Positions 1 to 40,943 of a DNA stretch of 40,943 bases are shown here, one piece after another. Made by a program: the position numbers and the translations under genes. Every line of letters starts with the position of its first letter. The first letter of the stretch is position 1. A model generated the notes under the pieces. The model was not told the origin of the DNA. It made no database searches and saw only the letters and a program-made list of their open reading frames with translations. The DNA is from Alphaproteobacteria bacterium (GTDB lineage: Bacteria > Pseudomonadota > Alphaproteobacteria > Rhizobiales > Beijerinckiaceae): the NCBI GenBank assembly GCA_016869595.1, contig VGDT01000027.1, positions 1-40,943 of the forward strand, in the 5' to 3' direction.

Positions 1-1410
1 CACTCGAAGGGCGGCGCGACACAAGGGGCCTATCCGCTACATCCGGGCGAATCCGCGCAGGGCGGCGGCGCTTCCGATTATGCGCATAGCGCCCACCCGT
101 CTCGCGGCGCCGACGCGGTTTATGCCACCCCGAAAGACCGGCGTCACGAACCCGCCGCGACGCGTCATCTCTTCGATCCCTATCGGGTCAAGCGCGACTT
201 CCCGATCCTCAATCAAAGCGTCAACGGTCGACAACTTATCTGGCTCGACAACGCCGCGACGACGCAAAAGCCGCAGTCGGTGATCGACCGGCTCGCCTAT
301 TTCTACGAATATGAAAACTCCAATATTCATCGCGCCGCCCATACGCTCGCGGCGCGCGCGACCGACGCCTATGAGGAGGCGCGTGAGAAGGTCCGCCGCT
401 TCCTGAAGGCGCCGAACGTCAAGGACATTATCTTCGTTCGCGGCGCTACGGAGGGCATCAATCTCGTCGCGCAGAGCTGGGGCCGACGCAATGTGCGTGA
501 AGGCGACGAGATCGTCGTCTCGCATCTCGAACATCACGCCAACATCGTGCCGTGGCAGATGCTATGTTCCGAGAAAGGCGCGAAGCTGCGCGTTGCGCCC
601 GTCGACGACCGCGGCGCGCTCATCCTCGATGAATATGAAAAGCTCTTGAATCCGAAGACGCGAATCGTCGCGATCTCGCAGGTCTCGAATGCGCTCGGCA
701 CGATTACGCCCGTAAGCGAGATCACCGCGGCGGCGCATCGCTATGGCGCCTGCGTCCTTGTCGATGGCGCGCAATCGGTTTCGCATATGCCGGTTGACGT
801 GCAGTCGATCGGCTGCGACTTCTTCGTCTTCTCCGGCCACAAAGTGTTCGGCCCGACCGGCATCGGCGTCGTTTACGGCAAGGACGCCGTGCTCGAACAT
901 CTCGATCCGTGGCAGGGCGGCGGCAATATGATCGCCGACGTCACTTTCGAAAAGACGGCCTATCAGGGACCGCCGGAACGTTTCGAGGCCGGCACCGGCA
1001 ATATCGCCGACGCTGTCGGTCTTGGCGCGGCGCTCGACTATGTCGAGCGCATTGGCATGGATGTGATCGCGCGCTACGAGCACGATCTTCTCGTCTATGC
1101 GACCGAAAAGATGAGGACCGTGCCGGGGCTGACCCTTATCGGCACGGCGCCGGAGAAAGCCTCGGCGCTCTCCTTCACGCTCGACGGACATGATTCGCAG
1201 GAGGTCGGCAAGGCGCTCGATCGCGAAGGGATCGCCGTTCGCGCCGGCCATCACTGCGCGCAGCCGATCCTTCGCCGCTTTGGTCTTGAAGCGACCGTGC
1301 GCCCGTCGCTCGCCTTCTACAACACTTGCGACGATGTAGACGCCCTGGTCGCGACGCTGCGCCAACTGCAGGCTGGAAATTCTCATCTGCGAAGATCCGC
1401 TGGCGGATGA
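1..1410 (+). CDS. sufS: SufS-type cysteine desulfurase with N-terminal extension (5' partial; probable encapsulin cargo)
   Basis: PLP-dependent class-V aminotransferase fold that takes sulfur from cysteine as a persulfide. The frame is open to the left edge and has no usable start before base 280, which already lies inside the fold, so the gene begins outside. Visible codons 1-60 are a low-complexity G/S/A/H/P stretch. The enzyme domain begins near YRVKRDFPIL and LDNAATTQKP. The PLP lysine is in SGHKVFGPTG (AAA at 841) and the catalytic Cys in RAGHHCAQP (TGC at 1255). The C-terminus has RPSLAFYNTCDDVDAL. Ordinary SufS starts a few residues before the RxDFPIL motif. A long disordered N-terminus is the hallmark of cysteine desulfurase cargo of family 2A encapsulins. 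No other suf genes follow. The enzyme call is firm; the cargo role is inferred. Confidence 0.9.
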   Translation, partial: HSKGGATQGAYPLHPGESAQGGGASDYAHSAHPSRGADAVYATPKDRRHEPAATRHLFDPYRVKRDFPILNQSVNGRQLIWLDNAATTQKPQSVIDRLAYFYEYENSNIHRAAHTLAARATDAYEEAREKVRRFLKAPNVKDIIFVRGATEGINLVAQSWGRRNVREGDEIVVSHLEHHANIVPWQMLCSEKGAKLRVAPVDDRGALILDEYEKLLNPKTRIVAISQVSNALGTITPVSEITAAAHRYGACVLVDGAQSVSHMPVDVQSIGCDFFVFSGHKVFGPTGIGVVYGKDAVLEHLDPWQGGGNMIADVTFEKTAYQGPPERFEAGTGNIADAVGLGAALDYVERIGMDVIARYEHDLLVYATEKMRTVPGLTLIGTAPEKASALSFTLDGHDSQEVGKALDREGIAVRAGHHCAQPILRRFGLEATVRPSLAFYNTCDDVDALVATLRQLQAGNSHLRRSAGG

Positions 1411-1447
1411 GCTGATTTATAGGAACGGCGCGCGCTGGCTGTTGGGC

Positions 1448-1702
1448 TTAATCATCCTCAAGCCGTAAACAAGAAAAGTCGCGGTCTGAGAAGCCGTAAC
1501 GCCAGTTCTTAAGATCGGAGAGATAGCCCCGCGGATAAGGAAACCGACAATCTCCGGCGTAGGGCGTCGGTTGAGCCCTTCCATACCAGCCAGGCCGGCC
1601 TCCATAATATCCAGGATACTGAGCAAACGCTGAACTTGCTGCGACGGCTGTCAGCGCCACGGCCAACGCGCCCGCAAGGAGATATTGCTTATTCGGTCGC
1701 AT
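1448..1702 (-). CDS. Small secreted Tyr/Gly/Pro-rich protein
   Basis: 84-aa hypothetical protein. The chosen ATG (1700-1702) has a GGGAGG ribosome site six bases upstream, and the longer upstream reading lacks such a site. Residues 1-28 form a signal peptide (MRPNKQYLLAGALAVALTAV, then ASSAFA), with likely cleavage after AFA. The mature part is rich in Tyr, Gly, Pro and Arg and carries two Cys (CRFPYPRGY and FSCLRLEDD), which could form one disulfide. It is convergent with the desulfurase gene and divergent from ftsY. It resembles the small exported protein at 36588-36839 only in general style. Function unknown. Confidence 0.65.
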   Translation of the reverse strand: MRPNKQYLLAGALAVALTAVAASSAFAQYPGYYGGRPGWYGRAQPTPYAGDCRFPYPRGYLSDLKNWRYGFSDRDFSCLRLEDD

Positions 1703-1906
1703 GGCTCGCCTCCCGTCGAGTCCTTTGATGCGAGAACAACCCCGGCGTCCTCGAGGATGTTCCGGCCCCCCGCGGCGAGCAGGGGCCGCTTCGTAACGCT
1801 GGCGCATCGCGCGAACACGTCTGGCGCCGCGCGCGCCGTAAGAAGGTCCATCCGCTGGCCCTTTCGGCGCAACTCGTGTAGGTCATGCCAAAAATTCGGG
1901 GAGCGG

Positions 1907-2950
1907 ATGAGCCAGGAAGCGGAAGGCAAGAAGCGCGGCATGTTTTCGCGTCTTTTCGGCGGCGGCCCGAGCGAACCCGAGCCGGAAGCGGCGCCCCAGG
2001 CGGAGGAGGAAGGGCGTTCTTGGTGGTCGCGCCTGTCCGGCGGGCTGTCCCGAACCTCGCAAGCAATCACCCAGGGCGTCACGGACGTCTTCACCAAGCG
2101 TAAGCTCGACGCGCTAACCCTCGAAGAGCTTGAGGACGTGTTGCTGCGGGCCGACCTTGGCGTTGGCGCCGCGACCCGCATCACCGAGGCGGTCGGCAAG
2201 GCGCGCTACGAGCGCGACATTGACCCTGAGGAGGTGCGCGAAATCCTCGCGAACGAAGTCGAGCGCGTTCTGGAGCCGGTCGCCGAGCCGCTGATCGTGG
2301 ATGAAAGCAAACGACCCTTCATTATCCTCGTTGTGGGCGTCAACGGCTCTGGCAAGACGACGACGATCGCCAAGCTCGCCGCAAAGTGGACCTGCGAGGG
2401 CAAGTCGGTGGTGCTTGCGGCAGGCGACACATTCCGCGCCGCCGCGGTCGAGCAGCTCAAGGTCTGGGGCGCGCGGCTCGGCGCCGAAGTCGTTTCAGGC
2501 GCGGAAGGGGCCGATGCGGCGGGACTCGCCTTCGACGCGATCAAGCGGGCGAAGGAGCAGGGCGCCGACATTCTGCTCATGGACACGGCAGGGCGGCTTC
2601 AGAATCGCGCCGAGCTGATGGCCGAGCTTGAAAAAATCGTTCGCGTGATGAAAAAAGCGGAAGCCGAGGCGCCGCACGCCGTGCTGCTCGTTCTGGACGC
2701 CACCGTCGGACAGAACGCGCTGCAGCAAGTGGATGTCTTCGAACGCGTCGCTGGCGTCACCGGGCTCGTGATGACCAAGCTCGACGGCACGGCGCGGGGC
2801 GGGATTCTCGTCGCCATCGCCGAGACTTACGGCCTGCCGATCCATTTTATCGGGGTTGGCGAAGGCGCCGAGGACCTGGAGCCATTTGCGGCGCGCGACT
2901 TTGCGCGGGCGATTGCGGGGCTTGACGAGACGTCAGAGGCGGAAAGCTAG
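1907..2950 (+). CDS. ftsY: FtsY, signal recognition particle receptor GTPase
   Basis: SRP receptor that docks ribosome-SRP complexes at the inner membrane and hydrolyses GTP with Ffh. 347 aa from the ATG at 1907; the open frame runs further upstream, but this Met starts the acidic N-terminal A region ([16 protein letters not shown]) expected of FtsY. The N domain helices follow (about 60-125), then the G domain: P-loop [10 protein letters not shown] (144-153), DTFRAAA (174-180), DTAGR (226-230) and [10 protein letters not shown] near 300. Followed after six bases by yciB, so the two are probably co-transcribed. Confidence 0.96.
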
Positions 2951-2956
2951 AGACAG

Positions 2957-3559
2957 ATGACTCAAGGAACGGCCATCGCGGCAAAAAGAAAGCTTAATCC
3001 CTGGCTGAAGCTCGCACTGGAATTAGGGCCGCTTCTGCTTTTCTTCGTCGTCAACTCCAAATACGGCATTTTCGCCGCGACCGGCGTTCTGATGGCCGGC
3101 GTCGTGCTTACCCTCGCCGTCTCCTGGGCGATCACGCGGCACCTGCCGGCGATGCCCGTCGTCACCGCCGTTCTGGTGCTGGTCTTCGGCTCGCTGACCT
3201 ATTTTCTGCACGACGAAACCTTCATCAAGCTGAAGGTCACAATCCTTTATACGCTTTTCGGCGCAGGTCTGATCGGCGCGCTTTATTTCGGCAAGCTGCT
3301 GCTGCCGATCGTTTTCGACATGGCGATCCATATCGACGACGCCGGCTGGCGCAAGCTCACCTGGCGCTGGGGGCTTTTCTTTTTCGCGCTCGCCGGGCTC
3401 AACGAAATCCTGCGCCGCATTCTGACGACCGACGATTGGGTAAATTTCAAAGTCTTTGGCATATTGCCGCTGACGCTCATCTTCGCGCTGACCCAGGCGC
3501 CGCTGATCATGCGCCATGAAATCCGCCCCGAGGACGAAGATCCGGAAGCGCATTTTTAA
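2957..3559 (+). CDS. yciB: YciB/IspZ-family inner-membrane septation protein
   Basis: 200-aa polytopic inner-membrane protein of the intracellular septation protein A family, linked to cell-envelope and division functions. Hydrophobic segments are visible around residues 16-32, 38-54, 60-78, 88-108, 133-152 and 163-182. Family signatures include GPLLLFFVVNSKYGIF near the N-terminus and WRKLTWRWGLFFFALAGLNE in the second half, followed by FKVFGILPLTLIFAL. It starts six bases after ftsY, an arrangement common in Rhizobiales. The ATG at 2957 is the only sensible start. Confidence 0.92.
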   Translation: MTQGTAIAAKRKLNPWLKLALELGPLLLFFVVNSKYGIFAATGVLMAGVVLTLAVSWAITRHLPAMPVVTAVLVLVFGSLTYFLHDETFIKLKVTILYTLFGAGLIGALYFGKLLLPIVFDMAIHIDDAGWRKLTWRWGLFFFALAGLNEILRRILTTDDWVNFKVFGILPLTLIFALTQAPLIMRHEIRPEDEDPEAHF

Positions 3560-3686
3560 GGTCCGGTGCCGCGCCGTCATTCGGCAAGGTTTTTCGCGCC
3601 CGCACGCTGTCAATTGTGCCTGGGTTGCAATCCACGCCCGTTCGGGCGAATAGAGTCACAGGCTTATCGGGGGCTGAGTCGAATCC

Positions 3687-3830
3687 TTGCCCAGTCTTAT
3701 CCGTTTTTTGATCGTCGTCGCCGCCGTCGTCGCCATCGTCTATGGTGCCATGATTGCGCTCGTCTCCTATGTGACGCCGCAGCCGCGCCAGATGACCTAT
3801 ACGATACCTGCGCAGCGGCTGAATAAATGA
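3687..3830 (+). CDS. 47-aa single-pass membrane protein, TTG start
   Basis: Short frame reading MPSLIRFLIVVAAVVAIVYG, then AMIALVSYVTPQPRQMTYTI and PAQRLNK. It has one transmembrane helix (about residues 6-28) and a short polar tail with a PxPRxMT motif. An in-frame stop at 3675-3677 leaves the TTG at 3687 as the only start that covers the helix; there is no good Shine-Dalgarno, so the start is uncertain. Small proteins of this shape (short helix, PQPRxM tail) are recalled just before xerD in other Rhizobiales, which supports it as a real gene. It ends 49 bases before xerD. Function unknown. Confidence 0.6.
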   Translation: MPSLIRFLIVVAAVVAIVYGAMIALVSYVTPQPRQMTYTIPAQRLNK

Positions 3831-3879
3831 AGTAGTCATCTCCGCCGCGCGGGCGGAATGACGTTGTGGAGTTGAGCGC

Positions 3880-4833
3880 ATGAAAGCCGGCGCCGCCCGC
3901 CAGCTCGACGCTTTTCTCGACATGCTCGCCGCGGAGCGCGGCGCGGCGCGCAACACGCAGGACGCCTACCGGCGCGACCTTTCCGATTACATCGCCCATC
4001 TTTCCACGAGCGGCGGAGATCCCGGCGGCGCCACGACGGAAGATATTCGCGCCTATCTCGCGTCCTTGGAGCCGCGCGGCATGTCTGCGGCGACGGTGGC
4101 GCGGCGCATTTCGGCGATTCGTCAGTTCCACAAATTTCTCTATGTCGACGGGCGTCGCAGCGACGATCCGGCGGCGTCGCTCGACGGACCGCGGAGGCGG
4201 CGCAGCGCGCCGGGCGTGTTCTCCACGGCCGAAATCGATCGCCTGCTCGCTGTCGCGAGCGAGGGGCTCGATGACGAGAGCCGGCCAGCGCCCGATCGGC
4301 TCCGCGCGGCGCGTCTCTATGCGCTGCTCGAAACGCTCTACGCCACTGGCCTGCGCGTCTCCGAACTCGTTTCGCTGCCAAAAAGCGCCGCGCATGCGCG
4401 CGATCCCTTCCTCACCATCCGCGGCAAGGGCGGGCGCGAGCGCCTCACGCCGCTGACGGATCGCGCACGCCGCGCGCTTCTCGCCTATCGCAAGCTGCTA
4501 GAGGCGACGGCGCCGGGGCGGGCGGGCTCAGCCTTTCTCTTCCCTGCCGACAGCGACAGCGGCCATCTTACGCGCCAGGCCTTCGCCCGCGATCTCAAGG
4601 CGCTCGCGAGCGCCGCCGGGCTGCGTGCGGCCGACATGCACCCGCATGCGCTGCGTCACGCCTTTGCAAGCCATCTGCTGCAGAATGGCGCCGATCTGCG
4701 CGTGGTGCAGGAGCTTCTGGGTCACGCCGACATTTCGACGACGCAAATCTACACCCATGTGCTCGACGAGCGCATGCGGGCGATGGTGCGCGATCTGCAT
4801 CCGCTGTCGGACTTGACCGAGAAATCGCGCTGA
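3880..4833 (+). CDS. xerD: Tyrosine recombinase XerD
   Basis: Site-specific recombinase that resolves chromosome dimers at dif with XerC under FtsK control. 317 aa. The N-terminal SAM-like core-binding domain covers residues 7-95 (DAYRRDLSDY) and the catalytic domain about 112-300. All catalytic residues are present: R159 (GLRVSEL), K183 (RGKGGRERL), H256 and R259 (HALRHAF), H282 (LGHADI) and Y291 (TQIYTHV). The ATG at 3880 has GGAG 10 bases upstream. It is a housekeeping recombinase, not an integrase: there is no island boundary here and the N-terminus is of the Xer type. Confidence 0.95.
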   Translation: MKAGAARQLDAFLDMLAAERGAARNTQDAYRRDLSDYIAHLSTSGGDPGGATTEDIRAYLASLEPRGMSAATVARRISAIRQFHKFLYVDGRRSDDPAASLDGPRRRRSAPGVFSTAEIDRLLAVASEGLDDESRPAPDRLRAARLYALLETLYATGLRVSELVSLPKSAAHARDPFLTIRGKGGRERLTPLTDRARRALLAYRKLLEATAPGRAGSAFLFPADSDSGHLTRQAFARDLKALASAAGLRAADMHPHALRHAFASHLLQNGADLRVVQELLGHADISTTQIYTHVLDERMRAMVRDLHPLSDLTEKSR

Positions 4834-4918
4834 GCCCTTCGCATGCCTTTTTCTCATTGAATGTTGGGACGGGCGCAACGTAAGCTTTTCCGCGCATCAA
4901 CGACCGAGGAGCCTGGCG

Positions 4919-5506
4919 ATGGCGAAGAACGCGATGGACTTTCGACCGCAAGAAGAGAATGTCGCCTATATCGGCGCCGGCGTGACGCTCAAGGGCGAAA
5001 TCTCGGCCTCCGATCTCATCATCGTCGACGGCGCGATCGAAGGCGACGTTTCCGCGCGCGTCATTCAGGTGGGGCAGGGCGGCGTCATCCGCGGCAATGT
5101 CAGCGCCACGGAAGCCGACGTCAGCGGCTGGATTTCCGATCATATCGAGATCAAGCAGTTGCTCGTCGTTCGCGCCAGTGGACGCGTCGAGGGGAAAGTC
5201 ACCTATGGCGAGATTGAGCTCGAGAAGGGCGCCGTCATCGCCGGTGACGTGACGGCTCTTGAGGACTATCGCGCCGCGAAGCCCGTTCCAGCGGCGAAGG
5301 CGGGCGGCGCGCGCGCCGAACGCGTGGATGTCGCAGCCGCGCTGCCGAAACCTTCGACCTCGTCGATCGACCGCATCAATGAGGCGGTGCGCAGCGCCAC
5401 AGGCGCCAAGGGCGCCAAGGGGGCTTTGTATCTCGCCGCTGGCGGCGAGGGAAAGCGCGTTCCGACGCGCGCGCTCATCGGCCGCAAAGCTTCGGCGGGC
5501 GCCTGA
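4919..5506 (+). CDS. bacA: Bactofilin (polymer-forming cytoskeletal protein)
   Basis: 195 aa with the bactofilin beta-helix (DUF583) at about residues 14-120. The repeats are visible as turns such as YIGAGVTLKGEISASDLIIV, DGAIEGDVSARVIQVGQGGV and GKVTYGEIELEKGAVIAGDV. The C-terminal tail (about 120-195) is Ala/Lys-rich and probably disordered, as is usual. Bactofilins polymerise without nucleotide at the inner membrane and organise peptidoglycan synthesis or polar structures. GAGGAG lies seven bases before the ATG. Free-standing gene between xerD and tRNA-Glu; no M23 peptidase neighbour, which often accompanies bactofilins. Confidence 0.92.
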   Translation: MAKNAMDFRPQEENVAYIGAGVTLKGEISASDLIIVDGAIEGDVSARVIQVGQGGVIRGNVSATEADVSGWISDHIEIKQLLVVRASGRVEGKVTYGEIELEKGAVIAGDVTALEDYRAAKPVPAAKAGGARAERVDVAAALPKPSTSSIDRINEAVRSATGAKGAKGALYLAAGGEGKRVPTRALIGRKASAGA

Positions 5507-5553
5507 GAGCAGTTGCTCGGCAGGCGCCGGCGGTCTATAGAACGCTCCTTCCC

Positions 5554-5629
5554 GCTCCCTTCGTCTAGCGGTCTAGGACGTCGCCCTCTCACGGCGAAAA
5601 CAGGGGTTCGAGTCCCCTAGGGAGCGCCA
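5554..5629 (+). tRNA. tRNA-Glu (anticodon CTC)
   Basis: Cloverleaf folded by eye. Acceptor stem GCTCCCT (5554-5560) pairs with AGGGAGC (5619-5625), then discriminator G and encoded CCA (5627-5629). The anticodon stem TCGCC/GGCGA encloses loop CTCTCAC, giving anticodon CTC, which reads GAG. The T arm CAGGGGTTCGAGTCCCCT is complete with GTTCGAGTC. No integrase gene or duplicated 3' end was seen beside it, although tRNA genes are common integration sites and a rearranged zone starts about 150 bases downstream. Confidence 0.95.
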
Positions 5630-5781
5630 GCAAACGCGATACGAAACGCCGGAAGATCGGCTCCCACTTGCGCGAAGATTGTCGCGCGACCTCGCCGAAT
5701 TCGCTGGAAGTTAAATACAGTGATCAGGAGAGCAGCGCGCACGCCGCCCGGCCAGATTCACGTCTCCTTTTCGCAGCGCTT

Positions 5782-6162
5782 CTACTGCGGGGCGGTGATA
5801 ATGCCGACGCCGCGGTCAAGCGGCGTAGCGGTCGCCGCCAGCTCTTTGGCGCGTGCGTGTGCGATTAGACTGTGAATCACGAGATTAGCCGACGCATTGA
5901 CGTTCCCCGACGCGCGCAGCGATTGCCACCAAAGGGCGGACACGCCGGCGACGTGCGGGCATGCCATGCTGGTGCCGCTCATCGTCATCAGGCCCCCGCC
6001 CGGCTGCGCCGAGAGAATGTCGACGCCCGGCGCAGCGATTTGAGCCGGGGTGTTCGAAAAGTGGGCCACATCGTACGTGCCATCGATGTTTTTCGTCAGC
6101 GCAGCCACCGAGACGACATCATTGGCTGCAGCCGGCAGAGAGGCTGCGACCGTGTATTGGGG
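5782..6162 (-). pseudogene. Subtilisin-like serine protease (S8), 3' fragment
   Basis: The minus-strand frame encodes about 126 residues matching only the C-terminal third of a subtilase: [20 protein letters not shown], then [18 protein letters not shown] and the catalytic-serine motif [18 protein letters not shown], ending ITAPQ and a stop. The Asp and His parts of the catalytic triad are missing. Upstream on the same strand, at 6163, subtilase similarity stops abruptly; the frame stays open to 6999 but there it is only the antisense of the barrel gene. There is no start codon or signal peptide of its own. A truncated remnant, probably not functional. Confidence 0.8.
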
Positions 6163-6174
6163 CGAAAGCTTTCG
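6163..6174. repeat. 12-bp perfect palindrome at the pseudogene junction
   Basis: CGAAAGCTTTCG is a perfect palindrome. Subtilase coding similarity ends at 6162 on its left, and barrel similarity resumes at about 6172 on its right. It may be the footprint of the inversion or end joining that created the junction, or chance. Confidence 0.6.
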
Positions 6175-6951
6175 TTCCCTGCGGGTTTGAATGCGGGCGG
6201 CGCATGGAACGCGAGCGCTGCGACCAACTTCGCCTCGGCGCCGCTTCTGATCAATGGCGCCGATAACGTTGCGTGGGCGGCGGCTATGGCGATCGCAGGC
6301 ACGGGCAGCCTCTCGACGAATAACGCCGGTTTCATCGGAGGCGGACAGCTCGGTTATGATCTGCAGGTTAGCGATCGCCTTCTTGCGGGAATTGAGACTG
6401 ACGTTCAAGGACTCGCCGGCGCCAACAACAATGCCGCCGCAGTGACGCTTTCGCCCACGCCATTGTCGTCGGCGGGGCTCAACCTCCTGACCAGCGTGGC
6501 GAGCGGCAAGTCGCTCGATTTTCTCGGCACTGTGCGTGCTCGGCTTGGCTATCTCGTAACGCCGACCCTGCTGGCTTACGCGACCGGCGGACTTGCTTAT
6601 GGCCATGCGACGTCCACGACGAGTTTCTTCCAACACGTGCCCAATGATTTCCCCGGCTTCTTGCTGATCGGCGCCAGCCAGGGACGATTTTCGGACATGC
6701 GGCTCGGTTGGACGGCCGGCGGCGGATTGGAATGGATGTTCTGGCCGCAGTGGAGCGCCAAGATCGAATATCTGTTTTACGGTCTTGGCGTGGCCGCCTA
6801 TCCAGTCGCAGTGACCACGGATTGGCAGGTTACGAATCTCTTGGTCGCCAGCGCCACTCAAGCGCGCGCGCGCTTCGACGGTCATATCGTTCGCGCTGGC
6901 GTCAACTACCACTTCAATTGGGGCGCCGCGCCAGTCGTTGCGAAATACTGA
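6163..6951 (+). pseudogene. Outer-membrane beta-barrel protein (Omp25/Omp31-like), 5'-truncated
   Basis: The plus frame encodes the body of an alphaproteobacterial barrel of the OMP_b-brl type. It starts directly at [14 protein letters not shown], where the family normally has [15 protein letters not shown] after its signal peptide. Further signatures are [64 protein letters not shown] and the closing [13 protein letters not shown] near the end. The frame stays open upstream to 5872, but that part is antisense to the subtilase fragment and has no signal peptide. Without export signal and first strand it is unlikely to reach the outer membrane. Confidence 0.78.
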
Positions 6952-7295
6952 AGCTGGGCCAAAAAAAGCGCCCGGCCAGGTCGGTCGAGCGCAGTCCAAG
7001 GGGGAGAGGGAGCTCCTTACGGGTGGAAAACCCGGCGGGCTAAGAATTGTTCCAAAGCGTGCAACATTCGCCTGTGAACGCCGCGACCTAGATCGTCGAA
7101 AACCTCGAACCTTTCATTTTGTCGAGTCGTCGTTTCTCAAACTGCGCGTCGTCGTTTGATCCGGGCGCGCCTTTCCCGATAGAATTGCCTTTCTCCCGCG
7201 ACTCCCCGTCTCCTTGACGAGACGGCTCCGTCTATGCCTTTTGGCCGCGATTAAGTCCGCGCCGGCCCGTTATTGCGCCAGGGAGACGTAAATCC
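6952..7295 (+). promoter_or_regulatory. Intergenic gap and probable sucC 5' region
   Basis: 344 bases without a gene. A 7-bp perfect stem, CCGTCTC (7206-7212) with GAGACGG (7219-7225) around a 6-base loop, lies about 70 bases before sucC. It has no T-tract, so it is more likely a leader structure than a terminator. A 17-bp sequence at 7244-7260 recurs exactly after sucC at 8648-8664. The sucC ribosome site is AGGGAGA near 7281. No clear -35/-10 pair was picked out. Confidence 0.4.
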
Positions 7296-8498
7296 ATGAA
7301 CATCCATGAATATCAGGCCAAGGCCGTTCTGCGCGAATTCGGCGCGCCTGTCGCCGATGGCGTCGCCGTTCTGCGCGCCGAGGACGCGCGCACGGCGGCC
7401 GGAAAGCTCCCTGGCCCGGTCTATGTGGTGAAGGCGCAGATCCACGCTGGCGGGCGCGGCAAGGGCAAGTTCAAGGAAGCGAGCGCTGGCGAGAAGGGCG
7501 GCGTGCGCATCGCCAAATCGATCGACGAGGCCGAAGCCTTCGCCAAAGAGATGCTCGGCGCGACGCTCGTGACGCTGCAGACCGGCGACGCCGGCAAGCA
7601 AGTCAATCGCCTCTACATCGAAGACGGCGCCGACATCGACAAGGAATTCTATCTCTCGATGCTGATCGACCGCTCGACGTCGCGCATCGCCTATGTGGTC
7701 TCGACCGAAGGCGGCATGGACATTGAGAAAGTGGCGCATGACACGCCCGAGAAGATCGTGACCTTTTCGGTCGATCCGGCGACGGGGCTGATGCCGCATC
7801 ACGGCCGCCGAGTCGCCGCCGCGCTCAGCCTTACCGGCGATCTCGCCAAGCAGGCGGGAGAACTCACCGAAAAGCTCTACGCCGCCTTCGTCGCCAAGGA
7901 CATGGAGCTTCTCGAAATCAATCCGCTGATCGTCACCAAGGACGGCAGACTGCGCTGCCTCGACGCCAAAGTGAGCTTCGAGAACAACGCCCTCTATCGC
8001 CACCCCGACATGGTCGATCTGCGCGACAAGAGCGAGGAGGACGAAAAGGAGATCGAGGCGTCGAAATACGACCTCGCTTACATCTCGCTCCCCGGCAATA
8101 TCGGCTGCATGGTCAATGGCGCCGGCCTCGCCATGGCGACGATGGACATCATCAAGCTCTACGGCGAGTTTCCGGCGAACTTCCTCGACGTTGGCGGCGG
8201 CGCCACGACCGAGAAGGTGACCGCCGCGTTCAAGATCATTACCGCCGATCCGAACGTGAAGGGCATTCTCGTCAATATTTTCGGCGGCATCATGCGTTGC
8301 GACACCATCGCCGAAGGCGTGATCGCGGCGGTCAAGGAAGTTGGCCTCAAAGTGCCGCTCGTGGTGCGGCTTGAGGGCACCAATGTCGATCTCGGCAAGA
8401 AGATCATCAATGAGTCGGGCTTAAACGTCATTCCCGCTGACGATCTCGACGACGCGGCGCAGAAGATCGTCGGCGCGATCCGGGCTGCAGCGGCGTAA
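7296..8498 (+). CDS. sucC: Succinyl-CoA synthetase (ADP-forming) beta subunit
   Basis: TCA-cycle enzyme subunit converting succinyl-CoA to succinate with formation of ATP. 400 aa: ATP-grasp domain from [19 protein letters not shown], nucleotide motif [16 protein letters not shown] (about 46-61), metal-site region [15 protein letters not shown] (about 205-219), and the CoA-ligase domain with [25 protein letters not shown] and [11 protein letters not shown]. The sequence is closer to SucC than to malate thiokinase MtkA of the serine cycle (compare KGGVRIAKS in the ATP-grasp part), but the two are paralogues. The alpha subunit gene sucD, normally next, is absent here. Confidence 0.92.
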
Positions 8499-8521
8499 TT
8501 TTAGGGAGCCGACAAGTTCGT

Positions 8522-8580
8522 CCTTCTCCCGTAAACGGGAGAAGGTGGCCCTCGCGTAAAGCGAGGGTCGGATGAGGGCG
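8522..8580 (+). repeat. Family A palindromic repeat, in the sucC-TPR gap
   Basis: Two hairpins in a row: CTTCTCCCG..CGGGAGAAG and CCCTCGC..GCGAGGG, followed by TCGGATGAGGGCG. The same unit recurs at 22038-22196 and, in degenerate form, at 21003-21142, 29582-29630 and 31037-31300. The rest of the 8499-8800 gap holds the second copy of a 17-bp direct repeat (8648-8664) and no gene that I can see. It may also terminate sucC transcription. Confidence 0.75.
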
Positions 8581-8800
8581 TAAATGCGCGACGACACCCC
8601 CATCGAAAGGTTCCTTCAAGCCCGCACGCTTCGTCGCGACTGCGAAAGCCGCGATTAAGTCCGCTTGATCAAGGCTCTCTCCTCCGCCTTGCTTCGGGGG
8701 CTCAAAAGGGCCATGTTTGGGCGCGACCTTGGTTTTTCGGCCGCTTTCCCTTTTGGGAGGCGGCTTATTCGCGCGATCGTCGCCTTTTAGGGAAGCGCCA

Positions 8801-10588
8801 GTGCCCAATTTAGCTCTTTTGCCTGCGTCCTCGGCTAGCCGCGCGAGGCGTGTTCTGGCGCGCTTGTCATGCGTTCTGCTTGCCGGAACCGGCGCCTTCG
8901 CGCTCTCTTGCGACAGCAGCCTCGCGGCGCGGGAAAATATTGTCGTCGCCAGACCGTTTGAAGTCGGCTCCAGCCTTTCAGGCAATTATCTCGCTGCGAT
9001 CGTCGCCGGCGCGCAGCGCGACACATTCGCCGCGTCGACGTTCTTCCGTGAAGCGTTGCGCGACGATCCAAAGAACACCGATCTCACTGATCGCGCTTTC
9101 GTCGCCGCGCTCGCCAATGGCAATATGCCGGAGGCGATGGCGCTCACCGGCCGCGTGATCGCGCATGACCGCACCAATGGCCTCGCGCATCTGGCGCGCG
9201 GCGTCGACCAGATCAAGCAACGCAAATATGCCGCGGCCCGCGCCGAATTCACGAAGGGCGGCGGCGACCGCCGTCGTGACATCACTTCGACCCTGCTTAC
9301 CGCTTGGAGCTACGCTGGCGCCAAGGACACACGCAAGGCGCTCGCGACGCTCGATACGCTCACTGACGACGCGTTTCTGGTGTTCCGCGACTACCACGCG
9401 GCGCTCATCGCCGAACTCGGCGGCGACAAGGCTGAGGCCGAGAAGCGCTTCAAGTCAGCCTATAGCGCAGAGAGAAACACGCTTCGGCTTGTCGACGCCT
9501 ATGCACGTTTCCTGGCGACGCACGGACAGCGCGAGGAGGCGAAAAAACTCTACCTCGCCTTCGACGAGGTTGCGCCAAACCATCCGATCGTCCTCGCCGG
9601 CCTGGCCGCGCTCGACGAGGGCAAGCCGCTGCCGCCCTTCGTGCGTAGCGCCGAAGAAGGCGCTGGCGAAGTGCTTTACGGGCTTGGCGCCGTCGGCGGC
9701 CGCCAGGGCGACGAGCTCGCCTCGCTGATCTATCTACGCCTCTCGCTTTTCCTTGCGCCGGAGAATGCGCTCGCGATCGTCACGCTCGGCGACGTCTATG
9801 AGCGCATGAAGCAGGAAGAGACAGCGATCGATCTTTATCAAAGCGTGCCGAAAGACAGTCCGCTGCGCGTCAACGCCGACGTGCAGGCGGCGCTTCTTCT
9901 CGAGACTCTCGGCAAATCGAAAGAGGCGAGTGAGTCTCTTTCCGCCATCGTCGCCGCCAATCCGAAAAATCAGGAAGCCTTGACCGCGCTCGGCAATCTC
10001 CAGCGCTCGCGCAAGTCTTTCGCAGACGCCGCAGCGACCTATACGCGCGTGCTCGATCTGCACCCCAAGGCCGACAAGAGTCTGTGGCTGCTTTATTACT
10101 ATCGCGGCATCGCCAATGAGCGGCGCAAGGACTGGCCGGCGGCCGAAGCCGATCTCAAGAAGGCCTTGGAGCTCAACCCCGACCAGCCGCTGGTGTTGAA
10201 CTATCTCGGCTATTCATGGGTCGACAAAGGTTCGAACCTCGACGAAGCCTTCAAGATGCTGCGCCGCGCGGTCGATCTGCGCCAGCGCGACGGCTATGTC
10301 GTCGACAGTCTGGGCTGGGCCTATTACCGGCTCGGTCGCTATGACGACGCCGTGCGCGAATTGGAGAAGGCGATCGACTTGAAGCCGTCCGACCCGGTGA
10401 TCAACGATCATCTCGGGGACGCCTATTGGCGCGTCGGCCGCAAGCTCGAAGCGCATTTCCAGTGGAACCATGCGCGCGATCTCAATCCTGACCCCGACGA
10501 CCTGCCGAAGATCCTCGATAAGATCAAGAACGGCATGTCGGAGGCGCCGACGGTCGTGAGCGACAAGGCGGCGCGAAACGGGGGCTGA
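8801..10588 (+). CDS. Exported tetratricopeptide-repeat protein
   Basis: 595 aa from the GTG at 8801, which has AGGGAAG upstream. The in-frame start at 8717 would put 28 unlikely residues ahead of the signal. Residues about 1-45 hold a basic stretch and a hydrophobic core (RLSCVLLAGTGAFALSC) ending near SLAARENI, so export is likely. The rest is a superhelix of TPR units, clearest from about 380 on: NPKNQEALTALGNLQRSRKS, WLLYYYRGIANERRKDWPAA, LNPDQPLVLNYLGYSWVDKG, DGYVVDSLGWAYYRLGRYDD and SDPVINDHLGDAYWRVGRKL. This is a common alphaproteobacterial TPR scaffold, thought to act as an adaptor at the envelope. No partner is evident; it is convergent and abutting with the EVE gene. Confidence 0.85.
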   Translation: MPNLALLPASSASRARRVLARLSCVLLAGTGAFALSCDSSLAARENIVVARPFEVGSSLSGNYLAAIVAGAQRDTFAASTFFREALRDDPKNTDLTDRAFVAALANGNMPEAMALTGRVIAHDRTNGLAHLARGVDQIKQRKYAAARAEFTKGGGDRRRDITSTLLTAWSYAGAKDTRKALATLDTLTDDAFLVFRDYHAALIAELGGDKAEAEKRFKSAYSAERNTLRLVDAYARFLATHGQREEAKKLYLAFDEVAPNHPIVLAGLAALDEGKPLPPFVRSAEEGAGEVLYGLGAVGGRQGDELASLIYLRLSLFLAPENALAIVTLGDVYERMKQEETAIDLYQSVPKDSPLRVNADVQAALLLETLGKSKEASESLSAIVAANPKNQEALTALGNLQRSRKSFADAAATYTRVLDLHPKADKSLWLLYYYRGIANERRKDWPAAEADLKKALELNPDQPLVLNYLGYSWVDKGSNLDEAFKMLRRAVDLRQRDGYVVDSLGWAYYRLGRYDDAVRELEKAIDLKPSDPVINDHLGDAYWRVGRKLEAHFQWNHARDLNPDPDDLPKILDKIKNGMSEAPTVVSDKAARNGG

Positions 10589-11008
10589 TCAAGCCTTCTC
10601 GCCCGCCATCTCCAGCACGATGCGCCACTCTTCGTCGCTCACCGGCTGCACGGAAAGGCGCGAATTGTTGACCAGCACCATGTCCTTGAGGCGCGGCTCG
10701 GCTTTGATCTCACCAAGCGTCACCGGCTTTTTCAAAGCCTTCACGGCCTTCAAATCCACCATGCCGAATTTGCCGCTCTCGTCGGTGTGGTCGGGATAAT
10801 AGGTCTTGATGATCTCGACGATTCCGACGACCGCCTTGTCCTCGTTCGAATGATAGAAGAAGCCTTTCTCGCCCTTCTTCATCGCCATGAGATTGAGTTT
10901 CGCCGAATGATTGCGCACGCCGTTCCAGAAGGTGCCTTTGGCGCCGGCTGCAACCTGCTGATCCCAGGACCAGCTCGACGGCTCGCTTTTCAATAGCCAG
11001 TGCGCCAT
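10589..11008 (-). CDS. EVE-domain (PUA-like) protein
   Basis: 139-aa single-domain EVE protein. Signatures are MAHWLLKSEPSSWSWDQQ at the start, TFWNGVRNHSAKLNL (about 30-44), GFFYHSNEDKAVVGIVEI (about 49-66), YYPDHT, and VLVNNSRLSVQPV near the C-terminus. EVE domains have a PUA-like fold and bind modified bases in RNA or DNA; the human homologue is thymocyte nuclear protein 1. Its start overlaps the stop of the upstream yciI-like gene by one base (TAATG), so translation is probably coupled. Confidence 0.93.
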   Translation of the reverse strand: MAHWLLKSEPSSWSWDQQVAAGAKGTFWNGVRNHSAKLNLMAMKKGEKGFFYHSNEDKAVVGIVEIIKTYYPDHTDESGKFGMVDLKAVKALKKPVTLGEIKAEPRLKDMVLVNNSRLSVQPVSDEEWRIVLEMAGEKA

Positions 11009-11289
11009 TAGAGCTGCGCTCCCACCACGCGTTTCCAGGGTTTTAAGTCCACTGAGCCGAAGAGACCGGCGACGGCGTAAGGGTCTTCGGCGAGCAGCGC
11101 GCGCGCCGCCGCTTCGTTCTCGCAGTCGAGAATGAGCATCGAACCGACGGGCGTCTCACCCTGGAGAAAAGGGCCGCCGAGTTTCACGCGCGAAGCATGT
11201 TTTTCGAGAAAGGCGAGATGCGCTGCGCGGGTCGACATGCGCAGCTCGACGTGGTCGGGCTTGTCCAGGCAAAGGGCGACGAAGAGCAC
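11008..11289 (-). CDS. YciI-like protein
   Basis: 93 aa from a GTG at 11287-11289 (VLFVALCLDKPDHVELRMST), preceded by CGAGG; a longer frame begins at 11331 but adds residues that the family lacks. YciI folds as a dimeric alpha/beta barrel of the ferredoxin-like type. The conserved His is in RAAHLAFLE, and the family features GGPFLQGE, GSMLILDCENEAAARALLAE, DPYAVAGLF and VDLKPWKRV all appear in order. First gene of a two-gene operon with the EVE protein. The biochemical role of the family is poorly known. Confidence 0.88.
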   Translation of the reverse strand: MLFVALCLDKPDHVELRMSTRAAHLAFLEKHASRVKLGGPFLQGETPVGSMLILDCENEAAARALLAEDPYAVAGLFGSVDLKPWKRVVGAQL

Positions 11290-11407
11290 AAGCGGCCTCG
11301 GGTCAAAAAGTGAATGTGGAAGTTCTTCCAAAGCGCGCGCCGCTGGTCAACCGCGTGGCCACGATATTCGCAGTCTGGCGGAAGCCTTAAAGAAAACGGC
11401 GGTTATT

Positions 11408-12493
11408 TCAGGCGCGTTTTGCCGGCGCTTCAAATTCCTGCGCGGCCACACGGTCGCCGAATTCGATGATCGCTTCACGAAGCGAGGCGATTTCGGCGTC
11501 GCTCGCGGTGACCGGAACGACCGACAGCCCCTTGCCGCCGCTGACGCCGCGACGCAGATTGGCGCACTCCGCCCGCAGCGCCTCTACTGCGCCTTGCAGC
11601 ATGGCGTTATCCGCGCGCGTCGATTCGAGCTTATTGGCGCTGTCGCTTACGGCGCGCAACGCGTCTTCCAATTGATCGGCGTCGCTCTCTTCGCGTTCTT
11701 GTACGGCCTGGAGCTGCGCGCGCGCCTGGTTGAGCTCGACGGAAAGCGTCTCGTCCAGCGCTCGGGTCGCGGCGAGTTCGCCTGAAACGTGAGCCAACTG
11801 ATGTTCAAGCTCCGCCGCTCGTGCGCCCGATTGTTCGGCGCGCGCATAATCTTCGCGCAAAGCCTCCAGCGCGCGGTGCATATCGGCGTTATGCTTGTGC
11901 AATGCCGAGACGCGCGACTCATAGGCGGCGACGAGCCCGTCCAGCTGCGCCCGCGCCCTCTCGTCGAGCAGCGCCGTCTCCGATTGAATGAGGCGCAACT
12001 GCGAGACGCGGCTTTCGGCGCGATCGGTCATTTCCTGAAGCGCCGCCTCAGTCGAGCGAAGAAGCTCGGTGCGTGCGCTGAAAGCCCTTTCCGCTTCCCG
12101 GACACGCATATTCATATCGCGGTTTTCGGCTTCCGCGTTCTTGAGCTGCGTTTCGAGATCCACGATGCGCCCGACATGGCGGCCGATGGTCGCAAGGTCA
12201 TTGGCGCGCACGCCCTGCGTCTCCTCCATCGCTTGTTCCAAGCGGCGCTCGCGGACGGCGAATTCAGCGCGTAGCAGATCACGCTCGGCGAAGACCTCTT
12301 CCATCGACATGGGCGCAAGCAATTGCAGCCGCCGCATCGAGAGTCGAAGCGCGCGCCGCCAGAAAGCGGGGAGGAACATCAAGGCGAAGAGCCCGGCGAC
12401 GAGAAAGCCGAGCGCAAAATACATCGCTTGTTCGATCAAGACGTAGCAATCCTCGATTCGTCTCGGGGCGGACGGCGCGGCGGATTTTGCCAC
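11408..12493 (-). CDS. Membrane-anchored coiled-coil protein
   Basis: 361 aa. One transmembrane segment (about 20-47, YFALGFLVAGLFALMFLPAF) is followed by a basic stretch (WRRALRLSMRRLQLL) and then a nearly unbroken Glu/Ala/Arg/Leu-rich coiled coil from about 65 to 340, with heptads such as RAEFAVRERRLEQAMEETQG, LETQLKNAEAENRDMNMRVR and HQLAHVSGELAATRALDETL. The long cytoplasmic rod suggests a structural or scaffolding role at the inner membrane. Similar uncharacterised proteins occur in Rhizobiales; no enzymatic motif is visible. Monocistronic, upstream of a mostly non-coding gap. Confidence 0.8.
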   Translation of the reverse strand: MAKSAAPSAPRRIEDCYVLIEQAMYFALGFLVAGLFALMFLPAFWRRALRLSMRRLQLLAPMSMEEVFAERDLLRAEFAVRERRLEQAMEETQGVRANDLATIGRHVGRIVDLETQLKNAEAENRDMNMRVREAERAFSARTELLRSTEAALQEMTDRAESRVSQLRLIQSETALLDERARAQLDGLVAAYESRVSALHKHNADMHRALEALREDYARAEQSGARAAELEHQLAHVSGELAATRALDETLSVELNQARAQLQAVQEREESDADQLEDALRAVSDSANKLESTRADNAMLQGAVEALRAECANLRRGVSGGKGLSVVPVTASDAEIASLREAIIEFGDRVAAQEFEAPAKRA

Positions 12494-12654
12494 GTAAGCA
12501 CGCCGAAGGCAAAGCGCGCCCTGGGATTCCTCGCAAGGGACGCAACTTCGTCCATTCGGATGACGACTTTGCGGCCGCCGCGTCGCAGAACACTGTTAAT
12601 AACCCATTAAATCCCGTTGCGCGTGAAGCTCGCGGACCTGCTGGAGAGAGGCAT

Positions 12655-12732
12655 ATGGTTTTATTCGTTGGCGTTTCTTGCGACGGCGGCCGCTTGCGCG
12701 ACGCGCGGCGATTCGCGGAGCTCAGCCAATGA
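12655..12732 (+). CDS. Possible 25-aa leader peptide
   Basis: ATG at 12655 preceded by GGAGAGAGG, reading MVLFVGVSCDGGRLRDARRF then AELSQ and a stop. The stop overlaps the ATG of the Cys-rich gene (ATGA, 12729-12732), which would couple their translation. The frame is open further upstream to 12487 but without a ribosome site. Very short, so it may be only a translated leader or chance. Confidence 0.3.
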   Translation: MVLFVGVSCDGGRLRDARRFAELSQ

Positions 12733-13154
12733 GCGCCATGCGCTGCCCCGGCGTTCCGGCGCTTATTATCGGCGATGCGCGTAGGAGCAGGGCGCAAGAC
12801 GCCAATGCGAAAGCCTTCGCCACCACGCTCGCGGCCGACGAAGGCTTTCTCGCCGGGCGCCCGCAGGGCGGGCCGGCCGCTCGCGCGCGATTCGCGCCGG
12901 CCTGCGTCGAAAATGACTGCGCGCATTGGGGCGTCAGCGGATGCGAGCTGCTGGGCCGCATCGCGCAGCTCCTCGCTGAGGCGAGCGCGCCGGTAAGGCC
13001 GACCCAAGCCTATGACTGCAGCATTCGACAGGACTGCCGCTGGCGCCGGCAGCGCGGCGATGACGCCTGCGGCATCTGCGGCTTCGTCGCGAGAGAGCCG
13101 CTCGACCCTTCTTCTGATCGGATCAGAACGGGTTCCAGGTCGATTCAGGCGTGA
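12729..13154 (+). CDS. Cys-rich hypothetical protein, putative metal-binding
   Basis: 141 aa starting MSAMRCPGVPALIIGDARRS. Eight Cys in a patterned layout: C6, then C59-X4-C64-X7-C72 (CVENDCAHWGVSGC), then C97-X5-C103-X10-C114-X2-C117 (CSIRQDC ... CGICGFV). Such spacing suggests a zinc or iron-sulfur site. Other recognisable segments are DEGFLAGRPQGGPAARARFA. I recall similar unnamed proteins in other Rhizobiales but cannot name the family. The C-terminal 11 codons overlap the 3' end of eipA on the other strand by 32 bases. GGAG lies about 10 bases before the ATG. A longer minus-strand frame here was judged a shadow. Confidence 0.6.
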   Translation: MSAMRCPGVPALIIGDARRSRAQDANAKAFATTLAADEGFLAGRPQGGPAARARFAPACVENDCAHWGVSGCELLGRIAQLLAEASAPVRPTQAYDCSIRQDCRWRRQRGDDACGICGFVAREPLDPSSDRIRTGSRSIQA

Positions 13155-13719
13155 ATTTCAGATAGCCGAGATTGAGACCGAGCCGCGCGCCAAGGCCGGA
13201 GCGCACCGGCATGACGACGACTTCTTCGTTGTTCAGCGCAGTGAAGCCGAATCCGCCGACGAGATAGGCCGAGCCATTGGCGCCTGAGAACCGCCGGTAG
13301 ATGGCGTCGACCGCCGGCAGATTATAGACGAGCATCATCGTCCGATCGCCGTCGGCGCCGGCGTCGATGCCGATCGAGGGGCCTTGCCAAAAGACGCGCT
13401 GCTGGCCGGCGTTGCGCGTATACATTGTCCCCTGGCCGTAGCGGAGCCCGCCGACAAAAGCGCCGCTCGCCTCCTCGCCGAGAATGTATGCGTTCGGGCT
13501 GCCCCACTGGCGTGAAGCGCGTTCGACGCCTTCGGCAAGGCCACGGGAGATCGAGCCGAAAAAGCGGTGGCCGTTTTCGACGATTTCGCCGCTCGAATAA
13601 GTATCAGGCCGCTGAGCCGCGCGCGCGAAAGATTGAGGAGCCGCCCACGCGCAGGCCGAAGCGGCGGCGAGGCGAAACAGGTCGCGACGCGAGGCGGCGT
13701 TGAAAGAAGGTTTGCTCAT
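13123..13719 (-). CDS. eipA: EipA-family (DUF1134) envelope integrity protein
   Basis: 198 aa from the ATG at 13717-13719; the earlier in-frame start adds 12 residues ahead of the signal peptide. The N-terminus is export-like with an RRD-type Tat-style stretch (SRRDLFRLAAASACAWAAP). The mature part matches DUF1134: YSSGEIVENGHRFFGSISRG, QGTMYTRNAG, QRVFWQGPSIGIDAGADGDR, MMLVYNLPAVDAIYRRF, GSAYLVGGFGFTAL and LGARLGLNLGYLKFTPESTW. EipA of Brucella and Caulobacter is a periplasmic protein needed for envelope homeostasis. Its tail overlaps the convergent Cys-rich gene by 32 bases. Confidence 0.9.
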   Translation of the reverse strand: MSKPSFNAASRRDLFRLAAASACAWAAPQSFARAAQRPDTYSSGEIVENGHRFFGSISRGLAEGVERASRQWGSPNAYILGEEASGAFVGGLRYGQGTMYTRNAGQQRVFWQGPSIGIDAGADGDRTMMLVYNLPAVDAIYRRFSGANGSAYLVGGFGFTALNNEEVVVMPVRSGLGARLGLNLGYLKFTPESTWNPF

Positions 13720-13845
13720 GGCGACGAAACTCCGGAACCGACGTATTGGACGCAATGCGTCGGCGTCATCGATGGCCGACGCGCGGCGCAGTTGCGTCGC
13801 AAAGACGACGCGCAGCGTTGCTCACGTTAAAATCGCGCGCCGCAG

Positions 13846-14703
13846 TTAAGGAAGCGTTGCGTTTCCGTCGCGCCTGGATGCGTCCGCCCATGCGATGAAC
13901 GGACCGTTGCGGTAGTCGACGTCTTTCTTGCCGTAGCGCAGCGGCGCACCACGCGGATCGAGCGTCGCGCCGCCGGCCGCGCGCAGCACGGCGTCGCCTG
14001 CCGCCGTGTCCCATTCCATGGTGGGCCCGAAACGCGGATAGACGTCCGCCTCTCCCCGGGCCAGCAAACAGAATTTGAGCGAGGAGCCGATCGGCGCGCT
14101 GCGCATAATCTGATGGCTGGAAAGGAACGACTTCGTCTCAGCGTCGAGATGCGATTTCGAAATCAGCGCGACCAGCCCATCCGCAGGACGGGGCCGCACG
14201 CGCAGCGGACGCCAATCCTGCGCGGGAGGCAGCGATCCGCCCGGGGCCGCCTCCGCCTCATAGCCCAGAGCGCCGGCAAACCAGACGCGTCCCTGCGCCG
14301 GCGCATAGACGGCGCCCGCTCTTGGCGCGCCTTTCTCGGCGAGGGCCACATTGATGGTGAAATCTGAGCTGCGGGCGAGAAACTCGCGCGTGCCGTCGAT
14401 CGGATCGATCAACAAGAAGACGTCGTTGACGTCGAGCGTTTTGCCGCTGGCGACGCTTTCCTCAGCTAAAAAAGGCACGCCGGGCAGAGCGACTTCCAAT
14501 TCGCGGAGCAAATAGGCCTCGACGCGTTCGTCCGCTTCCGTCACCGGCGATCTATCGCTCTTGAGCCGGGCTTCGATGTTTGGCCTGGCGAAGATCTCCA
14601 TAGCAAGCGCGCCTGCCGCAACGGCGATCGTCGCGAACAGCCGGGCGAGGTTCTCGCTTTCGGCGGACACGCCCTTCGATCGAAAACCTTTCTCCGCCGT
14701 CAT
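13846..14703 (-). CDS. cysQ: 3'(2'),5'-bisphosphate nucleotidase CysQ
   Basis: Inositol-monophosphatase-fold phosphatase that converts 3'-phosphoadenosine 5'-phosphate to AMP during sulfate assimilation. 285 aa from the Met at 14703, which has AAGGA upstream; an alternative Met at 14733 adds ten residues. Metal and catalytic motifs: SPVTEADERVEAYL, FLAEES (Glu of motif 1), LLIDPIDGTREF (motif 2) and MEWDTAAGDAVLRAAGG (C-terminal motif). The N-terminus is somewhat longer than in E. coli CysQ (246 aa). Divergent from chpT. Confidence 0.9.
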   Translation of the reverse strand: MTAEKGFRSKGVSAESENLARLFATIAVAAGALAMEIFARPNIEARLKSDRSPVTEADERVEAYLLRELEVALPGVPFLAEESVASGKTLDVNDVFLLIDPIDGTREFLARSSDFTINVALAEKGAPRAGAVYAPAQGRVWFAGALGYEAEAAPGGSLPPAQDWRPLRVRPRPADGLVALISKSHLDAETKSFLSSHQIMRSAPIGSSLKFCLLARGEADVYPRFGPTMEWDTAAGDAVLRAAGGATLDPRGAPLRYGKKDVDYRNGPFIAWADASRRDGNATLP

Positions 14704-14797
14704 TACGCGATTTTCCTTAAGCTTTGTTTGCATTTTAAGCTGCGCGTCATTTGAAATCCGTGCGGCGCCGGCTAGTTTCGTTTAGTCTGAATGCAGT

Positions 14798-14812
14798 GAT
14801 TCGCGCTGAGTC
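14798..14812. promoter_or_regulatory. Paired GANTC (CcrM) sites upstream of chpT
   Basis: GATTC at 14798-14802 and GAGTC at 14808-14812, about 80-93 bases before the chpT ATG. GANTC is the target of the cell-cycle methyltransferase CcrM, which tunes promoters of this regulon in alphaproteobacteria. The sites are plainly there; their regulatory role is inferred. Confidence 0.4.
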
Positions 14813-14890
14813 ATTCCGCCGCATTCTACAGGAAGACTGAACCGAGCTTCCCGTGAGGACATCTCCGCCTTGCCCGCTTTGGATGGCGTC

Positions 14891-15568
14891 ATGACCAAAT
14901 TTTCGCTCGATCCCCTCGACCTTGCCGCGCTCCTCTCGTCGCGGGTCTGCCACGACGTGATCTCGCCAGTGGGCGCGATCGTAAACGGCCTCGAGGTCCT
15001 CGAAGAGGAGAATGACGCCGAGATGCGCGGCCATGCGCTGGCGCTGATCAAATCGAGCGCCAACGAAGCCTCGGCGCGACTGCAGTTCTGCCGGCTCGCC
15101 TTCGGCGCGGCCGGATCGAAGGGCGCGTCCATCGATACGGGCGACGCTGAACTGGTGACGCGGCAGCTTATCGCCGACGAGCGCACTCAGCTCCATTGGA
15201 GCGTCCCGCGCGTTTTGATGTCCAAGAACAAAGTGAAGCTGCTGCTGAACCTGTGCCTTCTCGCCGACGCCGCCATTCCGCGGGGCGGCGTAATTTCGGT
15301 CAGTTCGACGGGCGAGGAAGATACGGTGTCTTTTCGGATCGAGGCAAAAGGCGTCAATGCGCGCGTCGCGTCGAACGTTCCTTGTCTTCTCGAAGGCGAA
15401 ACGGAAGAGGGCGCAATCGACGCCCGCGCCATACAGGCCTATTACGCGGGTCTCGTCGCTAAGTCTTGCGGCATGCGGGTCGTCGTTACGAGCGAGACCG
15501 AACTCGTGACGATCGACGCGGTTCCAATGCAAGCAGAGGCGGCCGCCGCAGTGAGCGCCGTCGCCTGA
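14891..15568 (+). CDS. chpT: Histidine phosphotransferase ChpT
   Basis: Relays phosphate from CckA to CtrA and CpdR. 225 aa from ATG 14891 (MTKFSLDPLDLAALLSSRVC); an upstream TTG at 14870 with GAGGA is an alternative. The phosphoacceptor His is H21 in SRVCHDVISPVGAIVNGLEV, followed by the second helix of the dimeric four-helix bundle (ALALIKSSANEASARLQFCR, preceded by EMRGH). The C-terminal part is a degenerate HATPase-like domain (VKLLLNLCLLADAAIPRGG, AYYAGLVAKSCGMRVVV). Its target ctrA lies 0.9 kb downstream on the other strand. Confidence 0.93.
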   Translation: MTKFSLDPLDLAALLSSRVCHDVISPVGAIVNGLEVLEEENDAEMRGHALALIKSSANEASARLQFCRLAFGAAGSKGASIDTGDAELVTRQLIADERTQLHWSVPRVLMSKNKVKLLLNLCLLADAAIPRGGVISVSSTGEEDTVSFRIEAKGVNARVASNVPCLLEGETEEGAIDARAIQAYYAGLVAKSCGMRVVVTSETELVTIDAVPMQAEAAAAVSAVA

Positions 15569-15678
15569 AAAGGCGACAGCCGGGAATCAGCTTTCTGTGA
15601 CTCTGCGCTGAGGGCGACGCGGATTCTCCTTGCAGCTTGCGACCCTCGAAAATCAAAGCCTTCCGACACGTAAAAGCT

Positions 15679-15733
15679 ACTTGCGAAAGTAAGGCGCGCT
15701 GAACTTGCGAAATGGTGACAAATATGTCACCAT
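15679..15733 (+). promoter_or_regulatory. Toxin-antitoxin operator: inverted repeat and direct repeats
   Basis: ATGGTGACA (15712-15720) and TGTCACCAT (15725-15733) form a perfect 9-bp inverted repeat with a 4-base spacer, ending nine bases before the toxin ATG. Upstream, ACTTGCGAAA occurs twice (15679-15688 and 15703-15712). This is the expected place for autorepression by the antitoxin. Confidence 0.65.
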
Positions 15734-15742
15734 GCGTCTCGC

Positions 15743-16087
15743 ATGCCGAACGCCAGAAAAATCTCATGGATCAAGGCGGCGCGTAAGGATTTCGAGGATT
15801 TTCCCGAGGATGTGCAAGGCGACATGCTCGATGCGCTGGCGATCGCGGCGGCGGGCGGAAAATCGGACAGGGCGAAGCCGTTCAAGGGCTTTGACGGCGG
15901 GGTGTTTGAAATCGCCTTGAAGCATCGCGGCAACGCCTTCCGCGCGATCTACGTTCTCAAGATTCATGAGGATATTTGGGTGATCCACGCCTTTCAGAAG
16001 AAATCAAAGTCAGGGATTAAAACCCCACAAATGGAGGTTGATCTTATTCGAGAGAGACTGAAGCGGCTGAAGGAGGCGCTGAAATGA
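15743..16087 (+). CDS. HigB/Gp49-like toxin (RelE superfamily)
   Basis: 114 aa of the phage-derived Gp49-like family (PF05973), mRNA interferases of type II toxin-antitoxin modules. Recognisable elements: SWIKAARKDFEDFPEDVQ near the N-terminus, KPFKGFDGGVFEIALKHRGN, FRAIYVLKIHEDIWVIHAFQ and the basic tail KKSKSGIKTP, with conserved Arg and Lys in the last two beta strands. No clear Shine-Dalgarno precedes the ATG; the operator palindrome ends just upstream. The stop overlaps the antitoxin start by four bases (ATGA). Toxin-first order fits HigBA. Confidence 0.85.
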   Translation: MPNARKISWIKAARKDFEDFPEDVQGDMLDALAIAAAGGKSDRAKPFKGFDGGVFEIALKHRGNAFRAIYVLKIHEDIWVIHAFQKKSKSGIKTPQMEVDLIRERLKRLKEALK

Positions 16088-16422
16088 GCGACGACGATTT
16101 TGAATTGGTTCAAGGCTCCGGCAACGTCTACCGGGATTTCGGACGGCCTGACGCTGGCCTTGCTCAGGCGCGCGCACTCATCGCCGCGAGGATCATTCAG
16201 ACTCTCGACAAGCGGCGGATCTCCACGCGCGACGCGGAGAAACTTACGGGCGTTTCCCATTCCGAGTTCTCGCGCATTCGCAGCGCGAAGCTGGGACGCT
16301 TTACCCTTGACCGCCTGATCGCGATCCTCGGGAAGCTCGATGAGGAAGTCGAAGTCGACGTTTCCTTCAAGCCGAGCGGCCAACGCGCCGGTAATCCCTC
16401 AACGCTCGCCCCTGCTTCGTAA
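16084..16422 (+). CDS. XRE-family antitoxin (HigA-like)
   Basis: 112 aa. A short acidic N-terminus (MSDDDFELVQGSGNVYRDFG) is followed by a helix-turn-helix of the HTH_37 type: ALIAARIIQTLDKRRISTRD, AEKLTGVSHSEFSRIRSAKL, GRFTLDRLIAILGKLDEEVE. The tail VDVSFKPSGQRAG is typical. Partner of the preceding toxin by 4-base overlap; it should neutralise the toxin and repress the operon through the palindrome at 15712-15733. The pair separates chpT from ctrA. Confidence 0.88.
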   Translation: MSDDDFELVQGSGNVYRDFGRPDAGLAQARALIAARIIQTLDKRRISTRDAEKLTGVSHSEFSRIRSAKLGRFTLDRLIAILGKLDEEVEVDVSFKPSGQRAGNPSTLAPAS

Positions 16423-16480
16423 GGTTGGGCCACCATTAAGATATACGGCTACGCGGGTCTCGATCGGCGGCCCGCGCGGT

Positions 16481-17182
16481 TCAGGCGGTGATGCGCTCGT
16501 CGGCTTCGCTTGGCTCGCGCAGCACATAGCCGCGGCCCCAGACGGTCTCGATATAGTTGCGGCCTTCGCTGGCGTTGGCGAGTTTCTTGCGCAATTTGCA
16601 AATGAACACGTCGATGATCTTCAGTTCAGGCTCATCCATGCCGCCATAGAGATGGTTAAGGAACATCTCCTTCGTCAGCGTCGTGCCCTTGCGCAGCGAA
16701 AGCAGCTCCAGCATCTGATATTCCTTGCCGGTCAGATGCACGCGGGCGCCGCCGACTTCCACCGTCTTCTGGTCAAGATTGACGGTGAGGTCGCCGGTGA
16801 TGATGACGGATTGGGCGTGGCCCTTCGAGCGGCGAACGATCGCGTGAATGCGCGCGACGAGTTCGTCTTTATGGAACGGCTTTGTCAGGTAATCATCGGC
16901 GCCGAAGCCGAGCCCCTTGACCTTGTCTTCGATGCCCGCGAGGCCCGAGAGGATGAGGATCGGGGTCTTCACCTTTGCGACGCGCAGCGTGCGCAGAACC
17001 TCATAGCCGGACATGTCGGGCAGATTGAGGTCGAGGAGAATAATGTCGTAGTCGTAGAGCTTGCCGAGATCGATGCCTTCTTCGCCGAGATCCGTCGTAT
17101 AGACGTTGAAGTTCTCGGATTTGAGCATGAGCTCGATGCTTTGAGCCGTCGCGCTGTCGTCCTCGATCAATAAAACGCGCAT
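16481..17182 (-). CDS. ctrA: Cell-cycle master response regulator CtrA
   Basis: OmpR/PhoB-class transcription factor controlling division, flagella and replication in alphaproteobacteria. 233 aa: receiver domain 1-120 with acidic pocket (IEDD), phospho-acceptor D51 ([14 protein letters not shown], the same residue number as in Caulobacter), T/S switch (ILSG) and K ([10 protein letters not shown]). The winged-helix DNA-binding domain (about 125-225) reads [53 protein letters not shown] and [10 protein letters not shown]. Convergent with the toxin-antitoxin pair. Confidence 0.98.
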
Positions 17183-17657
17183 GTTGGTTCCCCACCGAGC
17201 TCCATCGTCCGCGACCGGCCCGCGCGAAGGACGCGCGCCGACAGGCCGGCGAGTCCTCGCCCCAGCGACCTGACCGACCTTCCAGGGAAGGTAAGCGGGA
17301 TTGGTTAATAAACCTTCACTTACGCCTCAAACGCGGCCCAAAGTCTTAATCCTGGGCGCCAAAGCAAGGCGGACGCATTACGCAACGTCTGGAAGGTACG
17401 GACGGCGACGCGAATCACGTCGTTACCAATCTATACGCCGTCGAGAGTCCAGTGGGCAAAGATAAAATTGGCCGCGAAAAGAAATGGCCGCGCGCGTCTC
17501 TCAGTCGTAATCCTCGCCCAATATGCGTCGCGATCCGGCCCATTGCGCGGCGCGAATGAGGCGTCGTTATCAGCATCCGTCCGATATGCGCTTGAGAGGG
17601 AAGGGGCCGTTCAACGCCGCGCCCGATTGCGGCGACCCAAAACGGCCGGCTGCAACA
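17183..17657 (-). promoter_or_regulatory. ctrA upstream region with GANTC and a CtrA half-site
   Basis: No gene is credible here. On the ctrA-coding strand a TTAACC half-site lies in the near-palindrome GGTTAATAAACC (17303-17314), about 125 bases before the ctrA start. GANTC sites sit at 17412-17416 and 17445-17449. Methylation-sensitive promoters and CtrA autoregulation at its own gene are known in Caulobacter; here the arrangement is only suggestive. Confidence 0.4.
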
Positions 17658-17687
17658 TTGACTTGAACGCGCCCTTTCTCCTATATG
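17658..17687 (+). promoter_or_regulatory. Sigma70-type promoter of the rpmH operon
   Basis: TTGACT (17658-17663), an 18-base spacer, and TATATG (17682-17687). This would give an rpmH leader of about 160 bases. The match is good and the position sensible for a strongly expressed ribosomal gene. Confidence 0.55.
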
Positions 17688-17820
17688 CCTGCGATCGGCG
17701 CCGCTCCAAAAGGGGCGGCGAATGTTTTGGGACGACTCCGCGTCGTCGCTGGCGCCGAACCATTTTTTAGCCGTCTGCGGCGAGGCCGCCTGCGGCGACA
17801 GGCAAGACGAGAGCGGAAGC

Positions 17821-17835
17821 GGGCCAAAAAGGCCC
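17821..17835 (+). promoter_or_regulatory. Leader hairpin before rpmH
   Basis: GGGCC-AAAAA-GGCCC followed by TTT, 21 bases upstream of the rpmH GTG and just before its ribosome site. It could be an attenuator or a translation control structure; a short stem, so weak evidence. Confidence 0.3.
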
Positions 17836-17856
17836 TTTCGCCAGCGGAGAAGAACG

Positions 17857-17991
17857 GTGAAACGGACATTTCAGCCCAGCAAGATTGTGCGCAAGCGGCG
17901 TCATGGCTTTCGCGCCCGCATGGCCACGGTCGGCGGCCGCAACGTTATCGCCGCCCGGCGCGCACGCGGACGCAAGCGTCTCTCGGCCTAA
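17857..17991 (+). CDS. rpmH: 50S ribosomal protein L34
   Basis: 44 aa from a GTG start with GGAG eight bases upstream: [20 protein letters not shown], then [20 protein letters not shown] and RLSA. Complete match to the L34 pattern ([23 protein letters not shown]-like end). First gene of the conserved rpmH-rnpA-yidC-engB group. Confidence 0.98.
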
Positions 17992-18025
17992 TCCGGCTTC
18001 TTAAGCGGACGAGGCGGATGGCTGC

Positions 18026-18451
18026 ATGAAGGCGCAAGTCCCCGCCGCAGATGAGAACTCCCAGCGCCCGGAGATCCTCCGCCGTCGTGGAGATTTCGTG
18101 CGGGCGTCGCGCGGCGCGCGCGTCGCTTTGCCGGCATTTACGGTTCAGATGGCGCTGCGGGAGCAAACGGACCCCCACGCGCGGCCCCGTTTCGGCCTCA
18201 CCGTCACACGGAAGGTCGCAGGGGCGGTGGAGCGCAACCGCATTCGCCGCAGGCTGCGCGAGGCCCTTCGGCTCGGCGGCGCCCTTGGCGCGAAGCCCGG
18301 TCGCGACTACGTCTTCGTCGCGCGGCGCGCGGCCCTCTCTGCGCCATTTCCCGAACTGCTCGCGCAGATGACCGAAGGACTCGCCCGATTGAACGATCGG
18401 GGCGCGGCAAGTTCAAGACGCAAACAGGAAGACGGGCTCACGCGGCCATGA
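18026..18451 (+). CDS. rnpA: Ribonuclease P protein component
   Basis: 141 aa. Protein cofactor of RNase P, which trims 5' leaders of pre-tRNA. Family features: [20 protein letters not shown] at the N-terminus, [20 protein letters not shown] (about 54-73) and the RNR box [13 protein letters not shown], then [20 protein letters not shown]. The start at 18026 follows rpmH by 34 bases. Its stop overlaps the yidC start by four bases (ATGA), indicating coupled translation. Confidence 0.95.
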
Positions 18452-20229
18452 ACGAGAACACCAAAAATATGATCCTCGCCGCCGCAGTGTCGCTGATCTT
18501 CATCGGCCTGTGGGATTATTTCTACGCCTTCCCCGAGATGGACAAGCAGCGCCGGGCGCAATCGGAGCAGACGCGTCTCGCCAAGGTTCCGAAACTCGGC
18601 GCGCCCGAACAGAGGGCAGCGGCCGCGCCTCCCGCCAAGGTCGCGCCAAAGACCCGCGCCGAGGCGCTGGCGCTCAGCCCCCGGATCGCCATCGACACAA
18701 GGTCAATCTTCGGCTCGATCGCATTGAAAGGCGCGCGGATCGACGACGTCTCCTTGAAAAACTATCATGAGACGGTCGACCCTTCGAGCCCGATCATCAC
18801 GCTGCTTTCGCCCGAAGACGGTCCGAGCCCCTATTACGCGGAGCTCGGCTATCTGACCGGCGAGACAGAGAATGCGCCCCTTCTGCCGACAACCGAGACG
18901 CTGTGGACGGCGGACGCCGACAAGCTCACGACGGCCACGCCGGTTACGCTTACTTGGGACAACGGCCAGGGCCTCGTCTTCAAGCGCGTCATCGCCGTCG
19001 ACGACGAATATCTCTTCACCGTCAAGGACAGCGTCGAAAACAAGGCGGGCAAGCCGGTTACGCTTTACAACTACGCCCGCGTGAGCCGCGTCGGCCATCC
19101 GCCGTCCGCGGGCTACGCCGCGCTGCATGAAGGCTTCGTCGGCGTCGTCGGCGACGCCGGGCAGGAGGTCACCTACGACAAGATCGAGAAGGAGGACAAT
19201 GCCGTCAAAACCTTCAAGGGCGTCGGCGGCTGGGTCGGACTGACCGACAAATACTGGGGCGCCGTGGTGGCTCCCGATCAGAATGCGCCGATAGAGGCGC
19301 GCTACGCCGCAATGGGCGGCGCGCTGAAAACCTATCAGGCGGATACGGTCAGCGACCCGAAGACGATCGCGCCCGAGGCGTCGTCGGAGGCGACGACCTA
19401 TGTCTTCGCCGGCGCCAAGGTCGTCGACGTGCTCGACGCCTATAAGGCGAATCCGGGTCTGAAACGGTTCGATCTGCTGATCGACTGGGGCTGGTTCTAC
19501 TTCATCACCCGCCCGATGTTCCGGCTGATCGACTTCCTCTACAAGCTCCTGGGCAACTTCGGCCTCGCCATTCTGGCGGTGACCGTGATCGTCAAGCTCG
19601 CCTTCCTGCCGCTCGCCAACAAGAGCTATCAGTCGATCGCGAAAATGAAGGCGATCCAGCCGAAGATCAAAGAGCTGAAGGAAAAATACGGCGACGACAA
19701 GCACAAGTTCAACATGGAGCAGATGGAGCTCTTCAAGCGGGAGAAGGTCAATCCCGCGAGCGGCTGTCTGCCGGTGATCGTGCAGATTCCGGTGTTCTTC
19801 TCGCTCTATAAGGTGCTGGTCGTGACGATCGAAATGCGTCACGCGCCCTTCTTCGGCTGGATCAGGGATCTGTCGGCGCCTGATCCGACCAATGTCTTCA
19901 ATCTGTTTGGCCTGCTGCCCTTTGATCCCACGCATATCGCAATGTTCGGCCCTTACCTCGCGCTCGGCCTCTGGCCGCTGCTCATGGGCGTCTCGATGTG
20001 GCTGCAGATGAAGATGAATCCGGAGCCCGCAGACGAGATTCAGAAGACGATGTTCGCCTGGATGCCGGTGATCTTCACATTCACCATGGGCGGCTTCGCC
20101 TCCGGCCTGCTCATCTATTGGACTTGGAACAATCTCCTGTCCATCGTTCAGCAGGGCGTGATCATGAAGCGCGCCGGCGTGAAGTTCGAATTCTGGGACA
20201 ATCTGCGCAAGACGTTTCAGCGCGCGTAG
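18448..20229 (+). CDS. yidC: Membrane protein insertase YidC
   Basis: 593 aa. Inserts and folds inner-membrane proteins with or without SecYEG. N-terminal transmembrane helix at about 5-27 ([20 protein letters not shown]), an Ala/Pro-rich linker, the large periplasmic beta domain (about 70-340), and the conserved Oxa1-type core from about 350: [80 protein letters not shown] and the last helices [20 protein letters not shown] and [20 protein letters not shown]. Ends with a short basic tail. Full gram-negative type. Confidence 0.97.
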
Positions 20230-20267
20230 GGACGGCAGTCGGGTTTAGGCAGTCGGCAGTAGACAAT

Positions 20268-20300
<33 letters not shown>

Positions 20301-20303
20301 CTC

Positions 20304-20966
20304 ATGCAGGAAGCAGCAGAGACAGATTTTGCGGAGCAGGGCCGCCTTCTTTTCGCCGGTCCTTGTGACTTCATCTTTGCGAGCGCCAAGGCGAGCGATC
20401 TGCCGCCGCTCGGTCCGCCCGAGGTCGCCTTCGCCGGCCGCTCCAACGTCGGCAAATCTTCGCTCCTCAACGCCTTGACGAACCGCAAGACGCTTGCGCG
20501 CGTCTCGAACACGCCGGGGCGGACGCAGCAACTCAATTTCTTCGCGCTTGGCGGCGCGCCAGGCGCTGAGCGCCTGCGCCTCGTCGACATGCCCGGCTAT
20601 GGCTACGCGGCCGTCGGCAAGGAAAAGGTCGCGAGCTGGTCGCAATTGATGCGCGATTATCTGAGGGGCAGGGCGAGCCTCGCCCGCGTTTTCGTGCTTA
20701 TCGATGGACGCCGCGGCGTGAAGCCTTCCGACGAAGAAATGTTCGATCTCCTCGATCAGTCGGCCGTCTCCTATCAGGTCATTTTGACCAAGCGCGACGA
20801 GTTGAAGGCGGCGGAGCGCAACGAGGTCCTCGCCCGGATGACGAAGGCGCTCGAGAAGCGGCCTGCGGCGTTTCCGGAGATTATTTTCACCTCGGCGCAC
20901 AGCGGCGAGGGAATCGCCGAGCTGCGCGGATCGATCGCAAAGCTGATCGCTGAACGAAACGCTTGA
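20304..20966 (+). CDS. engB: Ribosome biogenesis GTPase EngB/YihA
   Basis: 220 aa. Essential GTPase acting in large-subunit assembly. Motifs: G1 GRSNVGKSS (45-53), G2 region SNTPGRTQQLNFF, G3 LVDMPGYGYA, G4 ILTKRDEL and G5-like FTSAHSGEGIAEL. The Met at 20304 is the only start giving the usual N-terminal length (QGRLLFAGPCDFIFAS leader). The heptamer array ends three bases upstream, so the initiation context is unusual. 74 bases after yidC. Confidence 0.95.
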   Translation: MQEAAETDFAEQGRLLFAGPCDFIFASAKASDLPPLGPPEVAFAGRSNVGKSSLLNALTNRKTLARVSNTPGRTQQLNFFALGGAPGAERLRLVDMPGYGYAAVGKEKVASWSQLMRDYLRGRASLARVFVLIDGRRGVKPSDEEMFDLLDQSAVSYQVILTKRDELKAAERNEVLARMTKALEKRPAAFPEIIFTSAHSGEGIAELRGSIAKLIAERNA

Positions 20967-21002
20967 AAGCGACGGCCGCGGCGGGCTAGTTGGGTTGTGT
21001 TA

Positions 21003-21142
21003 ACCCTCTCCCACAGGGAGAGGGTGGCCGTGAAGCGGCCGGGTGAGGGGCGCCTCGCCTTGGCCGGCGCGGCGTCATGCGTGACGAGATTTGATCCCCT
21101 CACCCCGGTCCTCCGGACCGACCCTCTCCCTTTGGGAGAGGG
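21003..21142. repeat. Inverted pair of family A repeats between engB and argB
   Basis: Left unit 21003-21050 (CCCTCTCCCACAGGGAGAGGG, then a GGCCG..CGGCC hairpin and GGTGAGGGG). The right unit 21096-21142 is the same design on the other strand (CCCCTCACC, GGTCCTCCGGACC, CCCTCTCCCTTTGGGAGAGG). Together they form a BIME-like composite that could fold as one large structure and end engB transcription. Confidence 0.75.
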
Positions 21143-21162
21143 TAGCGCCCCGCGAGAACTCC

Positions 21163-22029
21163 ATGAAAGACGCCGTCGACACCGCGCTCCAGCAAGCCCG
21201 CATTCTCATGCAGGCGCTGCCGCATATGCTGCGCTACGACGACACGATCGTCGTGGTGAAATACGGCGGCCACGCCATGGGCGACGACCAGGTCGCGAGA
21301 GATTTCTCCCGCGACATGGTGCTGCTCGAACAATCCGGGGTTAATCCTGTCGTCGTGCACGGCGGCGGCCCGCAGATCGGCGCGATGCTGAAGCGGCTCG
21401 GCGTCGAATCTCGCTTCTCCGATGGCCTGCGCATCACTGATGAAGAGACGATGGACGTCGTCGAAATGGTGCTCGCGGGCGCCATCAACAAGCAGATCGT
21501 CGGCTACATCAATTCGGAGGGCGGCCGCGCCATCGGCCTGACCGGCAAAGATGGTCGCATGGTCACCGCTAAAAAGCTCGAGCGTCCCGACGGCGTCGAT
21601 CTCGGCTTTGTCGGCGAGCCCGACAAGGTCGACACCACCGTGCTCGATCAAGTGTTGGGCCGCGAGCTCATTCCGGTGCTGGCGCCCGTGGCGCAAGGTC
21701 CGGACGGCCAGAGCTATAATGTCAACGCTGACACATTCGCGGGCGCCATCGCTGGCGCGCTTCACGCCAAGCGCCTCATCTTTCTCACCGACGTGCCCGG
21801 CGTGCTGGACAAGGATAAGAACATCATCGAGGAGCTGAAGGTCGCCGATATCCCCGGGCTTATCGCCGAGGGCGTGATCACCGGCGGCATGATCCCCAAG
21901 GTCGAGACCTGTATGTACGCGATCGAGCGCGGCGTCGAGGGCGTCGTCATTCTCGATGGGAAACTGCCTCATGCCGTGCTGATCGAATTGCTCACCGACC
22001 ACGGCGCAGGAACGCTTATCACAAGGTGA
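21163..22029 (+). CDS. argB: Acetylglutamate kinase
   Basis: 288 aa from the ATG at 21163; the open frame extends upstream into the repeat. Second step of arginine synthesis, phosphorylating N-acetylglutamate. Amino-acid-kinase signatures: [11 protein letters not shown] (about 30-40), [95 protein letters not shown] and [18 protein letters not shown]. The N-terminal helix ([20 protein letters not shown]) is typical of arginine-regulated hexameric forms. Confidence 0.97.
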
Positions 22030-22037
22030 CCGAACGG

Positions 22038-22196
22038 GCCCTCATCCGTCGCCACTTTGTGGCGACGCCTTCTCCCGCTTGCGGGAGAAGGGAGAACGGC
22101 GAGGCGTCGCAATTAGGTTGCTGTATCGAACGGCGCGCGCCTTCTCCCGCTTGCGGGAGAAGGTGGCCCTCGCGTAGCGAGGGTCGGATGAGGGCG
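22038..22196. repeat. Two family A repeats in opposite orientation
   Basis: The inverted unit at 22038-22092 reads GCCCTCATCCGTCGCCAC then TTCTCCCGCTTGCGGGAGAA. The direct unit at 22139-22196 reads CTTCTCCCGCTTGCGGGAGA through CCCTCGCGTAGCGAGGG to GATGAGGGCG. The direct unit is almost identical to 8522-8580. Confidence 0.8.
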
Positions 22197-22245
22197 CTTC
22201 GGTGAACCCCTTCATTCGCATTGGCGCGGATGCTTGCCACCTGCG

Positions 22246-22384
22246 CGTCATGGCCGGCCTTGTGCCGGCCATCCACGCCGAGAAGCGGCGCAAACATTAT
22301 CGAGACGCTGCGCGATTCGGCTCGACGCTCCTTTCCGCTCGCAATGGCGCGGCGTGGATGGCCGCGACAAGCGCGGCCATGATG
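22246..22384. repeat. Family B palindromic repeat (copy 1)
   Basis: Left arm CGTCATGGCCGGCCTTGTGC then CGGCCATCCACGCC; right arm GGCGTGGATGGCCGCGAC then AAGCGCGGCCATGATG. The arms are mutually inverted and each contains its own hairpin. Further copies are at 23976-24068, 26169-26276, 29437-29544 and 29658-29764. With the family A pair it fills the 366-base argB-sirtuin gap; no gene is seen in it. Confidence 0.8.
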
Positions 22385-22395
22385 GGGAACGGCCA

Positions 22396-23091
22396 ATGAA
22401 CGTCTTCGTCCTCACTGGCGCTGGCATTTCGGCCGAAAGCGGCCTTGGCGTTTTTCGCGGACCGGGCGCCGCGCTGTGGAAGCGCTACGATCCAATGCAG
22501 CTCGCGACGCCCGAAGCTTTCGCACGCGATCCGGCGCTGGTGCACGACTTTTACAATGCGCGGCGGAACAATCTCATCGCCGCCTCGCCAAACGCCGCCC
22601 ATGTCGCGCTGGCGCGGCTCGAAGCCGGCCTCGCCCAGCGTGGCGATGATTTAACTCTCGTGACGCAGAATATCGATGATCTGCATGAGCGCGCCGGCTC
22701 GACCGGCGTCATCCACATGCATGGCGAATTGCTGAAAGCCCGTTGCGCCTCATGCGGCGCGGTGCATGATTGTAGGGACGACCTCTCGACGAGCTCGCCG
22801 TGCGACTGCGCCGGCGCGCTGCGGCCGCATGTGGTCTGGTTCGGCGAGGCGCCGCTCTATATGGACGAGATTTATGCGGCGCTGGAGGCGGCTGATCTCT
22901 TCGTCGCCATTGGCACGTCGGGGGCAGTCTATCCGGCGGCGGGCTTCGTGCGCGAAGCGCGCGCCAAAGGTGTGCGCTGCTGCGAACTCAATCTCGAGCC
23001 TTCGGAAAATGCGGCCGAATTCGACGACAGACGCTACGGTCCCGCAAGCGAGATCGTGCCGTCATGGGTGGAGGAGATGTTGGGCTCGTGA
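22396..23091 (+). CDS. cobB: NAD-dependent protein deacylase (sirtuin, class III)
   Basis: 231 aa. Removes acyl groups, probably succinyl or malonyl more than acetyl, from lysines using NAD. Rossmann start VLTGAGISAESGLGVFRG; class-III specificity pair Y53 and R56 in DFYNARRNNL; QNIDDLH; catalytic H109 in HMHGEL; zinc Cys C117, C120 (CASC), C136 and C138; RPHVVWFGEAPL; GTSGAVYPAAGF. The ATG at 22396 follows a GGGAAC site; earlier in-frame codons lie in the repeat. Confidence 0.94.
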   Translation: MNVFVLTGAGISAESGLGVFRGPGAALWKRYDPMQLATPEAFARDPALVHDFYNARRNNLIAASPNAAHVALARLEAGLAQRGDDLTLVTQNIDDLHERAGSTGVIHMHGELLKARCASCGAVHDCRDDLSTSSPCDCAGALRPHVVWFGEAPLYMDEIYAALEAADLFVAIGTSGAVYPAAGFVREARAKGVRCCELNLEPSENAAEFDDRRYGPASEIVPSWVEEMLGS

Positions 23092-23102
23092 ATAGCCCCA
23101 AG

Positions 23103-23198
23103 CATCATTCCCGACGCGCGACGCGCGATCGGGAATCCAGAGAGCAACCACGACGATCACTGGCGCTGCTCTGGATTCCAGCGTTCGCGGGAATGATA
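23103..23198. repeat. Family C palindromic repeat
   Basis: ATCATTCCCGA..TCGGGAATCCAGAG on the left is mirrored by CTCTGGATTCCAGCG..GGGAATGAT on the right, about 95 bases in total. It is unrelated in sequence to families A and B and seen once here. It fills the sirtuin-nucleotidase gap. Confidence 0.65.
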
Positions 23199-23214
23199 TG
23201 CGGCGATTGATGCG

Positions 23215-23928
23215 ATGACGAAACTATCGCCAGATAAATCGCGCTTTGCCGAAATCGACACCTGGGTGTTCGATCTCGACAATACGCTTTATCCGCAGAC
23301 CGCCGATCTCTGGCCGAAGATCGACGCCCGCATCACGCTCTTCATGATGCGGCTCTTCGGCCTCGACGCCATTTCGCTGCGCGCGCTGCAAAAGCATTAC
23401 TACCGCCAATACGGCACGACGCTGCGCGGGCTAATGACCGAACATGGCGTCGACGCCGAGGCGTATCTTGCCTATGTGCACGACATCGACCGCTCGTCGC
23501 TTGCGCATAATCATTCGCTCGCGGAAGCCATCGCCGCGCTGCCCGGACGCAAGCTCATTCTCACCAATGGCTCGCGCCATCATGCGATCGAAACGGCGAA
23601 GCAGCTCGGCATCGATCATGTCTTCGAAGACATTTTCGACATCATCGCCGCGGATTTCATCGCCAAGCCCGATGAAGGCGCCTATATGCGCTTCTTCGAC
23701 AAGCTGAAGATCAAGCCCAAGCGCGCCGCGATTTTCGAAGACATCGATCGCAATCTTGTCGTGCCGCATGCGCGCGGCATGACGACGGTGCTGGTGCTGC
23801 CGCCCCATGACGAAGGCCCCGAACGCGAAGCCTGGGAAATCGCCACCGGCGACGAGCCGCATGTGGATTTCGTGACCGATGATCTCGTGGGGTTTTTGGA
23901 GGGGTTGGCGGCGACGCCAAGTTCATGA
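23215..23928 (+). CDS. HAD-family pyrimidine 5'-nucleotidase
   Basis: 237 aa. HAD hydrolase of the SDT1/PHM8-like group that dephosphorylates pyrimidine nucleotides or similar small phosphates. Motif I FDLDNTLYP (D20, D22); the helical cap carries ITLFMMRLFGLD and QYGTTLRGLMTEHGVD; motif II LTNGSRHHAIETAKQLGI; motif III Lys in FIAKPDEGAY; motif IV AIFEDIDRNL. The second of two close ATGs (23210 and 23215) is in frame. No operon partner is evident. Confidence 0.9.
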   Translation: MTKLSPDKSRFAEIDTWVFDLDNTLYPQTADLWPKIDARITLFMMRLFGLDAISLRALQKHYYRQYGTTLRGLMTEHGVDAEAYLAYVHDIDRSSLAHNHSLAEAIAALPGRKLILTNGSRHHAIETAKQLGIDHVFEDIFDIIAADFIAKPDEGAYMRFFDKLKIKPKRAAIFEDIDRNLVVPHARGMTTVLVLPPHDEGPEREAWEIATGDEPHVDFVTDDLVGFLEGLAATPSS

Positions 23929-23975
23929 GCCCCAAAGTGTCTTATGCGATCAAGGAAGGTCATCACGGTCGTCGC

Positions 23976-24068
23976 CGTCATGGCCGGCCTTGTGCCGGCC
24001 ATCCACGATAGGACATTGCGCCATCGTTTTGCGGCGTCACCGCGTGGATGTCCGCGACAAGCGTGGGT
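23976..24068. repeat. Family B palindromic repeat (copy 2), entering the tetR 3' end
   Basis: Left arm CGTCATGGCCGGCCTTGTGC then CGGCCATCCACG; right arm CGTGGATGTCCGCGACAAGC. The right arm (from about 24041) overlaps the last codons and stop of the TetR gene on the other strand. Confidence 0.75.
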
Positions 24069-24645
24069 AGACTGAGATCAAATTACCGGCGCTTCGCCGA
24101 CCTTGCGCTAGAATCTTTTTGGATAGCGCCTGATCTCCCGACGCTCTTGCCGTGACAACCGCGCCGACCATCAGAGAGAGCAACTCGATCGCCTTCGCCG
24201 TCCGCTCCGCCTCGGCGCAGCGAAGGCCTGCGGCTATCCATGCGAGAAGGCGATCGACGCCGACTTCGAATTCAGCGCGGACCGACGCGCTCTCGCGCCC
24301 TGCGTCGGCGCCGAAAGCCGGAATAGGACAACCACGCGAAGGCTGATCGACATGCCGTTGTGAGAGATAGCCCGAAATATAGTCTTCAAGCGCGGCCGCG
24401 GCGCCTTTGCGGGCCGCCGCTTTCTCGAGCCCGTCGAGTATCTCCGCGAATGCAGCGCTTGTCGCTTCGGCTATGAGAGCCTCCTTAGAAGCGAAATGCC
24501 GATAAAACCCCCCGTGCGTCAGGCCCGCCGCCTGCATCACGTCAGCGACGCCGACTCCCAAAACTCCTCGTTCGCGGAGCATCGCGGAAGCGATCGCGAT
24601 GATCTCTTTGTGATGGCGCTCCATCGTCTGTTTTGAGACGCGCAT
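24037..24645 (-). CDS. TetR-family transcriptional regulator
   Basis: 202 aa from the ATG at 24643-24645, which has TAGGAA five bases upstream; the longer frame from 24711 would run through the promoter. N-terminal TetR helix-turn-helix: HHKEIIAIASAMLRERGVLG, VGVADVMQAAGLTHGGFYRH and FASKEALIAEA, a form close to the NemR/AcrR-like GGFYRHF group. The C-terminal ligand domain carries Cys in RGCPIPAFGADAGRE, a position seen in electrophile-sensing relatives. The last ten residues (YPRLSRTSTR) and stop are encoded by a palindromic repeat. Divergent from the Fe-S/SCP2 gene, which it probably represses. Confidence 0.9.
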   Translation of the reverse strand: MRVSKQTMERHHKEIIAIASAMLRERGVLGVGVADVMQAAGLTHGGFYRHFASKEALIAEATSAAFAEILDGLEKAAARKGAAAALEDYISGYLSQRHVDQPSRGCPIPAFGADAGRESASVRAEFEVGVDRLLAWIAAGLRCAEAERTAKAIELLSLMVGAVVTARASGDQALSKKILAQGRRSAGNLISVYPRLSRTSTR

Positions 24646-24666
24646 GCGGTTCCTACCGGAACGGGC

Positions 24667-24722
24667 TTGACAGATAAGATGATACATATAATCTTTATCT
24701 TTAGATGGCAATCATCATCTAA
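24667..24722 (+). promoter_or_regulatory. Divergent promoter and TetR operator candidate
   Basis: TTGACA (24667-24672), 16 bases, TAATCT (24689-24694) reading towards the Fe-S/SCP2 gene. Just downstream, TTAGATG (24701-24707) and CATCTAA (24716-24722) form a perfect 7-bp inverted repeat with an 8-base spacer, well placed for a TetR dimer to block transcription. The patch is distinctly AT-rich. Confidence 0.6.
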
Positions 24723-24738
24723 TAATCGGGAGGTTCTG

Positions 24739-26052
24739 ATGAGCATCGCAAATGAAGCGACTCAACTCGTCGCCGCGACAGATCCAAAACCTCTTGATCA
24801 GGATTGGCTGCGTGCGATTGCGCTGGAGGCGGGCGCCGACGATGTCGGCTTCGTGTCGGTGGATCGGGACGAGATCGCGACAGAACGCGAACATATCTTC
24901 AAAGCGCTTCCAGAAGCGCGCACGCTGATAAGCATTGTAACTCGTCTTAACGTCGACAGTTTGCGCAGCCCCCAGCGTTCGATCGGCAATCTTGAATTTC
25001 ATCGCAATTACCATCACGTCAATGAAGTCGCCGCCGCCATCGTATGCGAATTGGCGCGACACAAAATTCGCGCGCTCAATCCTTCGGCCGCCTTTCCGAT
25101 GGAGATGGATAATTATCCAGGACGCATCTGGGTAATCGCCCACAAGCCAGTCGCCATCGCGGCTGGACTCGGCCAGATGGGAATTCATCGCAACGTCATT
25201 CATCCTCAGTTCGGCAGCTTCATAAATATTTCCACCGTGCTTGTCGCCGCCGAAATTGCCTCGGAGAGCCAACCGATTGAGTTCAACCCGTGTTTTCAGT
25301 GCAAGCTATGCGTCGCCGCCTGCCCGGTCGGCGCGATCGCGCCTGATGGCTATTTCAATTTTTCGGCCTGCTTCACTCACAATTATCGGGAGTTCATGGG
25401 CGGGTTTACCGACTGGGTCGAAACGATCGCCGATAGTGGCGGCGCCAGGGCGTTGCGCCGAAAAGTGACTGACGCGGAGCAATCTTCGATGTGGCAGAGT
25501 CTTTCATTCGGCGCCAACTACAAGGCAGCCTATTGTCTGGCCGTCTGTCCCGCAGGGGCAGATCTGATCTCGACCTACACTGCCGACAAAAGCGCATATG
25601 TGAAAAATGTCGTAGAGCCGCTCAGCGGCAAGGAAGAACCGGTCTATGTGGTGTCAGGCTCCGACGCGGAGGATTACGCGCAAAGGCGTTTTCCGCATAA
25701 GCAGCTTCGGCGCGTCGGCGGCGGCTTGCGACCTCGCACCATCAAAGGCCTGCTGGAGGGAATGCCCCTGGTGTTTCAGCGCGGAAAGGCGAAAGCTCTC
25801 AATGCGAGCTTTCACTTTACGTTTACTGGACGCGAAGCGCGGAAAGCAACGATCTCCATTCGCGACAGCAAACTCACCATCATCGACGGTCATGTCGGGA
25901 AGGCCGAAATGTCGGTCACAGCGGACGCGACCGCGTGGCTAGAATTTCTTTACAAGGAGCGAAGTCTGCCACGAATGCTGCTAACGAGAAAACTTCGCAT
26001 CAAAGGCCGCCCGACTCTGCTCCTCGCCTTCGGGAAATGCTTCGCGGTATGA
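24739..26052 (+). CDS. 4Fe-4S ferredoxin-domain protein fused to an SCP2 domain
   Basis: 437 aa; GGGAGG lies six bases before ATG 24739. Residues about 20-300 resemble the catalytic/ferredoxin part of QueG and reductive-dehalogenase-like proteins: VGFVSVDRDEI, NVDSLRSPQRSIGNLEFHRN, AGLGQMGIHRNVIHPQFGSF, then an iron-sulfur motif C185-X2-C188-X2-C191-X3-C195-P (CFQCKLCVAACPVGAI) and more Cys at C211, C266 and C270 (CLAVCPAG). Residues about 335-437 look like an SCP2 sterol/lipid-carrier domain (LEGMPLVFQRGKAKALNASF, FTFTGREARKATISI, ADATAWLEFL). Together this suggests a redox enzyme for a hydrophobic substrate, controlled by the divergent TetR. The substrate is unknown. Confidence 0.85.
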   Translation: MSIANEATQLVAATDPKPLDQDWLRAIALEAGADDVGFVSVDRDEIATEREHIFKALPEARTLISIVTRLNVDSLRSPQRSIGNLEFHRNYHHVNEVAAAIVCELARHKIRALNPSAAFPMEMDNYPGRIWVIAHKPVAIAAGLGQMGIHRNVIHPQFGSFINISTVLVAAEIASESQPIEFNPCFQCKLCVAACPVGAIAPDGYFNFSACFTHNYREFMGGFTDWVETIADSGGARALRRKVTDAEQSSMWQSLSFGANYKAAYCLAVCPAGADLISTYTADKSAYVKNVVEPLSGKEEPVYVVSGSDAEDYAQRRFPHKQLRRVGGGLRPRTIKGLLEGMPLVFQRGKAKALNASFHFTFTGREARKATISIRDSKLTIIDGHVGKAEMSVTADATAWLEFLYKERSLPRMLLTRKLRIKGRPTLLLAFGKCFAV

Positions 26053-26168
26053 ATGCCACAGCGCGCTGCGAAGATCTTTTCCATGATGAACCCCCTCACC
26101 GATTAATTTGATGTGATAAGGATCAGCGGTCGTGGCATCAATATTTGCGCAGCGGCGCTTGGCTTGCC

Positions 26169-26276
26169 CGTCATGGCCGGGCTTGTCCCGGCCATCCACG
26201 CCAGGACATTGCGCTGATGCTGCAAGACGTGCGCATTGGCGCCGCGTGGATGCCCGGCTCAAGGCCGGGCATGACG
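26169..26276. repeat. Family B palindromic repeat (copy 3)
   Basis: Left arm CGTCATGGCCGGGCTTGTCC then CGGCCATCCACGCC; right arm CGCGTGGATGCCCGGCTC then AAGGCCGGGCATGACG. It takes up much of the 366-base gap 26053-26418; the remainder shows no gene. Confidence 0.8.
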
Positions 26277-26418
26277 CTGAAAGGTTGCGCAATGTATTTC
26301 TTGAGCATTGGAGTTAGAATCACGCGGTCCTTCTCGCTCGCAATCGCCCCTTGTTGACTCCCCTCGCCAGACCCCTACAACCGCGCGAGCCTTCCATCGC
26401 ATCATTTTCGGGAATTTC

Positions 26419-27276
26419 ATGCCGCACACGGGACTTGAGACGCTCATCACCGCCGCCTTCGAGGATCGCGCCAATATCACCGCCGAGACGCAAGGCGACA
26501 TTCGCCGCGCCGTCGATGGCGCGCTACGTCTGCTCGACGCCGGCAAGCTGCGCGTCGCCGAAAAGATCGAAGGCAAGGAAGGCCCCGAAAGCTGGAAGGT
26601 CAATCAGTGGCTGAAGAAGGCCGTGCTGCTGTCTTTCCGCTTAAATGACATGGCGGTGATCGCAGGCGGTCCGGGCGGCGCGACCTGGTGGGACAAGGTT
26701 CCGTCCAAATTCGTCGGCTGGGGCGCTGGCGAACATACGGCTGCGGGCTTTCGCTCCGTGCCGGGCGCGATCGTGCGCCATTCGGCCTATGTCGCGCCCG
26801 GCGCGATACTGATGCCCTCTTTCGTCAATCTCGGCGCCTATGTCGATAGCGGCACGATGGTCGACACCTGGGTCACCGTCGGCTCCTGCGCGCAGATCGG
26901 CAAGAATGTGCATCTTTCCGGCGGCGTCGGAATCGGCGGCGTGCTGGAGCCTCTGCAGGCCAATCCCACCATCATCGAGGACGACTGTTTCATCGGCGCG
27001 CGTTCCGAGGTCGTCGAGGGCGTCGTCGTCGGCAAGGGCTCGGTGCTGTCCATGGGCGTCTTCATCGGCGCCTCGACCAAAATCATCGATCGCGCCACCG
27101 GCAAGATCCACATGGGCTATGTGCCGCCTTACTCAGTCGTCGTTTCCGGCAGCCTGCCGGGCAAGCCCTTGCCGAATGGCGAGCCCGGCCCGTCGCTCTA
27201 TTGCGCGGTGATCGTCAAGACTGTCGACGCGCAGACGCGCAGCAAGACGGGCATCAACGAGCTTCTGAGGGATTGA
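26419..27276 (+). CDS. dapD: Tetrahydrodipicolinate N-succinyltransferase
   Basis: 285 aa from ATG 26419 ([20 protein letters not shown]) with GGGAA upstream. Succinylates tetrahydrodipicolinate in lysine/meso-DAP synthesis. Features: [52 protein letters not shown], then the left-handed beta-helix with hexapeptides [70 protein letters not shown] and [13 protein letters not shown]. The stop overlaps the next gene start (TGATG). Confidence 0.97.
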
Positions 27277-27755
27277 TGGACGCCGAGCGTCTGCGCTTTC
27301 TCTATCGAACCGAGGAGGGGCGCATTGATCGCGCGACCTGGCGGCGCGGCGCCGGCGCGCTTGTCGCGCTTCTTCTGCCGCTGACGCTGATCTGGTTCGC
27401 GCTTCAGCCTTACTCGGTCCATGATCTCGCGACGACGCCCTTCTTCGCGCCGATGACGATCCTCGCCTACGCCTATGTCATCTTTTACGCTTTCGTCGTC
27501 ATGCTGACTGTCGTGAGCTTCATCAATCTTTCCGCCAAGCGCTTTCGCGACCGCGGCCTCGCGCCGCCGCTTGGCCTCGCGAGCATTGCGCCGCTCTTGG
27601 CGCTCGTCGCCGGCGCCGTGCATTTTTGGCAACCGCGCGCCGCTGAGGTCATGTCGCGCTGGTATGTCTGGGGCGCCGATGCGCTCTTCGTCGCCGCCGC
27701 CTTGTGGACCATTTATGAACTGGGCTGGCGGGAGGATGATGCCGCTGCGCGATAA
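27276..27755 (+). CDS. DUF805-like inner-membrane protein
   Basis: 159 aa beginning [20 protein letters not shown], coupled to dapD by a TGATG overlap. Four hydrophobic segments are visible (about 26-45, 60-85, 101-116, 132-148). The cytoplasmic loop AKRFRDRGLAPPLG carries the R-x-R/H-D-R-G-type motif of DUF805 proteins. The N-terminal RTEEGRIDRATWRRG also fits that family (GRISR.xFW). Function unknown; cotranscription with dapD suggests an envelope link but does not prove one. Confidence 0.8.
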   Translation: MDAERLRFLYRTEEGRIDRATWRRGAGALVALLLPLTLIWFALQPYSVHDLATTPFFAPMTILAYAYVIFYAFVVMLTVVSFINLSAKRFRDRGLAPPLGLASIAPLLALVAGAVHFWQPRAAEVMSRWYVWGADALFVAAALWTIYELGWREDDAAAR

Positions 27756-27813
27756 GGAAGCGCGCCCTTTCCGATGCGAAAAACAGCCTTCCATTTGAGC
27801 ACTGCCAGCTTAC

Positions 27814-27837
27814 TTGACATGCCGGCGGCCCGGGCCG
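27814..27837 (+). promoter_or_regulatory. hicBA promoter element and palindrome
   Basis: TTGACA at 27814-27819 as a -35 candidate, followed by the perfect 12-bp palindrome CGGCCCGGGCCG at 27826-27837, a plausible operator for the antitoxin. No convincing -10 was found. Confidence 0.35.
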
Positions 27838-27848
27838 ACTTTTCTCGC

Positions 27849-28076
27849 ATGACAACGCCAATCCGAATTGACGCCCGCTGGGACGATGAAGCTCACGTCT
27901 GGATCGCGACGAGCGGCGACGCGCCGGGCCTGGTCGTCGAGGCGCCGTCCTGGCAGTCGATGATCGACGAAGTTCGCTCTGTCTTGCCCGACTTGCTAGA
28001 GCTTGATGCGAAGGGCGTGCGGGAAATTTCGCTCACTTTCAAGGCGGAGACGCATCTCGCGCTCGCCGCCGGCTGA
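27849..28076 (+). CDS. hicB: HicB-like antitoxin (DUF1902)
   Basis: 75 aa from ATG 27849: MTTPIRIDARWDDEAHVWIA, TSGDAPGLVVEAPSWQSMID, EVRSVLPDLLELDAKGVREI, then SLTFKAETHLALAAG. The DUF1902 pattern (WDDEAxVWxATSxDxPGLxxEA) is clear. It is a partial RNase-H-like HicB fold that should bind and block HicA. The frame is open to 27774, but no ribosome site supports an earlier start. Overlaps hicA by one base (TGATG). Confidence 0.85.
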   Translation: MTTPIRIDARWDDEAHVWIATSGDAPGLVVEAPSWQSMIDEVRSVLPDLLELDAKGVREISLTFKAETHLALAAG

Positions 28077-28270
28077 TGGCCGACTTCTATCCGAAGATCG
28101 TTGCGCTTCTCATTGCCGCCGGGTGCAGATTGGTGCGGCCCGGCAAGGGCAGCCACGAGATCTGGCATAGTCCGATCACGAACCGGAATTTTACATTGCC
28201 TCGGACAACGAAATCGCGCCATACCGCGAACGAGGTCTTGAAACAGGCCGGGCTGCCGAAAGCCTTCTAA
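28076..28270 (+). CDS. hicA: HicA toxin (mRNA interferase)
   Basis: 64 aa: a double-stranded-RNA-binding-like fold with catalytic His in GKGSHEIWHSP. The rest reads MADFYPKIVALLIAAGCRLV at the start and TTKSRHTANEVLKQAGLPKA near the end. Length and motif order match HicA. The antitoxin-first order with DUF1902 is a common variant. The toxin stop is one base before the dapE start, so the module sits inside a tightly packed dap region. Confidence 0.9.
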   Translation: MADFYPKIVALLIAAGCRLVRPGKGSHEIWHSPITNRNFTLPRTTKSRHTANEVLKQAGLPKAF

Positions 28271-28271
28271 G

Positions 28272-29429
28272 ATGACCCAATCGCGCGCCGTCGCGCTCAC
28301 CCGCGAACTCATCCGCTGTCCGTCAGTGACGCCGGCCGACGCCGGCGCGCTCGACGTTGTCGAAAAGGCGCTCAAAGGCTCAGGCTTCGAGACGCATCGA
28401 ATCGTCTTCTCCGAGCCGGGCGCGGCAGATGTCGACAATCTCTTCGCCAAGATCGGCATGGGCGCGCCGCATCTTTCTTTCGCCGGCCATACGGACGTCG
28501 TGCCGCCGGGCGATGCCTCTCGCTGGCGCTTCGATCCCTTCTCGGCGGAAGTCTCGGACGGCCGCATCTACGGCCGCGGCGCCTCCGATATGAAGGGCGC
28601 CGTCGCCGCCTTCGTCGCGGCGGCGCTTCGCTACGTCGATCGGCATGGCGCGCCGAAGGGAACGCTCTCCCTTCTCATCACCGGCGATGAGGAAGGCGTT
28701 TCGATCAACGGCACGGTGAAGCTCCTCGAATGGGCGCGAAAGCGCGGCGAGCGTTTCGATCACTGCATCGTCGGCGAGCCGAGCAATGTTTCGACGCTCG
28801 GCGACATGATCAAGATCGGCCGGCGCGGTTCGCTCAACGGGCGCATTCGCGTCATCGGCAAGCAGGGCCATGTCGCCTATCCGCAGCGCGCCGAAAATCC
28901 GGCGCCGATCATCGCGCGCATCGTCGCCGCGCTCTCAGGCCACGAGCTCGACAAAGGCACCACGCATTTCGAGCGCTCCAATCTGGAATTTTCCACGATC
29001 GACATCGGCAATAGAGCGGTCAACGTCATCCCAGGCGAGGCGCGCGCCGAGTTCAACGTCCGCTTCAACGATGTGTGGACGCATGACTCGCTGAAAGAAC
29101 GCATTCTAAAGGTGATCAAGCAGGCGGCGCCGGGCGCCAATGTCGAAGTCGAATTTCCCCCGTCGAACGCCGTGTCCTTCATCACCAAGCCCAGTCATTT
29201 CACCGAGCTTGTCGTCGAGGCCGTTCGGCAGGTGACGGGGCTGACGCCGGAACTCTCGACGACCGGCGGCACCTCCGACGCGCGCTTTATCGTCAATTAT
29301 TGTCCGGTGCTGGAATTCGGCCTCACCAACGAAACGATCCACGCCGTCGATGAGAACGCGCGCATCGCCGATATCGACGGGCTTTGCGCCGTTTATGAGC
29401 GCGTCATCGAGCGCTATTTCGAGCAGTGA
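28272..29429 (+). CDS. dapE: Succinyl-diaminopimelate desuccinylase
   Basis: 385 aa M20 metallopeptidase giving LL-diaminopimelate for lysine and peptidoglycan. Metal and catalytic residues: H73 (FAGHTDVVPPG), D106 (GRGASDMKGAVAAF), E140/E141 (LLITGDEEG), then GEPSNVSTLGDMIKIGRRGS, the dimerisation domain, and STTGGTSDARF, with NETIHAVDENARIAD near the end. Starts one base after hicA. Its product pathway partner dapD is 1 kb upstream. Confidence 0.97.
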   Translation: MTQSRAVALTRELIRCPSVTPADAGALDVVEKALKGSGFETHRIVFSEPGAADVDNLFAKIGMGAPHLSFAGHTDVVPPGDASRWRFDPFSAEVSDGRIYGRGASDMKGAVAAFVAAALRYVDRHGAPKGTLSLLITGDEEGVSINGTVKLLEWARKRGERFDHCIVGEPSNVSTLGDMIKIGRRGSLNGRIRVIGKQGHVAYPQRAENPAPIIARIVAALSGHELDKGTTHFERSNLEFSTIDIGNRAVNVIPGEARAEFNVRFNDVWTHDSLKERILKVIKQAAPGANVEVEFPPSNAVSFITKPSHFTELVVEAVRQVTGLTPELSTTGGTSDARFIVNYCPVLEFGLTNETIHAVDENARIADIDGLCAVYERVIERYFEQ

Positions 29430-29436
29430 CTCACGC

Positions 29437-29764
29437 CGTCATGCCCGCGCTTGTCGCGGGCATCCACGCGATGACGTGACGCACTGATTGAGAGCATTGC
29501 GGCGCGGCTTGACGTGGATGGCCGGCTCAAGGCCGGCCATGACGGCTTGGGAAGGGCAGTGCGTCGCTGGCCGGGAAGGGCGTTCTCCCCCTTGACGGGG
29601 AGGGTCGCGCCGAAGGCGCGGGGTGATGAATAAGCGCGCGTCACGGAGCGCTTCCACCGTCATGCCCGCGCTTGTCGTGGGCATCCACGCCGTGAAGCTG
29701 CGCGTTGCCTGGTAATAGGACCGAACGCCATGACGTGGATGGCCGGCTCAAGGCCGGCCATGAC
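29437..29764. repeat. Cluster of palindromic repeats: family B, A, B
   Basis: Family B copy 4 (29437-29544: CGTCATGCCCGCGCTTGTCG, ending GGCCGGCTCAAGGCCGGCCA), a degenerate family A unit (29582-29630, TTCTCCCCCTTGACGGGGAG), and family B copy 5 (29658-29764). Each B copy has one arm built on GCCCGCG and the other on GGCCGGC, so arm sequences appear to be exchangeable. They fill the whole dapE-alaC gap; no gene is present. Confidence 0.8.
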
Positions 29765-29781
29765 TTCGCGAAGCGAAGTCA
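29761..29781 (-). terminator. Hairpin at the 3' end of alaC
   Basis: TGACTTCGC-GAA-GCGAAGTCA is a perfect 9-bp stem with a 3-base loop. It contains the alaC stop codon and lies between the convergent dapE and alaC genes. There is no T-run on either side, so termination is inferred only from position and stability. Confidence 0.4.
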
Positions 29782-30996
29782 TCCCCGCGCGGCGAGCGGC
29801 ACGACATTATGAAGCTGCGTATCCGCCGTCTCGAAGAAGCGGCGGAGATTACGCGCCGCCTGACGGATGCGCTGCTCGTTCTCGACAAGCGCGAGGCGCA
29901 CAAAACCCTCGCCATGTTCGCCGAAGCCCTCGCCGGGCGCCACGGCGACGTCGGCCTTCTCAATCAGCAGCTTCGAAAATTCGAGCGTCGAGATATTGCG
30001 GAAGCGCTCGGGCGCCGGCGCCCAGACGAACATCGAGGCGCGCGGCGCCGGGATCGGCCAGCCCGCCTGCGCGAAGCTCTCGACCATCACGTCGCGTCGC
30101 CGCTTATAGATCGCGCGCATCTCGCGCACGCATTCGTCGGAGCCGTTCAGCGCCGCGGTCGCCGCGACCTGGACCGGCGTGAAGGCGCCGTAATCGAGAT
30201 AGCTCTTCACCCGCGCCAGCGCCGACAAGAGCCGCTCATTGCCGACCGCAAAGCCGATGCGCCAGCCGGCCATCGAGAAGGTCTTCGACATCGAGGTGAA
30301 TTCGACCGTCACATCCATCGCGCCCGGCACTTGCAGAACCGAGGGCGGCGGATTGTCGTCAAAATAGACTTCGGCATAGGCGAGGTCGGAGAGAATGAAA
30401 ATCTCGTGCTTCTTCGCGAAGGCGACGAGGTCCTTGTAAAAATCGAGAGACGCGACCTCCGCCGTCGGATTGGACGGATAGCAGACGACGACCGCGATGG
30501 GCTTCGGGATCGAATGCAGGATCGCGCGTTCCAGCGCGCGGAAATAGTCGGGCGTCGGCGCCGAAGGCACCGAGCGGATGACGCCGCCGGCCATCAGAAA
30601 ACCGAAGGCGTGGATCGGGTAGGTGGGGTTAGGCGCCAGCACCACGTCGCCCGGCGCGGTGATCGCCTGCGCCATATTGGCGAAGCCCTCCTTGGAGCCG
30701 AGCGTCGCGACGACCTGCGATTCGGGGTCGAGCGCCACGCCGAAGCGGCGCGCGTAATAGCCAGCTTGGGCGCGGCGCAGCCCGGCGATGCCTTTGGACG
30801 CGGAATAACGGTCGGTGCGCGGCTTGCCGGCGGTCTCGACGAGCTTTTCGATGACATGTTTGGGGGCGGGCAGGTCGGGATTGCCCATGCCGAGATCGAT
30901 GATGTCGGCGCCAGCGGCCCGCGCCTTGGCCTTGAGGCGGTTCACCTGCTCGAAGACATAAGGGGGCAGACGCTTGATGCGATAGAAATCCGACAT
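29779..30996 (-). CDS. alaC: AlaC/DapL-like PLP aminotransferase
   Basis: 405-aa class I/II aminotransferase. N-terminal MSDFYRIKRLPPYVFEQVNR and DLGMGNPDLPAPKHVIEKLV match the AlaC (glutamate-pyruvate) group, which annotation pipelines often call LL-diaminopimelate aminotransferase. PLP-binding features: TLGSKEGFANMAQAI, APNPTYPIHAFGF, YPSNPTAE, SDLAYAEVYFD and Lys238 in SMSKTFSMAGWRIGF; C-terminal FVRLALVENEQRIRQA. Convergent with dapE; the dap neighbourhood makes an N-succinyl-LL-DAP transaminase (DapC) role conceivable, which is inference only. Confidence 0.9.
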   Translation of the reverse strand: MSDFYRIKRLPPYVFEQVNRLKAKARAAGADIIDLGMGNPDLPAPKHVIEKLVETAGKPRTDRYSASKGIAGLRRAQAGYYARRFGVALDPESQVVATLGSKEGFANMAQAITAPGDVVLAPNPTYPIHAFGFLMAGGVIRSVPSAPTPDYFRALERAILHSIPKPIAVVVCYPSNPTAEVASLDFYKDLVAFAKKHEIFILSDLAYAEVYFDDNPPPSVLQVPGAMDVTVEFTSMSKTFSMAGWRIGFAVGNERLLSALARVKSYLDYGAFTPVQVAATAALNGSDECVREMRAIYKRRRDVMVESFAQAGWPIPAPRASMFVWAPAPERFRNISTLEFSKLLIEKADVAVAPGEGFGEHGEGFVRLALVENEQRIRQAARNLRRFFETADTQLHNVVPLAARG

Positions 30997-31036
30997 TTTA
31001 AGTCTTTGTTCCGGACGGCGCGAAGCAGGAGTTTAG

Positions 31037-31300
31037 CATCTCTCCCGGCGCGCGGGGAGGGCGCCAGGGAAGACCGGCGGGGCGGAGCCCGGTTTGGGCC
31101 GTGGCAGGGGCTTGGGCGCAAACCTCTCCCCGCGCGCGGGGAGAGGTCGAGCGTAGCGAGGGTGAGGGGCGGGGGGCATGTAGCGGAACGGTCCGAAGGC
31201 CCCGTGTCCACGCTGCGGTCAGCCTTTCGCCAAAAAACCCCCAAGCCCTTCACCAAGCCCCTCGCCTCGCCTCTCCCCGCAAGCGGGGAGAGGGGTCGGT
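31037..31300. repeat. Three degenerate family A repeats
   Basis: CTCTCCCGGCGCGCGGGGAG (31037-31056 region), CCTCTCCCCGCGCGCGGGGA continuing to GGTGAGGGG (31121-31174), and CCTCTCCCCGCAAGCGGGGA (31271-31290) within 31258-31300. They lie in the 466-base gap 30997-31462, which otherwise holds a strong hairpin at 31346-31370 and no gene. Confidence 0.6.
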
Positions 31301-31345
31301 CGCGCGACGCCCATTCTTGCGACCTGCGTTGCGAACGAAGGCGAG

Positions 31346-31370
31346 CGATCGTCAGCGCGCCTGACGATCG
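31346..31370. promoter_or_regulatory. Strong 10-bp hairpin upstream of the glycine-zipper gene
   Basis: CGATCGTCAG (31346-31355), loop CGCGC, CTGACGATCG (31361-31370). The stem is perfect and not part of the repeat families. There is no T-tract, so it could be an operator, a processing site or a weak terminator. Confidence 0.45.
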
Positions 31371-31462
31371 AGGGGTAAAGCCGGAGCCCTTGCCCCCTGC
31401 AAAGCTGGCTCTAAGTCCCTATTAGGCCTCTAACAATCAGAGGCGTAGTCGTGGAGGAGACC

Positions 31463-31624
31463 ATGATATCCGCCAAGGAACACATGACAATGGCGACTGT
31501 CGGCGCGATCGTCGGCGCCGCATTGGGGGCTGGCATCGGCGGCGCGCTCTTTGGCCTGCCGGGCGCCATGGCCGCCGCGGTGCTGGGGGGCATTGGCGGC
31601 GCCTTCTTTGGGTCGTTTCTCTGA
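31463..31624 (+). CDS. 53-aa glycine-zipper membrane protein
   Basis: MISAKEHMTMATVGAIVGAA, then LGAGIGGALFGLPGAMAAAV and LGGIGGAFFGSFL. Two hydrophobic segments carry repeated GxxxG spacing typical of glycine-zipper helices that pack or oligomerise in membranes. The ribosome site GAGGAG lies four to five bases before the ATG, which supports translation. It is convergent with the STAND gene. Toxin-like or envelope roles are both possible for such peptides; none can be assigned. Confidence 0.65.
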   Translation: MISAKEHMTMATVGAIVGAALGAGIGGALFGLPGAMAAAVLGGIGGAFFGSFL

Positions 31625-31719
31625 TCAAAGAAGCGACGCCGTCGCGCTCATGAGACAATAAGCGCCGCGCGAATTCGAGCGCGGCGCTGGCACGAAACGA
31701 AGTCTATCGTACCTATAGT

Positions 31720-34700
31720 TCATTCGAATCGGTTATTGAACGCGCGGTCTTCTTCTACCTCACGCTTGCGTTCGTCACTAATGCGGGTTTCGAGGTCGGC
31801 TCTTGCCTCTGCCATCTGCGCCGCGAGAGCTGGCGCCTCGCCACCCAGTAGCTGGTCGAGGAGTTTTAGTCGTCCCTCCAGCTCGGTCGCGAGCGAACCG
31901 CTCCAGCTTGATGGATACAGGCGTCGGAGAATTTCCTTCAGGACATGGTTCGGATCGGGTGCTTGCTCGAGGAGCTTCCTCGTGAGCGGCATCCATTCGC
32001 GCGGTTCACGTTCCCCCTTAAACAACGTGGCCACAGCTGCTGCGAGGGGAAAGCGTGTAGCGGGATTGCCGCTACACCATGAAAGAAGAACATCGTCCGG
32101 TACTACATCAATGACGGGATGATGGAAATTCCTGAAGATGCGCTTACTCGCCTTGTGGGATTCAGCATCATCTGAAAACAGAACGTTTAGCGTTGGAATG
32201 GCTTGAACCTGTAAAAGTCCTTTCATGAATTCCCGAAACTTATAGGTGTCGATCTCGTACTTTGTGGCGGCAGCTAGAAATTTTTCGCAAAGTGACTGCG
32301 CCACCGGAATGCCTTCTGGCCCTGCGAGCGAAGCTGCAATGATAACGCCAAGCTCGTGGTCTTCGTCCGTGTTACGCTGAAATGCAAATTTGCCGAGCAC
32401 GATCCGAGCAGCTTCGAGCACTTCGGGCAATGGCTCACGCTTCGCGGCAGCGTCCGAGTAAAATCGCAGCGAGATGATTTCGAGGCCGACGGCGAATCCT
32501 TCTGGCTTACTCACAATTGCGACGACCAAGTCGCGGAACTCGGTTCCCGCAAGCTCGTCGAGGACACGGCCATAAGCGAGACTGCGAAAGGCCTTGATTG
32601 GGGCCTTCTCAAGTTTAAGCGCCCGGTGCAACCGGGCTACTGCGCGTTCATTAACGGGGACATTTGCCTGCAGAATAGGAAACTGTTCGGCGAGAACTAG
32701 GTTTTCCAGTGTTTCGTCAAGGATTGTATCGGCGAGAGCCTCATCACGCTTTTGCAGCCCATTCAGAAAGCCTCCAAGAAGTTGAATGCCCGCCTTTTCA
32801 CTTGATGCAAACTGCGCGACAATCGCATCCCACATCATGCGTGGACTCTCGGCCGCTTCGGCCAGCGCCATGCCGAATATCTCAAGCCTGCCATGGTTGT
32901 TCAACAGCTCAGGCAGCAGCGTCTTGAAGGTCTCATCATCTACTGCCACGTCGTGGCCGAGAGCCTGTATCGTCGCAGCCAAACGTGCAGTTTTCGCTTC
33001 ATAGCGCGCGCCCCAGTCAGGATCGTCTACGTTCTTATCGTCATCAAAATCGTCGAGGTCGTAATTTTCTCTGCCGATGACAAGGCTGCGCACTTTGCTC
33101 GCAAGGTCTTTCGGCCGCAGGAACTCCTCCAGCACCATCAGGCGGTCGCGGAGTTCGGGCGTCATGCTCTTGCCGTCGAACGTGATTGTCTCACGCGTTG
33201 CGATCCAACCGTCGCGCCAGAATGACTTGGCAGCAATCTCACGAGCGACCTGGTCAAGCTCGTCCGCAAAGCCTGCCCTCCACAGGCCCCGGAACTCGCT
33301 AGCGATCGCTTTTCGTACGTCATCCGCCGCCGGGTAAGCCGACAGCGCGAATGATCTCGCCATCCTTAGTGTGGGTTCAAACCAAGCACGTACGTCTGCG
33401 TCGGTCTTCGGATAATAGCCATAGTTGCGCGAGTGAGCACCAAAGTCGAACTCATAGTGCGAGGAAAAGTGGTTCGTTTTCATGAGCGCTCGTAGCGCCT
33501 TGACTCCGAGGGAGCGCACACGTCCTTCAGCAGAGCCAAGTAGTCTTTCGACCTCCTTCGCGCGCACCTCAATCGGCGCATGCGTTCCAGACAGCATGAT
33601 AAAAAAGAGCGACTCAACGACGCCTGCCGCCTCGTCCTCTCTGTAGCGGTCATCAGGAAGCGTCGCAAATTTCACCAGCAGGGCGATGGCACGCTCAAAG
33701 AATGCTGGTTCATAGGCGAGAGAGCGTAAGAGCCGAACGAAGTGAGTGCAGCGGCGCAGCGAGTCTTCATCTGCGCTGGACAAAGCGTTTTCCAACGCCG
33801 CTAGCACTGCCTCCGGCGCCGTGGGAGCGACGTTCGCAAACATCGCTCGGCCCAACTCGTTCAAGTTCGTCACGTCACTAAGCAGACCGCTTGGCGCTAG
33901 CCACCCCTTGACGATGGTTTTGGCGTCGCTGCTATCGTCAAGATAACCGAGGCGTCGCGAGAAAGAGCGAAGAACACGCTCGGAAGCATTATCGACGAGG
34001 ACGGATTTTATTTTTGCGAGCGGAATGTTCTGAAGCGCCATCTTGGCAAGGCGATTCGCAATTGCATGCGGCAGCACCGCGCGCCATTGCGCGCGGGCTT
34101 GCACGAGATCACGCCGCTTAAGCTCTGCGACGCCGGCATAGACATCTTCCGCTGTCTTGCCAATGAGACTACCAAGAACGGGAAGTTCGGCATGATCTCC
34201 TGTAAGAGACTCTCCCTCGAACGAATAGATGAGAGAACAGGACTGTGCAATCGACAGCAGGGATGGGTCAGGATCGTGACGTTGCTGAAAAAGACGCTTG
34301 AAAAGTTCTTCTTCACTCAAGCCCGCTACCGTCTCGGCTTTCTCGATCTGTGAAGCAATGGCCAGCGCAACGCGTGCATTACCTCCGGAAAACTCTGCGA
34401 TCGTCTGTGCATCAACTTGAGAAAGATTAGGATAGCGCCGTGCTACCAGTTTCTCGATTAGCGGAATTGAAGAAGTGTCCAGCGCGAAGACATCAGTGCC
34501 TTCAGGCTGGTCTTCGCGGATATCGTATTCAATGGTGATGACGCTGATAGTTGAGTCCGCTGCTCGCGCCACTTCCGAAAGCCTTCGGTGCAGCTCTGGC
34601 GTGCAATTGTCGACGACGAGGATCGCACGTGTGCGGTTTGCAATTAGGTCCGAAGCGAGACCGGCTGGTGGAGGGTTGGGCTCATCCGCCTCGTTTGTGT

Positions 34701-35514
34701 AGATTGCAAGCGAGGGATCCAGGGCGCCTTCACCGACCGCTGCATCGAACAACGCTTCGGCAAGCCTTGTTTTGCCGACGCCTGACAGACCGACAAGCCG
34801 CGCCACATTACCTGGCGAGCAGAGCACCTTGCGAATACGATTTATGCCCTCGACGGCGGAAACCCCTTCGCCCTCGTCTTCTGCACCCGTGCGAATGCGA
34901 GCTTGCTCATCTGTCAGATAGCTTGCGTCGACACCGGCAGGCGCAAGCGACCACGGGCCATAGGATTGCCAGCCAGGCACCGCCCTACCGATGCGCGCCC
35001 GCACCCACGGAATCAGACCGGCATGATCGCGAACCCACGTCGCAACGCGGTTTCGGTCATAGAAGTCGAGCGCCAATTTTGTTTCGGCGGGCGTGCCTTT
35101 GAGGGCCTCGGCCATCGCATTGCGCCGGTTTTTGAGCGCTGTTTCCGAGGTGGAGCTGCTTGAACTCACAATAATGTATGCGCCACCGGCGTCAGCAAGC
35201 TCGAGAAATATAGGCCGCAAGACACCGGTGGGCTTCGGCTTCATCTCATCGAGGATTTCCCCCCGCGGCATATCGGGTATCTTGACCTGATAGCCGGTTT
35301 GCGGTCTCGGGACGAAGCCGCTTATCGCCGTGCCGGCGGCGAGACTTACACGTACGTCGAGGCCTCCATCTTTTGCGTTTTGATCGCCTCCCCAGGTAAC
35401 AGCGGAAGAGGGGAGGCCGTGTCTGCGCATCTCCGCCTCGCAGAGACGCCCAACCAATGTGCGCAAATCGTCGTCGCCCAAAGCGGCGATGTCGTTACCA
35501 GTAATTTCCAACAT
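31720..35514 (-). CDS. Mrr-like nuclease-STAND NTPase protein (probable Avs-type antiphage defence)
   Basis: 1264 aa in one unbroken frame. Residues 1-180 look like a PD-(D/E)xK nuclease of the Mrr/Cap4 type: helix Glu (E26/E28), WGGDQNAKDGGLDV with D53, and YQVK (Q76, K78). Residues about 220-460 are a P-loop NTPase: Walker A GLSGVGKT (242-249), Walker B AILVVDNC (297-304) and FSGGNARVALAIASQI as in the helical domain of STAND ATPases. The remaining 800 residues are alpha-helical with no motif I can name, the place where STAND proteins sense their trigger. Coding GC is clearly lower than in its neighbours, indicating transfer. Nuclease-STAND-sensor order is that of Avs defence proteins that recognise phage proteins and then cut DNA. 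No ribosome site precedes the ATG. Confidence 0.85.
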   Translation of the reverse strand: MLEITGNDIAALGDDDLRTLVGRLCEAEMRRHGLPSSAVTWGGDQNAKDGGLDVRVSLAAGTAISGFVPRPQTGYQVKIPDMPRGEILDEMKPKPTGVLRPIFLELADAGGAYIIVSSSSSTSETALKNRRNAMAEALKGTPAETKLALDFYDRNRVATWVRDHAGLIPWVRARIGRAVPGWQSYGPWSLAPAGVDASYLTDEQARIRTGAEDEGEGVSAVEGINRIRKVLCSPGNVARLVGLSGVGKTRLAEALFDAAVGEGALDPSLAIYTNEADEPNPPPAGLASDLIANRTRAILVVDNCTPELHRRLSEVARAADSTISVITIEYDIREDQPEGTDVFALDTSSIPLIEKLVARRYPNLSQVDAQTIAEFSGGNARVALAIASQIEKAETVAGLSEEELFKRLFQQRHDPDPSLLSIAQSCSLIYSFEGESLTGDHAELPVLGSLIGKTAEDVYAGVAELKRRDLVQARAQWRAVLPHAIANRLAKMALQNIPLAKIKSVLVDNASERVLRSFSRRLGYLDDSSDAKTIVKGWLAPSGLLSDVTNLNELGRAMFANVAPTAPEAVLAALENALSSADEDSLRRCTHFVRLLRSLAYEPAFFERAIALLVKFATLPDDRYREDEAAGVVESLFFIMLSGTHAPIEVRAKEVERLLGSAEGRVRSLGVKALRALMKTNHFSSHYEFDFGAHSRNYGYYPKTDADVRAWFEPTLRMARSFALSAYPAADDVRKAIASEFRGLWRAGFADELDQVAREIAAKSFWRDGWIATRETITFDGKSMTPELRDRLMVLEEFLRPKDLASKVRSLVIGRENYDLDDFDDDKNVDDPDWGARYEAKTARLAATIQALGHDVAVDDETFKTLLPELLNNHGRLEIFGMALAEAAESPRMMWDAIVAQFASSEKAGIQLLGGFLNGLQKRDEALADTILDETLENLVLAEQFPILQANVPVNERAVARLHRALKLEKAPIKAFRSLAYGRVLDELAGTEFRDLVVAIVSKPEGFAVGLEIISLRFYSDAAAKREPLPEVLEAARIVLGKFAFQRNTDEDHELGVIIAASLAGPEGIPVAQSLCEKFLAAATKYEIDTYKFREFMKGLLQVQAIPTLNVLFSDDAESHKASKRIFRNFHHPVIDVVPDDVLLSWCSGNPATRFPLAAAVATLFKGEREPREWMPLTRKLLEQAPDPNHVLKEILRRLYPSSWSGSLATELEGRLKLLDQLLGGEAPALAAQMAEARADLETRISDERKREVEEDRAFNNRFE

Positions 35515-35520
35515 GACGCG

Positions 35521-35549
35521 AAGCTAAGCAGCCGTTTTTTGAGCGTCAA
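35521..35549 (-). promoter_or_regulatory. Promoter candidate giving a leaderless STAND mRNA
   Basis: On the minus strand TTGACG (35549-35544), a 17-base spacer, and TAGCTT (35526-35521). Transcription would begin about six or seven bases on, at or next to the ATG at 35514, which fits the lack of a Shine-Dalgarno. Confidence 0.45.
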
Positions 35550-35567
35550 TGGGGCAAAAATGTAGTT

Positions 35568-36497
35568 CTACGCCACCTCACTCGACCAGCGTTGCGAGCG
35601 AAAGGCGAGGGCGATCGCCTCGGCGCGGGCGTTCTGACGCGCCTCCGCTGAGCCGTTCTTCTTAACGTCGGCGCAGGCTTTAAGCGCAATCTCCAGCAAC
35701 GCCGCCTTCGGATAGGACTGACCCTCGCGGCCGGCATGCGCGCAGAAATCGCAAGCGCAGACCATCATCAATTCGCGGAAGCGCTCAGGCGCATCAAAAG
35801 CCCCGAGCCGTTCGAGCATCAAAGCGACGGGGCCGGCGCGCATTTTCGTCACGCGATGCACGCGTTCGCATTCGGCAAGCGCCAACAGAGCGAGATCCTT
35901 GCATTCCGCCGGCGCGCCGAAGCGCGTACACATCTCTTCGACGCGCGGGCGCCCGCGCTCGACATGTTTGTAATGAACGGGGAGATGTTCGCGCGGCGAA
36001 TCCGACTTGCCGACATTCATCGCGAGCAGCGCGAAACGCACGGGCAGGGAAGCGCCGCGTCTCGCCGCCGCGTCGAGCGTCTTCATCAGATGTTCGCCGA
36101 GATCGACCTCGGCCTCGCCGTCGGAAATATCCGGCACGCCGAAGAGCGCCGCGACTTCGGGGAGGATTTCAACGAGCGCCCCGCATCCGCGCAGAGTCTT
36201 GATCATCTTCGACGGCGCGGGGCTCATCAGCCCGCGAATAAGCTCCGGCCACATCTGCTTAGGCTCGGCGTCGACGAGATGGCCGGCCTCGACCTGTTCG
36301 AAGAGGAGATCGAGCGTGTCCTCGTCCGGGTCCGCCGCGCCTTCGGCGATCAACGCCGCCATGCGCAGAACGGCGAGGCCGGGATCGGTTTGTCCGAAGT
36401 CGGACAGGAATTCGGGTTCGGAAGCCATGGCGAAGGCGAAAACATGCAAAGGCCTTGCCGCGCGCGCCAGGAGAGACGCGGGACAAAATCCGCTCAC
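35568..36497 (-). CDS. CCA-enzyme-like HD-domain protein with degenerate HD motif
   Basis: 309 aa from a GTG at 36495-36497 with GGAG five bases upstream; an internal Met at 36428 is the alternative. Residues about 70-290 align by eye with the C-terminal half of proteobacterial Cca tRNA nucleotidyltransferase: MWPELIRGLMSPAPSKMIKT, LRGCGALVEILPEVAALFGV, DLGEHLMKTLD, LPVHYKHVERGRPRVEEMC and FRELMMVCACDFCAHAGREG. The nucleotidyltransferase head is missing. Where Cca has ALCHDLGKG, this protein has LLAMNVGKSD, so the HD pair is lost, while other His positions (HYKH) remain. Probably not a phosphohydrolase. Ends 53 bases before the STAND gene on the same strand. Confidence 0.75.
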   Translation of the reverse strand: MSGFCPASLLARAARPLHVFAFAMASEPEFLSDFGQTDPGLAVLRMAALIAEGAADPDEDTLDLLFEQVEAGHLVDAEPKQMWPELIRGLMSPAPSKMIKTLRGCGALVEILPEVAALFGVPDISDGEAEVDLGEHLMKTLDAAARRGASLPVRFALLAMNVGKSDSPREHLPVHYKHVERGRPRVEEMCTRFGAPAECKDLALLALAECERVHRVTKMRAGPVALMLERLGAFDAPERFRELMMVCACDFCAHAGREGQSYPKAALLEIALKACADVKKNGSAEARQNARAEAIALAFRSQRWSSEVA

Positions 36498-36587
36498 AGG
36501 CGCTCCGCAGGGGAGGCGTCGTGAATGGACCGAAATTCTTTTTATGAGCAGATGAAAACGCCGGCTGAGTTCAGCCGGCGCCTGTCG

Positions 36588-36839
36588 TTAATCACCGGGC
36601 GCAATGTCAGGGTTGTAGCCAGGGGAGCGACCCCCGTAGCCGTAGTAGCCCAAGGCGTGCGGGGCAACCGGCACGCAAAGGCGGAAGGGACGCGAAGGCC
36701 CCGACTCCCACCAGCACCGTTCGAAGGGCGCGCCGGTGCTTTCCCAGGAAGCGAAGGGATAATAGGGGCTGGCCTGGGCGGCGCCGGCGAAAGAGCCAAC
36801 GATGACGGCGGCCGACAGCAGCAGTTTGATTCTAGACAT
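36588..36839 (-). CDS. Small secreted protein
   Basis: 83 aa with a clear signal peptide (MSRIKLLLSAAVIVGSFAGA then AQA) and GGAG eight bases before the ATG. The mature part is short and aromatic: SPYYPFASWESTGAPFERCW, WESGPSRPFRLCVPVAPHAL, then GYYGYGGRSPGYNPDIAPGD. Two Cys could form a disulfide. Hypothetical; similar short exported proteins are frequent in Rhizobiales. The 36840-37050 stretch upstream is AT-richer and holds no gene that I can support. Confidence 0.65.
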   Translation of the reverse strand: MSRIKLLLSAAVIVGSFAGAAQASPYYPFASWESTGAPFERCWWESGPSRPFRLCVPVAPHALGYYGYGGRSPGYNPDIAPGD

Positions 36840-37050
36840 GCGGATATCTCCCCAACGTCTGAAATGACGTTAGAGAAATTATGTTCCGACACCGGATATT
36901 ATCAAGAGTCTATGACGCTTAAATGACACCTATGACATGGATCGGAAATACGAAAATAATTCAAATCTTGCGATGAGATAGGGAATAGAGCCAGGATGAG
37001 CTGCGGCGAGGCCGCTCCGCGTCGACGAGGCGAAGCTGAGCTGGTGTGAG

Positions 37051-37395
37051 CTAGCGGGCGGCAGGCTTTACTGGCGCGTCGGGCGCGGCGACGCCCGCCG
37101 CCTTGCGCCGGTTTTCGGCCGCCGCCGCTTCGAGATCCGCGCCCATGGCGCGCAGATCGGCGGCGGTCTTGCGCTTCGGGTCTTTCTTGGGCTTCGGGTC
37201 GAAGGGGCGATAGTCCATGTGCTCGGGCCGCGACTCGCGCACAAAATCGGCGGCTTGCGGCGGCGTGGTCCGCAATCCGGTCGCGTCGAAAATCCGCCCG
37301 ATAAATTCGCCGCCGCTCGAAGGTGCCTCTTGGGCGAGCGCCGCGCCGGCGGCGAGGCCGCAAATCAGAACAAGGGCGATGCGCGCGAGGATCAT
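37051..37395 (-). CDS. Hypothetical exported protein
   Basis: 114 aa. Signal peptide MILARIALVLICGLAAGAAL-AQ, then a short segment SSGGEFIGRIFDATGLRTTP and a charged Lys/Pro/Ala-rich tail (FDPKPKKDPKRKTAADLRAM, AAAENRRKAAG) that looks disordered or coiled. No family recognised. It lies 48 bases downstream of the beta-RFAP synthase gene on the same strand, so it may share its transcript. Confidence 0.6.
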   Translation of the reverse strand: MILARIALVLICGLAAGAALAQEAPSSGGEFIGRIFDATGLRTTPPQAADFVRESRPEHMDYRPFDPKPKKDPKRKTAADLRAMGADLEAAAAENRRKAAGVAAPDAPVKPAAR

Positions 37396-37443
37396 GGAAG
37401 CGAATAGGCCATGAAAATGCGGCGCCAGTAGGTCCGAGGCGGT

Positions 37444-38412
37444 TCAGGCAATTTGCGTGTAGACCGCGTCGATCCTGGCGCCATGGTTGAGTCCCCGGTG
37501 GATCGAAATGTCGAGCCCCTCTTCGCGCGCCTGCGCGCCGTGGCGGCCGAGCAGGCGCCGCGCCGCCGCGTCGCTCTCGACGAAGACAAAGCCCGTCGGT
37601 CCCCATGAGGTCTGTCCGCCCCCGGTCGCGCCATCGGCAAGAAGGCGGGCGATGGTCGCCTCGACCTTGCCGCTCGTGAAGCGGCGTCCGCCCTGCGCCG
37701 GCGCGAAATGGTCGCCGACGAGCTCCTGAATGCGCGTCACCGCCGCGCCGAAGGGCGCAAGATCGCCTTCGGCCAGCGCCGGCAGGATCTGCATCAGCAC
37801 CAGCCGGCAGACTTCGCCGCTCGTCGTTGCATCAAAAGGCGGCAGTTCGGCGAAGGCGTCGCGCTCGTCGGCGCCATGGAGGCCGACATTCGCCGAATCG
37901 CTGACTAAGAGAACGCGCCAGGCGTCGGGAAACTCCGCGCGGGCGACGACGGGCGGCGTCATGGTATGCGGGCCGCGCCCGCCGTCGACCACGACGCCGC
38001 CCAGTTGAAACAGCCCGGCGCCCAATCCCGAACGCGCGCCGCGCGCCATCAGCGCCGCGTCGGCGGAGGGATCATGCGGCAGGTCCTCAAGCCGGCGCAG
38101 CGCGGCGCTGACCGCGAGCGCGAGCTGCGTGCCGGAGCCCAGGCCCGCATGCGCGGGGATGGCTTCTTGAACCGTCAGCCTGTGGCGGCGCGCAACGCCG
38201 AGCGCCTCCTGCGCGCGCTGAAGGAGAGCTGCGGCGCGCGCGCTTTCCGGACCTTCGACAAAATTTCTGTCGGCGTGCGTCAGAGTCAGCCGCGTCGCCG
38301 GCGCGTCGAGCGCCATGCCGACGCCGCCGAACTTGCGCCCTAAGCCGCCGTTCATGTCGAGAAAACCCAGATGCAGCCGCGCGCTTGCCGCGACGCTCAC
38401 ACTAGCCGGCAT
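37444..38412 (-). CDS. Beta-ribofuranosylaminobenzene 5'-phosphate synthase
   Basis: 322-aa GHMP-kinase-fold enzyme that condenses p-aminobenzoate with PRPP, the first committed step to tetrahydromethanopterin, the C1 carrier of formaldehyde oxidation in methylotrophs and methanogens. Features: ASARLHLGFLDMNGGLGRKF, FGGVGMALDAPA, the GHMP loop IPAHAGLGSGTQLALAVSAA, GARSGLGAGLFQLGGVVVDG and GGGQTSWGPTGFVFVES. AGAGG precedes the ATG at 38410-38412. Divergent from the PCD-folP-folK genes. Confidence 0.93.
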   Translation of the reverse strand: MPASVSVAASARLHLGFLDMNGGLGRKFGGVGMALDAPATRLTLTHADRNFVEGPESARAAALLQRAQEALGVARRHRLTVQEAIPAHAGLGSGTQLALAVSAALRRLEDLPHDPSADAALMARGARSGLGAGLFQLGGVVVDGGRGPHTMTPPVVARAEFPDAWRVLLVSDSANVGLHGADERDAFAELPPFDATTSGEVCRLVLMQILPALAEGDLAPFGAAVTRIQELVGDHFAPAQGGRRFTSGKVEATIARLLADGATGGGQTSWGPTGFVFVESDAAARRLLGRHGAQAREEGLDISIHRGLNHGARIDAVYTQIA

Positions 38413-38526
38413 AGCGCCTCTTTGGTCCGACTGAAGACTTTGAGTCGGTTTAGGCTATAACGCATCTCGACGAAAGAATGTTGCGCCGCAGGGGGACCTT
38501 GCGCGCGGCGCAGGAGGGAGCCGGTC

Positions 38527-38904
38527 ATGGCCAAGGAAGAGCGCGCCTATTCCGAAGACGAGATCGTCGGGCGGCTGAAGAGCGAACTGCCGCACTGGCG
38601 CTACGAGAACGGCTGGATCAGGCGCAAGTTCAAGACGCACAGCTGGAAGGGCACGTTGATGGTCATCAATACGGTTGGCCATCTTGCCGAGGCCGCCTGG
38701 CACCATCCCGACATCGCCGCATCCTACGCCTGGGTCGAGGTGAAGCTCATGACACATACGGCGAAGGGAGTTACGGACAAGGATTTCGAACTCGCCAAGA
38801 AGATCGAGGAGGTCGTCTCCTGGCGCCCGGGCAAGGCCGGCGGCGCGCTTGAAGGCACGCCCGAGACCGACCAGCGCTTCGCCTATTTGAAATACGACGA
38901 CTGA
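38527..38904 (+). CDS. 4a-hydroxytetrahydrobiopterin dehydratase (PCD/DCoH)-like
   Basis: 125 aa. Pterin-4a-carbinolamine dehydratase family: signature EAAWHHPDIAASYAWVEVKL with tandem His, and THTAKGVTDKDFELAKKIEE. N-terminal KSELPHWRYENGWIRRKFKT also fits. With no phenylalanine hydroxylase seen here, and beta-RFAP synthase and folP/folK alongside, a role in pterin cofactor synthesis is more likely than in aromatic hydroxylation. It ends 12 bases before folP; probable operon. Confidence 0.9.
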   Translation: MAKEERAYSEDEIVGRLKSELPHWRYENGWIRRKFKTHSWKGTLMVINTVGHLAEAAWHHPDIAASYAWVEVKLMTHTAKGVTDKDFELAKKIEEVVSWRPGKAGGALEGTPETDQRFAYLKYDD

Positions 38905-38916
38905 CGGAACGCGCGC

Positions 38917-39762
38917 TTGGCCCTCGATATCGAAGCGATCGCGACAGCGCGCGATCGCTTTCTTTCTCTGATCGGGACGCGTCCGGTCATCATGGGAATC
39001 GTCAACGTCACGCCGGACTCCTTTTCGGACGGCGGGCTGTTCGCGACGCGCGAGGCGGCGCTCGCGCAGGCGAAGAAGCTTGTCAGCGAGGGCGCCGACA
39101 TCGTCGACGTCGGCGCCGAGTCGACCCGTCCCGGCCACACGCCGCTGACCGCCGACGAGGAATGGGCGCGCCTTGCGCCGCTGCTCGCCGCGCTCGTCAA
39201 TGAGGCGGGCGCGCCGGTGTCGATCGACACCTATAAGGCCGAGACGGCGCGGCGCGCGCTCGCGCTCGGCGTCTGCCTGGTCAATGATGTGTGGGGTCTG
39301 CAGCGCGATCCCAAGATGGCGCCAACGATCGCGGAAGCCGGCGCCGCCGTCGTCATCATGCATAATCGCGAGACGGCGGCGCCTGAGATCGACATCGTCG
39401 CCGACATGAAGCGCTTCTTCGCGCGTTCTCTCGACATCGCCCGGCGCGCCGGCGTGCCGGAACGGCATATCCTGCTCGATCCCGGCATTGGCTTCGGCAA
39501 GAGCCGCGAACAGAATTATGAGGCGCTGCGCGCTATTCCAGAGCTGCTCGCGCTTGGCTTTCCTCTGCTGATCGGCGTCTCGCGCAAGTCGCTGTTTAAG
39601 GGACTTGGCGACGGCCTTCTCGAGGGACGGCTCGTCGGCACGCTCGCGGCCAATCTTCTTGCCGCGCGCGCGGGCGCGCAGGTTTTTCGCGTGCATGACG
39701 CAGCCGAGCATCGCGCCGCCTTCGACGTGTTGCGCGTGCTCGCAAGGCGTCCGGGAGAGTGA
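38917..39762 (+). CDS. folP: Dihydropteroate synthase
   Basis: 281-aa TIM-barrel enzyme joining p-aminobenzoate to hydroxymethyl-dihydropterin diphosphate. TTG start at 38917 with a weak ribosome site. Signatures: GIVNVTPDSFSDGG (28-40), VDVGAESTRPG, SIDTYKAETARRALALGV, NDVWGLQRDP, ILLDPGIGFGKS and LIGVSRKSLFKGL (sulfonamide-site region); the second His/Arg site is near VFRVHDAAEHR. PCD is upstream and folK downstream. Confidence 0.96.
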   Translation: MALDIEAIATARDRFLSLIGTRPVIMGIVNVTPDSFSDGGLFATREAALAQAKKLVSEGADIVDVGAESTRPGHTPLTADEEWARLAPLLAALVNEAGAPVSIDTYKAETARRALALGVCLVNDVWGLQRDPKMAPTIAEAGAAVVIMHNRETAAPEIDIVADMKRFFARSLDIARRAGVPERHILLDPGIGFGKSREQNYEALRAIPELLALGFPLLIGVSRKSLFKGLGDGLLEGRLVGTLAANLLAARAGAQVFRVHDAAEHRAAFDVLRVLARRPGE

Positions 39763-39766
39763 GCGG

Positions 39767-40246
39767 ATGCGAGTCGGATTTGGGCTTGGCAGCAATCTCG
39801 GCGACAAGCCGCAAAACATTCGCGAAGCGTTGCGCCTCATCGAGACGCGCGGGCTCGCGCGGCTTGCGGCGGCGTCGCGAATCTATCGCACGCCGCCTTG
39901 GGGCGATCTCGACCAGGGCGATTTCGCCAACGCCTGCGCGATCGGCGACACAACGCTTACGCCGTACGAGCTGCTCGCCGCGGTCAAGAAGATTGAAGCC
40001 GACATGGGCCGGGCGCCGACGCGGCGCTGGGGGCCGCGGCTGATTGACGTGGATATCCTGTTTCTGGGCGACCACGCGATCGACGATCCCGAGCTGACTC
40101 TGCCGCATAAGGAGCTCTTCCGCCGCGGCTTTGTTCTCGCGCCGCTCGCCGAGATCGCGCCGGACCTCGTATTGGACGGGATCACCATGCGCGACGCGCT
40201 AGCCGCCGCCGATGTGACAGGCGTGCGTCCGTGGTCGGGCGAATAG
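39767..40246 (+). CDS. folK: HPPK, 6-hydroxymethyl-7,8-dihydropterin pyrophosphokinase
   Basis: 159 aa from the ATG at 39767, four bases after the folP stop; a longer open frame runs inside folP. Transfers diphosphate to the pterin that FolP then uses. Motifs: GLGSNLGDKPQNIREALRLI, ASRIYRTPPWGDLDQGDFAN, GRAPTRRWGPRLIDVDILFL and LPHKELFRRGFVLAPLAEIA, all diagnostic of HPPK. Last gene of the pterin group. Confidence 0.96.
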   Translation: MRVGFGLGSNLGDKPQNIREALRLIETRGLARLAAASRIYRTPPWGDLDQGDFANACAIGDTTLTPYELLAAVKKIEADMGRAPTRRWGPRLIDVDILFLGDHAIDDPELTLPHKELFRRGFVLAPLAEIAPDLVLDGITMRDALAAADVTGVRPWSGE

Positions 40247-40829
40247 AAGCCCACCCCTGATGGTTGCCACGCTTCGCAGCGCAGCAATAATCTGCGTCGG
40301 GAGGTCGGGAGCCGAGACGTGAGCAGCAATCCTCACGTAATATTAGCCAGATAGAGATAATTGTGCATTGCGCCACGCCTATGCTCAGAGCCTGCACTGG
40401 GTAGCATATTTCCTATTCACTAGGGTTGCATTGGCTATTCGATAGATTGTTTTGCTCTATACGGATGGGTATTGTGTGGAGAGGGGGTTATTGGAATTGT
40501 TGCGGCACGCTGAGCTGGGTCTGCGGTCTGCTTCTTTAGGGGGGCGGCTGGATGATTTTGGCTTAGGCGGCGACGTCGGTGTTCGTCCGATAACAACAAG
40601 CAGCCGGGTTCCGGGATTTTGGGGGGAAGGACTTCGCTTTCGGGCGGGGGATTTTCCTTAAAATTTTGGGAAGGCTGCGCGAGAGACAAGGGCGGGTTTG
40701 CGTGTTTTTAGCAAGAAGACGCGCTTTCGCTTTGCTTGAAGAAACGAGGACGAAGCGGCTCCGTTGTGGGAGGCGGAGCGATACCGGTCACGCGCAATTC
40801 CCTGGGAGCACATTTAGGAGGAGAAAGGT
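40247..40829 (+). promoter_or_regulatory. pmoC 5' regulatory region
   Basis: 583 bases with no gene, AT-richer than its surroundings. One sigma70-like pair is TTGTTT (40447-40452), 17 bases, TATTGT (40470-40475), which would give a leader of about 350 bases. The leader contains G-runs near 40539 and 40620 and an A/T palindrome (AAAATTTT near 40660). The pmoC ribosome site is AGGAGGAGAAAGG, ending three bases before the ATG-adjacent T. Promoter choice is tentative. Confidence 0.4.
40317..40338. promoter_or_regulatory. Inverted repeat between folK and pmoC
   Basis: ACGTGAG (40317-40323), 8 bases, CTCACGT (40332-40338); a perfect 7-bp inverted repeat. It could be an operator or a folK terminator without a T-run (followed by AATATTA). 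Confidence 0.4.
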
Positions 40830-40943
40830 ATGAGCTCGACGACTGACACAGCGGCCCGGGCTGCTGCTGGCGCGGAAGCTGTAGTAGACCTTAAGGGCAT
40901 GTGGATCGGCCTGGCCGTTCTGAACGGGTTCTATCTGGTCGTT
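40830..40943 (+). CDS. pmoC: Particulate methane monooxygenase subunit C (3' partial)
   Basis: The first 38 codons read MSSTTDTAARAAAGAEAVVD then LKGMWIGLAVLNGFYLVV, running off the right edge. This matches the N-terminus of PmoC from Methylocystis/Methylosinus: an Ala-rich cytoplasmic start, VVDL(K/R)GMW and the first transmembrane helix. PmoC is the membrane subunit of the copper enzyme oxidising methane to methanol and is normally followed by pmoA and pmoB. A very strong ribosome site (AGGAGG) precedes it. Whether this is the full pmoCAB operon or a lone pmoC copy cannot be seen. Confidence 0.9.
   Translation, partial: MSSTTDTAARAAAGAEAVVDLKGMWIGLAVLNGFYLVV

Follow-up and report, generated by a model that had tools for sequence, protein, structure and literature searches.

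An intact open reading frame on the minus strand of the window (the whole stretch of DNA analysed, 40,943 nucleotides of a Beijerinckiaceae contig) encodes what we read, with a probability of roughly 70%, as an NLR-like receptor against phage that consists of one chain and belongs to the PD-Lambda-4_A family; in this receptor, infection would trigger assembly of a STAND oligomer with active nuclease heads. The protein looks akin to the immune receptors of plants and animals. This reading draws on family membership, domain order, the STAND fold, conserved residues, head exchange, sporadic distribution and the defence-rich neighbourhoods of relatives, all of which were computed here. The frame starts with ATG, occupies positions 31720..35514 as given in an earlier note made from the sequence alone, and specifies a protein of 1264 aa (Table 1).

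PADLOC matched the protein over its full length to PD-Lambda-4_A (988 bits; residues 1-1264 against positions 3-1283 of the 1283-position model), and it is 33% identical end to end with an E. coli protein whose own score with this model is 2532 bits; by its sequence, the window gene is a member of this already known phage-defence family. The earlier description of the system as uncharacterised is therefore overturned by the PADLOC match, the E. coli PD-lambda-4 having been selected and validated against phage. PD-Lambda-4_A models were the only ones matched in PADLOC at E up to 1, with no Avs model among them; NCBIfam and PHROGs searches at E up to 1 returned no match for the protein, the best PDB match by sequence reached only E 0.33, Pfam gave sub-threshold matches only for the whole protein with no nuclease or STAND family at cut-off, and a search of phage records for relatives found nothing useful. 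Vassallo and colleagues obtained 21 systems by selection from E. coli and cloned them, PD-lambda-4 among them (PMC9519451); it is counted here by its family name, and the name was not found in the part of the main text available to us. According to the same part, every one of the 21 cloned systems lowered the plating of its selecting phage. A review table lists PD-lambda-4 under P-loop NTPase (PMC10952713), and its PD(D/E)XK row, in the portion available to us, names other PD systems and not PD-lambda-4. The A protein of E. coli PD-lambda-4 shares with the window protein its domain order, its motif residues and an ending in RFE; the two cases differ in that the window genome has no partner B, the host belongs to another class and two thirds of the residues differ.

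Table 1. Features of the window gene and its surroundings (window positions; residues are those of the 1264-aa protein).
Feature	Position	Strand	Basis
PD-Lambda-4_A-like nuclease-STAND-solenoid protein	31720..35514	-	1264 aa, coordinates include stop; ORF and PADLOC match
Mrr-like PD-(D/E)xK-type nuclease head, residues 1-195	34930..35514	-	Conservation, model, hhalign; assignment moderate
DGGLD, residues 49-53, putative metal-binding acidic motif	35356..35370	-	D49, G51 and D53 100% in 80 rows
QVK, residues 76-78, putative catalytic motif	35281..35289	-	Q76 and K78 100% in 80 rows
STAND NTPase with winged-helix part, residues 215-500 (WRAVLPHAIANRLA)	34015..34872	-	Conservation, model, Foldseek
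Walker A GLSGVGKT, residues 242-249	34768..34791	-	Motif and conservation
Walker B region AILVVDNC, residues 297-304	34603..34626	-	Motif and conservation
HEAT-like alpha-solenoid, presumed sensor, residues 500-1227	31834..34017	-	Conservation, model, Foldseek
Long terminal helix and near-invariant Phe-Glu, residues 1228-1264	31723..31833	-	C-terminus count, conservation, model
Short CCA-adding-enzyme-like (cca-like) gene, window gene directly after	35568..36497	-	NCBIfam, congeners
Segment common to several congeners, other edge of variable site	31384..31690		Congener comparison

The head carries the two motifs quoted in the earlier note, GGLDV and YQVK, at D49-GGL-D53-V and Y75-QV-K78. Across the window protein and 79 aligned relatives (12 of 91 loci were excluded for want of a near-full-length match in one frame or as minus-strand, and no use was made of L017 and L024, each divided between two frames; models were built on 64 of the 80 rows and the tree on 74), D49, D53, Q76 and K78 of the head and G242 and K248 of the STAND core are 100% conserved and D302 is 99% conserved, so that the quoted motifs are not chance. 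When compared by hhalign with 14 Mrr_cat domains from related genomes (12 from the same genus and two from the same order), the head aligned in motif register over 50 columns (score 34.0, probability 65%), its DGGLD and QVK pairing with DGGVD and QAK of one of these proteins (L127), whereas 50 column shuffles scored at most 23.0, the reversed profile 11.4 and the STAND segment 15.2. Mrr-type restriction nucleases (Mrr_cat, PF04471) thus have DGGxD and QxK in register with the window head, which differs from them in being fused to a STAND core; in a Pfam scan of 46 heads, neither Mrr_cat nor any other nuclease family appeared among the matches at E up to 0.1. We take the strand order in the modelled head to fit a restriction-type nuclease topology. 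A Cap4 nuclease profile, built on three Cap4 sequences only, gave no match, and of the proposed Mrr/Cap4-like head it is the Mrr part that the alignment upholds, with moderate support. The head is predicted with moderate confidence to be an Mrr-like PD-(D/E)xK nuclease.

Residues 1-575 were modelled with a pLDDT of 89.3 and a pTM of 0.85. Foldseek matches to this model were led by NRC3, Avs3, a STAND-TPR protein, Apaf-1 and Avs4, with NOD2 and NLRC4 lower among the best 50 rows, and the same list also holds generic AAA+ proteins (ORC, RuvB, FtsH and clamp loaders); the TM-scores by query length were low (0.18-0.36). With Walker A and B motifs, a winged helix and a STAND fold (matches to Apaf-1, NOD2 and NLRC4), the protein has the features of the STAND NTPase superfamily. 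The P-loop STAND core suggested earlier is accordingly retained, its motifs being conserved, the fold recovered by structure prediction and STAND receptors heading the Foldseek list, at low TM-scores. The effector, STAND and repeat-sensor layout of Avs (AVAST) proteins, which had likewise been suggested, is supported by the models and by fold matches with low TM-scores, although a sequence match to Avs is absent: the window protein is Avs-built, yet not Avs by sequence. Solved Avs4 and Avs3 (8dgf and 8dgc; Foldseek E values for the window model 3.2e-7 and 1.1e-7, respectively) share with it an N-terminal nuclease, a central STAND module and a long C-terminal part; their chains are longer (~1540 and ~2030 residues versus 1264 aa), and the C-terminal part of the window protein is apparently HEAT-like, unlike theirs.

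In a model of residues 178-1264 (pLDDT 88, pTM 0.73) the C-terminal part is almost entirely helix. The top Foldseek matches were a STAND-TPR protein, CAND2 and Avs3, followed by karyopherins, SF3B1, cohesin and condensin subunits, all at low TM-scores (0.11-0.25), and we take most of the remaining rows among the 50 matches to be HEAT or ARM solenoids. The earlier note had spoken of about 800 helical residues of unrecognised type; helical they are, but in the models and at these TM-scores the region looks like a HEAT-like alpha-solenoid. Its remark that no clear TPR signature is visible agrees with Pfam, which gave no TPR match even below threshold. Averaged over blocks of 50 residues, conservation is 0.59-0.70 as far as residue 550 and 0.40-0.50 past residue 700; the stretches where the protein is least conserved fall in the solenoid region, as would be expected of a sensor.

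Relatives of the window protein were found in 43 plasmid records, and four whose match omitted the head were inspected for head exchange. A DUF676-type alpha/beta hydrolase forms the head in three of them (Enterobacter roggenkampii, Lelliottia and Vibrio halioticoli); the fourth, from Moraxella, carries another head, nameless in Pfam and nuclease-like by eye. Heads are therefore exchanged on the same core among relatives, matching the effector exchange that is known from STAND defence proteins. A further candidate for head exchange (L054) was rejected, as merely the start of its frame had been lost. On a Moraxella osloensis plasmid (L176:207-9935), a relative whose head differs is part of a run of genes, all on one strand, that show AAA and NACHT matches; the first three genes of the run overlap by a few bases. 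The exchanged heads bear on the idea that the protein directly restricts incoming DNA, in an Mrr-type or anti-plasmid manner, in which case the solenoid would read DNA and not a phage protein. Such a function would suit the Mrr-like head and the DNA-bound condensin structures among the solenoid matches, and, in the part of the selection study available to us, direct immunity came from seven of the 11 systems with DNA-binding or cleavage parts (PMC9519451). An alpha/beta hydrolase on the same core, however, ill fits a dedicated DNA reader and cutter, and the STAND part is similar to protein-sensing receptors; we therefore consider direct restriction unlikely and favour the infection-triggered receptor.

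The last 14 residues are conserved at 0.59, unlike the rest of the protein past residue 700. F1263 and E1264 are identical in all 80 aligned rows, where residues 1151-1250 average less than 0.5. Among the ORFs of 87 relatives (six of 93 ORF pieces were left out), FE forms the exact end in 78 and falls among the last three residues in 84, the exceptions being L060, L003 and L033. The 78 FE-ending ORFs use both codons for Phe, both for Glu and all three stops, indicating that the constraint acts on the protein. The relatives with a different head end in RFE, NFEP, RFEW and RFDW, and two distant relatives end otherwise (FGIY in L033 and LGIF in L177). The model of residues 178-1264 is unsure at this terminus (pLDDT 67 in the last block), and our guess is that the C-terminal FE serves as a latch or docking tag.

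PD-Lambda-4 is defined as a system that requires both A and B. These are the two components named by PADLOC, and in each of the two E. coli loci inspected a gap of 45 bases separates A from the PD-Lambda-4_B region downstream of it, which is annotated as two ORFs (12898-13810 in L116 and in L117). In L116, the locus scanned, these two ORFs correspond to different parts of the B model, which has 303 positions. This arrangement would favour the view that the window copy is the orphan half of a two-gene system, inert without B, and indeed the B component had no match in the window genome, whether adjoining A or elsewhere. Set against it, B stood beside A in none of 50 A-bearing genomes or records, which were picked from the analysed loci rather than at random and nine of which are plasmid records alone; weak B matches (43.4 and 21.2 bits) occurred in two of the 50, on a contig other than that of A. 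The window gene is moreover intact and keeps its conserved motif residues. An inert orphan thus appears improbable, and for the solo receptor that we prefer, B may serve some members as an accessory, or A on its own may act in another way.

The window gene lies between the cca-like gene and an aminotransferase gene, and its GC content (56.6%; GC3 59.4%) is below those of these nearest annotatable genes (64.7% and 65.2%, respectively) and of the whole window (62.1%). The claim that it is lower than that of all neighbours holds for these comparisons but fails against the ORF at 24667-26052, which has the lowest value (55.1%) among the 21 window genes measured. That ORF, judged by eye from its cysteine motifs, encodes an iron-sulphur protein. 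The suggested acquisition of the window gene is supported by its sporadic occurrence in the genus. The cca-like protein matches NCBIfam CCA-adding enzymes only from model position 133; breakage of this gene by an insertion was considered and rejected because a comparably short gene is present in several congeners (289-325 aa in the seven measured). The stretch after it varies within the genus. Directly after the cca-like gene at the same site, L023 carries a 1304-aa TPR-GreABC-PIN protein (L023:4979-8893) whose N-terminus has a weak LmuA-like match (E 1e-4) and whose architecture presumably belongs to defence, and L125 carries a type IIG restriction-modification enzyme (L125:4598-7675; 302 bits). 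In five other congeners, those proteins at the site that were scanned with PADLOC and Pfam were metabolic or had no match (11 chosen proteins of seven congener loci in all). The segment at the other edge of the site occurs at least twice in L023. Within it, the window has a small glycine-rich ORF (31463-31624, 53 aa). A second copy of the region of the cca-like gene, on contig C93 of the genome, has the same four-gene block at 84-86% identity and was set aside, the contig being more probably contamination from a relative.

Matches to the window protein occurred in three of 61 genomes, namely its own, one of another family of the same order with a partial hit, and a congener with a 24% identical relative. 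Two peptide patterns run against a species collection gave 317 stretches, of which 290 were confirmed; the best 80 were kept and belong to Pseudomonadota, Bacillota, Acidobacteriota, Chloroflexota and other phyla. The nearest protein on the tree, from Aestuariivirga, is 69% identical. Phylum labels were clustered on the tree (12 changes, against a minimum of 9 and a shuffled mean of 32), which indicates limited transfer between phyla, more than one change being no proof of transfer. With the Enterobacter mori relative as a DNA query, matches were found in 175 of 5426 complete E. coli genomes (the 15 rows listed cover 42% of the query); a blastn search of E. coli with the E. roggenkampii relative led nowhere.

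The neighbourhoods of relatives were compared with arbitrary stretches of the same 31 genomes (31 control stretches were obtained of 40 requested): 122 ORFs adjoining A hit 183 PADLOC models at 1e-10 (best 2.5e-161), whereas 124 control ORFs hit 51 (best 4.6e-56), the counts being of models rather than proteins, so that one protein may hit many, and mad3 being hit in both sets. RmrA, a type I restriction enzyme, PglX and OloB fell below 1e-100 among the neighbour models listed, 25 models being listed for each set. This enrichment bears out the link to other defence genes, and the gene shows, rather than a wide vertical distribution without such a link, a sporadic one amid defence-rich neighbourhoods. 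STAND proteins include regulators such as MalT, according to the part of a published account available to us (PMC10427625), and a MalT-like regulator of host metabolism with no part in defence is conceivable on that ground; it is, however, very improbable here, as Pfam finds no DNA-binding regulator domain in the window protein, the gene is as sporadic and its relatives' surroundings as rich in defence genes as described, and the family is named after a validated antiphage system.

The defence receptor that we prefer would operate as follows. At rest, the STAND module, presumably ADP-bound, would keep the head inactive with the solenoid alongside. On infection, a phage product would be bound by the solenoid, whereupon the STAND module would exchange nucleotide and form an oligomer; the clustered Mrr-like heads would then be activated to cleave DNA, which would halt the phage and probably the cell too. 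Ligand sensing, oligomerisation, DNA cleavage and cell suicide are extrapolated in this scheme from characterised STAND defence proteins, by analogy with which an abortive-infection receptor is most likely. More tentatively, at somewhat less than even odds, PD-Lambda-4_A may constitute its own class of partner-less single-chain NLRs apart from Avs, with a HEAT-solenoid receptor, exchangeable effectors and an FE latch or docking tag common to effector types and phyla. No mechanism of PD-lambda-4 was found in the literature searched, which was covered only loosely for the absence of B, the hydrolase heads and the FE ending.

Taken together, PD-lambda-4 was known from selection, and the comparison presented here shows what kind of machine it is. 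Its A component is often inherited without B, its heads are exchanged, and its last two residues hardly vary across phyla. Point mutants in laboratory strains would allow each of these points to be tested.
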